From the NCBI RefSeq assembly GCF_017874715.1, contig NZ_JAGGLR010000021.1, positions 62,001-126,000 on the forward strand: DNA of 64,000 bases, given 5' to 3'. The notes beneath the pieces are model-generated. The model was not told where the DNA came from, made no database searches, and saw nothing but the letters and a program-made list of their open reading frames with translations. The translations under genes were made by a program, and so were the position numbers. Below, piece by piece: positions 1-64,000 of this stretch (position 1 is its first letter; each line of letters begins with the position of its first letter). The DNA comes from Streptomyces iranensis. Lineage in GTDB: Bacteria > Actinomycetota > Actinomycetes > Streptomycetales > Streptomycetaceae.

Positions 1-190
1 AGGAGCACCGTCGCCGCCTAGGTTCAGCAGGCGGGCGTCCGTCGAAGTTCGATCCGGTGGCCTACAAGAGCCGCAACGTGGTCGAGCGGTCCTTCGCCCT
101 GCTCAAGCAGCGTCGTGGCCCGGCCACGAGCTTCGACAAGCTCGCGATCGTCTACCGCTCGGCCGCGGTCCTCGCCGCAGTGCTGGTCTG
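1..190 (+). pseudogene. 3' remnant of an IS5-type transposase
   Basis: The forward frame through position 57 reads DPVAYKSRNVVERSFALLKQ, the C-terminal signature of actinomycete IS5/IS4-superfamily DDE transposases, whose catalytic E lies in the NVVERSF stretch. It continues through KLAIVYRSAAVLAAVLVW and then loses similarity near 190, where a GGACACGCC sequence resembling an IS end appears. Everything upstream of the window edge is missing, so how much of the element survives cannot be said. No intact start or DDE triad is visible here. It is the first of three transposase fragments within 2 kb. Confidence 0.7.
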
Positions 191-213
191 GGCTCCCATT
201 TCACGGACACGCC

Positions 214-1158
214 TTAGCGGTGCTCCCAGTGGACGGGGTCGGCTTCCAGGACCGCGCGGTCCCAGTCGGCCAGTTCGGCGGTCGCCTGATAAGTGCTGTG
301 CAGGAATTCGCTCAGCGTCCGGTCCGGATCGGGTGCGGTGGCGACCGCCTCGTAGGGCAGCACGAATTCACCGACGTCCCGCCGGTACGAGGCCGTCGCG
401 GGCCGGACCGGCTGGTCGGCGAAACCGGCGGGCTCGGGGTAGGCGTAGGAGTAGAAGCCGCCCTCCTCACCGCCGCCGGGCCAGAAGCCACAGCTGGACA
501 GCTCGACGGAGTACGCCTCCTGCGTCACCCGGTCCGGCAGGTTCGGCACCCCGCCGGGGGGATGCGGCGGCGCGGTACGGCCGGAGAAGCGGGTGACGGC
601 CAGATCCATCGCTCCCCAGAAGAAGTGCACGGGGCTGGCCTTGCCGACGAAATGGGACCGGAATTCCCCGAACACCCGGTGTGCGTTCAGCAATTGCCCC
701 CAGAAGAGCCGGGCGGCGTACGGGTCGTACGCCGCATGCCGGTGGTCCTCCGGGAACGGGATCGCCACGGGCACCTCGTTCGGCCGGGGGTACATCCGGG
801 TCTGGATGCCCAGGTCTCCCAGCAGGCCCATGATCTCCGAGTAGAACTGGGACACCGGTTTGGACTCCAGCGCCAGCTCGCGCCGGCTCCCGTCGCTGAC
901 CCGGACCCCCAGCCGATCATCGATGAAATCGAACTCGATATCGAACGCTCCGGCCCCGTACGGGACCGTGGACGTGCTCAGCCCGCGCGGGGTGACATAC
1001 AAGGTCACCTGCCACCACTGATTGGCCGGTGGCGCGTGGTCCAGCCGGATCTTGCCGACGATCTGGGTCCACATGTGCAGCGTGTCCCGGGTCTCGCCCC
1101 AGTCCTCCAGCCGAAGCCGTGGCCAGGCGCCGGCCTGCCGTGTCCTCTGCTTGGCCAT
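214..1158 (-). CDS. DUF5996 family protein
   Basis: A 314-residue protein recognisable as DUF5996 from its W/F-rich body, including the stretch VHFFWGAMDLAVTRFSGR and a C-terminal AELADWDRAVLEADPVHW. The family has no established function; members are soluble, and no signal peptide or membrane segment is seen. The reading frame is open upstream to 1311, but the ATG at 1158 (MAKQRTRQ) has a good Shine-Dalgarno (GGGAGG, 7 nt away) and the upstream part has no family character, so the shorter start is chosen. It stands alone between two decayed transposase fragments, so it may have been carried or isolated by IS activity. Confidence 0.75.
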   Translation of the reverse strand: MAKQRTRQAGAWPRLRLEDWGETRDTLHMWTQIVGKIRLDHAPPANQWWQVTLYVTPRGLSTSTVPYGAGAFDIEFDFIDDRLGVRVSDGSRRELALESKPVSQFYSEIMGLLGDLGIQTRMYPRPNEVPVAIPFPEDHRHAAYDPYAARLFWGQLLNAHRVFGEFRSHFVGKASPVHFFWGAMDLAVTRFSGRTAPPHPPGGVPNLPDRVTQEAYSVELSSCGFWPGGGEEGGFYSYAYPEPAGFADQPVRPATASYRRDVGEFVLPYEAVATAPDPDRTLSEFLHSTYQATAELADWDRAVLEADPVHWEHR

Positions 1159-1364
1159 CTCGCCTCCCGCAAGGCCACACCGCTCCGACAACGTGTGGTC
1201 GATCGCAGCCGATAGATTCCGGCCCGGCCGAGTACCCGCCCATCCCGCCACCCAAAACCAGGGCAGAAAACCAGGGAGTGTGCCCCGCGCCGGGTGGCAG
1301 GTTTCCCTCAAAAGCCCAGCTCATCGAGCGTGAAAAGGTCAGCCGACCAACCGTCCGCAAGGGC

Positions 1365-1510
1365 TTCGCCGAGACCGACTACGCCCGCCTGCCGATGCCG
1401 CGCACCAGCAGCTCGGCGGCGGCCCCATCGTTGTGGTGTGGGACAACGTGAACACACACGTCAGCCGCACCATGCACGAACTGATCGCCGCCCGTTGCAG
1501 GGGTCTCATC
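1365..1510 (+). pseudogene. IS630-type transposase remnant
   Basis: Reading forward with two frame changes gives GFAETDYARL, then HQQLGG, then PIVVVWDNVNTHVSRTMHEL and IAAR. This is the DDE_3 core of IS630-family transposases, including the second catalytic D in VWDN. The frame breaks near 1395 and the remainder of the gene is absent after about 1500, so it is a dead fragment. The preceding LIEREKVSRPTVRKG looks like HTH residue but its origin is unclear. Confidence 0.65.
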
Positions 1511-1611
1511 GGGTCTCGAAACACCAGGTCAGTGGCGTGACGCGGTTGTTACCGTCCGGATCTGTGCCGACGGCGACAGCCAGCGGGATACGCATAGGCT
1601 CATACTGAGGC

Positions 1612-1833
1612 ATGACAAAGCCTGCGGCACCGAAGCGTCATTTGCCTACCAGCCCCTTCAAGGCCCCGGTCACACCGGCTCCCAAGCACTTCGCCATGGG
1701 CGACCAGGTCACGCACGACGTGTACGGCCTCGGCCGAGTGATCGGCATCGAGGGCGGAATCGCGGCGCTCGTGGACTTCGGCTCGACGCAAATGCGGATC
1801 TTGAGCCCGTACGCCAAGATGACCAAGCTGTAG
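1612..1833 (+). CDS. small CarD/KOW-like beta-barrel protein
   Basis: A 73-residue protein with an SD-like ACTGAGG before its ATG. Residues 28-70 (FAMGDQVTHDVYGLGRVIGI followed by ALVDFGSTQMRIL) have the pattern of small SH3/Tudor-like barrels found at the N-terminus of CarD and Mfd, in which such domains contact RNA polymerase. Whether this stand-alone version does so is inference. Small proteins of this type are common single-gene loci in Streptomyces. It lies intact between two transposase relics. Confidence 0.65.
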   Translation: MTKPAAPKRHLPTSPFKAPVTPAPKHFAMGDQVTHDVYGLGRVIGIEGGIAALVDFGSTQMRILSPYAKMTKL

Positions 1834-1869
1834 GGCTGACATACGGCCGGCTGCGGCGGCTGCATGGGG

Positions 1870-1998
1870 GTGCCAGAAGACCGAAGAGGCACATGAGGCC
1901 GTTAACCCGGCCCCGATCGGGAAAGTCCGCCGGCATCGCCCGCCACGAGATCCCGGCCGCGACCAGGTAGCGGATCGCGTCCAGCAGCGGGTGCAGCC
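1870..1998 (-). pseudogene. IS5-type transposase N-terminal remnant
   Basis: On the minus strand the sequence reads HPLLDAIRYLVAAGISWRAM then PADFPDRGRVNG, the DUF4096 N-terminal domain of IS5-group transposases (usually ...DAIRYLVRTGIEWRALP...). It is neither preceded by a start nor followed by the DDE domain, so only about 40 codons survive. The remaining DNA from 1834 to 2066 has no other recognisable content. Confidence 0.6.
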
Positions 1999-2066
1999 GA
2001 GTCGAACTGGACGGGCTCGGTCACGTCAACAAGGACACCAGGCATGTACAACGGGAAGATCACCCG

Positions 2067-3125
2067 TCAGTAGATGTCCGCGGCGGCTACAACATCAACC
2101 TCGTCGCCGCCCCGTCTGTCTCCGGCCTTGCGCAGCGGATGACTTGACGGAACAAGGCGGCCGCCGGCCACTCGGGTGGCGGCCTGCTTCAGCCTGCTGA
2201 GCAGCGGCACAACCTCGACGTGGATCACCCCAGGCAGACTACCTAGCTGCTCAGTGACGTAGCTGAAGAGTTCAATGCTGTCACGGCAGGTTACTGCGGC
2301 CACGATGTTCGCGGAGCCCGTCACCGCAGCGACCCAACTGGTCTGCTGATGTGTGGAGAGCGCCTCGCAGACCGTGACAATGCGGTCTGGTGAGACTTGA
2401 ACGAGCAACGTGGCCGAGACTCGGTAGCCGAACGCTTCCAACATCACGTCCACGTCCACGGTGACCGCGCCACTGTCCAGCAGTGCCTGGAGACGACCTC
2501 TGACGCGGGAGAGCGGCCAGTTGAGGGTGCGGGACAGCGCTGACGCGGTGGCTCTTCCGTCCCGGCGCAGTTCCTCCAACAGTGCGCGGTCTTCGAGGCG
2601 CACCGGACTGTACGTTTCCTTCCGTCGGTGAGGATCGCGCCCCTCAAGGAGATCTCGTTTCGCGTCCTCGCTCAGCGGCTCCTCAAAACCCGACCACTCG
2701 GCAGGGCCGCCGGAGTACGAGTGCAGCACCAGGTGAGTAGTGAACGAGAGCACTTCTGATGTGTGCGAGATCCGGGGCAGCACTCCCGTGCCGCACTCTG
2801 CCTCGGCAGGCAGAGTCGTGGTGCACATCAGCTCCGCACCGCCGGAGTGCAGCGCGACCCAGGAAACGTCGTCGCGCGCAGCGAGCACATTGCCCAGGTG
2901 TGCGGCGGCAGCAGGGCGGCACTGCAGCCGCAGTAGCCAGAGCGAATGTATGGCGGAGGCAGCTGCCTCAGTGACCAGGACCCGGAGCACACCCGCCTCG
3001 CGCATGACGCGGTAGCGGCGGGTCGCGGTCTGCTCCGATACCCCCACCACCTCGGCGATCCGTCGCATCGGGGCCCGCCCGTCGAGCATCAGGCATTGGA
3101 GGATTTGTTGATCCACAATGTCCAT
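2067..3125 (-). CDS. double-unit Lrp/AsnC family regulator
   Basis: A 352-residue protein with two tandem AsnC/Lrp units: a helix-turn-helix at about 3-50 (DQQILQCLMLDGRAPMRRIA), an effector-type domain to about 150, a second HTH at about 175-225 (LLEELRRDGRATASALSRTL) and a C-terminal RAM-like domain at 230-310. Such double-length Lrp regulators are frequent in actinomycetes and often control a divergent gene. Here the divergent neighbour is the VOC gene at 3226, and the roughly 100-bp gap between them is the likely operator region. Effector unknown. Confidence 0.85.
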   Translation of the reverse strand: MDIVDQQILQCLMLDGRAPMRRIAEVVGVSEQTATRRYRVMREAGVLRVLVTEAAASAIHSLWLLRLQCRPAAAAHLGNVLAARDDVSWVALHSGGAELMCTTTLPAEAECGTGVLPRISHTSEVLSFTTHLVLHSYSGGPAEWSGFEEPLSEDAKRDLLEGRDPHRRKETYSPVRLEDRALLEELRRDGRATASALSRTLNWPLSRVRGRLQALLDSGAVTVDVDVMLEAFGYRVSATLLVQVSPDRIVTVCEALSTHQQTSWVAAVTGSANIVAAVTCRDSIELFSYVTEQLGSLPGVIHVEVVPLLSRLKQAATRVAGGRLVPSSHPLRKAGDRRGGDEVDVVAAADIY

Positions 3126-3225
3126 GAGCGCAGTTTAGTTCACTCAAGTGGATCACATGGAAGTTGTTGTCAGATATTGGTCGGGTTCCCGGGGCTTTCA
3201 GGGCCGCGTGGCGAACACTCGGCAC

Positions 3226-3678
3226 ATGAGCGTTTTGAACCACCAGATCGTCTGGTCCCGCGATGCTGAGACCTCCGCCCATTTTCTGGCCGACGTGCTG
3301 GGCTTCGAGCCCCCGGTGAAGCTGGGCCATTTTGTGATGGTGCAGGTAAGTCCTGACGTGACCTTCGACTTCATGAGCACCGACCGCGACATCATGGCTC
3401 AGCACTACGCCTTCCTGGTCAGCGAGGCAGAGTTTGACGTGATCATGGCTCGGGTGCTGGAGCGCGGCTTGGAATACTGGGCGGACCCCCAGCATCAGGA
3501 CGCGGGCAACATCAACCGCCTTGATGACGGCCGCGGCGTCTACTTCAATGACCCCAGCGGTCATGAGCTGGAGATCATCACGCGTCCCTACGGCAGTGGC
3601 GGGCTCGACGCCGAGCACGTCAACCCGCTGCTCACCGAGGAGATCGCGGCGAGCGGGAAGCTTCCGGACCTGTCATGA
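3226..3678 (+). CDS. VOC superfamily (glyoxalase/dioxygenase-fold) protein
   Basis: A 150-residue single-domain protein of the vicinal oxygen chelate fold. Residues 1-25 (MSVLNHQIVWSRDAETSAHF) and the C-terminal YFNDPSGHELEIITRP are typical; the H near the start and the E of HELEI are the usual metal ligands. The frame is open back to 3148, but homologous proteins begin at MSVLNH, so 3226 is chosen although no strong SD is present. Its stop overlaps the ATG of an FMN reductase relic by 4 nt, so the two were once an operon, divergently paired with the Lrp regulator. Substrate unknown. Confidence 0.8.
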   Translation: MSVLNHQIVWSRDAETSAHFLADVLGFEPPVKLGHFVMVQVSPDVTFDFMSTDRDIMAQHYAFLVSEAEFDVIMARVLERGLEYWADPQHQDAGNINRLDDGRGVYFNDPSGHELEIITRPYGSGGLDAEHVNPLLTEEIAASGKLPDLS

Positions 3679-3783
3679 CCGAGCCGTTGGCCGACCGTCC
3701 CCTCATTCAAATCCTGATCGCGAGCACCCGGCCGAACAGGCCGCCACGAGCGGTGTCTTTGACACTGAGGTTGTCGACCTCTG
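3675..3783 (+). pseudogene. collapsed NADPH-dependent FMN reductase
   Basis: The ATG overlaps the upstream VOC stop (ATGA). The frame reads MTEPLADRPLIQILIASTRP NR, the beta1/FMN-loop start of NADPH-dependent FMN reductases. The other frame a few bases on reads SGVFDTEVVDL followed by a stop, which is the next conserved segment of the same family. An internal deletion with frameshift has joined these two pieces and the remaining roughly 130 residues are absent. The relic shows that the Lrp-VOC locus once encoded a flavin reductase partner. Confidence 0.7.
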
Positions 3784-3916
3784 ATGCCAGAAAACGGAGA
3801 CCACCGGCCCGACGATCTGCACCCCGGCCGCGAGCCGGGCCGTCACCACCGACCCCGCAGCACCGAAACCGGTGCCCGCGCCCCACGCCGGGCAGGGGGA
3901 GAGTTGATGGAGGCCG

Positions 3917-5113
3917 ATGGTTCGGCGGAGTATGGGCGCCATGGGACGACCGCCGCTCAACCGCCGACTGGCCGCCTTCGGCACCACGATCTTCGCCGAG
4001 ATGTCCGCCCTCGCCGTGCACACCGGCGCCATCAACCTCGGGCAGGGCTTCCCGGACACCGACGGCCCCGAGGAGGTGCGCGAGGCCGCCGTCCGCGCGC
4101 TGCGGGACGGTCGGGGGAATCAGTATCCGCCCGGCCCCGGCGTGCCCGAGCTGCGCACCGCCGTCACCGAGCACCAGCGGCGCTGGTACGGCCTGGGCTT
4201 CGACCCCGACACCGAGGTGCTGATCACCGCGGGCGCCACCGAGGCCATCGCCGCGTCGCTGCTGGCGCTGGTGGAGCCGGGCGACGAGGTGATCGCGCTG
4301 GAGCCGTACTACGACTCGTACGCCGCCTGTGTCGCCATGGCGGGCGGCGTCCGCGTGCCCGTCACCCTGCGCCCCGACGGGGACGCCTTCCGGCTGGACC
4401 TGGACGAGCTGCGCGCCGCCGTCACCGACCGCACCCGGCTCATCCTGCTCAACACCCCGCACAACCCCACCGGCACCGTGCTCACCCGCGATGAGCTGGC
4501 CGCGGTCGCCGAGCTCGCCGTCGAGCGCGATCTGCTGGTGGTCACCGACGAGGTCTACGAGCACCTCGTCTTCGGCACCGAGCACACCCCGCTCGTCTCC
4601 TTCCCCGGGATGCGCGAGCGGACCGTCACCATCAGCAGCAGTGGAAAGACGTTTTCGTTCACGGGCTGGAAGGTCGGCTGGGTGACCGGCGTTCCCGAGC
4701 TGGTGACGGCGGTGCGCTCGGCCAAGCAGTACCTCACCTATGTCTCGGCGGGTCCCTTCCAGTACGCGGTGGCCGAGGCGCTGGCCCTCCCCGACGCCTA
4801 TTTCCACGGCATCCGGGCTGATCTGCGCGCCAAGCGCGATCTGCTGGCCGATGGGCTGACCGACGCGGGCTTCCATGTCTTCCGCCCCTCGGGCACCTAC
4901 TTCGTCACCACCGACATCCGCCCCCTCGGCGAGACCGACGGCTTCGCCTTCTGCCGCTCCCTCCCCGAGCGCTGCGGTGTGGTCGCGGTCCCGAACGCGG
5001 TCTTCTACGACCACCAGGACCAGGGCTCCCCCTTCGTCCGGTTCGCCTTCTGCAAGCGCGAAGAGGTCCTTACGGACGCCGTGGCCCGCCTCAAGACCCT
5101 CGCCCAGGGCTGA
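3917..5113 (+). CDS. PLP-dependent class I/II aminotransferase
   Basis: A 398-residue fold-type I aminotransferase. Visible motifs are INLGQGFPDTDGP, NTPHNPTG (PLP ring contact Asn), TDEVYEHL (Asp to pyridine N), SSSGKTFSFTGWKVGW with the Schiff-base Lys at about residue 244, and VRFAFCK with the carboxylate-binding Arg. The gene lies close to the heat-shock block as in other Streptomyces, where it is usually labelled aspartate or succinyldiaminopimelate aminotransferase; the substrate cannot be fixed here. ATGs at 3917, 3932 and 3941 are possible; 3941 is best spaced from GGAG at 3927, so the protein may be 8 residues shorter. Confidence 0.88.
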   Translation: MVRRSMGAMGRPPLNRRLAAFGTTIFAEMSALAVHTGAINLGQGFPDTDGPEEVREAAVRALRDGRGNQYPPGPGVPELRTAVTEHQRRWYGLGFDPDTEVLITAGATEAIAASLLALVEPGDEVIALEPYYDSYAACVAMAGGVRVPVTLRPDGDAFRLDLDELRAAVTDRTRLILLNTPHNPTGTVLTRDELAAVAELAVERDLLVVTDEVYEHLVFGTEHTPLVSFPGMRERTVTISSSGKTFSFTGWKVGWVTGVPELVTAVRSAKQYLTYVSAGPFQYAVAEALALPDAYFHGIRADLRAKRDLLADGLTDAGFHVFRPSGTYFVTTDIRPLGETDGFAFCRSLPERCGVVAVPNAVFYDHQDQGSPFVRFAFCKREEVLTDAVARLKTLAQG

Positions 5114-5144
5114 CCCACCGCTGGCGGGTGTGCGGCGATGGCAA

Positions 5145-5194
5145 GAGCCCGGCCGCGCACCGCCGTCCTGGTGGGCGGCGCGCCGGCCGGGCTC
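5145..5194. terminator. Bidirectional hairpin terminator
   Basis: GAGCCCGGCC at 5145-5154 pairs perfectly with GGCCGGGCTC at 5185-5194, with further GC pairing inside. It lies just after the aminotransferase stop and before the end of the convergent YbjN-like gene, so it could serve both. Confidence 0.65.
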
Positions 5195-5345
5195 TCCTGT
5201 CTGTACGGGACGTATCTGCTGACCATGGCCGCCAGCGCGGTCTGACCGACACGGCCGTCGACGGCCTCGCCGACCGGGATACGGCGCCTCCGCGCGCTGT
5301 ACGGCTCCTCCGACCGAGGTACGGCCGTGGCTACGGCCGGGCCGC

Positions 5346-5882
5346 TCAGGCCTCGTCGTCGCCCGGCTTGTCGTCGCCGTCGGACTCGATGTCGGCCTCC
5401 AGACCGAGCTGTTCGACCAGCCAGCGGTCGAACTCGATCGAAGCCCGCACCCAGCTGACCGTGCTGGACACGAAGTGCTCCAGGCTGACGCCGGTGCCGA
5501 TCAGCATCTGCGCCTCACCGATCAACCGGACCGTGCCGTCGTCATTGGTGTGGCTGTAGACCTTCGGCCACAGGGTGCGGCGGTTCCAGTCGTCGATCGC
5601 CTCGAGCAGCCGCGGCTTCTCATCGATGCCATGCGGCCGGTCATAGAACGTGCGGACGGAGAAGACCTGCTGCTCCTCCTCCCCGCGGAACATGAAGTAG
5701 GTGCGGAACTGCTCCCACGGCGCGGCGAGGTCCCCCTCCTCGTCGACGACGTACTTCAGCTCCATCTGCTCCAGCAGCTGCTTGACCAGGTCCTGGTCTG
5801 GCAGCACGGGGCCGCTCGGACCCGTCGGTTCGGGCTCGGGCTGACCCCCGAAATTCGGAATCGAGGACGGGTCGATGCTCAC
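5346..5882 (-). CDS. YbjN domain-containing protein
   Basis: A 178-residue acidic soluble protein with a YbjN-type core, about 50-160 (KQLLEQMELKYVVDEEGDLA, YFMFRGEEEQQVFSVRTFYD, TVSWVRASIEFDRWLVEQLG). YbjN proteins have a secretion-chaperone-like fold and unclear cellular role. The frame is open to 5957, but GTG at 5882 (VSIDPSSIPNFGG), preceded by GAAGGG, is the likely start. The C-terminus is a low-complexity acidic tail. It lies downstream of clpB on the same strand; the 150-bp gap leaves co-transcription open. Confidence 0.78.
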   Translation of the reverse strand: MSIDPSSIPNFGGQPEPEPTGPSGPVLPDQDLVKQLLEQMELKYVVDEEGDLAAPWEQFRTYFMFRGEEEQQVFSVRTFYDRPHGIDEKPRLLEAIDDWNRRTLWPKVYSHTNDDGTVRLIGEAQMLIGTGVSLEHFVSSTVSWVRASIEFDRWLVEQLGLEADIESDGDDKPGDDEA

Positions 5883-6038
5883 CGTGGATTTCCCTTCGTA
5901 TGGAATACCGCCATCCTCCCTCACACCCGCCCCCGCCGTGCAACCCCGGCCGTACATTGCCCGATCCGGCCGAAACGACGGCCGAAACGACGGCCGGGAG
6001 GGCCGGTGGGGCCGGGGGCGCCGAGCGGCCCCGGGCCC

Positions 6039-8630
<2,592 letters not shown>

Positions 8631-8689
8631 GTCCCTGTGCTCCTCCTCGCTCCGATCTTCCCATCCCTGCCCTACCCAACCTCCGTAAA

Positions 8690-8710
8690 GTTGAGTCTAT
8701 TCCACTCAAC
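8690..8710. promoter_or_regulatory. HAIR element (HspR operator) upstream of clpB
   Basis: GTTGAGT at 8690-8696, a 7-nt spacer, then ACTCAAC at 8704-8710. This matches the HspR-associated inverted repeat consensus CTTGAGT-N7-ACTCAAG with one symmetric change at each end. It lies 60 bp upstream of the clpB start and 39 bp upstream of the divergent PPOX gene, which could therefore also be affected. Confidence 0.9.
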
Positions 8711-8748
8711 CTCGCGAACGCCACTCCTCTGGCCTTAGGTTCTGGACC

Positions 8749-9153
8749 ATGTCCGTCGATCCACGCAACCCCGATCCCGAGTACCTCGATTTCTGGCGTG
8801 AACGCCATGTGTGCACCCTGACCACCCCACGCCCGGACGGCACCCCGCATGTGGTCCCGGTCGGCGTCACCTACGACCCCGAAGCCGGGCTCGCCCGCGT
8901 CATCGCGAACCGTCACAGCCGTAAGGTCGCCCATGTCCGGGCGGCGGGCGAGGGCGGTGCGCGGGTCGCGGTCTGCCAGCTGGCGGGCAGGCGGTGGGCC
9001 ACGCTGGAGGGGCTCGCGGTGGTACGGGAGGAGCCCGAGCTGATCGCGGACGCCGAGCGCCGCTACGCCGAGCGCTACCAGCGCACCCCCCGCCCCAACC
9101 CGGACCGCGTCGTCATCGAGATCGCCCTCACCCGGGCCATGGGCCGGGGCTGA
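8749..9153 (+). CDS. PPOX-class F420-dependent oxidoreductase-like protein
   Basis: A 134-residue split-barrel flavin/F420 binding protein. The N-terminus (FWRERHVCTLTTPRPDGTPH then VVPVGVTYD) is typical of the pyridoxamine-5'-phosphate-oxidase-like family whose actinomycete members mostly use F420; the C-terminal PNPDRVVIEIALTRAMG also fits. The substrate is unknown. No convincing SD precedes ATG 8749 and the transcript may be leaderless. The gene diverges from clpB, sharing the HAIR-containing intergenic region. Confidence 0.8.
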   Translation: MSVDPRNPDPEYLDFWRERHVCTLTTPRPDGTPHVVPVGVTYDPEAGLARVIANRHSRKVAHVRAAGEGGARVAVCQLAGRRWATLEGLAVVREEPELIADAERRYAERYQRTPRPNPDRVVIEIALTRAMGRG

Positions 9154-9235
9154 GGCCCGTCACCCCTCCTGGCCTGGCCCCACTCTTCGACTCCTCCTGG
9201 CCTGAGCCCCGTCGCCCCTCCTGGCCTCAGGGCTT

Positions 9236-10846
9236 TCACTCCTCACCCTCCTCCCGCTGGCCCGCCCCCGCCCAGGGGTGGCGCAGCCGGATCCAGACGT
9301 CGCGGGCGCGCCGCCCGGCCTCCGTGCGGCTCTCGGCCACCGCCGTACGCGCCTCCTCCTCGGTCTCCACCATCGGCCCCGAACCGCGCAGCGGCTTGCC
9401 CGCCGTCTCGTGCAGGAACACCGTGGAGATCAGCCCGATGACGCCCGCCACCATCAGGTAGAAGGCGGGCACCAGCGTGTTGTGCGTGGTGGCCACCAGC
9501 CACGAGGCCAGCAGCGGCGTGGTCCCGCCGAACAGCGACACCGAGAGGTTGTACGAGATCGACAGCGCGCCGTAGCGCAGCCGGGTCGGGAACAGCGCCG
9601 GAAGCGTCGCGGCGCTCGTCCCCGCAAAGGTGACCAGCATCGCGCCCAGGATCAGACAGCCGATCGCGGGCATCAGGACGCCGCCCTGCCGGATCAGCAG
9701 CACCGCCGGAACGGCCAGCAGGATCATGCCCACGCTGCCGAACAGGAACAGCGGCCGCCGCCCCCAGCGGTCGGATGTGCGCCCGACCACCGTGATCGCC
9801 AGCACCACGAACAGCATGGTGCCCAGCACCAGCACCTGGGCCTTGGTGGCGTCATCGCCGAGCGTGGAGGTCATGAACGTCGGCAGGTACGACGTCACCA
9901 TGTAGTTGGTGACGTTGTACATCAGCACCAGCCCCATGCAGATCAGCACCGCCTGCCAGTGCCGGGTGAAGATCTCCTTCAGCCGCCCCCGCCCGGACTG
10001 ACGTGCCGCCTCGATCGGCAGGGTGTCACCGCGCGCCTCCGCCGCCTCGGCCTCCTCGGCCGCCCGCTCGGCCACCTGCTGGAACGCCGGGGTCTCCTCA
10101 AGACGCAGCCGCATGTACAGACCGATCAGCCCCAGCGGCCCCGCCACCAGGAACGGCACCCGCCAGCCCCAGTCCACCATCCCGGTCTCACCGATGGCGG
10201 CGGTGAGCACGGTGACCAGACCGGAGCCCAGCGAATAGCCGATGAAGGTGCCGAAGTCGAGCCAGCTGCCGAGGAAGCCACGGCGCTGATCGGGCGCGTA
10301 CTCGGCGATGTACGTGGTCGCCCCCGCGTACTCACCGCCGGTCGAGAAGCCCTGCACCACCCGGCAGGCCAGCAGCAGCAGCGGGGCGGCGAAGCCGATC
10401 GCGTCGTAGCCGGGCAGCAGGCCCACCGCGAAGGTGCCGGTCGCCATCATGATCATGGTGGTGGACAGCACCCGCCGCCGCCCGATCCGGTCGCCCAGCG
10501 GCCCGAACACCAGCCCGCCCAGCGGCCGCACCAGGAACGCCACGGCGAAGGTGGCGAACGTGGAGACCACCTGGGTGGCGGGGTCGTCGGCGGGGAAGAA
10601 GACACGGCCGAGGGTGACGGCGACATACGCGTAGACGCCGAAGTCGAACCACTCCATGGTGTTGCCGATGGCCGTCGCCGCGACGGCGCGGCGCATCCCC
10701 GGCTTGTCGACGACGGTGACGTCCTCGATCGCCAGCGGCTCCTTGCGGCGGCGCAGCAGTGTGCGGATCAGCTGGTCGGTACGGGCGCTGCCGTGCGGCC
10801 ATCCTCCGCGGCGGGGGCCGCGCGGTGGTCTCCGACCGGTAGTCAT
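9236..10846 (-). CDS. MFS transporter, metabolite:H+ symporter (MHS) family
   Basis: A 536-residue integral membrane protein with about 12 hydrophobic segments. It carries the MHS hallmarks GNTMEWFDFGVYAY in the first helix, GPLGDRIGRRRVL (the loop 2-3 MFS motif), QGFSTGGEYAGA and WGWRVPFLVAGPLGLIGLYM. The family includes ProP-, KgtP- and CitA-like proton symporters; here the substrate is unknown. An unusually long hydrophilic N-terminus of about 50 residues precedes the first membrane segment, so a later start is possible. The C-terminal 50 residues are charged and cytosolic. Confidence 0.88.
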   Translation of the reverse strand: MTTGRRPPRGPRRGGWPHGSARTDQLIRTLLRRRKEPLAIEDVTVVDKPGMRRAVAATAIGNTMEWFDFGVYAYVAVTLGRVFFPADDPATQVVSTFATFAVAFLVRPLGGLVFGPLGDRIGRRRVLSTTMIMMATGTFAVGLLPGYDAIGFAAPLLLLACRVVQGFSTGGEYAGATTYIAEYAPDQRRGFLGSWLDFGTFIGYSLGSGLVTVLTAAIGETGMVDWGWRVPFLVAGPLGLIGLYMRLRLEETPAFQQVAERAAEEAEAAEARGDTLPIEAARQSGRGRLKEIFTRHWQAVLICMGLVLMYNVTNYMVTSYLPTFMTSTLGDDATKAQVLVLGTMLFVVLAITVVGRTSDRWGRRPLFLFGSVGMILLAVPAVLLIRQGGVLMPAIGCLILGAMLVTFAGTSAATLPALFPTRLRYGALSISYNLSVSLFGGTTPLLASWLVATTHNTLVPAFYLMVAGVIGLISTVFLHETAGKPLRGSGPMVETEEEARTAVAESRTEAGRRARDVWIRLRHPWAGAGQREEGEE

Positions 10847-10900
10847 CTCGTCCCCTGCCGCCGGCTGAACCGCTACCCGACGCCGCTCCCGCCCCCGGGC

Positions 10901-11272
10901 TCAGGCCCCGGCATCGCTGGACTTCGCGTAGGTCTCCGCCATCTGCCCGCCGACGTCGTACACCACGACCTGCTCATCGCCGATCACCCAGGCGTCATGG
11001 CCGGGCGGCACCACATACACGTCCCCGGGCCCCACCTCGGCCTCCGCGCCATCGGCCCAGCGCAGCCGCATCCGGCCCTGGACCACGATCCCGCTGTGGT
11101 GGACCTCGCACAGATCGGTCCCCACGATCGGCCGCACCGACTCCCGCCAGCGCCATCCGGGCTCGAAGGTGCCCACGGCGAAATCCAGCCCGGTCAGATG
11201 GAGGGCCTCGATATGGCCTCCGGGAAAGTCACGCCGTTCGTCCGGCTTCTCGATCGTCTTGACTTCCACCAT
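10901..11272 (-). CDS. cupin-domain protein
   Basis: A 123-residue single cupin. RPIVGTDLCEVHHSGIVVQG gives the HxH..E-like first motif in reduced form, and EVGPGDVYVVPPGHDAWVIG is the classical second cupin motif. The start at 11272 (MVEVKTIEKPDE) has a strong GGAGG 8 nt upstream. No partner gene is evident: it is 55 bp downstream-adjacent to the MHS transporter on the same strand and could form an operon with it. Function unknown. Confidence 0.75.
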   Translation of the reverse strand: MVEVKTIEKPDERRDFPGGHIEALHLTGLDFAVGTFEPGWRWRESVRPIVGTDLCEVHHSGIVVQGRMRLRWADGAEAEVGPGDVYVVPPGHDAWVIGDEQVVVYDVGGQMAETYAKSSDAGA

Positions 11273-11379
11273 TGGGATGCCTCCTCCCATATCTCCATGG
11301 TGCGCCCGGGGCGCACCATCGGCGCGCCCGGCCAGGAGGCCCCCGGGGCGGTCATCGGGCCTGTCCCGGGCATGCGAAA

Positions 11380-11411
11380 GGCCCGGTGGCCGTAGGGACG
11401 GTCACCGGGCC
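11380..11411. terminator. Hairpin terminator of the dnaK operon
   Basis: GGCCCGGTG at 11380-11388 pairs perfectly with CACCGGGCC at 11403-11411 (14-nt loop). It lies about 70 bp beyond the hspR stop, the natural end of the dnaK-grpE-dnaJ-hspR transcript. Confidence 0.6.
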
Positions 11412-11479
11412 CGCGATCAAGCCGTGATCATGCCGCGGTCAAGCCGCGGTCATGCCACGCACAAGCCACGCGCCGGGCG

Positions 11480-11953
11480 CTACTCCGGGCGTTTGGGGCG
11501 CCAGACCACCAGGGCGCTGCTCTGCTGGACATCCTGGTAGCGGACCAGGTCACGGCGGTAGGAGGCGTGGACCTGGGCCTCGCGCTGCTGCATGGCCGTC
11601 GCGGCGCCCTCGACCGCGGCCTGCAGCTCGGCGACCCGGGCCTGGAGGGCCGCGACCTGGTGTTCCAGTTCGATGATGCGCTTGATCCCGGCGAGGTTGA
11701 TGCCCTCGTCCTGGGACAGCTGCTGGACCTGGCGGAGCAGCTGGATGTCCCGCGCGGAGTACCGCCGGCCGCGGCCGGCGGTACGGTCCGGGGAGACCAG
11801 GCCGAGGCGGTCGTACTGACGCAGGGTCTGCGGGTGCAGCCCGGAGAGCTGGGCGGCCACCGAGATGACGTAGACCGGCGAATCCTCGGTCAGCTCATAG
11901 GGGTTGCGGGGTCGGCCAGCGGCCCTGCCTCCGATTCCTCCTCGGCCGTCCAT
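11480..11953 (-). CDS. hspR: Heat-shock repressor HspR
   Basis: A 157-residue MerR-like repressor. The HTH and wing (LHPQTLRQYDRLGLVSPDRT, then GRGRRYSARDI) lie at about 35-80, followed by a coiled coil (AGIKRIIELEHQVAALQARV). HspR binds HAIR sites and uses DnaK as co-repressor. The start at 11953 follows the dnaJ stop (11955) almost directly; the frame is open further upstream inside dnaJ but has no family character. As the last gene of the dnaK operon it closes the usual autoregulatory loop, and HAIR boxes are present at dnaK and clpB. Confidence 0.95.
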   Translation of the reverse strand: MDGRGGIGGRAAGRPRNPYELTEDSPVYVISVAAQLSGLHPQTLRQYDRLGLVSPDRTAGRGRRYSARDIQLLRQVQQLSQDEGINLAGIKRIIELEHQVAALQARVAELQAAVEGAATAMQQREAQVHASYRRDLVRYQDVQQSSALVVWRPKRPE

Positions 11954-11954
11954 C

Positions 11955-13142
11955 TCATGCTCCCTTCGCGGCCTTGAACAGCTCCGCCCGTGGGTCCTCT
12001 CCCACGGTCGCCTCGCGATACGACTCCAGCGCGTCACGCGCCGAGTCGCTCAGGTCCTTCGGCACCGTGACCTCGACGGTGACCAGCAGGTCTCCGCGGC
12101 TGCCGTCCTTGCGCACCGCGCCCTTGCCCCGGGCGCGCATGGTCCGCCCGTTGGGCGTGCCGGGCGGCAGCTTCAGGGTGACCGGCGGGCCACCCAGGGT
12201 CGGGACCTTGATCTCGCCGCCGAGCGCCGCCTCGGGAAGGGTGACGGGCACGGTCACGGTCAGGTTGTCGTCCTTGCGGCCGAAGACCGGATGCGGGTCC
12301 ACATGCACGACCACGTACAGATCGCCGGCCGGGCCGCCGGTCTCGCCCGGAGCACCCTTGCCGCGCAGCCGGATCCGCTGGCCGTCGCTGACCCCCGCGG
12401 GGATCCGGACCTGCATGGTGCGGGCGGAACGGGCCCGTCCGCTGCCCTTGCAGGTCTCGCACGGGTTCTGCGCGATCAGCCCGCGGCCACGGCACTCCAC
12501 GCACGGGTCGGTGAGCGAGAAGCCGCCCCCGCCGCCGCGGCTGACCTGGCCGGTGCCGACACAGGTCGGGCAGACCCGCGGGGTGCCGTCCCGGTCGCCG
12601 GTGCCCGAGCACGCCTTGCACGGGGCCTGGCTGGACATCCGCAGCGGGACCGTGGCCCCCTCAACGGCCTCGGTGAAGCTGAGCGTCACCTCGGACTCGA
12701 TGTCCTGGCCCCGGCGCGGCTGGGCGCGGGTGGCGCCGCCGCGGCCGAACAGCCCGCCGAAGACATCTCCGAGCCCGCCGCCGAAGCCGCCGGCGCCGCC
12801 ACCACCGCCGCCGCCCTGCGCGCCGCCGCCGAAGAGGTCGCCCAGGTCGAAGTTGAAGCTGCCGGTGGAGCCCGGCCCGCCCGGCCCGGGGCGGAAGCCC
12901 CCGTTGCCGAACAGGGCACGGGCCTCGTCGTACTCCTTGCGCCGCTTGGGGTCCCCGAGGATGTCATTGGCCTCGGAGATCTCCTTGAACCGGTCCTCCG
13001 CCTTGGCGTCGCCCTTGTTGGCGTCCGGGTGGTACTCGCGGGCGAGCTTCCGGTACGCCTTCTTGATCTCCGCCTCGGTGGCGTCCTTGGGGACGCCGAG
13101 GACTTTGTAGTAGTCCTTCTCCACGAAGTCCTTGGTGCTCAT
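11955..13142 (-). CDS. dnaJ: DnaJ chaperone
   Basis: A 395-residue class A DnaJ. The J domain (DYYKVLGVPKDATEAEIKKA, HPD in REYHPDANKGD) covers 1-75. A Gly/Phe-rich linker (about 90-150) follows, then the four CxxCxGxG zinc repeats (CKACSGTG, CPTCVGTG, CVECRGRG, CETCKGSG) and C-terminal substrate-binding beta domains. It stimulates DnaK ATPase and delivers substrates. It lies 45 bp after grpE and abuts hspR. Streptomyces commonly encodes a second DnaJ elsewhere; this is the dnaK-operon copy. Confidence 0.97.
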   Translation of the reverse strand: MSTKDFVEKDYYKVLGVPKDATEAEIKKAYRKLAREYHPDANKGDAKAEDRFKEISEANDILGDPKRRKEYDEARALFGNGGFRPGPGGPGSTGSFNFDLGDLFGGGAQGGGGGGGAGGFGGGLGDVFGGLFGRGGATRAQPRRGQDIESEVTLSFTEAVEGATVPLRMSSQAPCKACSGTGDRDGTPRVCPTCVGTGQVSRGGGGGFSLTDPCVECRGRGLIAQNPCETCKGSGRARSARTMQVRIPAGVSDGQRIRLRGKGAPGETGGPAGDLYVVVHVDPHPVFGRKDDNLTVTVPVTLPEAALGGEIKVPTLGGPPVTLKLPPGTPNGRTMRARGKGAVRKDGSRGDLLVTVEVTVPKDLSDSARDALESYREATVGEDPRAELFKAAKGA

Positions 13143-13187
13143 CCCCGACGTCCCTCCTCTCCTGCTGCTCTCGCGGTCACCGTCACG

Positions 13188-15724
<2,537 letters not shown>

Positions 15725-15731
15725 CTACAGC

Positions 15732-15752
15732 ATTGAGTGGAACAGGCTCAAG
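15732..15752. promoter_or_regulatory. HAIR element 1, dnaK promoter
   Basis: ATTGAGT (15732-15738), 7-nt spacer, GCTCAAG (15746-15752); the core TTGAGT..CTCAA matches the HspR operator. It lies 23 bp from the dnaK start, close enough to overlap the transcript start or leader. Confidence 0.85.
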
Positions 15753-15784
15753 CGTGCATCACCCGATCTGCCGCTGTCAACAGA

Positions 15785-15805
15785 CCTGAGTCGCCAGGGC
15801 TCAAG
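15785..15805. promoter_or_regulatory. HAIR element 2, dnaK promoter
   Basis: CCTGAGT (15785-15791), 7-nt spacer, GCTCAAG (15799-15805), 53 bp (five helical turns) from element 1. Multiple HAIR copies at dnaK are known for Streptomyces; a third good copy was not found here. Confidence 0.8.
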
Positions 15806-15958
15806 TTTTATATGAGGCTTACGCCCAACCGGGCGCGAAAGAGGGAGAGGAGAATCCAAGTGAGGGAGGAGAGGGGCCAAATGAGCGACACAGATCACCG
15901 GCTCGGCGACTACATGGGGGCCCGTCCGGGCGGGTAATCTCGGTCAAGCCACATTAAG

Positions 15959-15972
15959 TTACTGCTTAGTAA
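15959..15972. promoter_or_regulatory. Palindromic operator-like site upstream of the Fe-S oxidoreductase
   Basis: TTACT-GCTT-AGTAA is a perfect 5-bp inverted repeat with a 4-nt spacer, 30 bp before the Fe-S gene start and in an unusually AT-rich patch. The shape resembles sites of TetR-type fatty-acid regulators, but no such regulator is encoded nearby. Its role is inference. Confidence 0.45.
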
Positions 15973-16002
15973 TTCAGCTCTCGCAGGTTCGAGGAGCCCC
16001 TT

Positions 16003-18294
16003 ATGCAACTCGCCGCGATCATCGTGTCGCTGGTCCTCACCGCGGTCGGCGTTGCCCTGCTCGGCCGGGCCGTCGCACAGTTCGTGCGCTTCTTCAAGCT
16101 CGGCGCGCCGGTCCCGGCAGGGGCCAGGACCGACAATCCCTGGCAGCGCAGTGTGACCCTGGTCCGGGAGTTTCTCGCGCACACGCGCATGAACAAGTGG
16201 GGCGTCATCGGCGTCGCCCACTGGTTCGTGGCGATCGGCTTCCTGACCCTGCCACCGACCATCATCAACGCCTATGGCCAGCTCTTCCAGGCGGACTGGA
16301 CGCTGCCGATCCTCGGCGGCTTCCTCCCCTACGAGCTGTACATCGAGTTCATCGGCACGATGACCACGCTGGGCATCCTGACGCTGATGGCGATCCGGCT
16401 GCTGAACCTGCCCAGCCGGGCCGGCCGCAAGTCCCGGTTCGCGGGCTCCACCGCCTGGCAGGCGTACTTCGTCGAGTACGTCATCCTCATCATCGGCCTC
16501 GCGATCATGGCGCTGCGCGGCACCGAGGGCGCACTGCACCACGTCGACCATTACGAGCCCGCGTACTTCGCCTCGTATCCGCTGGTCCAGCTCTTCGACG
16601 GGCTCAGCGTGGACACGGTGCAGAACCTGACCTACTTCTTCGCGATGATCAAGCTGGGTACGACCATGATCTGGATGATCACGGTCAGCACCAACCTCGA
16701 CATGAGCATCGCCTGGCACCGCTTCCTCGCCTTCCCCAACATCTGGTTCAAGCGGGAGTCCAGCGGCGAGGTGGCGCTCGGCGCGCTGCAGCCGATGGTG
16801 AGCGAGGGCAAGCCGATCGACTTCGAGGACCCGGACGAGGACGCCCAGTTCGGCGTCTCCCAGATCGAGCACTTCTCCTGGAAGGGCATCCTCGACTTCT
16901 CCACCTGCACCGAATGCGGCCGCTGCCAGTCGCAGTGCCCCGCGTGGAACACCGGCAAGCCGCTCTCGCCCAAGCTGCTGATCATGGCGCTGCGCGACCA
17001 CTCGCACGCCAAGGCCCCGTATCTGCTCGCCGGTGGCGGCAAGACGGCGGAGGGCGAGGAGAAGGCGAGCGAGGAGCAGCTCGCCGGTGTGCCCGCGGCA
17101 GCGCTGGCGGAGGCCGAGCGCCCGCTGATCGGGACGCTGGAAGCTGCGTCTGAAAGCGGCCTCGCCGCGGGCGGCGTCATCGACCCCGATGTGCTGTGGT
17201 CCTGCACCACCTGCGGCGCATGCGTCGAGCAGTGCCCGGTGGACATCGAGCACGTTGACCACATCGTGGACATGCGCCGCTACCAGGTGATGATCGAGTC
17301 CGCGTTCCCGTCCGAGGCGGGCACGATGCTCAAGAACCTGGAGAAGAAGGGCAACCCCTGGGGCCTGGCCAAGAAGCAGCGGCTGGCGTGGACCAAGGAA
17401 GTCGACTTCGAGGTGCCGGTCGTCGGCAAGGACATCGAGGACCTCACCGAGGTCGAGTACCTGTACTGGGTCGGCTGCGCGGGCGCCCTGGAGGACCGGG
17501 CCAAGAAGACCACCAAGGCCTTCGCCGAGCTGCTGCACACCGCGGGCGTCAAGTTCGCGATCATGGGCGGCGACGAGGCGTGCACCGGTGACTCCGCCCG
17601 CCGCCTGGGCAATGAGTTCCTCTTCCAGCAGCTCGGCCAGCAGAACGTCGAGATGCTGAACATGGCCTTCGGCGAGGACGATGAGGACGAGTCGTCGAAG
17701 AAGCCGAAGTCGGCGAAGAAGATCGTCGCCACCTGCCCGCACTGCTTCAACACGATCGCGAACGAATACCCGCAGCTGGGCGGCGAGTTCGAGGTCATCC
17801 ACCACACCCAGCTGCTGCAGCACCTCATCGACGAGGGCAAGCTGGTCCCGGTCACCCCGGTCGAGGGTCTTATCACCTACCACGACCCCTGCTACCTGGG
17901 CCGCCACAACAAGGTCTACACCCCGCCGCGCGAGATCATCGCCAAGGTGCCGGGGCTGCGGAACGAGGAGATGCACCGCCACAAGGAGCGCGGCTTCTGC
18001 TGTGGCGCGGGCGGCGCCCGGATGTGGATGGAGGAGCGGATCGGCAAGCGCATCAACAACGAGCGCGTGGACGAGGCGCTGTCCCTCAACCCGGACATCG
18101 TCTCCACCGCCTGCCCGTTCTGCCTGGTGATGCTGACCGACTCCGTCAACGGCAAAAAGAACGACGGCAAGGCGAAGGAGGAGCTCCAGGTCGTGGATGT
18201 GGCGCAGCTGCTCCTGGACTCGGTGAAGACCCCGGCCGCGCCGGAGGACGGCGGCAAGAACGCCGAGGAGCCGGAGCCGGCCCCGGCCAAGTAG
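16003..18294 (+). CDS. membrane-bound (Fe-S) oxidoreductase, heterodisulfide-reductase-like
   Basis: A 763-residue protein. The N-terminal membrane part (about 1-250, several helices, nitrate-reductase-gamma/HdrE-like, with histidines such as GVAHWFVAIGF) is followed by two 4Fe-4S motifs (CTECGRCQSQCPAW about 303-316, and CTTCGACVEQCPVD about 405) and two CCG domains (CPHCFNTI, HDPCYLGR, then GFCCGAGGARMW, CPFCLVML). This architecture is conserved in actinobacteria next to or near dnaK and probably couples a cytosolic thiol or flavin donor to the quinone pool. Its physiological substrate is not established. GAGGAG precedes the ATG by 8 nt. A hairpin terminator follows. Confidence 0.85.
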   Translation: MQLAAIIVSLVLTAVGVALLGRAVAQFVRFFKLGAPVPAGARTDNPWQRSVTLVREFLAHTRMNKWGVIGVAHWFVAIGFLTLPPTIINAYGQLFQADWTLPILGGFLPYELYIEFIGTMTTLGILTLMAIRLLNLPSRAGRKSRFAGSTAWQAYFVEYVILIIGLAIMALRGTEGALHHVDHYEPAYFASYPLVQLFDGLSVDTVQNLTYFFAMIKLGTTMIWMITVSTNLDMSIAWHRFLAFPNIWFKRESSGEVALGALQPMVSEGKPIDFEDPDEDAQFGVSQIEHFSWKGILDFSTCTECGRCQSQCPAWNTGKPLSPKLLIMALRDHSHAKAPYLLAGGGKTAEGEEKASEEQLAGVPAAALAEAERPLIGTLEAASESGLAAGGVIDPDVLWSCTTCGACVEQCPVDIEHVDHIVDMRRYQVMIESAFPSEAGTMLKNLEKKGNPWGLAKKQRLAWTKEVDFEVPVVGKDIEDLTEVEYLYWVGCAGALEDRAKKTTKAFAELLHTAGVKFAIMGGDEACTGDSARRLGNEFLFQQLGQQNVEMLNMAFGEDDEDESSKKPKSAKKIVATCPHCFNTIANEYPQLGGEFEVIHHTQLLQHLIDEGKLVPVTPVEGLITYHDPCYLGRHNKVYTPPREIIAKVPGLRNEEMHRHKERGFCCGAGGARMWMEERIGKRINNERVDEALSLNPDIVSTACPFCLVMLTDSVNGKKNDGKAKEELQVVDVAQLLLDSVKTPAAPEDGGKNAEEPEPAPAK

Positions 18295-18320
18295 CGCCGT
18301 CGGCGTCTCGACGATGCGCT

Positions 18321-18353
18321 GAAGCCCGCCCACGGAGTCCGGGGGCGGGCTTC
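18321..18353. terminator. Hairpin terminator after the Fe-S oxidoreductase
   Basis: GAAGCCCGCCC (18321-18331) pairs with GGGCGGGCTTC (18343-18353), 11 bp perfect, 11-nt loop, starting 27 bp after the stop. It separates this gene from the convergent phosphatase gene. Confidence 0.75.
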
Positions 18354-18400
18354 ACGCTTGCCTTGCCGGCGGCCTTACGGCCTTACGGAGGCCATGGCAC

Positions 18401-18461
18401 CCTTACGGCTTTCATGCGGGCCTTACGGCTTTCATGCGGGCCTTACGGGCTCTCATGCGGG
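18401..18461. repeat. Tandem 20-bp repeat
   Basis: The 20-mer beginning CCTTACGGCTTTCATGCGGG occurs at 18401-18420 and again, perfectly, at 18421-18440, with a 21-bp variant at 18441-18461. It lies between two convergent genes, just beyond the phosphatase stop. Confidence 0.85.
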
Positions 18462-18463
18462 CC

Positions 18464-21400
18464 CTACGCCCGCGGCTTGCCGTTCTTCGACAGCGGCAGC
18501 GCCTGCTCGGTCCAGATGACCTTGCCGTCGGCGGTGTAGCGGGTTCCCCAGCGGTCGGCGAACTGCGAGACCAGGAAGAGCCCCCGGCCGCCCTCGTCCG
18601 TCGTCCCCGCGTACCGCAGATGCGGGGAGGTACTGCTGGTGTCGAAGACCTCGCAGATCAGGCTGCGGTCGCAGAGCAGCCGCACCCGGATCGGGCCGGT
18701 CGCGTAGCGGATCGCGTTGGTGATCAGTTCGCTGAGGATGAGCTCGGTCGTGAACGCGACATCGCCCAGATCCCACTCCGCGAGCTTCCGGGCCACCGCG
18801 GCACGCACCCCGGCCACCTGCGCCGGATCGGACGGCACCTCCCAGTCGGCGGTCAGACCGGGCTCCAGCACTCTCGTACGGGCCACGATGAGCGCGATGT
18901 CATCGCTCGGGCGATCGGGCAGCAGCGCGTCCAGCACCGCCGTACAGGCGTCCTCAGGCGTCCGGCCGGGGTGGGCGAGGGCGCCGCGCAGCATCTCCAG
19001 ACCGGTGTCGATGTCCCGGTCGCGCTTCTCGATCAGCCCGTCGGTGTAGAGCACCAGATGGCTGCCCTCGGGCAGCTCCAGCTGCGCCGTCTCGAACGGC
19101 AGCCCGCCCAGGCCCAGCGGCGGCCCCGCGGGCAGATCCAGGAACTCCACCGAACCGTCCGGACGCACCAGCGCGGGCGGCGGATGACCGGCCCGCGCCA
19201 TCGTGCAACGCCGCGTCACCGGATCGTAGATCGCGTACAGACACGTGGCTCCCGTGATCCCCTCACCGCCACCCCCACCACCGCTGCCGTCGCCGTTCGG
19301 CCCGCCCGGACCCTCGTCCTGGTCGATCCGGGCGATCAGATCGTCGAGATGGGAAAGGATCTCATCGGGCGGGAGGTCGAGCGTGGAGAAGTTGTGCACC
19401 GCCGTCCGCAACCGCCCCATCGTCGCCGCCGCATGCAGACCGTGCCCCACCACATCCCCCACCACCAACGCCACCCGCGCCCCCGGCAGCGGAATGACAT
19501 CGAACCAGTCGCCCCCGACCCCCGACTCCGCCGGCAGATAGCGGTACGCCACGTCCAGCGCGTTCTGCTCCGGCAGCATCCGGGGCAGCAGGCTGCGCTG
19601 GAGGGTCACCGCCATGGTGTGCTCGCGGGTGTAGCGGCGGGCGTTGTCGATGCTGACGGCGGCCCGGGTGACCAGCTCCTCCGCGAGGGAGACATCGTCC
19701 TCCTCGAAGGGCTCCGGCTTCTCCGCACGCATGAAGCTGGCCACGCCCAGGACGACGCCCCGGGCCCGCAGCGGGACCGTGATCATCGAGTGGATGCCGT
19801 AGTCCACGATCCGGCGGGCGTGCTCGGGGTCCTGCTCCTGCCAGCCGCCGAAGTCGCCCAGGACCGGCTCGACCGTGACCGCTCCGCTGCGGAAGCCCCG
19901 GGCCTGGGGCGCGCTCGGGCCGAACTCGATCAGCATGCCGAGGGGGTAGAGCGGGCCGTCGTCCCGGATGCCGCTGAGGGCCGTACGGCGCAGGACCGTA
20001 CGGACGCCGTCCGCGGCCGCCACGGCGGCCCACGAGCCCGCGTCCGGGGTGCTGCCCGCGTCCGGGGTGCTGATGCCCGAGACCCCCTCCGGGGGCTCCT
20101 CGCCGCGCAGCACCGAGTCCGCGAGGTCCACCGAGACATAGTCGGCGAACCGGGCCACCGCGTACTCCGCCAGCTCCTGGGCGGTGCGCACCACGTCCAG
20201 CGTGGTGCCGATGGAGACGCCCGCGTCGTACAGCAGCTTGAGCCGGTTGCGCGCGAGGTCGACCTTGCCGGACAGCGCGCGCAGCTCCGTGGTGTCGCGC
20301 AGGGTGGCGACACTGCCGGGCGGGCCGCCGTCGCGGTCGGTGGGGCGGTGGCTGACGGACAGCAGCCGCTCACCCGCCGTATGGACCTCGTCGGTGGCGG
20401 GGCGCCCGGACGCCAGCAGCGCGGCGGTGTGCGGGTCGAAGCCGAGCTCGGACACCAGGCGGCCCTCGGCGTCCGGCGGGAGGTCGAAGAGCCGGCGCGC
20501 CTCGTCGTTCGCCAGCACCAGGCGTCCGTCGCCGCCGACGATCAGCACGCCCTCGCGCACCGAGTGCAGCACCGCGTCATGGTGCTCGTACATCCGCGTC
20601 ATCTCGGACGGGTCCAGCCCGTGGGTCTGGCGCCGCAGCCGCCTGCTGACCAGGGCCGTGCCCGCCGTGGCGAGCGCCATGGCGGCCGCGGCCGCGCCGA
20701 ACAGCAGCGGCAGCTGATGGTCGGCGGCGCCGCTCACTTTCTTGATCGTGATACCTGCCGCGACCAGGCCGACGACCTTCCCCTGGGCGTCCTTGACGGG
20801 CACCACGGACCGTACGGACAGGCCGAGCGTGCCGGTGAAGGTCTCCTGGACCGTCCGGCCTTCGGCCGCCGCACGGATGCTGCCCATGAAGTGCTTGCCG
20901 ATCCGGGCGGGATTGGGGTGGGTGTAGCGGATCCCCTGCGGCGTCATGGCCACGACGAAGTCGACCCGGGAGCCCTTACGGGCCCGTTCGGCGAGCGGCT
21001 GCAGCACGGCGCTGGGATCGTGGCCGCGCAGCGCGCTCACCATGCCCGGTGCGTTCGCGAAGCTCTCGGCGACCGCCATGGAGCGGTTACGGGCCTCCCG
21101 CTCGCTGTCGTAGCGGGACTGCAGGACGAGTGCCACTACGGCGGCCACGACCAGCAGCAGCACGACGCCAACCTGCAGGACGAAGACCTGGCCGGCCACG
21201 GTGCGCACGCCGCGCACCGGGCTCCAGCGGAGCCGCCGCCCATAGCCGCGGCCGTTGGGATCGCCGGGACCGCCGCCGGGACCGCCGCCGGAGCCGGGGC
21301 CGGAGCCAGGGCCCGGTCCGCGGCCGCTCCAGCCGGTGCGCACCGGCGGCCGCCCATGCGGGCTCAGCTGGGCGTACACGCTCTGCCGACCCTGCGGACC

Positions 21401-21805
21401 CCAGCGGCGGCCGTGGGGGCCCGGCGAGCCCTGCGGATCGGCTTGATCGCGCTGATCGCGCTGATCGCGCTGATCCCGCTGGTCTCGCCGGTCTCGCTGA
21501 CCTCGTCGGTCTCGCCAGTCTCGCTCGTCTCGCTGACCTTGCTGGTCTCGCGGGTCCTGTCGGTTCCGCTGGTCCTGCTGGTCCTGCTGGTCCTGCGTGT
21601 CGTCCTGCTGAACGCGCCGCCCACGTCGCTCCCATGCCGAGCGGGGCCCCTCACGCCGACCGCGTGGGCGCCAGTCGGTCATCGTGCGGGCCAACGGAAC
21701 CCGTGGTCGACCGAAAAGTCCGGCCATGTCGCTATTTTTAGCACCCTCGCTCAGCGGCAGGCGAGCGGCATCCTCCGCCGCCGGCCGAGCACTCCCGTCC
21801 GACAT
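18464..21805 (-). CDS. membrane SpoIIE-type phosphatase with PAS, GAF and HATPase domains
   Basis: A 1113-residue multi-domain signalling protein. Order: a charged N-terminus with RDQ-type repeats (about 68-122), TM1 (about 206-228), an extracytoplasmic single-Cache-like sensor (RYTHPNPARIGKHFMGS), TM2 (LPLLFGAAAAAMALATAGTA), PAS (HSVREGVLIVGGDGRLVLAN), GAF, PP2C/SpoIIE (GGDWFDVIPLPG, VVGDVVGHGLHAAATM) and a C-terminal RsbW-like HATPase (ELITNAIRYA). Such proteins can both dephosphorylate STAS antagonists and bind sigma factors. The start is uncertain: 21805, 21727 and 21682 are all possible ATGs and none has a strong SD. Confidence 0.85.
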   Translation of the reverse strand: MSDGSARPAAEDAARLPLSEGAKNSDMAGLFGRPRVPLARTMTDWRPRGRREGPRSAWERRGRRVQQDDTQDQQDQQDQRNRQDPRDQQGQRDERDWRDRRGQRDRRDQRDQRDQRDQRDQADPQGSPGPHGRRWGPQGRQSVYAQLSPHGRPPVRTGWSGRGPGPGSGPGSGGGPGGGPGDPNGRGYGRRLRWSPVRGVRTVAGQVFVLQVGVVLLLVVAAVVALVLQSRYDSEREARNRSMAVAESFANAPGMVSALRGHDPSAVLQPLAERARKGSRVDFVVAMTPQGIRYTHPNPARIGKHFMGSIRAAAEGRTVQETFTGTLGLSVRSVVPVKDAQGKVVGLVAAGITIKKVSGAADHQLPLLFGAAAAAMALATAGTALVSRRLRRQTHGLDPSEMTRMYEHHDAVLHSVREGVLIVGGDGRLVLANDEARRLFDLPPDAEGRLVSELGFDPHTAALLASGRPATDEVHTAGERLLSVSHRPTDRDGGPPGSVATLRDTTELRALSGKVDLARNRLKLLYDAGVSIGTTLDVVRTAQELAEYAVARFADYVSVDLADSVLRGEEPPEGVSGISTPDAGSTPDAGSWAAVAAADGVRTVLRRTALSGIRDDGPLYPLGMLIEFGPSAPQARGFRSGAVTVEPVLGDFGGWQEQDPEHARRIVDYGIHSMITVPLRARGVVLGVASFMRAEKPEPFEEDDVSLAEELVTRAAVSIDNARRYTREHTMAVTLQRSLLPRMLPEQNALDVAYRYLPAESGVGGDWFDVIPLPGARVALVVGDVVGHGLHAAATMGRLRTAVHNFSTLDLPPDEILSHLDDLIARIDQDEGPGGPNGDGSGGGGGGEGITGATCLYAIYDPVTRRCTMARAGHPPPALVRPDGSVEFLDLPAGPPLGLGGLPFETAQLELPEGSHLVLYTDGLIEKRDRDIDTGLEMLRGALAHPGRTPEDACTAVLDALLPDRPSDDIALIVARTRVLEPGLTADWEVPSDPAQVAGVRAAVARKLAEWDLGDVAFTTELILSELITNAIRYATGPIRVRLLCDRSLICEVFDTSSTSPHLRYAGTTDEGGRGLFLVSQFADRWGTRYTADGKVIWTEQALPLSKNGKPRA

Positions 21806-22185
21806 CGCGACTACACCCCGCCCGCGCCCTCTTTCACCGGTCTCGTCGCCTCACCCGTCATCCGCACACCGTGCGTTAAGCACATGGTTGCCCCCGCTTT
21901 TCCGCATCGAAGTTCCCCGCCGGACGTACCGATACTGGCCGTGAAGTATCCCTTCTCACAACGACGTTGCGAATTCCCTACAGGATCATGCCCAACGCGG
22001 CATCCGTAAATGTCCTGGACAGCCCTTGTGCTCCAAAGGTCATCTTTACAGTCAAGCGGACTGATCGATCCCGCATCATCCGGAAAGATCACCGAGCGGC
22101 GGCCGCCCGGAGCGCCAGGCATCACCCTCGTAACGAAGTGCCATGCCCCTTGGCCTCAGCCGCCTTGATGGGTTGAGGTGGCCCG
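21806..22185. other. 380-bp intergenic region
   Basis: This separates the divergent phosphatase and lipoprotein genes. It contains an AT-richer stretch (about 21890-22090) in which promoters for both are expected, but I could not assign a convincing -35/-10 pair. No small gene with a plausible SD was seen. Confidence 0.4.
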
Positions 22186-23808
22186 ATGACGCCAGCACCT
22201 CCCCCCACAGCACCACCCGGCCGCGTCCCGGGCCCCCGACGCCGCCCCCTCCCCCGCGTCCCCCACGTCCCCCGCGTCCCCCGCGTCTCCACCGTCTCAG
22301 CCGCCGTCTCGGCTGCCGCCTCAGCCGCCACTTCCGTCACCACCGCCGTCGCCGCCGGTACGGCCTGTCTGGCGCTGCTGCTCACCGCCTGCGGCCCCGA
22401 CGACGGCGCACGAGGCGAGCGCGACGGCTCCGCCGCCGGGTCCGTCATCACCCCCACGGCGACCGCGCCCGTCCCCCACGGCAAGGGCAGCCGGCTGCCG
22501 GACGACGTCAACGGCGACGGCTACCCCGATCTGCGCGTCCCCGTCCCGTCCGGCAAAGGGGGGCTGCCCAGCCGGATCGCCTTCGTCCACGGCTCGTCCC
22601 ACGGCCTGAATCCCGCCACCCGCACCGTGCTCCGCCACCGTGACCTCGGACTGCCGTCCCAGGACGTCACCGTCGCGGGCGCGACCGAGGTGGCCACGGC
22701 CGACCTCGACGGCGACGGCTACGCCGACGTCACCACCACCGCGGGCGAGGCGCTCGGCAAGAAGGAGACCGAGCGCACCCAGGCCACCGTCCGGACCGTC
22801 CCCTACATCTCCTGGGGCGGCCCCGGCGGCCCCCACGACACCCGCTCCGCCGCCCGCGTCCAGCTGACCGGCCCGGACGACGGCGTGGACGCCCAGCGCC
22901 CCACCGTCGGCGACTTCAACGGCGACGGCCACCACGACCTGGCCCTGGTCCGCGCGGACCGGCACTCGCTGCTGGTGCTGTACGGGCCGTTCAACCGGGC
23001 GGGCAGGGCCGCCCGGACCGTGCCGTACGCGAGCCCGTTGGAGGGCCACGGCGAGATCGGCGATCTCATCGCGGACACCATCGCCGACACCGCCGACACC
23101 GCCGACGGCCACCGCGCCACCGATCTGGTGGTGCACGCGCTCAACGACAACGACCAGTCCGGCTCCGCCCTCCTCGCCGCCGGGTCCCACGGCCTCGGCC
23201 ACACGGGCCGCAGGCTGCGCGAGGGCAACTCGATCACCTTCGGCGACTTCGACGGCGACGGCCGCCGCGATGTCGCGGTCGGCGACAGCGGCACCCGTAA
23301 CGACGAGCCGGGCGTGGAGACGGAGCGGCCGGACATCGGCAAGACGGTGAGCGTCTACCACAAGGGGGCGGCGCAGACGTCCGGTTCGGTTCCGCGCCCC
23401 CTCAAGGTGCCCGGGATGTCGGGCACCCTCGCCGCCGCCGACACCGATGGCGACGGCACCGATGAACTGGCCGTCTCGCTCGGACGGGGCGGCGTCGAGC
23501 TGCTCACCCTGCGAGGCTCCCACCCCGCCACGACCCGCGTCGCCGGGCGTCACCTCCTGACCCGCGCGGCACCCGCCGTCGTGGACGGCAAGACCATCCG
23601 TAAGGGCGAGCGCGCGGCCCGGCTCTACGGCGTCGCGGACTTCGATCACGACGGTAAGGACGAGGTCGTCCTGGCGTGGGGCCCCGGTCTGGCCTTCTCG
23701 CGGTACGGCGAACGTCCCGAGTGGTGGTGGATCACGGACGGCACGGCGGACAAGACGGCCTTCAGCAGCAAGCCGTTCGCGGCGGACGCGAACCAGGACG
23801 CAAACTAG
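22186..23808 (+). CDS. FG-GAP/VCBS-repeat lipoprotein
   Basis: A 540-residue predicted lipoprotein. A long Pro/Arg N-region leads into a hydrophobic segment and lipobox LLTAC with the lipidated Cys at residue 69. The mature part holds repeated Ca-binding FG-GAP blades of the form DxDGDGxxD (DVNGDGYPDL, DLDGDGYADV, DFNGDGHHDL, DFDGDGRRDV, DTDGDGTDEL, DFDHDGKDEV), consistent with an integrin-alpha-like beta-propeller at the cell surface. GAGGTGG stands before the ATG. Role unknown; possibly adhesion or an enzyme-associated propeller. Confidence 0.85.
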   Translation: MTPAPPPTAPPGRVPGPRRRPLPRVPHVPRVPRVSTVSAAVSAAASAATSVTTAVAAGTACLALLLTACGPDDGARGERDGSAAGSVITPTATAPVPHGKGSRLPDDVNGDGYPDLRVPVPSGKGGLPSRIAFVHGSSHGLNPATRTVLRHRDLGLPSQDVTVAGATEVATADLDGDGYADVTTTAGEALGKKETERTQATVRTVPYISWGGPGGPHDTRSAARVQLTGPDDGVDAQRPTVGDFNGDGHHDLALVRADRHSLLVLYGPFNRAGRAARTVPYASPLEGHGEIGDLIADTIADTADTADGHRATDLVVHALNDNDQSGSALLAAGSHGLGHTGRRLREGNSITFGDFDGDGRRDVAVGDSGTRNDEPGVETERPDIGKTVSVYHKGAAQTSGSVPRPLKVPGMSGTLAAADTDGDGTDELAVSLGRGGVELLTLRGSHPATTRVAGRHLLTRAAPAVVDGKTIRKGERAARLYGVADFDHDGKDEVVLAWGPGLAFSRYGERPEWWWITDGTADKTAFSSKPFAADANQDAN

Positions 23809-23817
23809 GACGCAAAC

Positions 23818-23885
23818 CAAAGCACGGACAAGGCACGGCCCAAAGCACGGACAAGGCACGGCCGCCCAAAGCACGGACCAGGACG
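23818..23885. repeat. 23-bp tandem repeat downstream of the lipoprotein gene
   Basis: A unit starting CAAAGCACGGACAAGGCACG occurs at 23818-23840 and 23841-23863, with a third diverged partial copy from 23867. An 11-mer AGGACGCAAAC is duplicated across the stop codon just upstream, so the whole 3' end looks like a slippage product. Confidence 0.8.
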
Positions 23886-24077
23886 GGCGAACGCCGGACC
23901 AACGCCGGGCGGGCACACCGGCCCCCCCGGCCGCACCCGGCCACCCCCCAGCTGCCCCCACCCACCACCGGGGGAAAACCCATAAGGGACCCCCTAGGGG
24001 ATGTCACAGCTCGGCCGCAATGCCCGGCCCGCTCACACAGCTCCCGCACCCGGCCCGCGACGACCGGGTACGTTCGA

Positions 24078-25040
24078 ATGGTGGCTGGATTCAGGATCGG
24101 ACGCGGACGGGACTCCCACTCCGCGCAACAAGGGCAGCGGCAGCGGCCGCCGCAGCCGCCGTACGGACAGAACGACCCGTACGGCGGTCAGCAGCACCCG
24201 CAGTGGCAGCAGCCCTCCTCACAGGGAGAGCCGGAGTATTTCGGCGGCCAGGACCCGCACTACGGCCCCGGGCCTGGGCAGGGCCCCGGCCCCGGCCCCG
24301 GAGGCTACGGCCAGGGGCAGAGACCGTACGGACAGGGCGGCGGCACGTACGCCGACAACAACTCGGGCCATACACAGCAGTTCAGCGTCGGCGAGGCGCC
24401 CGACGCGTACGACCCGTACGGCCAGGGCCCCGGTTCGTACGACGACGGCTACGGCGGGCAGACGTACCGCACAGGCTCCTCCACGGCCCCGCCCGCCGGC
24501 CCCCGGCTGCGCTGGCAACAGCTGCTGAGCGGCATCGTGCTGCGCCCGTCGGCCACCTTCTGGCAGATGCGGGACTACGCGGTGTGGGGCCCGGCGCTGA
24601 TCGTGACCTTCGTCTACGGTCTGCTGGCGGTCTTCAGCTTCGATGACGCCCGTAAGGACGTCCTCAACGCCCCCATGTCCAACAGCATCCCGTGGGTGCT
24701 CACCGCGGGCGTCGCCATGCTGATCAGTGGACTGATCCTGGGCGCCGTCACCCACACCCTCGCCCGCCAGCTGGGCGGCGACGGCACCTGGGCGCCGACC
24801 ATCGGCCTGTCGATGCTGATCATGTCGATCACGGACGCGCCGCGGCTGGTGTTCGCGCTCTTCCTGGGCGGGGACAGCTCGCTGGTGAAGGTGCTGGGCT
24901 GGGTGACCTGGCTGGCGGCGGGCGCGCTCTTCACCGCGATGGTGAGCAAGTCGCACGACCTGCCGTGGCAGAAGGCGCTGGGCGCGTCGGCGCTCCAGCT
25001 GATCGCGCTGCTGAGCCTGCTGAAGCTGGGAACGCTGTGA
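24078..25040 (+). CDS. Yip1-domain membrane protein
   Basis: A 320-residue protein beginning MVAGFRIGRGRD (GTG at 24081 equally possible). Residues 15-145 are a Gly/Pro/Gln/Tyr-rich disordered region. The C-terminal half is a Yip1-like domain with about five membrane segments (ALIVTFVYGLLAVFSFDD, GVAMLISGLILGAV, VLGWVTWLAAGALFTAMV, ALQLIALLSLLKLG). In Streptomyces the VAGFRIGRGRD start is characteristic of this family. The function is unknown; Yip1 proteins in other organisms act at membranes. No SD is seen, so it may be leaderless. Confidence 0.75.
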   Translation: MVAGFRIGRGRDSHSAQQGQRQRPPQPPYGQNDPYGGQQHPQWQQPSSQGEPEYFGGQDPHYGPGPGQGPGPGPGGYGQGQRPYGQGGGTYADNNSGHTQQFSVGEAPDAYDPYGQGPGSYDDGYGGQTYRTGSSTAPPAGPRLRWQQLLSGIVLRPSATFWQMRDYAVWGPALIVTFVYGLLAVFSFDDARKDVLNAPMSNSIPWVLTAGVAMLISGLILGAVTHTLARQLGGDGTWAPTIGLSMLIMSITDAPRLVFALFLGGDSSLVKVLGWVTWLAAGALFTAMVSKSHDLPWQKALGASALQLIALLSLLKLGTL

Positions 25041-25084
25041 GGCTGGGAACACCGTGAAGCCCGCACCACAGCCCGCATGACCAA

Positions 25085-25106
25085 GGGGCCCGCACCGGCG
25101 GGCCCC
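25085..25106. terminator. Bidirectional hairpin terminator
   Basis: GGGGCCCGC (25085-25093) pairs with GCGGGCCCC (25098-25106) with a 4-nt loop, between the convergent Yip1 and phosphoribosyltransferase genes. Confidence 0.8.
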
Positions 25107-25129
25107 TCATCCACGCGTCATGGCCTGTG

Positions 25130-25636
25130 TCAGGCGTCCCGCACTTGCCCCTCCCGCCGCACCACGGGCGGTTCCACGCTCCACGGGAAGTTGATCCACT
25201 GATCGGTGCGCTGCCAGACGTACTCGCACTTCACGAGCGACTGGGACTTCTCGTAGATCACCGCGCTGCGCACCTCGGCGACCGTGCCGAGGCAGAAGTC
25301 CCGGACCAGCTTCAGCGTCTTGCCGGTGTCCGCCACGTCATCGGCGATCAGCACCTTCTTGGCGGAGAAGTCGATCGCGTTGGGCACGGGCGCGAGCATC
25401 ACGGGCATGTCGAGGGTCGTGCCCACGCCCGTGTAGAACTCCACGTTCACCAGGTGGATGTTCTTGCAGTCGAGCGCGTACGCCAGCCCACCGGCCACGA
25501 AGACCCCGCCGCGGGCTATGGAGAGCACGACGTCGGGCTCGTAGCCGTCAGCGGCGACCCTCTCCGCCAGCTCGCGGACCGCGACCCCGAACCGCTCGTA
25601 CGTCAGGTTCTCGCGCTGCTCACCCACGCCGCTCAC
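25130..25636 (-). CDS. phosphoribosyltransferase family protein
   Basis: A 168-residue type I PRTase. The PRPP loop [18 protein letters not shown] and the start of the fold ([20 protein letters not shown]) are clear, and the length suits purine PRTases or similar salvage enzymes. GTG at 25636 is chosen because it overlaps the dcd stop by 4 nt (GTGA), which signals translational coupling; the frame upstream is inside dcd. Pairing with dCTP deaminase suggests a nucleotide salvage role; the base is not determinable. Confidence 0.8.
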
Positions 25637-26208
25637 ACCTTCGTCCGGTGGAACCTCTGGAACGACCGCGAGGGGGTCGGCCCGCGCTGCCCCTGATAGC
25701 GGGAGCCGTAACGGGCGGAACCGTAAGGATGCTCCGCGGGCGACGTCAGCCGGAACATGCACAGCTGCCCGATCTTCATCCCCGGCCAGAGCTTGATCGG
25801 CAGCGTCGCGACATTCGACAGCTCGAGCGTGACATGCCCGGAGAACCCCGGATCGATGAACCCCGCCGTGGAGTGCGTCAGCAGCCCAAGCCGCCCCAGA
25901 CTCGACTTCCCCTCGAGCCGCGAGGCGATGTCATCCGGCAGCGTCACGACCTCGTACGTCGAGGCGAGCACGAACTCCCCCGGGTGCAGGATGAACGCGT
26001 CCTCGCCCTCGGGCTCCACCAGCCGCGTCAGATCGGGCTGCTCCACCGCCGGGTCGATATGCGGATAGCGGTGGTTCTCGAACACCCGGAAGAACCGGTC
26101 CAGCCTTACATCGATACTCGACGGCTGCACCATCGCCGGATCGTACGGATCAACCCGCACCCGCCCGGCGTCGATCTCGGCCCGGATGTCCTTGTCTGAG
26201 AGAAGCAC
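25633..26208 (-). CDS. dcd: dCTP deaminase
   Basis: A 191-residue trimeric dUTPase-superfamily deaminase. Motifs seen are [57 protein letters not shown] and [14 protein letters not shown] with the catalytic Glu, plus the C-terminal YGSRYQGQ lid. It converts dCTP to dUTP, feeding dTMP synthesis. Length and motifs are complete. It leads a two-gene operon with the PRTase and is the last core gene before the tRNA-Gly island. Confidence 0.95.
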
Positions 26209-26804
26209 CCAAAGAGGATACGCACATCACAGGTGCCCCCACGGCACAGGCCCGGTCCCACCGGACCGGGCCCGCACCCTGCGACTTCATCAGCTACCGC
26301 AGCTACCCCTCACCGCTTATCGGCTCCCACCGGCACCGCGTGCCGGAGCCGAGCGCAACGCGGACACCGCAACAACCGGCCGGGGCCGATGCGATCGTCG
26401 GTGAGGTGCTGCATCGGGAACGAGGAGGTGCTGAACACATGCCCTTCAGCACAACGGACAACGGTGCGCTCCATTGAGTCCCTTCCCCAAGAACGTGGAC
26501 GGCGTGGACGACAAAAGCCACATTAGGGGATCAACCACCCACCACTCCACGCGGCACTCCGCACCCCCACCGTACGCCCAACTCCCGCACCCCAACAGCC
26601 GCTTCCACCCCATGGGCACCCCGAAAATCCACCCCAAAACCACACCAAATCCCCCTCAAAACACCCCCGAACCCACCCCACCCCAACCCCCGCCTCACCC
26701 CCGACCGGACCCCGAACAGCACGAAGCCCCCACGACGAATGCGCCGGGGGTCAGCCATGGGGTAAAGTGTCCGACGATGCGGCGCCAGAGATCAGGCGCC
26801 TCTC
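26209..26804. other. 596-bp non-coding stretch before tRNA-Gly
   Basis: No convincing gene. The part at 26500-26720 is strikingly C- and A-rich on the plus strand (runs of CCCCA). The tRNA promoter should lie at about 26750-26800, where GGGTAAAGTGTCC could be a -10 region. Confidence 0.4.
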
Positions 26805-26875
26805 GCGGGTGTAGTTTAATGGTAGAACATGAGCTTCCCAAGCTCAGAGCGCGAGTTCGATTCTCGTCACCCGCT
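26805..26875 (+). tRNA. tRNA-Gly (anticodon CCC)
   Basis: A full cloverleaf: acceptor GCGGGTG/CACCCGC (26805-26811 with 26868-26874), D-arm around GTTTAATGGTAGAAC, anticodon arm TGAGC-TTCCCAA-GCTCA giving anticodon CCC, T-arm GCGAG-TTCGATT-CTCGT, discriminator T. The CCA is encoded at 26876-26878. Its 3' half is the attachment site for the integrative elements to its right, and integration leaves the gene intact. Confidence 0.97.
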
Positions 26876-26878
26876 CCA
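26835..26878 (+). repeat. att copy A (tRNA-Gly 3' end)
   Basis: The 44-bp segment from the anticodon loop (TTCCCAAGCTCAGAGCGCG) to the CCA recurs at 48003-48046 (1 mismatch) and 52249-52292 (2 mismatches). Similarity between copies A and C continues another roughly 50 bp through the terminator hairpin to TTGTCTAGACCTCT, as expected if the right flank came from an element carrying the same attP. Confidence 0.9.
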
Positions 26879-26883
26879 TAGCA

Positions 26884-26910
26884 AAGGCCCAGGTCACAGA
26901 CCCGGGCCTT
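26884..26910 (+). terminator. tRNA-Gly terminator hairpin
   Basis: AAGGCCCAGGTC (26884-26895) pairs with GACCCGGGCCTT (26899-26910) with one mismatch, 3-nt loop, followed by GTTTGTTGTC. The same hairpin, perfectly paired, follows att copy C. Confidence 0.8.
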
Positions 26911-27382
26911 GTTTGTTGTCTAGACCTCTCCAGGATCGCCGTGCCCTCCGCGTGCCCCATCTACGGCGTCGCGCCACCCAAATGAGCCCAGCACGCCCCC
27001 CGATTGACACTCATGGACATGCCATTCTCATATCGCGAGACGGACTTTACGTGACGTGCGCCACACTGCGGTGGAGGTATGCAAAGTCGCAAGTGCGATG
27101 CGCCTCACCTGCCTGTGGGTCACTGCAAGGCCCACAGGGGGCCACTTCCGGCAGGCCCACTGCGGCTTCGTCGACTTCTTCGCCAAGGTTCCCGCGCTGG
27201 TTGCACTGCCTTATGTCTCGCTGGCCAACGGCGAGTTCGCCACTTCATTCCAAGCATCCTGCGGCGTAGACCAGTTGAGACTCCACTGGCGGAGGAGAGT
27301 ACGCCGGGTACCGGGCCGCCGGAGGCGCGCAACCTTACTTAGGGATGGAGCAAAGGCCGCGTGAGGCGTGCGTGCGGTGCGG
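26911..27382. other. Gene-poor junction right of the tRNA
   Basis: The first 50 bp resemble the integrase 3' end that follows att copy C (paired GTGCCC motifs at 26941 and 26952 on the plus strand), so a sibling integrase gene was probably deleted here. The remaining DNA, to the end of the TIG gene, has open frames (e.g. 27056-27364) but no SD or family I recognise. Confidence 0.5.
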
Positions 27383-27928
27383 TCAGGTGTAGGTGTAGGT
27401 GTAGGAGTCTGGTCCGGTGGCGGTCCCGCCGGGGGTGGTGACGGTGACGGTCGCGGGGCCTGGGGTGTGTGCGGGGGCGATGGCATTGATCTGGGTGTCG
27501 GAGACGGCGGTGAAGGCTGCCGGGGCGGAGCCGAAGGACACGCCGGTGGTCTGGGCCAGGTTGGTGCCGGTGAGGACGACGGTGGTGCCTCCCGTGGCCG
27601 GGCCAGTAGTGGGGGAGATGCCGGTAAGCCCTGGTGTGGCGGTGTAGGTGAAGACCGCGTCGTCGGCGACGCCACCAGTGGCAGTGACGACGACGGGCAC
27701 GGTGCCGGGCGGCTGGGGTGGGGTGGTGACGGTGATCTGGCTGTCGGAGTCGATGGTCGGGACGACGGCGGTGGTGCCGAAGCGCACGGTCTGGGTGGTG
27801 GCCAGGCCCGTGCCGGTGATGGTGACCGTGGTGCCGCCCGCAGTGGGCCCGGAGCCGGGGGTCAGGCTGCCGATGTAGGGCGGGGGGAGAGCCCCTTCAG
27901 GTTGCCCAGTTTCTCGGCGAGGCACCAC
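27383..27928 (-). CDS. two IPT/TIG-domain protein
   Basis: A 181-residue protein made of two tandem immunoglobulin-like IPT/TIG domains. Each follows the pattern ...SLTPGSGPTAGGTTVTITGT GLA... (about 20-100) and GISPTTGPATGGTTVVLTGT NLA... (about 100-180). There is no signal peptide at the chosen GTG, which begins 5 bp after the phosphatase gene ends, so it appears to be the last gene of the kaiB-kaiC-phosphatase operon. TIG domains are normally extracellular, so a cytoplasmic one would be odd. A start further upstream inside the phosphatase gene cannot be excluded. Confidence 0.65.
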   Translation of the reverse strand: MVPRRETGQPEGALPPPYIGSLTPGSGPTAGGTTVTITGTGLATTQTVRFGTTAVVPTIDSDSQITVTTPPQPPGTVPVVVTATGGVADDAVFTYTATPGLTGISPTTGPATGGTTVVLTGTNLAQTTGVSFGSAPAAFTAVSDTQINAIAPAHTPGPATVTVTTPGGTATGPDSYTYTYT

Positions 27929-27933
27929 GCCGT

Positions 27934-28977
27934 TCAGCGGCTTCCCTTCGACGGGGTGGGGGTGCGCAGGGCGAGGATGGCGATGTCGTCGTGGCCGTCG
28001 CCGGGGTGCTGGTCGGCGAGGGTGCGGCAGAGCTCGTCCAGTGGCAGGTGGGCGCTGCTCGCGGCGAGGGCTGCGAGGGAGGCCATGCCCACGTCGATGG
28101 ACTGGTCGGGCCGTTCGACCAGGCCGTCGGTGAAGAAGATCACCGTTGCGCCTTTGGGGAGGGTGCGGGTGCTGGCGAAGCGGGGTCGGCTGGGATCGAC
28201 GCCGAGCGGCAGGTCGGGCTCGGTGTGCAGGTACTCGGTTGTGCCGGCGGGGGTGAGCAGCAGGGGTGGGAGGTGGCCTGCGCTGCTCCACCGCAGCCGC
28301 CAGCCTTCCGCGGCGGGCTCGATACGGGCCACGCATGCGGTGGTGATGGGGGTCTCCTCGATCGCGTTCAGTGTCCTGTCGAGGGTGGCCAGTGCCGAGC
28401 CGGGTTCGGCGGGCCGGTCGTAGAGCAGGGCGTGCAGCATGTTGCGGATTTGGGCCATCGCGGCGGCGGCGTGCAGGCTGTGTCCGGCGACGTCGCCGAT
28501 CATGGCGCCGACGGCGCCGCCGGGCAGCGGGAGGGCGTCGTACCAGTCGCCGCCCAGCCGTTCGACGGCGGGCCGGTAGACGGCGGCTGCCTGGATCGGG
28601 GTCAGGTCCGGCAGCGTGGGAAGCAGTAGCCGCTGGAAGGCGAGCCATCGGGGCATGACGTCCCGCAGTGTGACGACATGGAGCTGATGGCTGTTTGCGG
28701 TGGTCGCGCTGATGTGCATCTCGACGACTCTGACGCCGCCGCCGGGCTGCGTCAGCTCCACGTCTGTCGAATGGCCGGCCACGATCGGGAAGCCGAACGG
28801 GGCGTCCAGCAAATCGCGGGCGGGGCGGCCGAAAAGTTCCACCGCGGCTGGATTGCACAGCCGGACGATCCCTTGCTCGTCCACGGCGATGATCCCGTCA
28901 GCAGTGGCGGAGATGACCTGGTTGATGAGGTCGCCTCCGAGTCCGCCGGTCCCGGCTCCGGGATGGTCACTCGTCAT
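27934..28977 (-). CDS. PAS-SpoIIE (PP2C) serine phosphatase
   Basis: A 347-residue cytosolic protein: PAS domain (about 17-110, INQVISATADGIIAVDEQGI) followed by a SpoIIE-type PP2C phosphatase (about 130-340). The metal-binding residues are in ERLGGDWYDALPLPGGAVGA, IGDVAGHSLHAAAAMAQ, FFTDGLVERP and DGHDDIAILALR. Such enzymes usually dephosphorylate STAS anti-anti-sigma factors. It lies 13 bp downstream of kaiC in the same operon, and a STAS gene lies 3 kb away at 31343, so a link between a KaiC-type clock/switch ATPase and partner switching is plausible. Confidence 0.85.
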   Translation of the reverse strand: MTSDHPGAGTGGLGGDLINQVISATADGIIAVDEQGIVRLCNPAAVELFGRPARDLLDAPFGFPIVAGHSTDVELTQPGGGVRVVEMHISATTANSHQLHVVTLRDVMPRWLAFQRLLLPTLPDLTPIQAAAVYRPAVERLGGDWYDALPLPGGAVGAMIGDVAGHSLHAAAAMAQIRNMLHALLYDRPAEPGSALATLDRTLNAIEETPITTACVARIEPAAEGWRLRWSSAGHLPPLLLTPAGTTEYLHTEPDLPLGVDPSRPRFASTRTLPKGATVIFFTDGLVERPDQSIDVGMASLAALAASSAHLPLDELCRTLADQHPGDGHDDIAILALRTPTPSKGSR

Positions 28978-28990
28978 GGGGGGGCCGCGC

Positions 28991-30493
28991 TCAGATATCG
29001 CCGATGACGCCCGGCATCGGTGGCGCGTCCAGGTCGGCGGCTTCCATTGCGTCGAGGCCGACGGCCGGGTCGCCGATGTGCATGCCGTCCGCGTCGATGG
29101 TGACCTTGCGTACGAACTCGTCGTGGGCGGAGCCGCGGTTTTGCACGACGGCTATGGTGCGCTTGATCATCCCGGCCTTCTGGAAGTACCGCAGTGCGAT
29201 GGTGACGTCGGTGAGGCTGGCCAGTTCGCGCGCGATCGAAGGTGTCTCCATGGGTGTGAAGCGGCTGGTGGGGGCGGAGGTGAACAGCGTGGTGATGCGG
29301 CGCTCGCGGACGACCGCACCGAGCGCGATCACCAGGTCCAGCAGCGCCCTCGGTGTGGCGATGCGTTCCATGGCGGAGAGGGTGTCGATAACCAGGCGCT
29401 GGGGCTCGAAATCCACCACGGCCCGTCTGATCCGGATGAAGTAGTCCTCCAAGGAGGCCACTTCCGGGTAGTCGCACACCACCTGCAGCTGGCCGGCCTC
29501 TTCCATGCCCTCCAGGTCGATTCCCCAGCCGGCGGCGTTGCGCCTCATCTGCTCGCGGGTCTCGTCGAAGGTGAACCCCAAGCAGCGCTCCCCCGCTGCG
29601 ACACCCGCGTCCAGGAACTTCAGACTGGTCAGTGTCTTGCCGGACCCGGAGGGCCCGGACAGCAGGACGACAGCGTCCCGGTAGAACCCGCCGCCGCACA
29701 TTCGATCCAGTCCGGGGTTCCCGGAGGACACGCGGGTACTGGAGGCGGGCGCGGACGGCATACCAAGGAAAGCGAGCGGGATGACGACGAACCCTTCGCG
29801 CGGGTCGATGGTGAACAGCCATTCGCCCGTGCGGTGCGGGGCACCGCGGAACTTGACGATCTCGACGGTCCGGCGCCGACGCTCACCAACCAGCACATTG
29901 CGCAGGACGATCACGTTGTCGACGACGAACTCCTCGACGTTGTACCGGGATACGCCGTCGTACTCACTGTTCCGCTCGGCTGTGATGATCGAGGTGACCC
30001 CGAGCGAATTCAGTGCGGAAGCGAGCCTTTGGGTCTCCTTGCGGACGATCCCGGTGTCGGTGAACCGGGCGAACACGGCCCCCAGCGAATCCAGCACCAC
30101 CCGGGAGGCGCCGATCCGGCGGACTGCGTGCTCGATGCGGGAGGTCAGCGCGCCGAAATCGTAGGAGCCGATGACGGCGGCTTCCTCATCCTTTCTCTCG
30201 GCGGCGTCGACGAACGCCCACTTCCCCTCGGCTTCCCACTGCTCGATCGGAAAGCCCAGCGAGGCGAAATTACGGCGGATCGCCTCCGGCGGCTCCTCGA
30301 ATGTGACGAACACTCCCGGCTGACCGTTCCTCTTGATCCCGCGGGTGAGGAACTCCCCGGCAAAGATCGTCTTGCCACTGCCGGTCGTGCCGGTGACCAG
30401 GGTCGGCCTGCCTGCCGGCAGTCCGCCGATCGCCACCTGGTCGAACCCGTTGATCCCGGTGGGCGTCCGTTCGATCGTGTCGGCGTCAGTCAC
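28991..30493 (-). CDS. kaiC: KaiC-like double RecA ATPase
   Basis: A 500-residue KaiC-family protein with two RecA-like halves. CI has P-loop GTTGSGKT (about 35-42) and the catalytic glutamates in VTFEEPPEAIRRNFASLG. CII has P-loop GPSGSGKT (about 278-285) and LGFTFDETREQMRRNAAGWG. Length and order match cyanobacterial KaiC. GTG at 30493 is chosen because AAGGAGG lies 6 nt upstream; it overlaps the kaiB stop by 8 nt, implying coupled translation. No kaiA is present. In cyanobacteria KaiC autophosphorylates rhythmically; outside them KaiB/KaiC pairs are less understood and may act as stress or timing switches. Confidence 0.9.
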   Translation of the reverse strand: MTDADTIERTPTGINGFDQVAIGGLPAGRPTLVTGTTGSGKTIFAGEFLTRGIKRNGQPGVFVTFEEPPEAIRRNFASLGFPIEQWEAEGKWAFVDAAERKDEEAAVIGSYDFGALTSRIEHAVRRIGASRVVLDSLGAVFARFTDTGIVRKETQRLASALNSLGVTSIITAERNSEYDGVSRYNVEEFVVDNVIVLRNVLVGERRRRTVEIVKFRGAPHRTGEWLFTIDPREGFVVIPLAFLGMPSAPASSTRVSSGNPGLDRMCGGGFYRDAVVLLSGPSGSGKTLTSLKFLDAGVAAGERCLGFTFDETREQMRRNAAGWGIDLEGMEEAGQLQVVCDYPEVASLEDYFIRIRRAVVDFEPQRLVIDTLSAMERIATPRALLDLVIALGAVVRERRITTLFTSAPTSRFTPMETPSIARELASLTDVTIALRYFQKAGMIKRTIAVVQNRGSAHDEFVRKVTIDADGMHIGDPAVGLDAMEAADLDAPPMPGVIGDI

Positions 30494-30830
30494 CGTGCGC
30501 CTCCTTGTGGTGTCGGTCACCGTCCGCCTCCTCCTTCTTCTCGCGGACTTCCTGCGGCTCATCCGGCAGACCCAACGCGAATGCGGCCCTCAGGGGGTCG
30601 GACAGGTCCCCGATCACCCGCACCTGCGGCAGCGGCAGCAGCCTGACCACAGTCGGCGTGGCCAGGACCCGCAGCTCCTCCGCCAGCCCCGGCCGCGCCA
30701 CCACGTCCACCACTTCCAACTCGTAGCCGCCCGACAGACGGGACCCGGCAAGTGCGCGCAGGTTCGCCTCGGCAGCGCTGGACCGCTCCGACTCCCCGGC
30801 CACAAACAGGCGGAATGAGTAACCCGTCAC
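30486..30830 (-). CDS. kaiB: KaiB-like protein
   Basis: A 114-residue thioredoxin-fold protein. GYSFRLFVAGESERSSAAEA NL begins a typical KaiB domain (usual ...LYVAGxTPxSxxALxNL...), followed by YELEVVDVVARPGLAEELRV and LATPTVVRLLPLPQVRVIGD L. The C-terminal 20 residues are charged and probably disordered. KaiB binds the KaiC CI ring in the cyanobacterial clock. GTG at 30830 has GGAGGAGG upstream. It is the first gene of kaiB-kaiC-phosphatase-TIG. Confidence 0.88.
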   Translation of the reverse strand: MTGYSFRLFVAGESERSSAAEANLRALAGSRLSGGYELEVVDVVARPGLAEELRVLATPTVVRLLPLPQVRVIGDLSDPLRAAFALGLPDEPQEVREKKEEADGDRHHKEAHGD

Positions 30831-31342
30831 CCGTCCGCCTCCTCCAGCCGCGCGGAATGCGAAGCTGCCCCTGCCCGGTCACCACAACCCACGCCCCGGC
30901 CTCCGCCTCCCCGCTGTCGCGTGACGTCCATCCAGGCACCTGCCCTTCCCGGCCCGGGTAGCACCCGGGAGCCTCACCACACAGACACACCGCGCAGCCC
31001 ACACCCGATAGCGTGCAAGCGCCTGCCGAGCCCTCCCAGCTCCCCGCCAGCTTCTCGCCGTGACGGAGGCCGGGCGGCCGGACGGCTGCCCGCCGACGGG
31101 CCGTGCCGCCGAGCCGGCGGACTGCTCTGCCCTTACAACGTGACACCGCATGCCGCCGGGCGCGAGCCGGGGGGCCGAGCGGGTGCTGCGGGAGGCGCTC
31201 ATGCCGCACTCGACCGGGAGACCGTCAGCCGCAGCGCGAGTCACGCTGCGCGACGGTCGGCGATACCCGGGTTTTCGACCACTCGGCGAAGTGGCGGTGA
31301 GCCGTCGCACCTGAAAGACAAAGGGCTGGCAGCCGACACCAG
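30831..31342. other. 512-bp region between divergent kaiB and STAS genes
   Basis: It should hold the kaiBC operon promoter. A hairpin GGCCCGGGTAGCACCCGGG-like sequence lies near 30950. Overlapping open frames on both strands have no SD and no recognisable content. Confidence 0.35.
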
Positions 31343-31609
31343 GTGCACCCTGGCGTGGCCACGAAGATGATCGCCGCGAGCGTGAGTGCTCTGTGTGACG
31401 CCGCGGTCCTCTGCGTCGAGTCCGGTGTTCGTCATCTCTGCCTCGACCTGAGGGACGTCACCTTCTGCGACAGCGGCAGTCTCTTCATGCTCCTCGGTCT
31501 CCAGCGCGCCCTGCACGCCGCCGATGGGGACCTCGTCGTCACTGCCATCAGCAATTCCGTCGAGCGAGCCCTCGTAGCCCACGGCCTCAAGGACCTGCTA
31601 AGGCGCTGA
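31343..31609 (+). CDS. short STAS-domain anti-sigma antagonist
   Basis: An 88-residue protein whose core LCLDLRDVTFCDSGSLFMLL is the STAS signature; the S of FCDSGS is the usual phosphorylated Ser. The C-terminus (ERALVAHGLKDLL) also fits. A complete STAS domain has about 25 further residues in front, and these are not in frame here, so the gene may be 5'-truncated or frameshifted. It diverges from the kaiBC-phosphatase operon and could be the target of that phosphatase. GTG 31343 has no clear SD. Confidence 0.6.
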   Translation: MHPGVATKMIAASVSALCDAAVLCVESGVRHLCLDLRDVTFCDSGSLFMLLGLQRALHAADGDLVVTAISNSVERALVAHGLKDLLRR

Positions 31610-31744
31610 GAGCGCACGGGGAACCGGCACTCCGACTCCGCGATCTCTGCGGGCCCGCGCAGTCACACCCCCATAGGCGGCTTTCCCGCGGCCGGGCGGG
31701 TGACAGGGTTCTCGGCCCCCAGGCACTGACGGTGATGCGCGGCC

Positions 31745-32044
31745 CTAGGTTCCATGCCTCGTGTGGATGCTGGCGTGCCCGGGATCTGCCGGGCAGTCTT
31801 GGCAGACCTTCACGGGCCATCCCAGGCGGCCCTGTCCGTCGGGGCCGCTGGCGGTGTATGCGAACCCGCCCTGGTGCAGACCGTCGGTGGCACCGCATCG
31901 GGCGCATGCCTGGCCGCTCAGCCGTCGGTCCTGCTCGGGCGTTATGTGGAGGAGATCCAGGACCTTGGCACGCACGTCGAGGAATGCCGGGGACCTTGAG
32001 GACGGCAGGACCACGCGGGTGAGAAATTGCCTGGAGCGAGGCAT
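31745..32044 (-). CDS. small two-CxxC zinc-ribbon-like protein
   Basis: A 99-residue protein with two Cys pairs, CARCGATDGL... and ...VKVCQDC, separated by about 30 residues rich in Gly (HQGGFAYTASGPDGQGRLGW), which suggests a zinc ribbon. ATG at 32044 is preceded by GAAGG at 5 nt, which supports a real gene. The family is not recognised; similar small ribbons occur on actinomycete plasmids. It faces the STAS gene convergently. Confidence 0.5.
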   Translation of the reverse strand: MPRSRQFLTRVVLPSSRSPAFLDVRAKVLDLLHITPEQDRRLSGQACARCGATDGLHQGGFAYTASGPDGQGRLGWPVKVCQDCPADPGHASIHTRHGT

Positions 32045-32580
32045 CAGCACCTTCGGTTGTAAGGGGCCGCCCGGCGGCGCCATGGGGAGAAGAATGCTGT
32101 CGGGTGGCCACCCCGACGTGCCTGCCCCGGTCAGCTGGATCCATTCGCGACATCACTCGTATGAGGGGATCAAGGTCATGCGGCCCTTGCGGCCAGGGGC
32201 CGGGTACGGCACCGCGGCCGTCCACGGGCGGGCCGCACTCCGGCCCCGTGGATTCGGGCGGATCCGCCCGAATCCACGGCTGCTGTCGCCGGTGGGTCAC
32301 ACCCCCCGCTTCAGTGGCTATTCGTACGCGGTTCGCTGTCCCACACCGTCACCTCAACCGCCCCGTCACGGATCTCCAAGGTCAGCAGGCACGGGCCCGG
32401 AGCGTCCTTGCGGGCGCTTGTAGGTCCATGCCGTCCACCTCACGTCCGAAGCGCCGCCGGACCGATTGCCCACCCCGCCTACCCTCGAAGCATCACCGCA
32501 GTCCCACACAGGAGAAAATCGTTTCCGGCAATTTTCAGCAGGTATTCCCCGCAAGGACAGCCCCCGAAAGCGGAGGACAC
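32045..32580. other. 536-bp region without a convincing gene
   Basis: Contains a direct/inverted repeat GATTCGGGCGGATCCGCCCGAATC around 32251-32275 (palindromic, TTCGGGCGGATCCGCCCGAA), which is a good hairpin or operator. Otherwise only shadow frames. Confidence 0.45.
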
Positions 32581-32874
32581 GTGGTAGCCGGGGGGTGGAC
32601 CTTCCTCACCAATCACGCCCGCGTGCTGCTGGTCATCGCACGCGACCCTGACCTCCGCCTCCGTGACATCGCCGCGGTCTGCGCCATCACCGAACGCACC
32701 GTTCAGAGCATCGTCACCGACCTCGAACGGGCCGGCTACCTCAGCCGCGAGCGCGACGGACGGCGCACGCGCTACACCCTCGACCTGGACGGCCCCGTGC
32801 GTCATCCAGCAGAGGCCCACCTCCCCGTCCGGGGACTGCTGGAGCTCTTCACTCAGCACGACAGCGAGCACTGA
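32581..32874 (+). CDS. winged-helix (MarR/ArsR-like) regulator
   Basis: A 97-residue protein. LTNHARVLLVIARDPDLRLR and DIAAVCAITERTVQSIVTDL then ERAGYLSRERDGRRTRYTLD form a winged HTH of the kind found in MarR/ArsR-type regulators. GTG at 32581 follows GGAGG closely. There is no sensor domain, so it resembles the short single-domain regulators of Streptomyces that act with a stress pathway. Context: kaiBC/STAS on the left, integrase on the right. Confidence 0.65.
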   Translation: MVAGGWTFLTNHARVLLVIARDPDLRLRDIAAVCAITERTVQSIVTDLERAGYLSRERDGRRTRYTLDLDGPVRHPAEAHLPVRGLLELFTQHDSEH

Positions 32875-33082
32875 GCCCACACCCCGACACCCGCACTGCT
32901 CAGGAGCAGCACCCGCATAAGGGTGTCCATAGCCACACAGCTGCAGGGAGCTGGCCTGCTCGACCTGTTTGGCGCACTGACTGGGCGTGGCGACAAGCCG
33001 GTCCGGGGGCAAAAGGCGCATTAACGTCATTGACGACAAGTTGACACCCCAACGTTACGGAAAGTCACCGATCCCTATCGGC
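32875..33082. other. Left part of the integrase downstream region
   Basis: No gene seen. A segment 33010-33065 is AT-richer than its surroundings. Together with the two hairpins to the right it makes a 390-bp gene-free region downstream of integrase 1. Confidence 0.3.
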
Positions 33083-33116
33083 TCCGCTCCACCCTCTGGT
33101 CATGGGGTGGAGCGGA
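33083..33116. repeat. Inverted repeat downstream of integrase 1
   Basis: TCCGCTCCACC (33083-33093) and GGTGGAGCGGA (33106-33116) are perfect 11-bp arms with a 12-nt loop. The CCGCTCCA core equals the tRNA-Gly 3' end, but similarity to the att sites stops there. Confidence 0.6.
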
Positions 33117-33146
33117 CCGACCTCCGGTTTGCGCGACAGATCAGAC

Positions 33147-33173
33147 GACCCCGGGCCTGCGTGGTCCGGGGTC
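33147..33173 (-). terminator. Terminator of the integrase 1 transcript
   Basis: GACCCCGG (33147-33154) pairs with CCGGGGTC (33166-33173), about 90 bp beyond the int stop on its downstream side. Confidence 0.6.
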
Positions 33174-33264
33174 GTTGCGTTGGGAACAGCGCTTCAGCCT
33201 CGACCATGGAGGAGCCCGCCCCAGCGACACGCCTGGGGCAGGCGACCTTGATGGCCCGCTGCCT

Positions 33265-34416
33265 TCAGGCTTCCCGCGCCTGGGGTGCTGGGGAAAGGGC
33301 CTTACCGCGCGCCGCACGCACCTTTGCGTCGATGCCCTCCGCGACCTCCTGCTGCCGCTCCTCGTCGGAGTGCTGGTAGATCAGCGCGGCCTTCTCCGAC
33401 GACTGCCCGGCCCGGACCATCGTGTCCTTGAGCGTTGCCCCGGACTGGGTGGAGAGGGTGTGGCCGGTATGGCGGAGGTCGTAGAAGCGGAAGTCCTCCG
33501 GCAGCCCGACCTTGGCACGAGCCCTGCGCCACTTACGGCCGAAGGAGGAACGCCGGAACGGGGCGCCCTTCTCGCCGACGAACAGCAGGCCGTTGAGCTC
33601 CTTCTCGGCGAACCAGTCGAGGTGGCGCTTCACCTCGATGTAGAGGAAGCCGGGCAGGTAGACGGTACGCACACCGGCATCCGACTTCGTGTCGCCCTCG
33701 GCCCGACGGCCGGTGGTCAGCTCAGGCGCCGCCTCCCGTACCCGCGCGGCGAGAGGGTCGAGCGTGACGTCGGGCCGCCGGAGAGCCGCCTGCTCCTCCG
33801 GGCGCATCGGACCGTAGGCGCCGAAGTAGACCATCAGCCGCCACCGCGGTCCCACGGCATCGGCGAGCGCATCGACCTGTTCGACGGTTGCGGTCGGCCG
33901 CTCCTTGGCCTTCTCGGTACCGGCGCCCTTGATCCGGCAGGGGTTGCGGCGGATCAGCTCGTCGTCGGCCGCGGTCTCCATGATGGCCTTGAGCAGCCGG
34001 TAGGACTTGGCGACCGTCGTCGCACCCGTCACCGTGAGCCGCTCGGCTCGCCAGCTCCGGACACCGGGCGGCGTGAGCTCGTCCAGGTCCATGTCGCCGA
34101 AGGCGGGCAGGATGTGCAGCCGCAGGAGCCTGCGGTACAGCTCATCCGTGGTCGCGGAGAGGCCGCGCTCCTCCACCCACGTCAGCGCGTACGCCTCGAA
34201 GTTCACGGCCCCGACATCCGGATCGACCCAGAGATTGCGCTCGATGTCGGCCTGGGTCAGCGTGAGCCAGGTCTGCGCGTCGGTCTTGGAGGCGAAGGTC
34301 TCCGGCGCCTTCCGCCGGGACCCGTCCGGCGCCCAGTACCGGGCCTGCCATCGGCCCGAGGGCAGTTGGCGCACCGTGCCGAATTCGCGCCGTCGCTGCG
34401 GCTTGCGTCCCGCCAT
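33265..34416 (-). CDS. int: tyrosine site-specific integrase 1
   Basis: A 383-residue phage-type integrase: AP2-like arm domain (1-60), SAM-like core-binding domain (about 70-165) and catalytic domain with Arg in AYGPMRPEEQAAL, HxxR in YDLRHTGHTLS and Tyr in AALIYQHS. It is strikingly similar to integrase 2 at 52344 over its whole length (roughly two-thirds identical by eye, near-identical in the C-terminal half), so both probably target the same tRNA-Gly att. Unlike integrase 2 it is not next to an att copy but 6.4 kb from copy A. Its ATG overlaps the xis stop (ATGA). Confidence 0.93.
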   Translation of the reverse strand: MAGRKPQRRREFGTVRQLPSGRWQARYWAPDGSRRKAPETFASKTDAQTWLTLTQADIERNLWVDPDVGAVNFEAYALTWVEERGLSATTDELYRRLLRLHILPAFGDMDLDELTPPGVRSWRAERLTVTGATTVAKSYRLLKAIMETAADDELIRRNPCRIKGAGTEKAKERPTATVEQVDALADAVGPRWRLMVYFGAYGPMRPEEQAALRRPDVTLDPLAARVREAAPELTTGRRAEGDTKSDAGVRTVYLPGFLYIEVKRHLDWFAEKELNGLLFVGEKGAPFRRSSFGRKWRRARAKVGLPEDFRFYDLRHTGHTLSTQSGATLKDTMVRAGQSSEKAALIYQHSDEERQQEVAEGIDAKVRAARGKALSPAPQAREA

Positions 34417-34634
34417 CAGGCCACCCTCCGGTAGCGCGAGCGCATGTCGCGGCGGGATGCGACGGTGTGAGCCTCGATGTATTCGGCCAGAACGCTCTCG
34501 GGGATGCGGACGGGCTTGCCCATCTTGACGTAGCGGATACGCCGCTCGGCGATGAGCCGCCGCACGAAGCGCACGCCCGTGCCGAGCCGCTCGGCCGTCT
34601 CTTCCACGGTGAGCAGGCGATCAGATGTGTTCAC
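34416..34634 (-). CDS. xis: excisionase (MerR-type HTH) 1
   Basis: A 72-residue DNA-binding protein: LLTVEETAERLGTGVRFVRR then LIAERRIRYVKMGKPVRIPE is the excisionase-type winged HTH, ending in a basic tail (SRRDMRSRYRR). It directs excision with the integrase and overlaps int by 4 nt. The frame is open to 34733; GTG 34634 is chosen by analogy with the second xis, whose HTH starts within a few residues of the Met. Confidence 0.85.
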   Translation of the reverse strand: MNTSDRLLTVEETAERLGTGVRFVRRLIAERRIRYVKMGKPVRIPESVLAEYIEAHTVASRRDMRSRYRRVA

Positions 34635-34787
34635 CTCCGTTCCGGTGCGCGCGGTCTGCTGGGAGGCATGGGGTATCGCGTGTCGGCGCAAGGGGAGTGA
34701 GTCCTCTCGTGGCAGGCGTGGGTGCGGCAACACCGGCCTGCCGGTTCGGTCGATCGTGAGGGATGGCGGTTGCGATGGGAGCCGAGG

Positions 34788-35306
34788 CTAGGACTGAGGA
34801 GCGGAGTCGTCCTGCTCGGCCTCGTGTTCGTGGGCCGGGGGACCGTAGGTCTCCATCAGGTGGCTGGCGCTGGCCTGGGCGATGGCGTTGGACACCATGA
34901 CTTCCGCTTCCTCGCGGATGTCGGGGTGCTCGGCGAGGTAGGCGTCGAGGGCATCACGTGCGCGCGCGTGTTCGGCGTTGGCGCGCTGGCTCTCGCGGAA
35001 GGTGTCGGCCACGGCATCGATCAGTTCCATGGCGCGTGCCTTGGCGGCGAGTTGCGGGGGCCCGACGAAGTTGCGCAGTTCGAGACCGAAGACCTCCGCG
35101 AACCCGATGGCCTCGTCGAGGTTGATGCGGCGCTTGCGGTTCTCGATGCGCCAGACCGCGGACGGGTTCATTTCGAAGCCGGCCTCGTTGAGGCGATCGG
35201 ACAGGGCGTTGGTGCTCCAGCCGCGCGCTTCGCGTTCGAGCCTGATCCGTACAGCGACGTTCTCCTCTCCGCTGAGCAGGACCCCTTGCGCGGCGTCGTC
35301 GCCCAC
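34788..35306 (-). CDS. XRE-family transcriptional regulator
   Basis: A 172-residue protein with an N-terminal Cro/C1 HTH (RIRLEREARGWSTNALSDRL through AVWRIENRKRRINLDEAIGF, about 18-75) and a helical C-terminal region. GTG 35306 has AAGGAGG 10 nt upstream. It is divergent from the replication helicase gene at 35611, and the gap contains two 15-bp near-identical repeats one above the other, probably its operators. It is a candidate master repressor of the replication/mobilisation module. Confidence 0.8.
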   Translation of the reverse strand: MGDDAAQGVLLSGEENVAVRIRLEREARGWSTNALSDRLNEAGFEMNPSAVWRIENRKRRINLDEAIGFAEVFGLELRNFVGPPQLAAKARAMELIDAVADTFRESQRANAEHARARDALDAYLAEHPDIREEAEVMVSNAIAQASASHLMETYGPPAHEHEAEQDDSAPQS

Positions 35307-35374
35307 GATGCCCCACCTCCTTCCAGTGGTAGCAGTGCCCTGCCATTTGCAGAACACGTCAAGCTTAACATGGC

Positions 35375-35409
35375 TTCTGCGAGATGCAAGACACTTCTGC
35401 GATCTGCAA
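35375..35409. promoter_or_regulatory. Tandem operator-like repeats of the element-1 XRE regulator
   Basis: TTCTGCGAGATGCAA (35375-35389) and TTCTGCGATCTGCAA (35395-35409) differ at two bases and are exactly 20 bp (two helical turns) apart. A partial inverted copy TTGCAGAA lies at 35346-35353. They sit in the XRE-helicase divergent region next to a likely -10 (CATAGTGG). Confidence 0.6.
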
Positions 35410-35610
35410 TTCGTGTGGCATAGTGGTAGCACCGCCCCGCACCAGACCGTAGGAGACCGCCAGACCCCTGCACCGCACACGCGAAAGCCCCCAGCGATGC
35501 CACGCCGGGGGCCGAAGCGCGAACCTCTCAACCGCCATCCCTAGCGATCGACCTGCGAGGCCGGGATTGCCGTCCCATGTGGCCCGCAAGCAGAGGAGCT
35601 CCACGCAAGT

Positions 35611-37137
35611 ATGGCAAACGCCTATCCCGCCACGCCACCCCCCGAGGCGGCGGGCCCCATGCCGCCACTCGACGAAACGGCGCAGCCTCCACACGACACG
35701 GACGCTGAGCAGGCCGTTCTCGGCGCCTGCATGCACGGCGACACCGTGGTCGACGAGATACGGCAGATGCTGGACGACGGCGACTTCTACCGCCCCGCCC
35801 ACGAGACGATCTGGCGAGCCATCCTCGCCCAGCGCGGCGAGGACAAGCCGACCGACCCCATCGCCGTGAGTGATCTCCTCCGCCGCCAGGGCGACATCAA
35901 CAGGGTCGGCGGAGTGGCGTACGTGCACCAGCTCTACGGCGCCCCGCCCTCGGTCGGCAGCGCCGCCTACTACGCGGAGATCATCCGGTCCAAGGCCAGC
36001 CTGCGCCGTCTGCGCGAGCAGGGCATACGCACCGTGCAGCGTTCCCTGGAACCAGGAGCCGACCCCGACGAGATCCGCTCCGGCGTCGAGACGGAGATAC
36101 GAGCCGAACGCGAACGGGCCCTGGCCTCCGGCTGCGGACGTCTCTCGCGCTACCTCATCGACGGATGGCGGTTCGTCAGCGAAACCGGGGCGGACAGGGA
36201 ACCGCTGTGGGGCACGCGCGAGAAGAGCGCTTGGGCCTCCGGCGAAAGCCTGATGATCGTCGGAGCACCAGGCGTCGGCAAGACGACTCTTGCCCACCAG
36301 GTGATCCTCGCGCGCCTGGGCCTGGAGGACACCGTCCTGGACATGCCGGTCGCTCCCAGCAAACGGGTTCTCTACCTGGCCATGGACCGCCCCATGCAGA
36401 TCGCCAAAGCCATGGCCCGCCGCGTCAGCGTGGCCGACGCGGCGATCCTGCGCGAACGGCTCGCCGTGTGGCAGGGCCCCCTGCCCGCCACCCTCGACAA
36501 GGAGCCCGACCTCCTCGCCGACCTCGCCGCCGCCCACCAGGCCGACACCATCGTGATCGACAGCCTGAAGGACGCGGTCAGCACCCTCGTCGACGACGCC
36601 CTCGCCGTCGCCTTCCACAACGCCCGCATGCGCGCCATCCGCAACGGCGTCGAGATCATGGAGCTGCACCACCAGCGCAAAGCCCAGGACGGTACTCCAC
36701 GCGACACCCGCCCCGCGCTGGACCGCGTCTACGGCTCCACCTGGATCACCTCCGGCGCGGGCAGTGTCCTGTTCATCACCGGAGAGGCCGGTGACCCCGC
36801 CGTCACCCTCCACCACCTCAAGACGCCCACCGGCGAGATCGGCCCGCTGCACCTGATCCACGATCACGCACGCGGCACCACCACCCTGGACCCCGCGCTG
36901 GACCCGATCACCATCCTGCGCGCCGCCCCAGGCGGTCTCAGCGTCCGTGACCTGGCCGCTGCCCAGACGGGCGAGAACAACCCCGGCCGGGCCGCCGTCG
37001 AGAAGGCACGGCGGGCCCTGGACAGCATGGTCAGGACCGGTCTCGCCACCAAGGCCGAGGGCATCGCAGGCGGCACGGGCGGCGGGCAGCAGGCCCGCTA
37101 CCACGCCTCCGCGCGCCACATCGCCGCCGTCTCCTGA
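35611..37137 (+). CDS. DnaB-like replicative helicase / RecA-type ATPase
   Basis: A 508-residue protein: DnaB N-terminal domain (about 28-105, DAEQAVLGACMHGDTVVDEI), then a RepA/DnaB-type AAA ATPase with Walker A GAPGVGKT at 217-224 and Walker B DTIVIDSLKDA near 311, and a C-terminal winged-helix-like part. Such fusions serve as replication proteins of actinomycete mobilisable elements. It begins after GAGGAGCT; the iteron-like array that follows its stop is a plausible origin on which it acts. Confidence 0.82.
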   Translation: MANAYPATPPPEAAGPMPPLDETAQPPHDTDAEQAVLGACMHGDTVVDEIRQMLDDGDFYRPAHETIWRAILAQRGEDKPTDPIAVSDLLRRQGDINRVGGVAYVHQLYGAPPSVGSAAYYAEIIRSKASLRRLREQGIRTVQRSLEPGADPDEIRSGVETEIRAERERALASGCGRLSRYLIDGWRFVSETGADREPLWGTREKSAWASGESLMIVGAPGVGKTTLAHQVILARLGLEDTVLDMPVAPSKRVLYLAMDRPMQIAKAMARRVSVADAAILRERLAVWQGPLPATLDKEPDLLADLAAAHQADTIVIDSLKDAVSTLVDDALAVAFHNARMRAIRNGVEIMELHHQRKAQDGTPRDTRPALDRVYGSTWITSGAGSVLFITGEAGDPAVTLHHLKTPTGEIGPLHLIHDHARGTTTLDPALDPITILRAAPGGLSVRDLAAAQTGENNPGRAAVEKARRALDSMVRTGLATKAEGIAGGTGGGQQARYHASARHIAAVS

Positions 37138-37160
37138 CCGCGCCACGAAGCGAGATGACC

Positions 37161-37343
37161 GTTCACGGAAGCGTTCACGCAGCCTTGCGCGGGCACAGCC
37201 GCGAAAATCGCTCACACCGGTCACGCTCGCGGCAAAACCGCAGGTCAGACGATCACGGCACCGTACACGCCGTACACGCGCTGAGCGTTCACGCGCGAGC
37301 CCCCCTTTAGAAGGGGGCTCGCGTGTACGCCCCCACCGTGAAC
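37161..37343. repeat. iteron-like array with central hairpin
   Basis: Seven copies of the octamer GT(T/A)CACG(C/G): direct at 37161, 37173, 37263, 37272, 37287 and inverted at 37321 and 37336. The two orientations flank a perfect hairpin CGCGAGCCCCC (37294-37304) / GGGGGCTCGCG (37313-37323). The array lies between the helicase gene and the DUF2637/MobC/MobA genes, the expected place for an origin of replication or transfer. Confidence 0.6.
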
Positions 37344-37396
37344 GGACGTGCCCCCTCCAGAAACACCCTTGAACCACCTCACGGAGCACAAGCCTG

Positions 37397-38335
37397 GTGA
37401 CCACCCACACCACCACCGCCGCCAGCAGCAGCCAGCCCGCCGCCGACCGCCCGAGCCGCTGGGACCGCGCCGCGATCACCACCCTCGGCGCCGCCGGATG
37501 CGCTCTCTCCTACGACGCCCTGCAGCAGGTGGCCACCGCCATCCACATCCGCGGACTCCTGACCTACCTCTTCCCGTTCGTGATCGATGGGTTCATCGCC
37601 TACGGCGTCCGGGCCCTGCTCGTCCTGCGTGCCGCGCCCTTCTCCGCCCGCCTCTACATATGGACCCTCTTCGGCACAGCGACCACCGCCAGCGTCTGGG
37701 CCAACGCCCTGCACGCCATACGCCTCAACCAGCAAGCCCCACCCGGCGGCCTCCACCTCGGCGATACCACCGTCGGCGTCCTGTCCACCCTCGCCCCGCT
37801 CGCCCTCGCCGGAGCCGTCCACCTCCACATCCTCATCGCCCGCCACATCTCCCAGAAGCAACCGAACAACCACCGGCAGCCGAACCGACCACCGCAAGCG
37901 CCGCTCACACCGGACGACTCCCCCGCTCCCAGCGAGGACGACGAACAGGGCAAGCACCAGTACGAGGAGCCCGGGGAGCAGGGCGGGACCGGCCGCCCGC
38001 GCCGCGTCGGCCGACCGACCACCGCCGACCTGAACGAGCTGGTCGACCTCGCACGGCCACTGTTCACAGCGGACGAAAAGCCCACCCGCGAAACCGTCCG
38101 CCGGACCATCCGCGCCGCCGGTCACCGCATCAGCCAGAACCGGCTGACCCAGGTCATGAACGCCCTGCGCAGCCCCAGTACACCGGATCGACCGGTACCG
38201 CCTGCGCCGACTGACCGGAAGTCTTCGCAGGTCAATGGCGCCACCGCAGAGGAGCAGGAGACCGAGACAGTTCAGGGGCCAGTCCCTGAAGCCACCAGCG
38301 CGTCCCGGAAACCTGAGACCCGACCGAACCACTGA
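37397..38335 (+). CDS. DUF2637 (SpdB-like) membrane protein
   Basis: A 312-residue protein. Residues 20-155 hold a DUF2637 domain of four membrane segments (LLTYLFPFVIDGFIAYGVRA, LYIWTLFGTATTASVWANAL, GVLSTLAPLALAGAVHLHIL). A disordered acidic linker follows, then a DNA-binding-like C-terminal helix region (RPTTADLNELVDLARPLF...RRTIRAAGHRISQNRLTQVM). DUF2637 proteins are typical of conjugative actinomycete elements, where Spd proteins assist intramycelial spread. GTG 37397 has a GGAG 11 nt upstream. Confidence 0.8.
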   Translation: MTTHTTTAASSSQPAADRPSRWDRAAITTLGAAGCALSYDALQQVATAIHIRGLLTYLFPFVIDGFIAYGVRALLVLRAAPFSARLYIWTLFGTATTASVWANALHAIRLNQQAPPGGLHLGDTTVGVLSTLAPLALAGAVHLHILIARHISQKQPNNHRQPNRPPQAPLTPDDSPAPSEDDEQGKHQYEEPGEQGGTGRPRRVGRPTTADLNELVDLARPLFTADEKPTRETVRRTIRAAGHRISQNRLTQVMNALRSPSTPDRPVPPAPTDRKSSQVNGATAEEQETETVQGPVPEATSASRKPETRPNH

Positions 38336-38454
38336 CCGCCCGACGGACAGGACGCGGATCGACTCCGGGCATCGTCCACGCACCACGGACACCGGCCCAA
38401 CTTCTCGCCTCATCGGCCAGCCCCACATCCGAAATCCTCACGGAGTACCGCCGC

Positions 38455-39096
38455 ATGCATGACCAGCACCACGAACCCACCATCGACCAGGAGGAGATGT
38501 CCACGACCGCAACCACCAGCGCAGCAAGGTATGGCGTTGGACCGTCCAAGGGCCGGTCCAACGCGGATGCCTCCGCCCCGGGGGTGGCGGAGGACCTCGG
38601 GCACCAGGGGGTGCCCGAGGAGGAACAGCCCGCTGACGTGTCCGAGCAGTCGCCCGTCGTCCGCGCCAACGACGCTCTGCATCGTGTCGCCCGCCGTCGT
38701 GCCCGCGAAGACGTCCAGCGCAAGGAGCGTGTCGATGTCCGCTACAGCGTCGACGAGAAGCACGCGATCACCACCAGGGCCGAGCAGATGGAGATTGCCG
38801 CCGCCCACCTCGTCGGCGCCCTGGTCATGGCCTACCTCGACGGCGACTTCCACCTCCCCGGCCAGCGCACCCAGTTCGACGACGTGATCGACGAGCTCTC
38901 CGCCCTGCGCGCGCAGGTCGCCGCGATCGGCAACAACGTCAACCAGATCGCGTTCCGCCTCAACGCCGGGGGCGATCCACACCCTGTGGACACCGCCGTC
39001 CTGGCCCGGGCGGAGCGCACCTTGGACACCGTCCGCGTGACGATCCAGGACATCGCGGCGGTCATGAACGAAGCCGTCTCCGCGAAGGCGGCCTGA
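38455..39096 (+). CDS. mobC: MobC relaxosome accessory protein
   Basis: A 213-residue protein. The first 90 residues are disordered; the C-terminal part (DVRYSVDEKHAITTRAEQME... and ...ALRAQVAAIGNNVNQIAFRL) is the MobC ribbon-helix-helix/helical core. It assists the relaxase at oriT. The stop abuts the mobA start (TGAATG). ATG 38455 has GGAG at 9 nt; 38497 is an alternative. Confidence 0.85.
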   Translation: MHDQHHEPTIDQEEMSTTATTSAARYGVGPSKGRSNADASAPGVAEDLGHQGVPEEEQPADVSEQSPVVRANDALHRVARRRAREDVQRKERVDVRYSVDEKHAITTRAEQMEIAAAHLVGALVMAYLDGDFHLPGQRTQFDDVIDELSALRAQVAAIGNNVNQIAFRLNAGGDPHPVDTAVLARAERTLDTVRVTIQDIAAVMNEAVSAKAA

Positions 39097-40821
39097 ATGA
39101 TCGCGAAGATCAGCAGCGGCAAGGACACCGCCGGCCTGATCAGGTACCTCTACGGCCCCGGCCGGGCCAACGAGCACACCGACCCGCACCTGGTCGCCTC
39201 CTGGGACGGCTTCGCCCCCGACCCCGGCCGCAGCAACGACTTCAACGCCACCAGGAAGCGCCTCGTTCAGGACCTCGACCTACGCCTCCACCAGGCCAAG
39301 CGCCTCGGCCGGGCCCCGAAGCAGCACGTATGGCACTGCTCCGTCCGTGCCTCCCCAGAGGACCGGCTCCTCAGTGACGACGAATGGGCCGCGGTCGCCC
39401 GCCGCATCGTGGCCGCCACCGGAATCGCCCCCGAAGGCGACCCGGACGGCTGCCGCTGGGTCGCCGTCCGCCACGCGGAGGACCACATCCACATCGCCGC
39501 CACGAAGGTCCGCGGCGACCTGCGCACCGCCCGCCACTGGAACGACTACCTCACCGCCGACAAAGAACTGGCTGCCGTCGAGAAGGACTACGGCCTCCAG
39601 CAGGTCATGCGTGGCGACCGCACCGCCGCGAAGCGCCCCACCCGTGCCGAGCAGGAGAAGGCCCACCGCACCGGCCACCAGCGGACCGCCCGCGAGCGCC
39701 TGCGCTCCACCGTCCGCACCGCGGTCTCGGTCGCCACCAGCCCCGATGAATTCCTGGACATCCTCACCCGCACCGACAGCGTGCACGTGGACATCCAGTA
39801 CTTCCCGTCCGGCGATATACGCGGCTACAAGGTCGCTCTCGACGGCGACACCAACGCCGCAGGCGAGCCCATCTGGCACTCCGGCTCCAAGCTCGCCCCC
39901 GACCTGTCCTTCCCCAAGATCCGCGAACGCCTCACTGACCTCGACCCCACGACAACCACCGCACCGGAAAACCACCGCCGTCCCAACCCCTGGCACCAAG
40001 CCACCGCAGCCGCCGAACGCATCCCCACCCGCCTCGCACAGGCCGACGACGCAGCCGCCCAGGCTCACATCGCCGCCTTCGGCGAAGCCCTCGACGCCCT
40101 GCCACTCCTCGCCCCCAAGGACCTCCGACCCCAGCTCCAGCAGGCCGCCATCACCTTCGAACGCGCCACCCGCTCCCGCATCCGCGCCCAACAGGACCAG
40201 GCCCGCGCCCTACGCGGCGCCATCCGCGCCCTACGCACCACTTCCGTGACGGGGGACGGGACCGGCCTTGCGATGTTCCTCGACATCGCCCTCCTGGTCG
40301 TCACCGCTGCCACCCACTGGCACCAGCTCCGCCAACACGACCAGCAGGCCACCGCCGCCCGCCAGGCCCTGATCCACCTGCGCACTGCTTACGAAGAGGC
40401 CGCTGCAGCGCCCCTGGCCGCCCTTGCTCAGCGCAAACCGCCTCAGCGGTTGGTCGAGCGGCTCGCCCGCCAGCTACACCGGGTCGTACCCGCGTACGCG
40501 GAGCAGGTCCTCAGCGATCCTGCGTGGGACGCTCTCGCCACCGCTCTCATAGATGCCGAGCACTCAGGTCACGTCCCCGAGCGCATCCTCCAGCAAGCCG
40601 CCAACGAGCGTGCACTCGACGATGCCCGTTCCTCGGCTCAAGTTCTGGTCTGGCGTGTCCACCGCCTCGCCGAACGGTCGGCACCCAGCGCTCGCGCCCT
40701 CGCGGCTCAAGCCCATAGCAGCATCCAAAAGGTGCCGTCAGGGCAACAGCTGCTGGAACAGGGCTCGGCATCGCCCCAGCTTCGCAGCCCAGCTGAGCCG
40801 ACGCGCATACGTCGCCGCTGA
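39097..40821 (+). CDS. mobA: MobA-type relaxase
   Basis: A 574-residue relaxase. The N-terminal domain starts MIAKISSGKDTAGLIRYLYG and has the HxxxHxH metal motif H126, H130, H132 (RHAEDHIHIAATKVRGDLRT). A long helical C-terminus follows with one hydrophobic segment (GLAMFLDIALLVVTAATHW, about residues 390-410). It nicks oriT and starts single-strand transfer. Together with MobC it makes this interval a mobilisable element needing a helper, in contrast to the double-strand FtsK/TraB transfer system of the element right of att C. Confidence 0.9.
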   Translation: MIAKISSGKDTAGLIRYLYGPGRANEHTDPHLVASWDGFAPDPGRSNDFNATRKRLVQDLDLRLHQAKRLGRAPKQHVWHCSVRASPEDRLLSDDEWAAVARRIVAATGIAPEGDPDGCRWVAVRHAEDHIHIAATKVRGDLRTARHWNDYLTADKELAAVEKDYGLQQVMRGDRTAAKRPTRAEQEKAHRTGHQRTARERLRSTVRTAVSVATSPDEFLDILTRTDSVHVDIQYFPSGDIRGYKVALDGDTNAAGEPIWHSGSKLAPDLSFPKIRERLTDLDPTTTTAPENHRRPNPWHQATAAAERIPTRLAQADDAAAQAHIAAFGEALDALPLLAPKDLRPQLQQAAITFERATRSRIRAQQDQARALRGAIRALRTTSVTGDGTGLAMFLDIALLVVTAATHWHQLRQHDQQATAARQALIHLRTAYEEAAAAPLAALAQRKPPQRLVERLARQLHRVVPAYAEQVLSDPAWDALATALIDAEHSGHVPERILQQAANERALDDARSSAQVLVWRVHRLAERSAPSARALAAQAHSSIQKVPSGQQLLEQGSASPQLRSPAEPTRIRRR

Positions 40822-40988
40822 TCGAAACCTCCAGGGCACGTTGCCCGGCGCACTCAGTACCTGACGCTGTCGGGGATCTTGGCTTCCGCTCTGTACGTGC
40901 ACTGCGCGTGGTGGGAAGTTGGAGGGCCTGCGGCGGTCGGGCTGGTCCTCGGCACCAGGTGTTCCACTCGCCCTAGGGAGGGTCGGCC

Positions 40989-41510
40989 GTGGCCTCCGAT
41001 CACGACATGCTGTGGCGTCGCTGCGCGCACCTGGGCCGCGTCCTGCTGCCTGTGGTGGACGAGGAGGCGTGGCGCCAGGCCCGACGTCACGAGCACCTGG
41101 GGACCTGGGGCATCAACATCGCAGAAGGCGAGCGGCTGATCGAGGTCTTCGCGGCCCTGGCCGCCCATGCCGTCGCGGTCGACACTTCCGCGTCTGCCGC
41201 AGAGCTTGACCTCCTGCCTCTGAGTGCAGTGGCTGACGCGGCGACCGGTAAATGCGACTTCGAGCTGCTCGCCGGGCTCCCGGACACCTTCGCCGACGGC
41301 CGCGACGAACTCGCCGTCAAGGTCTTCCGGCTGTACACCTACAGGGGCGGGCAGTACAGCCGCCGACTTTTCCAGCTGAGCACGGAACTGCGCGGTGCGC
41401 TGATCGTCCTCGCCGAACGCTCGCGAATGCCGTCCCCCAGGTGCGGGCAAGTCTTCTTCTGGGCGGCTGCAGCTGGCCTGTCCAGTGATCATGGAGATTT
41501 GACGAGCTGA
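40989..41510 (+). CDS. hypothetical protein downstream of the relaxase
   Basis: A 173-residue soluble protein with a good SD (GGGAGGG, 6 nt) before GTG 40989. No family recognised. Content: WRRCAHLGRVLLPVVDEEAW, GTWGINIAEGERLIEVFAAL AAH, and helical C-terminus. It is transcribed in the same direction as mobA, 167 bp downstream, and may be element-specific cargo. Confidence 0.6.
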   Translation: MASDHDMLWRRCAHLGRVLLPVVDEEAWRQARRHEHLGTWGINIAEGERLIEVFAALAAHAVAVDTSASAAELDLLPLSAVADAATGKCDFELLAGLPDTFADGRDELAVKVFRLYTYRGGQYSRRLFQLSTELRGALIVLAERSRMPSPRCGQVFFWAAAAGLSSDHGDLTS

Positions 41511-41767
41511 GGTCGCGCTCCCGGCCGGGTCCGGGGCAAGATGGGCATCACCTTGAGAGTGATCAAGTCAGCCTGCGGGGTGGGTGGCGCCGCGCAGGCC
41601 CGGTTTCCAGGATCCCCGACAGCGTCAGGCTCTCAACGCCGGGCCAACAGGGGGGCGAGTCAAGCGCCCGAGTCGGGCTCGATCGTTCCATCCCCTTTGC
41701 CCCTCGCACCGCCAGACGTGAGCCGTACCATCGGAATACGCGACCATGCCTGACCGAACCCGCTGGG

Positions 41768-42988
41768 GTGAACGTGAGCGACTGGGCCAGCCGTACGACG
41801 GGGGAGCGCATCAAGTACCTCCGCCGGACTGCGGAACTTACACAAACGCAGCTCGCCGACTTGGCCGGCATCTCTGTCGCCACTGTGCAGAAGGCCGAGC
41901 AGAACAAGGGCGAGCTGTCCATCGGCTACCTGCTCAAGCTCGCGGCGGGCCTGCGTACCGACGTAGCGGTCATCCTCGGTCAGCAGGCACCGCGCCACGA
42001 CATGGGCCTGGAGGCCCGCGCGGCACTGCGGCAGCTCGCCGACGCCGTCCACGAGAGCGCCCTCGGCGACTGGCAGGGCATCGGAGAACCAAGCACTCTG
42101 GACGATCTGACCCGTGCCCACGGGCTGGCCTACGAGGCGTACTGGCAAGGCGAGAACGGCCAGTTCAGCAACCTGACCTCGAAGATCCTCAAGGAAGGAC
42201 GCGCCCGCTACGAGCAGGTCTCCGGCTGGGAGCGGGAACAGCTCGGCCGCCTCCTCGCGAGCACCTATCAGGCCGCCGCGTCGAATGCGATCCTGCTCGG
42301 CCAGCGCGATCTCGCCTTCGCCGCGCTCACCTCCGCGCATCACCTCAGTGCCGAGGCGGGCGATCCAGTGCTGTCGGCGCTCCTGGACTCCACGCTCTCT
42401 TGGGCCTACCTCCGGGATGCGAAGGTCGAGCGGGCGATGATGGTTGCCGAGCGCGCCGCCTCCCGGATCGAACCACCGCTGAGCAAGGCGCCCGGCCCCG
42501 AGCTGCTGGCCTACGGGCGCTTGATGATCTCCGCAGCCGTCGCCGCCTCGCGCTTCGAGAAGGGCAGAGGCGAAGCGGCAGCGAACGAATACCTCTCACG
42601 GGCGCACGCGGCGGCCTACCGCGTCGGCCGCGACAAGTCGCTCTACGGCACCCACTTCGGCCCGACCGCGGCGAACACCGAAGCGGTGGGCATCCGGGTC
42701 GCGCTCGGGGACTACGGGCGTGCGTTGAAGCTCGAAAGGGAGACCCATCTCCCCAAGTCGATGCCGAAGCTGGCGCGCAACCGCTACAAGCTGGACGTCG
42801 CCCTCGCCCAGGTCGAAGCCAAGCTCTACGACAAGGCTGGTGACACCCTCATCGAGGTCGGGCTCGACGCGCCGGAGTGGGTCAAGCACCAGGCGCTCCC
42901 CGGGGTGATCGGTCGGCGGCTGGCGAAGGTTTCCGCGTCGAAGGTTCAGTCGATCAGCGAGATCATCGGCGTGCCCTTGATCGTTTAA
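41768..42988 (+). CDS. XRE regulator with TPR-like C-terminal domain
   Basis: A 406-residue protein: N-terminal Cro/C1 HTH (GERIKYLRRTAELTQTQLAD through SVATVQKAEQNKGELSIGYL, about 9-65), then about 300 residues of helical repeats (e.g. LGRLLASTYQAAASNAILLG, ALLDSTLSWAYLRDAKVERA). Length and architecture fit the XRE-TPR regulators common in Streptomyces, which often sense peptides or govern development and element genes. GTG 41768 or 41774 are the possible starts. A perfect palindrome follows the stop. Confidence 0.8.
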   Translation: MNVSDWASRTTGERIKYLRRTAELTQTQLADLAGISVATVQKAEQNKGELSIGYLLKLAAGLRTDVAVILGQQAPRHDMGLEARAALRQLADAVHESALGDWQGIGEPSTLDDLTRAHGLAYEAYWQGENGQFSNLTSKILKEGRARYEQVSGWEREQLGRLLASTYQAAASNAILLGQRDLAFAALTSAHHLSAEAGDPVLSALLDSTLSWAYLRDAKVERAMMVAERAASRIEPPLSKAPGPELLAYGRLMISAAVAASRFEKGRGEAAANEYLSRAHAAAYRVGRDKSLYGTHFGPTAANTEAVGIRVALGDYGRALKLERETHLPKSMPKLARNRYKLDVALAQVEAKLYDKAGDTLIEVGLDAPEWVKHQALPGVIGRRLAKVSASKVQSISEIIGVPLIV

Positions 42989-43008
42989 CTCGTACGCTGC
43001 GTACGAGT
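42988..43008. promoter_or_regulatory. Perfect 10-bp-arm palindrome after the XRE-TPR gene
   Basis: ACTCGTACGC (42988-42997) and GCGTACGAGT (42999-43008) around a single T, with a further half site GTCGTACGC at 43032. It starts on the last base of the XRE stop and precedes the resolvase-fold gene, so it may be an operator of that gene or a terminator. Confidence 0.65.
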
Positions 43009-43074
43009 CACTCCCATACGACCTTGGAGAGTCGTACGCTCCGTCCGTTCACCCCGCGTAAGCGCGCCGACACG

Positions 43075-43563
43075 ATGTGGCGCATGGTTGGAAACGCGCA
43101 CAAGACGGCGCCTGTTGCCCGGTCACCTCGCCTCACGCCACAACAACGATGGCGAAGGCGTGAATTGACCGACGCGACCGTTGGGGTCGAGCGCTTCAAG
43201 GTCATCGTCTACGTGTGCACCGCCGCGAACGCGGATCCCTCTTTGCCTCATCAGGAGTGCATCGAGCACGCCGAGATGTACGGCTGGGACGTCGCGGCCA
43301 CCATCGCTGATGACACCGGCCTCTCCGCCCCGCAAGAGCGCACCGGTCTGGCCGAGGCCATCGAGCGCATCAAAGCCAAGGAAGCGGGCGCGATCCTCAC
43401 CGCGTACCGCTCCATGATTTCGCCGCGCCAGGACGAGTACGACCAGATCGCGGCCGAGGTCGAGGAGGCCGGCGGCTTTCTGGCGGTACGAGACCGCGAG
43501 CGTCAGATCGCGGTTCCGATGGGGCGTTCGCCCGAGCGGGAAAGCCGCTCCCCCAAGGCTTGA
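43075..43563 (+). CDS. degenerate resolvase-fold protein
   Basis: A 162-residue protein. KVIVYVCTAANADPSLPHQE CIEHAEMYGWDV and TGLAEAIERIKAKEAGAIL follow the serine-recombinase N-terminal fold, but the catalytic Ser of the usual Y(S/C)R(V/Y)S motif and the conserved SRLGR arginines are absent, and there is no C-terminal DNA-binding domain. It is probably a non-catalytic relative. The start ATG 43075 lacks an SD, so a leaderless transcript or a later ATG (43084) is possible. Confidence 0.55.
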   Translation: MWRMVGNAHKTAPVARSPRLTPQQRWRRRELTDATVGVERFKVIVYVCTAANADPSLPHQECIEHAEMYGWDVAATIADDTGLSAPQERTGLAEAIERIKAKEAGAILTAYRSMISPRQDEYDQIAAEVEEAGGFLAVRDRERQIAVPMGRSPERESRSPKA

Positions 43564-43786
43564 GCAAGCTCCAACCATGAGCGGTGAGGGCCGCCTTCTC
43601 GTCCCTCGATGCCAGCTTCTCCTTCCCCCGGACCTCGTGGAGGACGGTGTGATCACTCTCGCTTCGCCGAGCGCAACCGCTCCCCGGGAGTCGCGCGGGA
43701 AGTTACCGGGCGCGTTCAACGACGGCATACCCCCTGCTCACCCGCAGCAGGGGAGGACTCCGCAAACGGACGCTCCGGAGAGACGC

Positions 43787-44503
43787 ATGGACCTGCCCGA
43801 CCGCGTCGTCGTGTCCTGCACCCGCACTCCTGAGCGGGTCGCCCAGCTCCGGCGCATCAGCGCGGCACACCTGCGCCTGTGGGGAGTCAGCGACTGCATC
43901 GAGACAGCAACGCTGCTCATCAGCGAACTCGTCACCAACGCCATCCGATACGGAGAGAGGGACGACATCAGCTTCTCCCTTTACCACCTCAAGGGAGAGG
44001 TACGGGTCGACGTGGACGACGGAACCCCCGGCCGCCCCAGGGTGAAGCGGCCCGCCTTCGACAAGGAGACCGGACGCGGGATGCTCATCGTCGACACCCT
44101 CGCCGACGAATGGGGTACCAGCGACGACGGCAGCCGGACCTGGGCCACCATGACCGTCCCGACACCGATGAGGACCACCCCCGGCTTCTGGTGTGAATGG
44201 CGCGGGGCCGACGGAGAACGCCTGGCCGCATGCGCATCCGCCGGGCCGACATCGGCGATCAACTGGGCCCGCACACAAATGCGGGTCATCGCTTCCACCA
44301 TCGGAGAACCCCTGCTCGCGGATCTCTGGGACTGGCTGTCCGATGGGTGGCGGGACGCCGCCGCAGCACTCGAACGCGGCGAGGACTTCACGCTCCCTCT
44401 CGTCGCCGGCCCTCACGCGTTCGTCTGGCACGCACGCCCCGTGCGCTTCCTCCCCATGGCTGCCCTGGAGGGAGGTGAACCGGCGTGCTCCGCTACCGGG
44501 TAG
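43787..44503 (+). CDS. RsbW-like ATP-binding protein with fused C-terminal domain
   Basis: A 238-residue protein. Residues 5-130 are an RsbW/SpoIIAB-type HATPase (N box ELVTNAIRYG, G1 VDVDDGTPGRP, G2 TGRGMLIVDTLADEWG). Residues 135-235 form a second domain (PGFWCEWRGADGERLA ... LLADLWDWLSDGWRDAAAAL ... FLPMAAL) that appears as a separate gene product at 60536 in the other element. ATG 43787 has GGAG 6 nt upstream. Proteins of this kind may bind sigma factors or act as stand-alone kinases; the substrate is unknown. Confidence 0.82.
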   Translation: MDLPDRVVVSCTRTPERVAQLRRISAAHLRLWGVSDCIETATLLISELVTNAIRYGERDDISFSLYHLKGEVRVDVDDGTPGRPRVKRPAFDKETGRGMLIVDTLADEWGTSDDGSRTWATMTVPTPMRTTPGFWCEWRGADGERLAACASAGPTSAINWARTQMRVIASTIGEPLLADLWDWLSDGWRDAAAALERGEDFTLPLVAGPHAFVWHARPVRFLPMAALEGGEPACSATG

Positions 44504-44994
44504 AGATCGCCGGGGAAGGGCCGGTGGACGGCCAAGTCGTGCGTGTCGTTCTGGGTCATCATGACGCCCGAAACCCCCGACTCGCCCTGCGATGCCTCCG
44601 TGGACACGCGCTCCACATCGCGGAGGGGCTGGACCCCAACCCCGAGGCGTCCTGGCTCGGCAGCGTCCGCATGCAACGGGTGGGCGACGACCTGCCTGAT
44701 GTGCCGGCGTTCTTCCGCACCTGGTGCAACGACGAGGGGCAGCAAGAAACCGCCATGGCCCAGCTCGCGGCAGGTAGGCCCTTCCGGCTATCTGCTGCCG
44801 ATCACACCGGTCACTACTCCCTGACCGTCTGGCCCGTACACCTCCCACCCCCGCACGAGAACACGCTCGGTGCCACGGCAACGAACCCCATATGCCCCCG
44901 CTCCGGCCACCGACGCCGCAGGAAGCCTCGCCATGCGGCGAGGAAGGCACGTTGGTGGCCGGGGCGGGTCTCGGGTCCCGTCTCCGCTGTCTGA
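44485..44994 (+). CDS. hypothetical protein overlapping the ATPase gene
   Basis: A 169-residue protein with an excellent SD (GGAGGGAGG) before GTG 44485, inside the end of the ATPase gene (19-nt overlap), so the two are coupled. No family recognised. The N-terminal 115 residues look folded (RYRVEIAGEGPVDGQVVRVV, PDVPAFFRTWCNDEGQQETA); the last 40 are Arg-rich and disordered. Confidence 0.6.
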   Translation: MLRYRVEIAGEGPVDGQVVRVVLGHHDARNPRLALRCLRGHALHIAEGLDPNPEASWLGSVRMQRVGDDLPDVPAFFRTWCNDEGQQETAMAQLAAGRPFRLSAADHTGHYSLTVWPVHLPPPHENTLGATATNPICPRSGHRRRRKPRHAARKARWWPGRVSGPVSAV

Positions 44995-45206
44995 ACTGGA
45001 GGCTCCCCCGACCTCGCAAGGGCAGGTCAACAGCACGAGGCGGGACCCGCACCAAACCACCACGAGGGAGAGGCGCGTTGGCAGCACCCCTGGTTGACGG
45101 CGACGAGGTGTCCGACCTGATCGCGCGCCATCGTCACCCCAGCCAGCGCCAGCGAGGACCTACCCGATGACCAGTGCGTCCGCGCACCCAACGAAATGAG
45201 GGACAG

Positions 45207-46178
45207 ATGAGCGTTACCGCGCCACCGGCGCGAAGTAGCAGCACCACAAGTCCACTTCGAAGTCGTCCGGCCGTCCGTCGTTTTCTGGAGTGTCCGGCAC
45301 TCACCCCCGCCGACCTTTCCATGGTGCTGCTCGTCACCGAGAAGCAGGCCGACCGGCCCATGCCGACTCTCACGGTTCCGGAAATCCCCGCAGCGATGCG
45401 CGAGGCCCGATTACACGGCATCCGATCGGTCAAGATCTTCGCCGAGTCCGCCCGACGGGACGCCACAGGCGAGATCTCGCTCGTACCCGACGCACTCATG
45501 GCCCGGGCCGTCCGCGCCGCGAAGGACGCTGAACCGGACCTCGCGGTCATGACGGAGACGTGCCTGTGCTCGTACACCGACTCCGGGCTCTGCTACGTCA
45601 CCGACGTACGGGGCCGCCCGGACATCCCCGCCACGGTCGATGTCACCGCCCGGCAGGCCGTCGCACACGCGGTTGCGGGGGCCGACATCGTGGGCCCGGC
45701 CTCCATGGTGCTCGGCACCACGCAAGGCGCCCGCACCGCGCTGAACGACCAGGGCTACGGCAGCGTCTCCGTCATGCCCCACGTGATCTTCTGGAGCAGC
45801 CTCTACGAGGGCTTTCGCCGCACCATGGGCGCCACACCCAAGGCAGGCGTCGACCGCGAGTTCCAGATCAACCCCGGCAAGCCCGAGCAGTTCATCGACG
45901 CCGCACTCCAGCTCGTCCAAGACGGTGCCGACATGCTCCTGCTGGAGCCCGCCATGTTCACCGCCGACGTGCTCACCCACCTCAAGCAGCACACCCGAGC
46001 GCCGCTCTTCCCGTTCTCGGTCTCCGGCGAGTACACCGCGCTCACGTCCCTCGACGCCAAGACCGGCCGACGAGACGTCCGCAGGCTCATCGAACTCTTC
46101 ACGATGTTGAAGCGCGCCGGAGCCGACGCCAGCGTCACGTACGCGGCCCTGGACATCGCCCGGCAGCTCAGCGGCTAA
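45207..46178 (+). CDS. HemB (porphobilinogen synthase) homologue without catalytic lysines
   Basis: A 323-residue class I-aldolase-fold protein aligned along its length with 5-aminolevulinate dehydratase. The zinc Cys triad is kept (TCLCSYTDSGLC: C119, C121, C129). However, the region of the first Schiff-base Lys (usual MSYSxKF) reads MPHVIFW (190-196) with no Lys, the second Lys (usual MVKPA) is Glu247 (LLLEPA), and the PS..MDG aspartate is also changed (GPASMVLG). The SGEY motif is kept. By the known mechanism it cannot be a porphobilinogen synthase, so another reaction or a regulatory role is inferred. ATG 45207 follows GAGGG. It converges on a hemC gene. Confidence 0.82.
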   Translation: MSVTAPPARSSSTTSPLRSRPAVRRFLECPALTPADLSMVLLVTEKQADRPMPTLTVPEIPAAMREARLHGIRSVKIFAESARRDATGEISLVPDALMARAVRAAKDAEPDLAVMTETCLCSYTDSGLCYVTDVRGRPDIPATVDVTARQAVAHAVAGADIVGPASMVLGTTQGARTALNDQGYGSVSVMPHVIFWSSLYEGFRRTMGATPKAGVDREFQINPGKPEQFIDAALQLVQDGADMLLLEPAMFTADVLTHLKQHTRAPLFPFSVSGEYTALTSLDAKTGRRDVRRLIELFTMLKRAGADASVTYAALDIARQLSG

Positions 46179-47110
46179 ACCGCAGCCTCGGCCCGTATCT
46201 CGCCAAGAATAGAACGCGCGCCCTGGCCGATCAGCTCTCCGGCCAGGGCCTCCCCGAGCTTTTCCGGCTCGCTGAGCGGCCCGGAAAGCGAGCCGGAAAT
46301 CTGATGGGTCCCGTCAAGCGACGTCACCTGCGCATAAAGCGAAAGCGATCCGTGCGAGCGGACCTCGGCATACGCACCCACGGGCACGCTGCATCCGCCA
46401 TGCAATTCGGCAAGTAGCGCGCGCTCTGCCCGCACTTGGGCGTCCACCGCGAGATCACCCGAGGTGGAAAGGATCTCCCGAATCGCTGTGTTTTCCTCGC
46501 GTACCTGAACCCCCAGAGCCCCTTGCCCGGGCGACGGCGGAAACAGATCGATCGGCAGAATCTCGCCGATAGCGCCATCCAACCCGAGACGCCGAAGCCC
46601 CGCGACCGCCAGAACCACGGCGTCAAGCCCCATGGTCTCGATCTTCTTCAACCGTGGCGGGACATTACCCCGAATCGGCACGACCTCAATATCAGGTCGC
46701 ACCGCCAGCAGCTGGGCGATGCGCCGCGGAGCCCCCGTCCCCACCCGCGCCCCCTTGGGAAGCCCGTCCAGCGTGGCCCCACACAGGGCATCCCGCGCAT
46801 CCTCCCGGCCCGGCGGGGGAACCAGAATGAGTCCCGGCGGATTCGCCGTAGGAAGATCCTTCAGGGAATGGATGACCACATCCACGTCTCCACGAGCCAA
46901 CGCGGCTTCCTGCTCGCTACTGAACGCACTGCCACCGCTCACAGCCGAGACGTCCGAAAGCAGCGACTTCCTGTCCCTGTCACCCCCTTCGAGAATCACT
47001 CGATGAGTAAAGGCGACCTCAGGGAATCGCTCACGCAAGGGAGCAAGGTATTCGCGCACCTGAACCTTGGCAAGGTTACTTGCACGCGAGCCTACGAAGT
47101 ACGTGTCCAC
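46175..47110 (-). CDS. hemC: HemC (hydroxymethylbilane synthase) homologue
   Basis: A 311-residue porphobilinogen deaminase with its catalytic set complete: GSRASNLAKVQ (Arg), VIHSLKDLP with the catalytic Asp (about 85), GTGAPRRIAQ, IRGNVPPRLKK, and the dipyrromethane-cofactor Cys in LHGGCSVPVGAY (about 240). It polymerises four porphobilinogens to hydroxymethylbilane. GTG 47110, 9 nt after GGGAG, is preferred over TTG 47119. It overlaps the HemB-like gene end-to-end by 4 nt. Base composition is visibly lower in GC than its neighbours, suggesting a separate origin. It is a cargo paralogue; the housekeeping hemC should lie elsewhere. Confidence 0.9.
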   Translation of the reverse strand: MDTYFVGSRASNLAKVQVREYLAPLRERFPEVAFTHRVILEGGDRDRKSLLSDVSAVSGGSAFSSEQEAALARGDVDVVIHSLKDLPTANPPGLILVPPPGREDARDALCGATLDGLPKGARVGTGAPRRIAQLLAVRPDIEVVPIRGNVPPRLKKIETMGLDAVVLAVAGLRRLGLDGAIGEILPIDLFPPSPGQGALGVQVREENTAIREILSTSGDLAVDAQVRAERALLAELHGGCSVPVGAYAEVRSHGSLSLYAQVTSLDGTHQISGSLSGPLSEPEKLGEALAGELIGQGARSILGEIRAEAAV

Positions 47111-47493
47111 GGCAATCAACTCCCGACAGGTGATGGGCCGTCAAGTCATCGTACTCGCCAGGGCAATGCCATTATGCCGACCCATTGTCGGGATAATCGA
47201 CGTTGACTTCTTTCCCGAAATGTTAGGGCACGCTGGAGCTGGGCCTACTCGCCCAAGATCAGTCACGCGAGCTAACTACCACCCGGGCCCTCCAGCCACA
47301 GGCCGGAAGCCGCATGAGAACACGGCTGGATCAGGCCCACGCACAGCCAACCGAAGCTGACGCGCGCGACGCCGCTGGGTAGCGGACGCCGACCGCTGCC
47401 CCCGGTTCCCACCCTCCTGGACGTTTTCGCCGCCTCGTCGCTCTAACAGTTCGACAGCAAGGACACTGGCGGAGAGGCACGGAGTTGAGCGGG
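47111..47493. other. 383-bp promoter region of hemC
   Basis: The stretch 47140-47240 is AT-richer than the surroundings, with a TTGACT at 47201 and a CATAAT-like sequence near 47172 on the minus strand that could serve hemC. CCGAC-CCATT-GTCGG is a small inverted repeat at 47178-47192. No gene seen. Confidence 0.35.
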
Positions 47494-47760
47494 ATGTGGC
47501 TGTCGCTGGCCATCGTGGTGGCCGGCGCGACGGGAACCATGACGGCGGCGCTGGCGTACAAGGTCCGCGAGCGGGCTCGTCTTCGGATGATGACGGAGTC
47601 GGCACGCGCGCTGGCGCGGGGCGGGACGGTGCGCTACCGATCGGTGGACCAGCGCATGAAGGCAACGGCAGAGTGGGAGTTGACCGTTCCCCGACCTGAG
47701 GCCGATCCCTCACGCGGTGGGACTGGCAGGGGGGAGGACCGTGGTGAGTCCGGCCGGTGA
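47494..47760 (+). CDS. small membrane-anchored protein
   Basis: An 88-residue protein with one N-terminal membrane helix (MWLSLAIVVAGATGTMTAAL) and a charged cytosolic tail. ATG 47494 has GGAG 9 nt upstream. The gene overlaps the truncated sigma-like gene at 47744 by 17 nt, so the two form an operon. It could be an anti-sigma-like anchor, but nothing specific supports this. Confidence 0.6.
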   Translation: MWLSLAIVVAGATGTMTAALAYKVRERARLRMMTESARALARGGTVRYRSVDQRMKATAEWELTVPRPEADPSRGGTGRGEDRGESGR

Positions 47761-48004
47761 CGAATGGGAAACGCTGTACCGCAAGTACGGACGGAAGGTG
47801 CTACACGTCGCGACACTCGCCGCCGGCGGGTCGGCGCATGACGGATGGGACGGCGTGCAGCACGCGTTCTCCAAGGCATGGCTCCATCTCACCGATCCGT
47901 CAAAGCCGCCCGTGGACAACTGGGCGGGCTGGCTGCGCAAATCGGCCGTCCGCCATGACTTCCGCAGGTCACGGCCGCAGGGCCAGCCAAGTGGGCCGGG
48001 GATT
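47744..48004 (+). pseudogene. sigma-70-like gene truncated at att B
   Basis: GTG after GGGGAGGACC. The frame gives EWETLYRKYGRKVLHVATLA, DGWDGVQHAFSKAWLHL and WAGWLRKSAVRHDFRRSR, the helical region 2 of ECF-type sigma factors. After about 87 codons it runs directly into att copy B and continues as tRNA-derived sequence to a stop at 48151; the sigma region 4 is missing. The gene was cut by the recombination that created the att junction. Confidence 0.7.
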
Positions 48005-48046
48005 CCCAAGCTCAGAGCGCGAGTTCGATTCTCCTCACCCGCTCCA
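48003..48046 (+). repeat. att copy B
   Basis: A 44-bp copy of the tRNA-Gly 3' end with one mismatch to copy A (C for G in the T-stem at 48034, which disrupts the fifth T-stem pair). No 5' tRNA half is present, so it is an attachment remnant and not a tRNA gene. About 80 bp further right is a paired GTGCCC-type motif. Confidence 0.88.
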
Positions 48047-48130
48047 CGACAAGGACCCAGGTCACAGACCGGTCACAGACCCGGGCCTGGTTCGTCGTCC
48101 GGACCGTCCCCTCTGCGTCGACGGCACATT

Positions 48131-48168
48131 GCCCTATACGTGCCCTGCTGATGGGGCGCGTATAGGGC
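48131..48168. repeat. Inverted repeat right of att B
   Basis: GCCCTATACG (48131-48140) and CGTATAGGGC (48159-48168), perfect 10-bp arms with an 18-nt spacer, overlapping the TTGCCC-N5-GTGCCC motif at 48129. It is a candidate arm-type or excisionase binding region. Confidence 0.6.
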
Positions 48169-48558
48169 ACGATCCTCGGGGCACGCACCGAGAACGGCAT
48201 CTCGGCAGAGTCGACCGTGCCTCGTGACCCGCTCTTCGGCAGCAGCCCCGACATCGACAGCGGCGAGGTGCCCTGAGTCTGGCGATCCCTTCCCAGACTC
48301 GCGCTCACCAGATGAGCGTGCCACCATGCTTCGCCTCGCCCTGGCCCGCCCTTCCCCACCACGAGTGGGCGGGCCGAACGGGGCGGCAACGCCGTTCGAT
48401 CCGCATAGACGGGCGCAGAGCCACCAGAAGGAGTCGCAATGGGCACATGAGGCGGCGATCAGGCAGAGTTCGCGGGCGGCCGTTCATCAGGGGGTGTGAC
48501 GTCGGTGCCTTACTGGGTGTCAGCAGGCTGAGGCTGTGGTCGCACCGCAAGGGGGTCG
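48169..48558. other. 390-bp stretch without a supported gene
   Basis: Frames are open on both strands but none has an SD or recognisable content. It separates att B from the DUF5994 genes. Confidence 0.3.
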
Positions 48559-49086
48559 TCAGGACGTGCTACGGCGTTCCGGGCCTGTGTGCGCGCCTTC
48601 CTCGGCAATCGGGCGGGCTCGGCCGGTGCCGGTGTCGATGAGGATTTGCTTGGCCGGTGTGATGTTGTCGGCGCGGACGGCCCGGGCCATCGCCGCGCGT
48701 GCCGCGTCGGGCGTCGCGTGCGGCGGGATCACCAGCAGGGAGAAGAGGTCTCGATCGCCTCGGGTGATGAGGATGGTGTCGTCACCCACCGGGAACGAGT
48801 CGATGTGCACGATGCGGTCGTCGATGGTCAGTCGTGTCGGCAGTTCTTCCCAGGCACCGGCGTCCAGACCGACGCGCACGACGGGTCCGAGGTGCACGGT
48901 CAGCGCGGTGACCAGGGCGGGAAGCTCGGTGCCTATGTCGCGGGATCGCGGCCACCACGCACCGTCGAGGATGCCCTCGCGGGTATGTGTCGTCGCCAAC
49001 CGCAGCAGGGCTGTTCCCGGTTTCACGGCATGCTGGATCGCGTCCGGCAGAAGATTCACTTCATGCGGGGTGTCGGCGTCGGACAT
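48559..49086 (-). CDS. DUF5994 family protein (a)
   Basis: A 175-residue soluble protein recognised by the DUF5994 core GILDGAWWPRSRDIGTELPA and a C-terminal LLVIPPHATPDAARAAMARAV. The function of this family is unknown; it is widespread in Streptomyces. ATG 49086 (MSDADTPHEVNLLPD). It diverges from a second DUF5994 gene 260 bp away. Confidence 0.78.
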   Translation of the reverse strand: MSDADTPHEVNLLPDAIQHAVKPGTALLRLATTHTREGILDGAWWPRSRDIGTELPALVTALTVHLGPVVRVGLDAGAWEELPTRLTIDDRIVHIDSFPVGDDTILITRGDRDLFSLLVIPPHATPDAARAAMARAVRADNITPAKQILIDTGTGRARPIAEEGAHTGPERRSTS

Positions 49087-49346
49087 GGTCTGCTCACCCC
49101 CTGCGGGGTTCGGTGGACCGCCGGTTTCACCGTACTCCGGGAGCCCACTCACAGGCTCAGCCGCGCCCTGCGGAAACCGGACCCGGGTCCTGGAGAAGTG
49201 ACTGATCGCACGCGGGCCGGGGGCACGCCCCGGAGTACAGTGAAAACACCGGGAGCATTTCGCACACCGGCTTCCACGCGGGTGTTGTTTTCGGCGAGCA
49301 ACAACACCGGGACGTCGCAAGACATGCCCGGGGACGGGTCCGCGCC

Positions 49347-49931
49347 ATGACCGTGACCGTCGACCGTACGACGACCGATGAGTGTGTGACCTCGTCAGCG
49401 TCGGCCCGCTTGTCACTGACGCCGTCCAGCCCGGTTCCGGGTCTTCTGGACGGTGCGTGGTGGCCTCGCTCCCGCGATCTCCTCCGTGAGCTGCCCACCC
49501 TGACGGACGTGCTGGACGCATGCTGGGGCCGGATCACGCGGGTCTCCGTGAACCCGGCCCACTGGCCCGTGATTCCGCGCAAGGTGCCGGCGACCGGGCA
49601 AACGGTGAGCGTGGGCTGGTTCACCGATGAGCAGGACCCGCATAAGTTGATCCTGCTGTCCTACGCCGCAGGCCGCTGGGACCTCCTGGTGATCCCGCCG
49701 GAGACGAGTGCGGCAGCAGCCGCCCGGCTGATGGCCGCCGCGGCCACCGTCGGTGGCCTCCTCACCGCCAGCGGTCTGATGGCGAGCGAAACCGCCTTCC
49801 GTGAGGCCGGGGAGGATCTCAGCCGGGAGGAGGAGTGGGAGACCGATGGTGGGCCGCCTCAATGGCGGCCGGAGGCCGAACCCGGCCGGACTCCTGAGCT
49901 CCACCGGACTCCCGAGTTCCAAGGGAGGTGA
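49347..49931 (+). CDS. DUF5994 family protein (b)
   Basis: A 194-residue protein with the same core (RLSLTPSSPVPGLLDGAWWP RSRDLLRELPTL, later WDLLVIPPETSAAAAARLM) and an acidic, disordered tail after about 150. It shares the family of the divergent gene at 48559 but is clearly diverged from it. A gene with a membrane helix starts 5 bp after it and is probably co-transcribed. Confidence 0.78.
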   Translation: MTVTVDRTTTDECVTSSASARLSLTPSSPVPGLLDGAWWPRSRDLLRELPTLTDVLDACWGRITRVSVNPAHWPVIPRKVPATGQTVSVGWFTDEQDPHKLILLSYAAGRWDLLVIPPETSAAAAARLMAAAATVGGLLTASGLMASETAFREAGEDLSREEEWETDGGPPQWRPEAEPGRTPELHRTPEFQGR

Positions 49932-49935
49932 GGAT

Positions 49936-50508
49936 GTGGAGACCGTCATCACGGTGTCCGTGATCATCGGCATGATCATGCTCGGAGTGCTGCTGATCCA
50001 CCTGCTCAATGGCCGGCACAACGAGCGAATCGCAGCATTCCACTACAGCGATGCCCTGCCGGGAGTCGGCAGACGGAGCCGGAAGAGCCGACAGCCAGCA
50101 AGCCCGTCTGATCACGCGTCGCCCCCTCCTCACCCCGAACACCGCGACGGGCCGCGGACGACGCATGGCCTTCTCCTGACCGGGTCCGGTGGGCGCGCAG
50201 CGGGGCCCCACACCCAGCGGAGCGCCTTCCTGATGAACGGGGTCACCATGCAGCCACCGGAATCACTCCCGGCAGGGCGCGCCGAGGTGCGTATCGTCGC
50301 CGCGTCCCCCGAGGTCGCCCGTCAGGTCGCGGAGGTACTCCGTCGCTGCTTCGCCGGCGCCGAACAGCGGAGCTATCCCGCCGGTGCGGACGGCGGAACC
50401 CGCCTCCATCTCACCGTGGACACCACGCACACGGCAGAGCCGGCGCGGTCCTGGCTGGTAGCAAGTCGGCCCTCCGGGCAGGAGGCCACGCAGACGGACG
50501 AAGTCTGA
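49936..50508 (+). CDS. hypothetical protein with N-terminal membrane helix
   Basis: A 190-residue frame starting GTG 49936 after GGGAGGTGAGG. One membrane segment (ITVSVIIGMIMLGVLLIHLL) opens it; a disordered middle follows, and the last 75 residues form a compact alpha/beta region (RAEVRIVAASPEVARQVAEV). The ATGs at 50233 and 50248 sit behind GGAG, so the C-terminal domain may also be made as a separate gene. Function unknown. Confidence 0.55.
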   Translation: METVITVSVIIGMIMLGVLLIHLLNGRHNERIAAFHYSDALPGVGRRSRKSRQPASPSDHASPPPHPEHRDGPRTTHGLLLTGSGGRAAGPHTQRSAFLMNGVTMQPPESLPAGRAEVRIVAASPEVARQVAEVLRRCFAGAEQRSYPAGADGGTRLHLTVDTTHTAEPARSWLVASRPSGQEATQTDEV

Positions 50509-50754
50509 AGGGATGCCCGTCAGTGGACCCGAAATGTTCGTTATGCCGGAAAGGTGCGCCCGGCGTAGGGTGACAAATGGGCCGGTTCACTCTCACGTGC
50601 AACCGACCCGAAAGGGCGGCTCCGGTGTTTCCACGCCGGAGCCGTTGAGGGAAGCGCGGCGACGCCGGGGTGGAGGGGGCGGGACGGCCACAGCGCGGCA
50701 AGCGGCACAAGCGCTTACCTCTGGGTGAGGACGGTGCGACGAAACGAGGTCGCC

Positions 50755-51994
50755 ATGACAGAAGGTGAAGAGGGCCTCCGCAAAGTCACGGTGGACCGGT
50801 CAGAGGGATTCGGTGAACGGCTGCTGGGCGTACTGCTGGACCGGGCTCACGAGATGCCGCCCCAGCTGATCGCGCCGCTGGTCGCTGAGGAAGTGGGCAG
50901 GATCGGCGGGCGGGACGTCTCGATCCTCCTCCAGGACTACGACCAGCTGATATTGGCTCCCCTGCCGGGCATGAGACTCGTGGTCGGGGAGCCCGAGCGG
51001 ATCGACGATTCTCAGGCCGGCAGGGCTTTTCTGAGCGCGGCGCCGGTGGAACATCCGCAGGCCGATGGCGTACGGATGTTCCTGCCGCTGCTGGACGGCA
51101 GCGACGAGGTGGGGGTGCTGGCCGTCACCCTGAACAGCGTCGATGACGACGACCGGCGGTTGCTGCGGCGCCTCGCCGGCCTGGTCGCCGACATGCTGGT
51201 CACCAAGAACAGCTACACCGATCAGTTCTTCCAGGCCCGCCGCCGTGAGCCGATGACCCTGGCCGCGGAGATCCAATGGTCACTGCTGCCCCCGCTGACC
51301 ATGATCACACCGCAGGTCGCGGTGGCCGGAATCCTCGAGCCTGCCTACGACGTCGCGGGTGACAGCTTCGGCTACGCCCTGAACGACAACATCCTGCACA
51401 TGGCCGTCATCGATGCCATGGGGCACGGGCTGGACGCCGCCGTGCTGGCCACCGTCGCCGTCGGCGCCTACCGGCACGCCAGACGCGCCGATGTCGGTCT
51501 CGCCGAGCTGTACATGTTCATGGATACGGCCATCGACGAGCAGTTCGGGCCCGACCACTTCGTCACAGATGATGCGCCTGGATATCGGAACCGGCCACCT
51601 GCAATGGGTCAACGCCGGTCACCCGTCGCCGCTGCTGATCCGCGACCACCGCGTCATCCAGGCGCTGGAGAGCCCGGGCACCCTGCCCGTCGGCTTCGGC
51701 GGGGCCATTCCGCAGGTCAGCGAGCAGGAGCTGTCCCGCGGCGACCGGATCCTCTTCTTCACCGACGGTCTCGTCGAGGAGCACCACGTCGGCGACGAGC
51801 CGTTCGGCGAGGAGCGCATGCTCGCCTTCGTGGACCGCGCGGGGTGCGTGGGTGAAAGTGTGCAGGAGATGGTGCGCGGCCTGTCCCATGCCCTGATGCG
51901 AGAACGGGGCGGGGTCACCACCGACGACGCGACCCTCTTCCTGGTCGAGTGGTGCGGAGGCACCGCCGACCGGCTCGTCACGGTAGAGGTATGA
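50755..51994 (+). pseudogene. frameshifted GAF-SpoIIE (PP2C) phosphatase
   Basis: ATG 50755 with GAGG 5 nt upstream. The first frame encodes a GAF-like domain (about 20-165) and the start of a SpoIIE phosphatase (EPAYDVAGDSFGYALNDNIL, VIDAMGHGLDAAVLATVAVG) and loses sense near 51565. From there a second frame continues with RLDIGTGHLQWVNAGHPSPL and ILFFTDGLVEEHH to GVTTDDATLFLVEW and a stop at 51994. A small deletion of roughly 4-5 bases near 51560-51570 explains it. It is either a pseudogene or a sequencing error. Confidence 0.75.
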
Positions 51995-52248
51995 CCGGCA
52001 GGTTCGCCCCTGGCGCTCGGGTTTGCGAATGCAAGGTCAGCCTGGGAGCGGTGGGCCTTGCGGGCATGCAGCCCGCTGAATGACGGAAGTGAAGAACCTC
52101 CTGCGCATTCGCTGGCCTCGTGCCCTATCCATGCCCTTCGCAGCAGTCAGCAGCGGTCATTAACGGGGCGATCAAGTCCACCCCCACACGCCCTGCTGGT
52201 CACGTTTCCCCTGGTCATCCGCACGACAGTCCCGAAAAGCGTCGGTGA

Positions 52249-52292
52249 TTCCCAAGCTCAGAGCGCGGGTTCGATTCCCGTCACCCGCTCCA
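52249..52292 (+). repeat. att copy C
   Basis: A 44-bp copy of the tRNA-Gly 3' end with two differences from copy A, both in the T-stem and compensatory (GCGGG/CCCGT instead of GCGAG/CTCGT). It is followed by the terminator hairpin and by integrase 2, the canonical att-int order, so it is the left end of the AICE that fills the remaining window. Confidence 0.92.
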
Positions 52293-52297
52293 TAGCG

Positions 52298-52324
52298 AAG
52301 GCCCAGGTCAGCGACCTGGGCCTT
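52298..52324 (+). terminator. Perfect hairpin after att C
   Basis: AAGGCCCAGGTC (52298-52309) and GACCTGGGCCTT (52313-52324) form a 12-bp perfect stem with a 3-nt loop followed by GTTTGTTGT. It would terminate the tRNA transcript if this attP were integrated, and the integrase from the other side. Confidence 0.8.
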
Positions 52325-52343
52325 GTTTGTTGTCTAGACCTCT

Positions 52344-53510
52344 TTATGCCTCCCGTGCCCGTTGCGTGCCCGATGGCCCGTCGGCTTGCTGGGCCGTCTC
52401 ACGGTGTGCCCGTACGCGAGCGTCCAGGGCGGCGGCGACCTCCTTCTGACGGTCGAGGTTGGAGTGCTGGTAGATCAGCGCGGCCCGCTCGGAGGACTGG
52501 CCGGCACGGACCATGGTGTCTTTGAGCGTCGCCCCGGATTGGGTCGAGAGCGTGTGCCCGGTGTGACGAAGATCGTAGAAACGGAAGTCGTCGGGAAGTC
52601 CGACTTTCGCCCGCGCCCGTCGCCATTTCCGCCCGAAGGAAGACCGACGGAACGGCGCCCCCTTCTCCCCAACGAACAGCAACCCGTTGGGCTCCTTCTC
52701 GGCGAACCACTTCAGATGGCGCTCCAGGTCCTTCCGTAGGAAGCCGGGCAGGACGATGAACCGCTTCCCCGCTTCGGACTTGGTGTCACCGACAACGCGC
52801 CGCCCTGTCGTCAGCTCGGGAGCGGCCCGGCGCACCCATACACCGACCGTTTCCAGGTCCACGTCAGGCCGCCGCAGCTCGGCTTGCTCCTCCGGCCGTG
52901 CGGGCCCGTACGCCGCGATGTAGACCATGAGGCGCCAGCGGGGCCCGATCGCGTCCGCGAGGGCGTCCACCTGGTCCACAGTGGCGACGGGTCGCTCAGG
53001 AGCCGACTCCTTGCCCGCCCCTCGAATGCGGCATGGATTGCGGCGGATCAGCTCGTCCTCAACCGCCGTTTCCAGGATCGCTTTCACCAGCCGGTACGAC
53101 TTGGCGACGGTCGTTTCCCCGGTGGCCTTGAGCCGCTCAGCCCGCCATGTGCGGACTCTGGGCGGGGTGATCTCATCCAGGTCCCAGGCCCGGAAGGTGG
53201 GCTGTATGTGCAGCCGCAGAAGGCGCCGGTACAGCTCTTCAGTGGTCGCGGAGAGGTCCCGTTCATCGACCCACTGCGCGGCGTACTCGCCGAAGTTGAC
53301 CGCCCCCGCGTCGGGGTCCTGCCAGTCGCCCTTGCGTACCTCCGTCTGCTGCTCCGCCAGCCAGTCATCTGCCTCCCCGGCCGTGGCGAAGGTGACTGGT
53401 GCCGGGCGGTCGATGCCATCGGGGCCGAGGTACCGCGCCTGATAGCGACCGGAGGGCAGCTTGCGAACACGCCCGAAGCGCCGCTTCTTCGATGGCTTCT
53501 TCTTCGGCAT
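52344..53510 (-). CDS. int: tyrosine site-specific integrase 2
   Basis: A 388-residue integrase with arm-binding, core-binding and catalytic domains. Arg in AYGPARPEEQAEL, HxxR in YDLRHTGHTLS and Tyr in AALIYQHS complete the active site. It ends 50 bp from att C, as in pSAM2-like elements. It is nearly the same as integrase 1 in the catalytic half (RRSSFGRKWRRARAKVGLP then DDFRFYDLRHTGHTLS) but differs in the N-terminal arm domain. Its ATG overlaps the xis stop by 1 base in ATGA. Confidence 0.95.
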   Translation of the reverse strand: MPKKKPSKKRRFGRVRKLPSGRYQARYLGPDGIDRPAPVTFATAGEADDWLAEQQTEVRKGDWQDPDAGAVNFGEYAAQWVDERDLSATTEELYRRLLRLHIQPTFRAWDLDEITPPRVRTWRAERLKATGETTVAKSYRLVKAILETAVEDELIRRNPCRIRGAGKESAPERPVATVDQVDALADAIGPRWRLMVYIAAYGPARPEEQAELRRPDVDLETVGVWVRRAAPELTTGRRVVGDTKSEAGKRFIVLPGFLRKDLERHLKWFAEKEPNGLLFVGEKGAPFRRSSFGRKWRRARAKVGLPDDFRFYDLRHTGHTLSTQSGATLKDTMVRAGQSSERAALIYQHSNLDRQKEVAAALDARVRAHRETAQQADGPSGTQRAREA

Positions 53511-53713
53511 CAGGCAGCCCGCCCAAGACGCCGACGCCGAGGCTGCACCGTGTTGGCGTCGATGTACTCCTGAATGACGCTCTCCGGGATGCGGACATGG
53601 CGCCCCACCTTCACGTACTTGATGCGCCGCTCAGCGACCAGCCGCCGAGGGAAACGGTCCGTGGTGCCCAGCAGCTCGGCCACTTGAGCAGCGCTGAGGT
53701 ACCGGTCACGCAT
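53510..53713 (-). CDS. xis: excisionase 2
   Basis: A 67-residue MerR-type HTH protein: YLSAAQVAELLGTTDRFPRR then LVAERRIKYVKVGRHVRIPE, with a basic tail. It overlaps rep by 8 nt on its upstream side and int by ATGA on its downstream side, giving a tight rep-xis-int operon. Confidence 0.88.
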   Translation of the reverse strand: MRDRYLSAAQVAELLGTTDRFPRRLVAERRIKYVKVGRHVRIPESVIQEYIDANTVQPRRRRLGRAA

Positions 53714-55013
53714 GGGTCGGTTCTCCTTCCGTTCCAGGAGCGGGGGTAATGGAGGCGGTGAGCCATTCCTCAGCGGGGGTGAGGCCGGTACCGGCGTAGA
53801 CCCAGTGGGCGAGGACAAGCGTGGTCTCGTCCGGGCCAGTGTCGATGGCCGCAGCCTGAGCACGTCGCCAGGCAGCACGGGCATCCCGGAGCGCGCCGAG
53901 GGTGGTGGAGTAGCGACGAGACTTGGTCGAGAAGTGGCCCCGGAAGCCGAGCATGTGAGCCCAGGCGCGGAGCCGGAGGTGTTCCAGGTCCCTGCGAGCG
54001 CCGAGCGCCCAAGCAGTGCGGACGAGGCGGCAGACGTGCTCGCTGATGTCGAGCTGGGCGACTTCGGCGATGAGCCGTATGGGCCGATCCAGGGCCCCCG
54101 TCGCGGTCTCGGCGCCCTTGGTGGCGTACTTGGCGATGTACGCGGCCACGGCCCGGTCGGTCAGCTCCTGGCCACCGTTGAAGTCGGCGCCTCGGATGGG
54201 CCGTACGTCGAGCTGCCCGCCGAAGGCGAAGGTGTGGGCCCGGCCATCGATGACAGGACCGACGACCTGGGCCCTGGTCGTAGCGGCGGTTGTGGCAGCG
54301 CGGATGGCATCGGTCAGCAGCTCGGCCGTGGCCCAGCCCGGAGGCGGGGTGTCGCCACCCTCGGGGCCGTCGATGCGGATCACGGCATGGAAGTGGACGG
54401 CGCCGCGCTTTTGGTACTCGGCGACCTTGGCGAAGGACAGCCGCGCATGGTCGCGGAAGACCCGTTGCGTGAGCCCGGCCCGCTTGGCGACCTCCCGCCG
54501 CAGGTAGATCGAGAACCGCCGCCACAGCAGGCCCGCGTGAGCGTTCCAGAGCACCGCGGATTCGTAGTCGTAGGTGTCCGGGTTGAGCGGTGTACCAAGT
54601 GCGTCGTCGTCCTGTTCGTGGCGGACGCCGCACCGACACGGACGGACCGTGCCAGCCGGGCCGGTGGGCCGGTTATGGACCGGGCCGAAGCTGGGCGCGG
54701 TAAAGGTGGCGAAGACTCGCGGGTGGGTGGCGACCTGTTCCGGTGTGCCTTTGCCGCCGCGTAGTCCGGCGGTGATCAGGTGGAAGGTGTCGCGGCGGTA
54801 GGTCTCGGCGCAGGCCGCGCACCGGGTGATGCGGCGGTTGTTGCAGCGGACCAGGAGATGCCCAGCAGGCAGCTCGGCGGAGTCCAGGTGTCGGAGAACG
54901 CGGCCGATCTCGCCAGTGTCCTGGTTGAGGTGGTGTTCGGTGCGGTGGCCGTCGAGGCGGATGGGGTTGGTGCAGCCGCCGAGGCCGGAGAGTTGGCGGA
55001 GCAGTGCAGGCAT
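53706..55013 (-). CDS. repSA: RepSA-like replication initiator
   Basis: A 435-residue rolling-circle initiator of the AICE type. The HUH-like motif is GAVHFHAVIRID (H207, H209), and the Tyr motif AYIAKYATKG (Y292/Y296). An N-terminal Cys-rich part (CNNRRITRCAACAETYRRD) is also typical. Reading upstream of ATG 55013, the frame stays open with family-like sequence (PPPLPELGSLAALGTMPALL) back to an ATC codon at 55074-55076 that sits 5 nt after AGAGGAG, so the true start may be a non-canonical AUC or a lost ATG. Confidence 0.88.
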   Translation of the reverse strand: MPALLRQLSGLGGCTNPIRLDGHRTEHHLNQDTGEIGRVLRHLDSAELPAGHLLVRCNNRRITRCAACAETYRRDTFHLITAGLRGGKGTPEQVATHPRVFATFTAPSFGPVHNRPTGPAGTVRPCRCGVRHEQDDDALGTPLNPDTYDYESAVLWNAHAGLLWRRFSIYLRREVAKRAGLTQRVFRDHARLSFAKVAEYQKRGAVHFHAVIRIDGPEGGDTPPPGWATAELLTDAIRAATTAATTRAQVVGPVIDGRAHTFAFGGQLDVRPIRGADFNGGQELTDRAVAAYIAKYATKGAETATGALDRPIRLIAEVAQLDISEHVCRLVRTAWALGARRDLEHLRLRAWAHMLGFRGHFSTKSRRYSTTLGALRDARAAWRRAQAAAIDTGPDETTLVLAHWVYAGTGLTPAEEWLTASITPAPGTEGEPTHA

Positions 55014-55178
55014 GGTGCCGAGAGCTGCCAGGCTGCCCAGTTCGGGCAGCGGTGGCGGGGTGGTGCGGGTGATGATGGGGTCTCCTCTTTCGGCTCTTGG
55101 GTCGGGAGGGGTTGGGCTGCCGGGGCGGCGGATGCTTGGCGGTATCGAGGCCGCCCCGGCAGTCGTGTTCGTTCGGGG

Positions 55179-55475
55179 TTAGCGGCGGCGCTGGCTGGCC
55201 AGGAGCGAGCGCATGACGACGGCGGCCACGGCGACGGATATGGCCGTGACGGCGACAGCGGCGAGCAGGGCCGTCAGGACGATGCCGACCGTGACCACGG
55301 CGCCGACCGTTCCGGCGTTGATCCCGCTCAAGACCCCGGCCGGGCGAGTTTGAGCGGGCGCGGGGGCGTGTTGGCAGGAGCAGGCCGCAGCGTGACTCTG
55401 CTGGGCCGCCGGGACGGCCGTGGGCACGTGGACGATCGACGGCTTGGGGGCTTCGGGGTACTTCGGACGGAACAC
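55179..55475 (-). CDS. SpdB-like membrane protein
   Basis: A 98-residue protein: Pro/Ala-rich N-terminus, then a hydrophobic pair of segments (INAGTVGAVVTVGIVLTALL, AVAVTAISVAVAAVVMRSLL). Such Spd proteins help plasmid spread within the mycelium. GTG 55475 has GGAG 6 nt upstream. An operator-like sequence lies 19 bp before the start. Confidence 0.7.
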   Translation of the reverse strand: MFRPKYPEAPKPSIVHVPTAVPAAQQSHAAACSCQHAPAPAQTRPAGVLSGINAGTVGAVVTVGIVLTALLAAVAVTAISVAVAAVVMRSLLASQRRR

Positions 55476-55499
55476 GGCGATCTCCTCTCAGCTACTCGT

Positions 55500-55694
55500 C
55501 TAGTTGTGTTGGTCGTTGACGGAGTCGACGCCGGAGCGCGTACCGGACTCCACGAACGGCGCAAGCCCGGTGTGGGCGAGCCAGAAGCCGAAGAGCGCGA
55601 TCACGACGGCGACCCACAGGCGGACGCCCATGAACTTGATCGCGATCCAGGCGACGGCGCCGAGGACGAGGACCAGGGGCAGACTGACGGTCAC
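55500..55694 (-). CDS. small two-helix membrane protein (Spd cluster)
   Basis: A 64-residue protein with two hydrophobic segments (LPLVLVLGAVAWIAIKFMGV, LWVAVVIALFGFWLAHTGLA). GTG 55694 follows GGAGATCGCCC. The family is not certain; its position among Spd genes suggests a role in intramycelial transfer. Confidence 0.6.
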   Translation of the reverse strand: MTVSLPLVLVLGAVAWIAIKFMGVRLWVAVVIALFGFWLAHTGLAPFVESGTRSGVDSVNDQHN

Positions 55695-55707
55695 GGGCGA
55701 TCTCCGT

Positions 55708-55893
55708 TCAGCGGATGGGACAGCGGTGCGTACGGGCGGCCAGCTCGGCGGCGGCGCGGGTGTCGTAGTCGGCGGAGAAGTCACAGCGGGGGGCGGTGCA
55801 CACGGCGGTGTGCTTCACGCGCCCGCGTTGGTCGTTGGCGGTGCCAACACGGACCGGGCCAACGCGCAGGATGTTGCGGAAGCGGTGGAGCAT
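55708..55893 (-). CDS. mobile element transfer protein (SpdA-like)
   Basis: A 61-residue protein with two Cys and a conserved AAELAARTHRCPIR end; MLHRFRNILRVGPVRVGTAND and HTAVCTAPRCDFSADYDT are typical of the small transfer proteins of Streptomyces AICEs. It lies between the DUF2637 gene and the small membrane gene, all on the minus strand. Confidence 0.75.
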   Translation of the reverse strand: MLHRFRNILRVGPVRVGTANDQRGRVKHTAVCTAPRCDFSADYDTRAAAELAARTHRCPIR

Positions 55894-55905
55894 GGTGGAC
55901 TCCTG

Positions 55906-56532
55906 TCAGAGGCGGGAGGCGATGGCGTCAGCCAACGGCGCCGGGACGCCGAGGCGGGCGCGAAGGGTGTCGGTGTCGATGGGCGAGCCGGTACGGGCGT
56001 GGTGGTCGTCGGCAAGCTTGCGCGCGTGGTTCACGAGCGCGGCCGGAACGTGCGGAGCGGGCCGCTTCGGCTCAGGTTCCGGATCGGCGGGTGGCCCCGC
56101 GTTTTCCGGCTCGGTCGGGACCGATACGACTTCGGCAAGTTCAGCCGGAGCCGACGCGGTCTCGGGCGCTGGTGCGGTGTGGGCGAGGAGGGTTCCGCCG
56201 AGGAAGGCGACAGCGGGCCACCCGGCAACGAGGATGCGCAGCCAGTCCGGCACGTCGGCCAGGTCGAGCAGCCCGGCGGTGGCGACGTTCGCCCCGAGCG
56301 ACGCGGCCAGGGCGACGACGAACCAGCACCAGCCCGCAGCCTTGGACGCCCCCGACCGGAGCCGCTTCCAGGCCGCCACGAGCAGCAGGTCAACGGAGAC
56401 CGGATAGGCCCACGCCTTCCACCCGCCCTGTCCGGCCGCCGAGGCCAGGTCGTGCAGGTGGGCGAAGGACAGCGCGGCAGCGATGACCGCTTGCACGAGC
56501 ACCGCGTCAACCCGCGCCAGGTAAGCGCGCAT
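55906..56532 (-). CDS. DUF2637 membrane protein (SpdB family)
   Basis: A 208-residue protein. Four membrane segments in the first 115 residues (VLVQAVIAAALSFAHLHDLA, VSVDLLLVAAWKRL, AAGWCWFVVALAASLGANVA, ILVAGWPAVAFLGGTLLA) form the DUF2637 domain. A Pro/Glu-rich linker and a C-terminal helical DNA-binding-like end follow (DDHHARTGSPIDTDTLRARL). It is homologous in plan to the protein at 37397 in the other element. Confidence 0.82.
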   Translation of the reverse strand: MRAYLARVDAVLVQAVIAAALSFAHLHDLASAAGQGGWKAWAYPVSVDLLLVAAWKRLRSGASKAAGWCWFVVALAASLGANVATAGLLDLADVPDWLRILVAGWPAVAFLGGTLLAHTAPAPETASAPAELAEVVSVPTEPENAGPPADPEPEPKRPAPHVPAALVNHARKLADDHHARTGSPIDTDTLRARLGVPAPLADAIASRL

Positions 56533-56554
56533 GAGGGAACTCCTTCCGGTCCGG

Positions 56555-56764
56555 TCAGCCCTCAGCGGTGAGTTCGTCGGCCCGTGCGCGAGCGGCAGCG
56601 GCGACCTCAGCGGCCTCAACGTCATCGGGCCGGGCAGCGGCGATGCGCTCCAGCAGGTCCGCTTTGCGGTTCATCAGCTCGGCGTTGCTCCCGGCCCCGC
56701 GTGTGCGGAAGTCGGCCAGGTCGGCCAGGAGCGCGGAGACCTCGGAGATGGTGGGACGGGACAC
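56555..56764 (-). CDS. small helical AICE protein
   Basis: A 69-residue, strongly helical protein (SEVSALLADLADFRTRGAGS, NRKADLLERIAAARPDDVEA). GTG 56764 with GGGAG 5 nt upstream. Similar small proteins stand beside traB in many AICEs; function unknown. Confidence 0.65.
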   Translation of the reverse strand: MSRPTISEVSALLADLADFRTRGAGSNAELMNRKADLLERIAAARPDDVEAAEVAAAARARADELTAEG

Positions 56765-56845
56765 AGGGACTCCCTCTCGGTTTCAGGCACGGCGGGGGTA
56801 GGGACACGGCACGGGTACGGTGCGCCAACCGTCAGACGGGGTGGA

Positions 56846-58222
56846 TTACTCGGCAGCCGGAAGCGGCTTGAGCAGGGACGCCGGAGCGCTCACCGGAACG
56901 GCCGGCACGTCCGGCCGGAACGGCTCCAGCGCGGGCATGTCCGGCACGAGATGAGCGGTCTCGCGGCACACTTCGGCCGCCTCAGCCAGCGACAGGTACG
57001 GCGTACGGATACGGGACCATCCACCGGACGTATCACCAGCGACCGCGAGACCGGGCCGCTCTGGAGCAATGGCGCAGGCCGCGCCGACCGCTTCGGGGGC
57101 GATGTCGCCGAGCGCCATCTTGGCGGAGGCTTCATCGTTCACGCGGTGGCAGACCCGCCCGGTCAGCTGCGCCCGCAGCATCGTCGCCCCCTTGCCCAAC
57201 TCGGCGCCGAAGCGCTGCCCGCAGACCTCCAGGTAGATGCCCGCTGCGCGGCCGAGTTGGGCGAGCCGGATGAGCTGGGTGACCATCTCGTCCCGCCGTT
57301 CCTCGTCCTTCCGCGTGGCGACCAGGAACAGCTCGGCCACCTCATCCACGAGCAGCACCACGGGCACCGGCCGCTCATCCTCCGGCAGACCCCAGATGTC
57401 AGAGGTGATCTCCTCGTCCGGGGTGCTGGGAGCGATGCCCTGCCGGGCCTTGATCAGGTCGTACCGGTCCTCCATCAGCCCGACCAGCACGGGCAGCAGC
57501 TCCGCCGCCTGTACGGGATCGGTGGCCAGGGCTGAGAACCGTGGAGCGAACGGCGCCAGTTCGACACCCCGCTTGCAGTCGATCCCCACCAGCGCGACCG
57601 GCTGCCGAGCCAGCCCGGCTATCAGGTGCCGCAGGAACATCGACTTCCCCGACAGCGTGGCGCCCAGCGTCAGTTGATGCGGGATAGCCCGGTAGTCCCG
57701 GACGAACGGCGTCGCGTCCTCCCGCAGCGCCACCGGCACTTTGAGGAAGCCGCCACTGGTCTTGCGAGGCATCCGGACCTTCCGGAACACATCGAAGCCG
57801 ATCAGCCGCAGTTCGACCACACCCGGTTTGATCTCCTCCACGTAGGCGCCGTGAACGCCCCAGGCATGCCGCAGCCGTTCGGCGGAGGCAGCCACGTCGG
57901 CAGGTTCCTGCCCTGGTGCCAGCCGCAGCCGGACCCGCAGCCCGGTCGGCGTAGGCCGGATCAGTCCCCGACGCGGAGGCACCGGCCGCACCTCCCGATG
58001 GGTGAGCGCCCGCACTGCCCAGGCCCGCAGCCGCGACGGCGGAACGGTGAGGCCGCACGCGTCCATCACGGACCCGTACGACCCCAACAGCCGGGCCGTC
58101 GAGATGGGCATCCCGATGGTCGACCAGTAGGCGGCCGGGTGCCGGGCCCGGAGGTAGGCGGCCCCGCCGACCATTCCGGCGGCCGGGCCACCCACCTCCA
58201 TCAGCGTCATCACGTCAGCCAT
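56846..58222 (-). CDS. traB: FtsK/SpoIIIE-type transfer translocase
   Basis: A 458-residue DNA translocase. Walker A is GATLSGKS (187-194) and Walker B VVLLVDEVAELF (about 288-300); IDCKRGVELAPFAPRF and AGIYLEVCGQRFGAEL are typical FtsK-like motifs. In Streptomyces this single protein (TraB/TraSA) drives conjugative transfer of double-stranded DNA. The N-terminal 80 residues may contact the membrane. It begins 5 bp after the preceding small gene. Confidence 0.92.
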   Translation of the reverse strand: MADVMTLMEVGGPAAGMVGGAAYLRARHPAAYWSTIGMPISTARLLGSYGSVMDACGLTVPPSRLRAWAVRALTHREVRPVPPRRGLIRPTPTGLRVRLRLAPGQEPADVAASAERLRHAWGVHGAYVEEIKPGVVELRLIGFDVFRKVRMPRKTSGGFLKVPVALREDATPFVRDYRAIPHQLTLGATLSGKSMFLRHLIAGLARQPVALVGIDCKRGVELAPFAPRFSALATDPVQAAELLPVLVGLMEDRYDLIKARQGIAPSTPDEEITSDIWGLPEDERPVPVVLLVDEVAELFLVATRKDEERRDEMVTQLIRLAQLGRAAGIYLEVCGQRFGAELGKGATMLRAQLTGRVCHRVNDEASAKMALGDIAPEAVGAACAIAPERPGLAVAGDTSGGWSRIRTPYLSLAEAAEVCRETAHLVPDMPALEPFRPDVPAVPVSAPASLLKPLPAAE

Positions 58223-58227
58223 CAGGC

Positions 58228-58578
58228 TCAGGCCCCCGCACCGACCGATATGGCGGCCGGGGCGATGGCCTCGGCCCGGAAGGCGATCCCGTGACGCTGC
58301 TGACCGTTGAACACGGTGTCCCAGGGCCGGGCGATCAGCCCGATCAGCGTGACCGGCGAACCGAGCGCCAGCCCCTCCGTCACACCGCTCTCTGGCACGG
58401 TGACCTGAAGCAGCGAGGACTCCCCGCCGTCGATGTAGACGACGCCGAGCCGCATCAGAACTTCACCGCTCTGCGCGTCCTTGGCGATCTCGCCAGTCTG
58501 CCGGTCCTTCACCTTCGGCTCCGGCGCCTCGGTCAGCAGAACCGTGGCACCGGAGGTCTCAACTCGGATGGAACGCAA
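58228..58578 (-). CDS. hypothetical AICE protein upstream of traB
   Basis: A 116-residue protein, mostly beta by appearance (SSLLQVTVPESGVTEGLALG, SPVTLIGLIARPWDTVFNGQ). TTG 58578, 6 nt after GGAG, seems the start. Homologues commonly precede traB in Streptomyces elements; an OB-like fold and single-strand DNA role would be a guess. First gene of the leftward tra-spd-rep-xis-int unit. Confidence 0.7.
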   Translation of the reverse strand: MRSIRVETSGATVLLTEAPEPKVKDRQTGEIAKDAQSGEVLMRLGVVYIDGGESSLLQVTVPESGVTEGLALGSPVTLIGLIARPWDTVFNGQQRHGIAFRAEAIAPAAISVGAGA

Positions 58579-58610
58579 CTACTTCTCCTTCTCTCGCATC
58601 CAACCCGCCT

Positions 58611-58626
58611 ACTTGTGTAGATGAGT
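58611..58626. promoter_or_regulatory. GntR operator-like site 1, tra operon leader
   Basis: ACTTGTGTAGATGAGT, 33 bp upstream of the TTG start at 58578. It matches the family ACTYGTNTANAYGAGT shared with sites at 58685, 59566, 60108 and 55494. Confidence 0.55.
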
Positions 58627-58684
58627 TGCGGCCTTCGAACCCGAACGGGCGGGAACGGGGACCACCATGCCACACAGCTTGCCC

Positions 58685-58722
58685 ACTCGTCTATACGAGT
58701 ATGCGTCTTCGTGTGTACGAGT
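58685..58722. promoter_or_regulatory. GntR operator-like site 2 with half site
   Basis: ACTCGTCTATACGAGT (58685-58700) is an almost perfect 16-bp palindrome, followed 14 bp later by a half site GTACGAGT (58715-58722). It lies between the tra operon and the end of the GntR gene. The shape equals that of HutC-subfamily operators (e.g. the DasR site). Confidence 0.65.
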
Positions 58723-58763
58723 CAGAAGAAGCGGTCCGGGGCCCACCACGCCCCAGCCATGCG

Positions 58764-59549
58764 TCAGTTGGCAGGAAGCTGGTAGGCGAGGACGTACGCG
58801 TCAGCGGCCATCACGGTGTCACACACCTCCACCGCCCGCCCCTCGGTGTCGTAGGCAGTCCGAACCAGATGGATCACCGGCACACCCGAGGCGAGTTGGA
58901 GCGTGCGCACCTCGGCAGGGGAAGGCATCCGGGCCCGGATCTCCTCATCGAAGTGGTCCAGGCGGTGCCCCATCTCCTCCAGCCGGGCATAGATGCCACC
59001 GGGACCAGGGTTGGGCTGCGCGATCGGAGTGTTCCGCGCAAGATCCAGCGGCAGATACGAGGTGGCGAACTCCACCGGCCGCCCGTCCAGCAGATACCGC
59101 CGCCGCCGGGCCAGCACCTTACGAGGCGAGCCCAGCCGAGCAGAGATACCCGGCGAAGGCCGCTCCTCCTTCACCTCCAGGCTGTCCACCTCCGGACGAC
59201 TGCCCGCCGCCTCCGCCTCCACCGTGAAGGCAGCCTTCCCCTGATCCCGATGCCGCCGCGCGAACCGGTCCGAGGCCAGCCGCCGCACAGGCGGCCGGGG
59301 CCGCACGAAGACCCCCTTGCCATGCTCGGATACGGCCAGCCCCTCTTGCTGGAGCAGCGACAGAGCGTTGCGGACGGTCATCCGCGAGACGCCGAAGTGG
59401 TCGACCAGTTCCGTTTCGGAGGGCAGCTTGTCTCCCTCACGGAAGCGCCCCTTGTCGATCGCTTCCCGCAGCGCGTCGGCGATCTGCCGGAACACCGCCC
59501 GGTCGCTCGTCGGGTCCAGTACACCCAGGACGGAAGTCAGGGAAGGCAT
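58764..59549 (-). CDS. HutC-subfamily GntR repressor (KorSA-like)
   Basis: A 261-residue regulator. The N-terminal winged HTH (VFRQIADALREAIDKGRFRE, LPSETELVDHFGVSRMTVRN ALSLLQQEG) at about 19-85 is followed by a UTRA effector domain (about 105-255, ARRRRYLLDGRPVEFATSYL, HLVRTAYDTEGRAVEVCDTV). In pSAM2 the KorSA repressor of this type controls pra/tra functions. Here several matching palindromes lie in front of the tra operon, its own gene, the ATPase gene and the Spd genes. Confidence 0.88.
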   Translation of the reverse strand: MPSLTSVLGVLDPTSDRAVFRQIADALREAIDKGRFREGDKLPSETELVDHFGVSRMTVRNALSLLQQEGLAVSEHGKGVFVRPRPPVRRLASDRFARRHRDQGKAAFTVEAEAAGSRPEVDSLEVKEERPSPGISARLGSPRKVLARRRRYLLDGRPVEFATSYLPLDLARNTPIAQPNPGPGGIYARLEEMGHRLDHFDEEIRARMPSPAEVRTLQLASGVPVIHLVRTAYDTEGRAVEVCDTVMAADAYVLAYQLPAN

Positions 59550-59565
59550 GTGTACGTACTCCTTT

Positions 59566-59581
59566 AGGTATCTAGACGAGC
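59566..59581. promoter_or_regulatory. GntR operator-like site 3 (own promoter)
   Basis: Right half TCTAGACGAG is perfect, left half poor. It lies 17 bp upstream of the GntR start and 56 bp upstream of the divergent Nudix gene, fit for autoregulation. Confidence 0.5.
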
Positions 59582-59636
59582 GGCTGACCGGAATTGCTAC
59601 GGTGGAGAGCCTAGCCAGCCGGGAGGGCCGAGGAAC

Positions 59637-60068
59637 GTGAGCACTGAGCGCCCGCACTCCGTGAGCGTCGCCGGAGTCATCGTCGACGACGCGGGCCGTG
59701 CGCTGCTGATCAAGCGACGCGATAACGGTAAGTGGGAACCGCCCGGCGGTGTGCTCGAACGCGAGGAAACCATCCCCGACGCCCTGCAGCGGGAAGTCCT
59801 CGAAGAGACCGGCATCAAGATCGCGCTTCCCGCGACCCTCACCGGCGTCTACAAGAACATGACCGGCCTGATCGTCTCCCTGGTCTTCCGCTGCGAAGCA
59901 CTCGACGGCACCCCGACTACCGGAGCGGAAACCCGCGCCCTGCGCTGGGCCACCCGCGACGAGATCACCGAGCTCGCCGACGAGGCATACGCGATCCGCG
60001 TCCTGGACGCGCTCGACAACACATCCCCGCCGGCCGTCCGCGCCCACGACGGCGTACGACTCATCTAG
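59637..60068 (+). CDS. Nudix hydrolase (Pif-like)
   Basis: A 143-residue Nudix protein with a complete box, GGVLEREETIPDALQREVLE ETGI (residues about 37-60). AICEs of the pSAM2 type encode a Nudix protein, Pif, beside korSA that prevents redundant transfer between donors; this gene has that position. GTG 59637 follows GAGG. Diverges from the GntR gene. Confidence 0.85.
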   Translation: MSTERPHSVSVAGVIVDDAGRALLIKRRDNGKWEPPGGVLEREETIPDALQREVLEETGIKIALPATLTGVYKNMTGLIVSLVFRCEALDGTPTTGAETRALRWATRDEITELADEAYAIRVLDALDNTSPPAVRAHDGVRLI

Positions 60069-60107
60069 CACGCACCCACGACCCATAGCCCCTACCAGCA
60101 CGAAGGA

Positions 60108-60123
60108 ACTTGTATGGACGAGT
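60108..60123. promoter_or_regulatory. GntR operator-like site 4 overlapping a start codon
   Basis: ACTTGTATGGACGAGT spans the ATG at 60114 of the ATPase gene; the codons MDEY are partly operator sequence. A repressor bound here would block a leaderless or short-leader transcript. Confidence 0.5.
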
Positions 60124-60542
60124 ATATGAGTGCTCCGCGAGTTTGGGGCCTGATGTGCCCAGGATCCCGAGAAGAAGTCACCCGCGCCCGCCGTTGGACC
60201 CGCGACATCCTGAGCAACCACCCCTGCGCGGATGACGCCGAGCTGATCGTCAGCGAACTCGGCAGCAACGCCCTCACCCACACCGCCAGCGGCACCCCCT
60301 ACGGCACCTTCCAGCTCACGCTCTCCCTCTCGCCCCGCACCGTCGCGATCTCCGTCACCGACGAGGGAGGCCACCCCGAAGAAGTCAGCCCTACGGAGGC
60401 CGACGCAGACGACACCCACGGCCGCGGATTAACCATCGTCATGGCACTCGCCCGCCGCTTGGACATCACCGGCGGCCAGTACGGCCGCACCGTCACCGCC
60501 CAGCTCGTAGCAGCCCCCGAGCCGGGGGTCACCACATGCTGA
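60114..60542 (+). CDS. RsbW-like ATP-binding protein
   Basis: A 142-residue single HATPase domain: EELIVSEL-type N box (AELIVSELGSNALTHTASGT), G1 VTDEGGHPEEV and G2 THGRGLTIVMALARRLD. It overlaps the next gene by 7 nt. In element 1 the same HATPase is fused to the domain that the next gene encodes separately. ATG 60129 is an alternative start (MSAPRVWGLM). Confidence 0.82.
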   Translation: MDEYMSAPRVWGLMCPGSREEVTRARRWTRDILSNHPCADDAELIVSELGSNALTHTASGTPYGTFQLTLSLSPRTVAISVTDEGGHPEEVSPTEADADDTHGRGLTIVMALARRLDITGGQYGRTVTAQLVAAPEPGVTTC

Positions 60543-60949
60543 GGCCCCTGCTGCGACCTGGCTACTGGTGCGAATGCTGGACGCGCTCACCAGCCACAGG
60601 ACCCCGCTCCGTCCTGCTCGCCTCCATCGAAACCGACAGCCCCAGCGAGGCCACCGGTTGGGTCCGCGTCACCGTGCGCACCATCGCCTCAGCACTCGAC
60701 CGGGAAACAGCCCACGAGGCATGGGACTGGGTCACCCACGGCTTCAAGGAAGCCGAAGACGCCCTCACCAACGGCGAAACAGCCACGTTCGCCCTCACCC
60801 AGCACGACACCCACATCGAATGGATCCTCCGGCCAGTCACCTTCCTACCGCTCGCACACCGCGAAGCCCAACGCCTCCCGGCGTGCGCCGAACAGTTCAC
60901 ATGCCCCACCACACACAAGATCGCCCGACACCAGCCCAACAGCCACTGA
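60536..60949 (+). CDS. partner protein of the RsbW-like ATPase
   Basis: A 137-residue protein. PGYWCECWTR, VRTIASALDRETAHEAWDWV and ILRPVTFLPLAHREA align along their length with the C-terminal domain of the fused ATPase at 43787 (PGFWCEW, VIASTIGEPLLADLWDWLSD, ARPVRFLPMAA). This gives a Rosetta-stone argument that it works with the ATPase encoded just before it. No named family recognised. Confidence 0.75.
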   Translation: MLRPLLRPGYWCECWTRSPATGPRSVLLASIETDSPSEATGWVRVTVRTIASALDRETAHEAWDWVTHGFKEAEDALTNGETATFALTQHDTHIEWILRPVTFLPLAHREAQRLPACAEQFTCPTTHKIARHQPNSH

Positions 60950-61151
60950 GTTACAACCTTCTCTACAGGTTCAAGGCGGCTCGCTCCGCTCACCGCACGC
61001 GGCCCGGCCCCCGGCCGGGCCTGCGCTCCTGTCTCCGCCCCGCTCCAGCCCGGCCGCCGCCCGTGCCGCGCGCACAGCAATCAGCCACCTAGCGTCAGAG
61101 AAGGGGTACATCGTGGCTGGGGCGGTCGGCTCCACGGCTTTAGGCAGCCAC

Positions 61152-61262
61152 TTTGGGGCGAGCCTCTAAGATCATGGCCCCAACGTCGTGCTTTAACGGG
61201 CAGGTCCACAGACTGCCCGACGCGCCGCAAGCTTACGGGGCCATGATCACTCGCCCCAAAGC
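61152..61262. repeat. 111-bp structured inverted repeat
   Basis: Outer arms CTTTGGGGCGAG (61152-61163) / CTCGCCCCAAAG (61251-61262) and inner arms GATCATGGCCCC (61171-61182) / GGGGCCATGATC (61238-61249) are all perfect, separated by a 7-nt bulge on one side and one base on the other. The loop has its own hairpin CGGGCAG (61198-61204) / CTGCCCG (61214-61220). It occupies the gap between the convergent ATPase operon and AT-rich operon; the rest of 60950-61329 is featureless. Confidence 0.75.
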
Positions 61263-61329
61263 AGCTCCAGCCCAAACCCGCTCCACCGACCTCTGAAATC
61301 CAAGCGGATCGTGAGTCTACTGCGGTCTG

Positions 61330-62700
61330 TCACCTGGAACCTGGAATGTTGTGCACAGTGTGAACCAAGATTCGCGACACGATAGCCACGCCTTGATCCA
61401 CCTCATGCCTCTCAGGCTCGCGAGGGGACCGGCCATGAACTACGTCATTCCTGACCTTGCGCAGCTTAGACAAGAGATCTACGTCTGACTGACTCACAGG
61501 AGCACCGTCTAAAGCAACACGACGACGAAACCGCACGAAGAGCGGCGGATTATTGATATCCGCCAACAGATTTTCTATTCGGGTCGTTTTGAGGGGGTCA
61601 TCGAACTTAGCAATGGATCTGCGAATAGCCCGCTTATCCCCCTTCGAGAAAAGATCCGGCACAGGAGTCTTGCCCACATAGAATTCGACGGATTCCCAAA
61701 GCGCAGTAATGCGACTAATGCCATCATCCCCTCGCGCAGCCCTAGCGCACGCAAGAATTGCTTGAACAACGTTCCGAGGAAGGTCACGTGGGATGGGTGG
61801 ACGAGTGACACCAATGTGCCGAGTAGAAGGCTCCAGAATGGTCAGATGGGGTCCTTGCTCCGGAACACGCAGCCAGCGCCTGTGACTGCGAATCCCCCTC
61901 ACATACACAAGGCGGCCTCGATGCGGCTCCACAAAGAGACTCTTCCTATCCCAACTGCCCGTCGATCCATCCGGCAATGGTGGAACTGAGTACCTTGACC
62001 GAACTATCAGCCAGGATAGGGTGAGGTCAAATTCTTGTATCGCTTTTTCTTCCGCAACAAGCGCAAGAGTGCTCTCTATGTAGGTGACGGCATACGCTTT
62101 CGCCTCGATAAACTCCCTCTCCAATCCGTTCAAATTTGGGAGCGAAGACAATTCCAGAGAACCATTTGGAGAGATTGTCACGGATCCGAGGCGAATCGGC
62201 CGATCCACCTCTATTCCGTTAACAGGGCAGATGACCTCGAATACCTCGCTAGGTAGCGTCTGAACATCCTGAATTTCGATTTGCTGATCATTTAGCCCAC
62301 CTCCTCGTGCGAGAGTGTAGATCATTTCAATTGCAGGCATATCTGCGGTAGCCATGGGCGCCACACGCCGCTCTGCGAACTCGGGACGAGCACTGCATGT
62401 GATTTCTATTGAGCCCGCTTCAGCGGTCGCCTCAACAACGAAGCCAGCGAATATTATTTGCGAATATTCCCCCTGCACTCGCTCTACAGTGACCTGACTA
62501 CTCAGATCCATCCTACTTACGATTGAGGAGCGACTGTTGATAGACAGCTTGGCTTCCGTGATGTCGTTTAGCTTACCTCTCACAGCGAGAGAGAAAACCG
62601 CATGACTGACATCCACTGAGCCGAAGCACACAATCTCCCGTCTCGCCCCATCCCCCAACGGAAATAGATTCCGATAGTTGATTTCTTCATCTGCAGTCAT
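61330..62700 (-). CDS. AT-rich cargo protein with HEPN/Apea-like C-terminus
   Basis: A 456-residue protein, start ATG 62700 overlapping the upstream gene stop by 4 nt. Residues 1-220 look beta-rich (VSHAVFSLAVRGKLNDITEA, IIFAGFVVEATAEAGSIEIT). The C-terminal 130 residues are helical and contain KLRKVRNDVVHGRS, an R-N-x(3)-H pattern of HEPN/Apea-type domains. Codon use is unlike Streptomyces (ATA-ATA in SQIIFAG, CTA, AGT), and GC is visibly lower than flanking genes, so it was imported. HEPN domains are often RNases in defence or toxin modules; that role is inference. Confidence 0.65.
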   Translation of the reverse strand: MTADEEINYRNLFPLGDGARREIVCFGSVDVSHAVFSLAVRGKLNDITEAKLSINSRSSIVSRMDLSSQVTVERVQGEYSQIIFAGFVVEATAEAGSIEITCSARPEFAERRVAPMATADMPAIEMIYTLARGGGLNDQQIEIQDVQTLPSEVFEVICPVNGIEVDRPIRLGSVTISPNGSLELSSLPNLNGLEREFIEAKAYAVTYIESTLALVAEEKAIQEFDLTLSWLIVRSRYSVPPLPDGSTGSWDRKSLFVEPHRGRLVYVRGIRSHRRWLRVPEQGPHLTILEPSTRHIGVTRPPIPRDLPRNVVQAILACARAARGDDGISRITALWESVEFYVGKTPVPDLFSKGDKRAIRRSIAKFDDPLKTTRIENLLADINNPPLFVRFRRRVALDGAPVSQSDVDLLSKLRKVRNDVVHGRSPREPERHEVDQGVAIVSRILVHTVHNIPGSR

Positions 62701-64000
62701 TGCGTAGCCGATTCGTCGTGTGCGGCGGTTGTATGCGCGAGGGCTTCCTCTACCAATGGACCTATTGCTTCGTACCAAAAACTGGCGAGATTAAAGATTT
62801 GCTCCAAGGGCGCATCTCTCCCCGATGCTAGATCTCGCACCAGGACCATAACCTGCTCCGTCGGCTCTCGAAGTGCGCTGCGAGAGCCAGCGCTGATAGT
62901 ACTCGCTACTTGCTCAGCCGAATCCTGTCGTCCGCCAAATTTTATGGCAATTCCTCGAAGTGTCATACTGCAGTAGAGAAGAGAGGACTCAGGCAATCCT
63001 TGATCCATGGCCGCCCGACTCAGACTAAGATATAGGACGATATCAGCGGCTCGAGAAGTGCCTACAAGTTCTGGATTATTTGAATCTTGAGATTCTCCCA
63101 ATTCAATTAGCTGGTCTCGCCGATTGACTATCCGGAGAGCAACTTCGGCGGCCTTACGAACCAGATTAAATGCACCAGATTCCCACCAATGAGTTTCACT
63201 TCCCGTGATCAGGTCAATTTGTGATGCCGTCGGTTGCCGCAACCCTTGCATCACGTCCACAAGATTTCGCACCGCATACATCTCGGCTATGGCTGCCTGA
63301 TTCAGCGACCTGCGAATTGGCGTTACAGCAGGGTCAGGTGTGAAATCAGACGCCGCCATCGGAAATCGAACTATCGGACGATTTTCTGGCCCAGTGCTGC
63401 GATCCTGCTTGCCAACATGGAACTTGAGTGACGAGATGAATGAATACCACTTGTTTAGCACCTCCTTTTGAGGCTCGCTTCCCTCATCTTCGACCAGAGA
63501 AGACCAGCGCTTCTCCAAATCTGTACTTAAGTTACTGACATAGGTAAGGAGAGTTGCCAGATCTGAGGCTCCGGGTGGATCTTTCGCTTCGCCCTCTTGC
63601 ATTTTTTCAGGCTCTACTGGCACGACTTTGGAAGTAGCTGGCGATCCTGGTTGGACTTTTCTGTCATCCTCTCTTTCGAGAAGACCCTCAGCCGTATCTA
63701 CTGCCCGGAGGATGCCTTCAAGGTTTGGCTTCTCGACAGGAGTGAAGGACAGGTCTCTCCCTTTGCCGAGGTTAGCCAACACGTCTTTTGGCACCAGCGT
63801 TGGATGTCCGTAAAGCGTCTCTCCATGCAAAGAAAGGATAACTTGAGCCGATTTCTCGATCTGTTTCCGGTGCGTTTTAAGAATTGTCGCCGCCAGATAC
63901 TGAAGCTGAGAAAGTCCTACGGCCAAAAACTCTTGAACGACCCAATTATCGGCGCCGGGAACCCCAGCGGCGTGTAGGACTTCCTTTCGGAAATGGGCTA
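62697..64000 (-). CDS. AT-rich partner protein, 5' end outside the window
   Basis: At least 430 residues; the frame is open to the window edge (TTG 63926 is the first possible start inside, but sensible sequence, HFRKEVLHAAGVPGADNWVV, precedes it). Middle part acidic and Pro-rich (about 120-150 from 63926), C-terminal half helical (AAIAEMYAVRNLVDVMQGLR, AADIVLYLSLSRAAMDQGLP ESSLLY). No family recognised. Coupled by ATGA to the HEPN-like gene and equally AT-rich, so the two form one imported unit at the cargo end of the element. Confidence 0.65.
   Translation of the reverse strand, partial: AHFRKEVLHAAGVPGADNWVVQEFLAVGLSQLQYLAATILKTHRKQIEKSAQVILSLHGETLYGHPTLVPKDVLANLGKGRDLSFTPVEKPNLEGILRAVDTAEGLLEREDDRKVQPGSPATSKVVPVEPEKMQEGEAKDPPGASDLATLLTYVSNLSTDLEKRWSSLVEDEGSEPQKEVLNKWYSFISSLKFHVGKQDRSTGPENRPIVRFPMAASDFTPDPAVTPIRRSLNQAAIAEMYAVRNLVDVMQGLRQPTASQIDLITGSETHWWESGAFNLVRKAAEVALRIVNRRDQLIELGESQDSNNPELVGTSRAADIVLYLSLSRAAMDQGLPESSLLYCSMTLRGIAIKFGGRQDSAEQVASTISAGSRSALREPTEQVMVLVRDLASGRDAPLEQIFNLASFWYEAIGPLVEEALAHTTAAHDESATQ

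Follow-up and report, generated by a model that had tools for sequence, protein, structure and literature searches.

Porphobilinogen synthase (PBGS, or ALA dehydratase; HemB; PF00490, NF006762) requires both of its Schiff-base lysines. In a report on the human enzyme (ALAD), activity was completely lost in the K252M variant, and the metal is given as zinc or an iron-sulfur cluster (PMC7725820). HemB2, a paralogue belonging to Zur regulons, occurs where a genome has another HemB and is reported to have lost the zinc cysteines (PMC2770081). According to a 2020 review of tetrapyrrole biosynthesis, every organism that makes tetrapyrroles goes from 5-aminolevulinate to uroporphyrinogen III by the same steps, and descriptions of an alternative were lacking at that time (PMC7242693). 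The gene for housekeeping hydroxymethylbilane synthase (HemC; TIGR00212) stands in the order hemA-hemC-hemD-hemB. Among open-licence PMC papers, we found no description of a HemB that lacks its lysines or of a HemB-HemC accessory module.

Such a pair is present in the window, by which we mean the whole 64,000-nucleotide stretch of Streptomyces iranensis DNA analysed here. It consists of a gene for a HemB-like protein, called HemB' below, and a convergent gene for HemC (residue numbers are those of HemB'):

45207-46178, + strand: HemB' gene, encoding a PBGS-fold protein of 323 aa without either Schiff-base lysine (ORF scan, Pfam, model)
45432-45434, + strand: codon of Lys76, in the second barrel strand (residues 74-79 of the model; alignment)
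45555-45593, + strand: Glu117 and the metal-site triad Cys119/Cys121/Cys129 (alignment)
45774-45794, + strand: MPHVIFW, site of the first Schiff-base lysine strand, where His192 replaces an invariant Tyr
45945-45947, + strand: Glu247 codon, site of the second Schiff-base lysine, in LLLEPA (alignment)
46175-47119, - strand: HemC (hydroxymethylbilane synthase) partner, convergent (Pfam, TIGR00212, motifs)

The active site and distribution of HemB'

The HemB-like open reading frame has two start options (45174/45207-46178, + strand), with a putative ribosome-binding sequence seen by eye 5' of the ATG at 45207, and its stop shares 4 bases with that of HemC. HemB' scored 198 bits against the Pfam ALAD family (PF00490), below the NCBI equivalog cut-off for PBGS (NF006762, 297 bits). 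Its partner matched both HemC domains (PF01379, 190 bits; PF03900, 66 bits) and, at 259 bits, passed the NCBI hemC equivalog cut-off (TIGR00212, 164 bits). An AlphaFold model of HemB' built with 17 relatives had a mean pLDDT of 89.6, and its best structural matches were PBGS (1w5o_A, Z 40.3, rmsd 3.1 over 305 residues). The next structural neighbours (Z 19.5) were class I aldolase barrels, deoxyribose-phosphate aldolase among them, and HemB' shares only the barrel with these. HemB' resembles PBGS in fold, length, Cys triad and lid, in most residues of the carboxylate pocket, and in Ser273 and Glu275.

Thirty-two HemB' loci were collected in total. Scanning genome contigs with HemB' yielded 22 loci from four genera (Streptomyces, Streptoalloteichus, Actinomadura and Microtetraspora); plasmid records added those of Streptomonospora and Rhizobium, and genome searches added seven, the window completing the set. 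One Actinomadura geliboluensis genome held two separate HemB'-HemC loci (L024 and L025). Three loci (L016, L019 and L026) were too broken to align, and residue counts refer to 29 distinct sequences, that is, 32 aligned rows less three flank-truncated repeats.

Both Schiff-base lysines were missing from all 29 distinct HemB' sequences and present in all 35 canonical HemBs of the alignment. Position 247, which is Lys in every canonical sequence (35/35), was Glu in 27/29 HemB' and Gln in 2/29; Glu247 stands where we take the usual class I aldolase lysine to lie, on strand 6. Position 192, an invariant Tyr in canonical HemB (35/35), was His in 27/29 and Asn in 2/29. No Lys occurred nearby in residues 186-200 in any of the 32 aligned HemB' rows, which rules out lysines displaced by a few residues. 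The PS(D/A/G)MMDG-type motif of canonical HemB read PASMVLG in the window, with loss of the DG of MMDG, and the canonical Asp at position 117 (35/35) was replaced by Glu in 29/29. The triad Cys119/121/129 was complete in 29/29. The readings of the first-pass annotation at these sites, namely that both lysine sites are altered, that the Asp of PS..MDG is gone and that the zinc Cys triad is kept, were therefore correct, and the first of them extends to the family.

While losing two lysines, HemB' has gained one. Lys76 was found in 29/29 HemB' and in 0/35 canonical HemBs, which have a hydrophobic residue there without exception (35/35). In the model it would lie in a barrel strand, two residues N-terminal of the invariant Phe78, and Lys76, Glu117, His192 and Glu247 are all predicted to be in barrel strands (74-79, 113-117, 192-195 and 244-247, respectively). 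Besides Lys76, HemB' has one invariant lysine, Lys106, and this residue occurred in 26/35 canonical HemBs as well. Thus, with respect to lysines at shifted positions, which had been named as grounds for giving up the first reading of the protein, none is close by, but an invariant one stands on another barrel strand.

The residues that we take to bind the carboxylates in PBGS are, in HemB' numbering, Arg204, Arg217, Gln220, Ser273 and Tyr312, the last presumably corresponding to the P-side ligand. Gln220 was kept in 29/29, Ser273 in 28/29 (the remaining sequence is frameshifted), Arg204 in 27/29 (Lys in 2) and Arg217 in 27/29 (lost in two), and Tyr312 was kept in 19 of the 28 readable sequences, with His or Phe in 9/28. 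Drift does not describe this pattern: Lys76, Glu117, the Cys triad and Gln220 are fixed throughout, and Glu/Gln247 and His/Asn192 divide 27 to 2.

HemB' formed a single clade (100/100 support) in a tree of 48 rows, comprising 27 HemB' and 21 of the 35 canonical sequences, and the clade kept 100/99 support after the trait columns were dropped. Rhizobium HemB' is a long branch whose exact place is unsure, and Rhizobium HemC is a long branch too in the HemC tree. A clade of lysine-less homologues beside hemC had been proposed as a check of the first-pass annotation, and we find one clade with HemC adjoining. In codon comparisons of the window with 8 relatives, pN/pS was 0.19-0.40 for HemB' and 0.13-0.29 for HemC, as expected under purifying selection, and the barrel residues remain fixed although members span about 40% identity. 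HemB' frames were interrupted in at least 5/32 loci (L009, L016, L019, L021 and L026); unless errors of draft assembly account for these breaks, some strains can therefore do without the gene. Despite these interrupted loci, purifying selection and the fixed residues led us to reject a decaying pseudogene for the family. Judged from its sequences, HemB' is a family and not a broken gene.

Two further identities were rejected. A recent copy of the host's HemB is inconsistent with the host protein itself, which falls in the canonical clade and, unlike HemB', carries Asp at position 121 (the Asp-containing metal-site type) in 6/6 genomes. The zinc-sparing HemB2 is likewise a paralogue where the genome has another HemB, but it is reported to have lost the zinc cysteines (PMC2770081), whereas HemB' keeps the Cys triad and lost the lysines instead. 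A search of the window with a provisional Zur-box pattern gave no match with 3 mismatches.

HemB' loci are rare. An order-level search found HemB' in 8/293 genomes, own genome included, which is a lower bound because this single-protein search at 1e-50 missed G020, a genome found by profile. A class-level search at a stricter E of 1e-84 found it in 3/394 genomes. A phylum search (E 1e-70) matched 66/396 genomes, and the 28 loci inspected beyond G020 and the query genome (G000) were canonical, with both lysines; this inspection covered the stronger matches, without the 36 weaker ones. Proteobacteria were surveyed through plasmid records only, and Rhizobium HemB' rests on one plasmid. Viral contigs held no HemB': one search found nothing and another found 3 loci, all with both lysines, and we dropped a phage origin on this account. 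Phage records gave 9 matches to HemB', judged by identity alone (29-35%).

Partner HemC, neighbouring genes and mobile DNA

HemC lay within about 610 bp of HemB' in 31/32 loci, which had been collected through HemB' alone. The single exception without HemC, L016, also has an interrupted HemB'. The pair occurs in three gene orders. It is convergent in the window, most Streptomyces, Streptoalloteichus and L015; HemB' precedes HemC in most Actinomadura, L125, Rhizobium and L081/L082; and HemC precedes HemB' in Streptomonospora and in Microtetraspora, the latter with a NUDIX gene between.

The window HemC contains HSLKDLP (with the catalytic Asp), GTGAPRR, RGNVPPR and a cofactor Cys in GGC. It thus looks catalytically intact, and the earlier statement that its catalytic Asp, arginines and cofactor Cys are kept is confirmed. 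All partner HemCs that could be read at these sites had kept the cofactor Cys and, in the KD motif, the catalytic Asp. In a HemC tree of 51 rows, the partner label required 8 changes, all forced by well supported branches. Partner HemCs therefore fall in several lineages of the tree, which indicates that HemC was exchanged while the pairing persisted.

Unlike housekeeping HemC, the partner is an extra copy elsewhere in the genome and has no adjoining HemD. We looked for HemD with a query taken from the window's own genome, its fused CobA/HemD frame, and detected it at 15/15 canonical HemC loci (two being the query genome itself) and at 0/32 HemB' loci. Ordinary HemB was present elsewhere in 6/6 genomes checked, and each of the 13 genomes searched for HemC had at least one beyond the partner copy. 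The query genome (12 Mb in 82 contigs) carries two other HemCs and a single further HemB, which lies on contig 27 and keeps both lysines.

Several further HemCs were seen. The third HemC of the query genome (L083; contig 39, approximately 7374-8693, - strand) belongs to a lineage with the motif GHCNSPIAG. Lone HemCs of the lineage other than the partner clade are common in Streptomyces, and L083-like HemCs without HemB' were present, among differing neighbour genes, in many of the examined Streptomyces. A second, divergent HemC stands beside the HemB'-HemC pair at L086 (6025-7083) and L088 (5525-6586), with GFCNAPLAG and with the RGN motif altered to RGP. A Streptomyces plasmid carries a HemC of the partner clade, 60% identical to that of the window (L120, 9992-10933), and no HemB-like gene was among the annotations within 10 kb of it.

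The genes around the pair vary. When the neighbours of 24 loci (L006-L029) were clustered, no family beyond HemB' and HemC was in more than 8 loci, the commonest being a helix-turn-helix regulator (8/24). As no neighbour family occurs in most of the clustered loci, a large biosynthetic cluster was dropped as an explanation. In the window, a HATPase (anti-sigma-like) gene is upstream of HemB'; four loci (L006-L009) have one gene family at a like upstream place, with which the window HATPase was compared by Pfam family only. A few loci have pathway or modifying genes. Glutamyl-tRNA reductase is divergent from HemB' in L015, and in Rhizobium (L029) HemC is followed by genes for a canonical HemB and a GMC oxidoreductase. 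A SAM methyltransferase gene (PF13578) lies between HemB' and HemC in L082 (6172-6744) and L081 (8064-8675), which belong to the HemB' subgroup with Asn192 and Gln247, and a SAM methyltransferase gene is upstream of the pair in L125. A GmrSD-type restriction gene is also near the pair in L125 (2395-4251; genome G876). PADLOC gave no match for HemB' or HemC, so a known defence system was dropped; the methyltransferase of L082 matched PADLOC mad2 over part of the profile.

The pair in the window is surrounded by signs of mobile DNA, listed here together with the upstream HATPase gene:

26805-26878, + strand: tRNA-Gly(CCC), its 3' part repeated downstream; probable attachment site
33268-34416, - strand: tyrosine integrase; the adjacent 34419-34733 encodes a small helix-turn-helix protein
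38455-40821, + strand: MobC-like protein and MobA/VirD2-type relaxase, between the tRNA and the first repeat
43577-44503, + strand: HATPase (anti-sigma-like) protein upstream of HemB' (Pfam)
48006-48045, + strand: direct repeat of the tRNA-Gly 3' part, 40 bases; probable att copy, 0.9 kb past the HemC start
52252-52291, + strand: second direct repeat of the tRNA-Gly 3' part, adjoining the second integrase
52344-55013, - strand: second integrase and pSAM2-type RepSA of a neighbouring element (Pfam)

Between tRNA-Gly and the repeat at 48006 are the integrase, the helix-turn-helix protein, a DnaB-like protein, MobC, the relaxase and the HemB'-HemC pair. With an integrase, a relaxase and probable att direct repeats around the pair, the carrier appears to be an integrative mobilisable element, in agreement with the earlier proposal that the pair is borne on an integrative element. 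The exact left end is uncertain because the integrase is 6 kb from the tRNA. The three copies of the tRNA 3' part from 26805 to 52291 suggest tandem integrative elements at tRNA-Gly(CCC), and the integrases at 33268-34416 and 52344-53510 are related (77% identical over 300 nt).

Mobile genes were sought at the window, L086, L020 and its relatives, the Rhizobium plasmid and phiM2. A relaxase gene is near the pair in L086. L020 has TrwB-like and NlpC/SLT genes, with relatives in five other Actinomadura-type loci by clustering. The Rhizobium HemB' plasmid is conjugative by MOB typing, and the Streptomonospora HemB' locus sits on the plasmid phiM2.

What the pair may do

What could a PBGS fold do without its lysines? 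We consider it most likely, with a confidence kept moderate by the small size of the unit (two genes) and by copies that are rare and in part broken, that HemB' is a non-Schiff-base enzyme that acts with HemC and binds porphobilinogen (PBG) or the pyrrole end of the HemC product. Synthesis of PBG through two Schiff bases would have been given up by HemB'. PBG would be supplied by the HemB of the host, or by one beside the pair as in Rhizobium, and the partner HemC would polymerize it. HemB' would bind PBG, or the PBG-like terminal ring of HemC's linear tetrapyrrole, and would alter this monomer or product using the metal together with Glu/Gln247, His/Asn192, Glu117 and Lys76. Without HemD, the route would not reach uroporphyrinogen III by the known way.

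We infer three things: an enzymatic role for HemB', PBG or bilane as what it binds, and the direction in which the pathway runs. The choice of PBG or the bilane end follows from the Cys triad and the carboxylate residues, most of which are kept, and PBG would be the simplest ligand since it carries the two acid side chains and is the substrate of HemC. The HemC pairing, the lack of HemD nearby and the adjoining pathway genes (L015, L029, L081/L082 and L125) support an enzyme working on PBG or bilane. Against it, no more than two genes make up the recurrent unit, few for a biosynthetic pathway, and among tailoring genes only the methyltransferase recurs, in two loci. The changes at Tyr312, the two losses of Arg217 and the interrupted frames also count against it.

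Lost catalytic residues in a kept fold would be expected equally of a sensor or scaffold. HemB' might thus be a non-catalytic partner: a sensor of PBG or metal, a scaffold, or an allosteric controller of the adjacent HemC or, by mixed assembly, of the host HemB octamer. We regard this as clearly less probable, while giving it more weight than any other alternative. The lysines of covalent catalysis are gone while the fold, metal triad and pocket are kept, the pairing with HemC is strict in convergent and tandem orders alike, and consistent tailoring genes were not seen in the 24 clustered loci. However, a mere binder needs less strictness than is seen at Lys76, Glu247, His192 and Glu117, which are fixed at about 40% identity. 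Since the adjacent HemCs belong to several lineages, a specific contact would also have needed rebuilding with every new partner. The metal site of host HemB is of the Asp type (Asp 121) in 6/6 genomes, unlike that of HemB'.

The first-pass annotation had suggested that HemB' might feed HemC. A supply of PBG by the canonical mechanism is unlikely, given that, in the human study, K252M at the position of Glu247 was dead (PMC7725820); Lys76 leaves a small opening. HemB' might then still make PBG or a close analogue through a Schiff base on this relocated lysine in strand 2, and feed it directly to HemC. Such a role would suit the HemC pairing, and the lysine is invariant in HemB', hydrophobic in canonical HemB (35/35) and, in the model, in a barrel strand just before Phe78. 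Class I aldolases with the catalytic lysine on different strands exist. Nevertheless, the idea is improbable: known PBGS needs two lysines and only one is new, Lys106 being common to both groups, and Glu247 occupies the P-side Schiff-base site. A PBG maker would also be redundant because the checked genomes have their own HemB and Rhizobium has a canonical HemB beside the pair.

Slightly more doubtful still is a two-gene accessory of mobile elements whose purpose lies outside biosynthesis. It might deprive the host or a competing element of PBG, or produce pyrroles that are photoactive or bind metal and serve for attack or defence. The mobile DNA at the window, L086, the Actinomadura loci, the Rhizobium plasmid and phiM2 would be in keeping with this, as would the GmrSD-type gene of L125. 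On the other hand, HemB' and HemC had no PADLOC match, consistent defence neighbours were not seen among the clustered loci, and the matches in phage records are probably ordinary HemB. Duplicated heme genes that are neutral or in decay and travel with mobile DNA would account for the sparse occurrence (8/293 genomes of the order and 3/394 of the class, the latter at a stricter cut-off) and for the interrupted frames. This reading is already disfavoured, and very improbable, in view of the purifying selection on both genes, the fixed new residues, a pairing that survives rearrangement and HemC exchange, and one deep clade in place of repeated recent copies.

Returning to an enzyme that acts with HemC on PBG or the bilane end, its fullest form is more tentative, and we would rather expect it to need revision. 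HemB' would represent a new enzyme family, in which the PBGS barrel carries out a non-covalent modification of PBG or the bilane end that depends on the metal, Glu and Lys76. Its two genes would form an obligatory module in which HemC can be exchanged freely. Mobile elements would have carried this module through the actinomycetes and to Rhizobium, and it would open an oligopyrrole route outside the uroporphyrinogen III pathway. The earlier description of the pair as a repurposed tetrapyrrole-like branch is partly supported.

Within a known fold, HemB' is a real and conserved subfamily that has apparently not been described before, and its link to HemC is strong. Databases that name proteins by fold alone would label it porphobilinogen synthase. 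It offers a clean test of how catalysis, or signalling, is possible in a fold built around two Schiff-base lysines once both are gone. Being conserved, mobile and free of HemD, the HemB'-HemC module would be a natural place for chemistry that leaves the common route, and the pair hints at a branch of pyrrole chemistry that is still unexplored.
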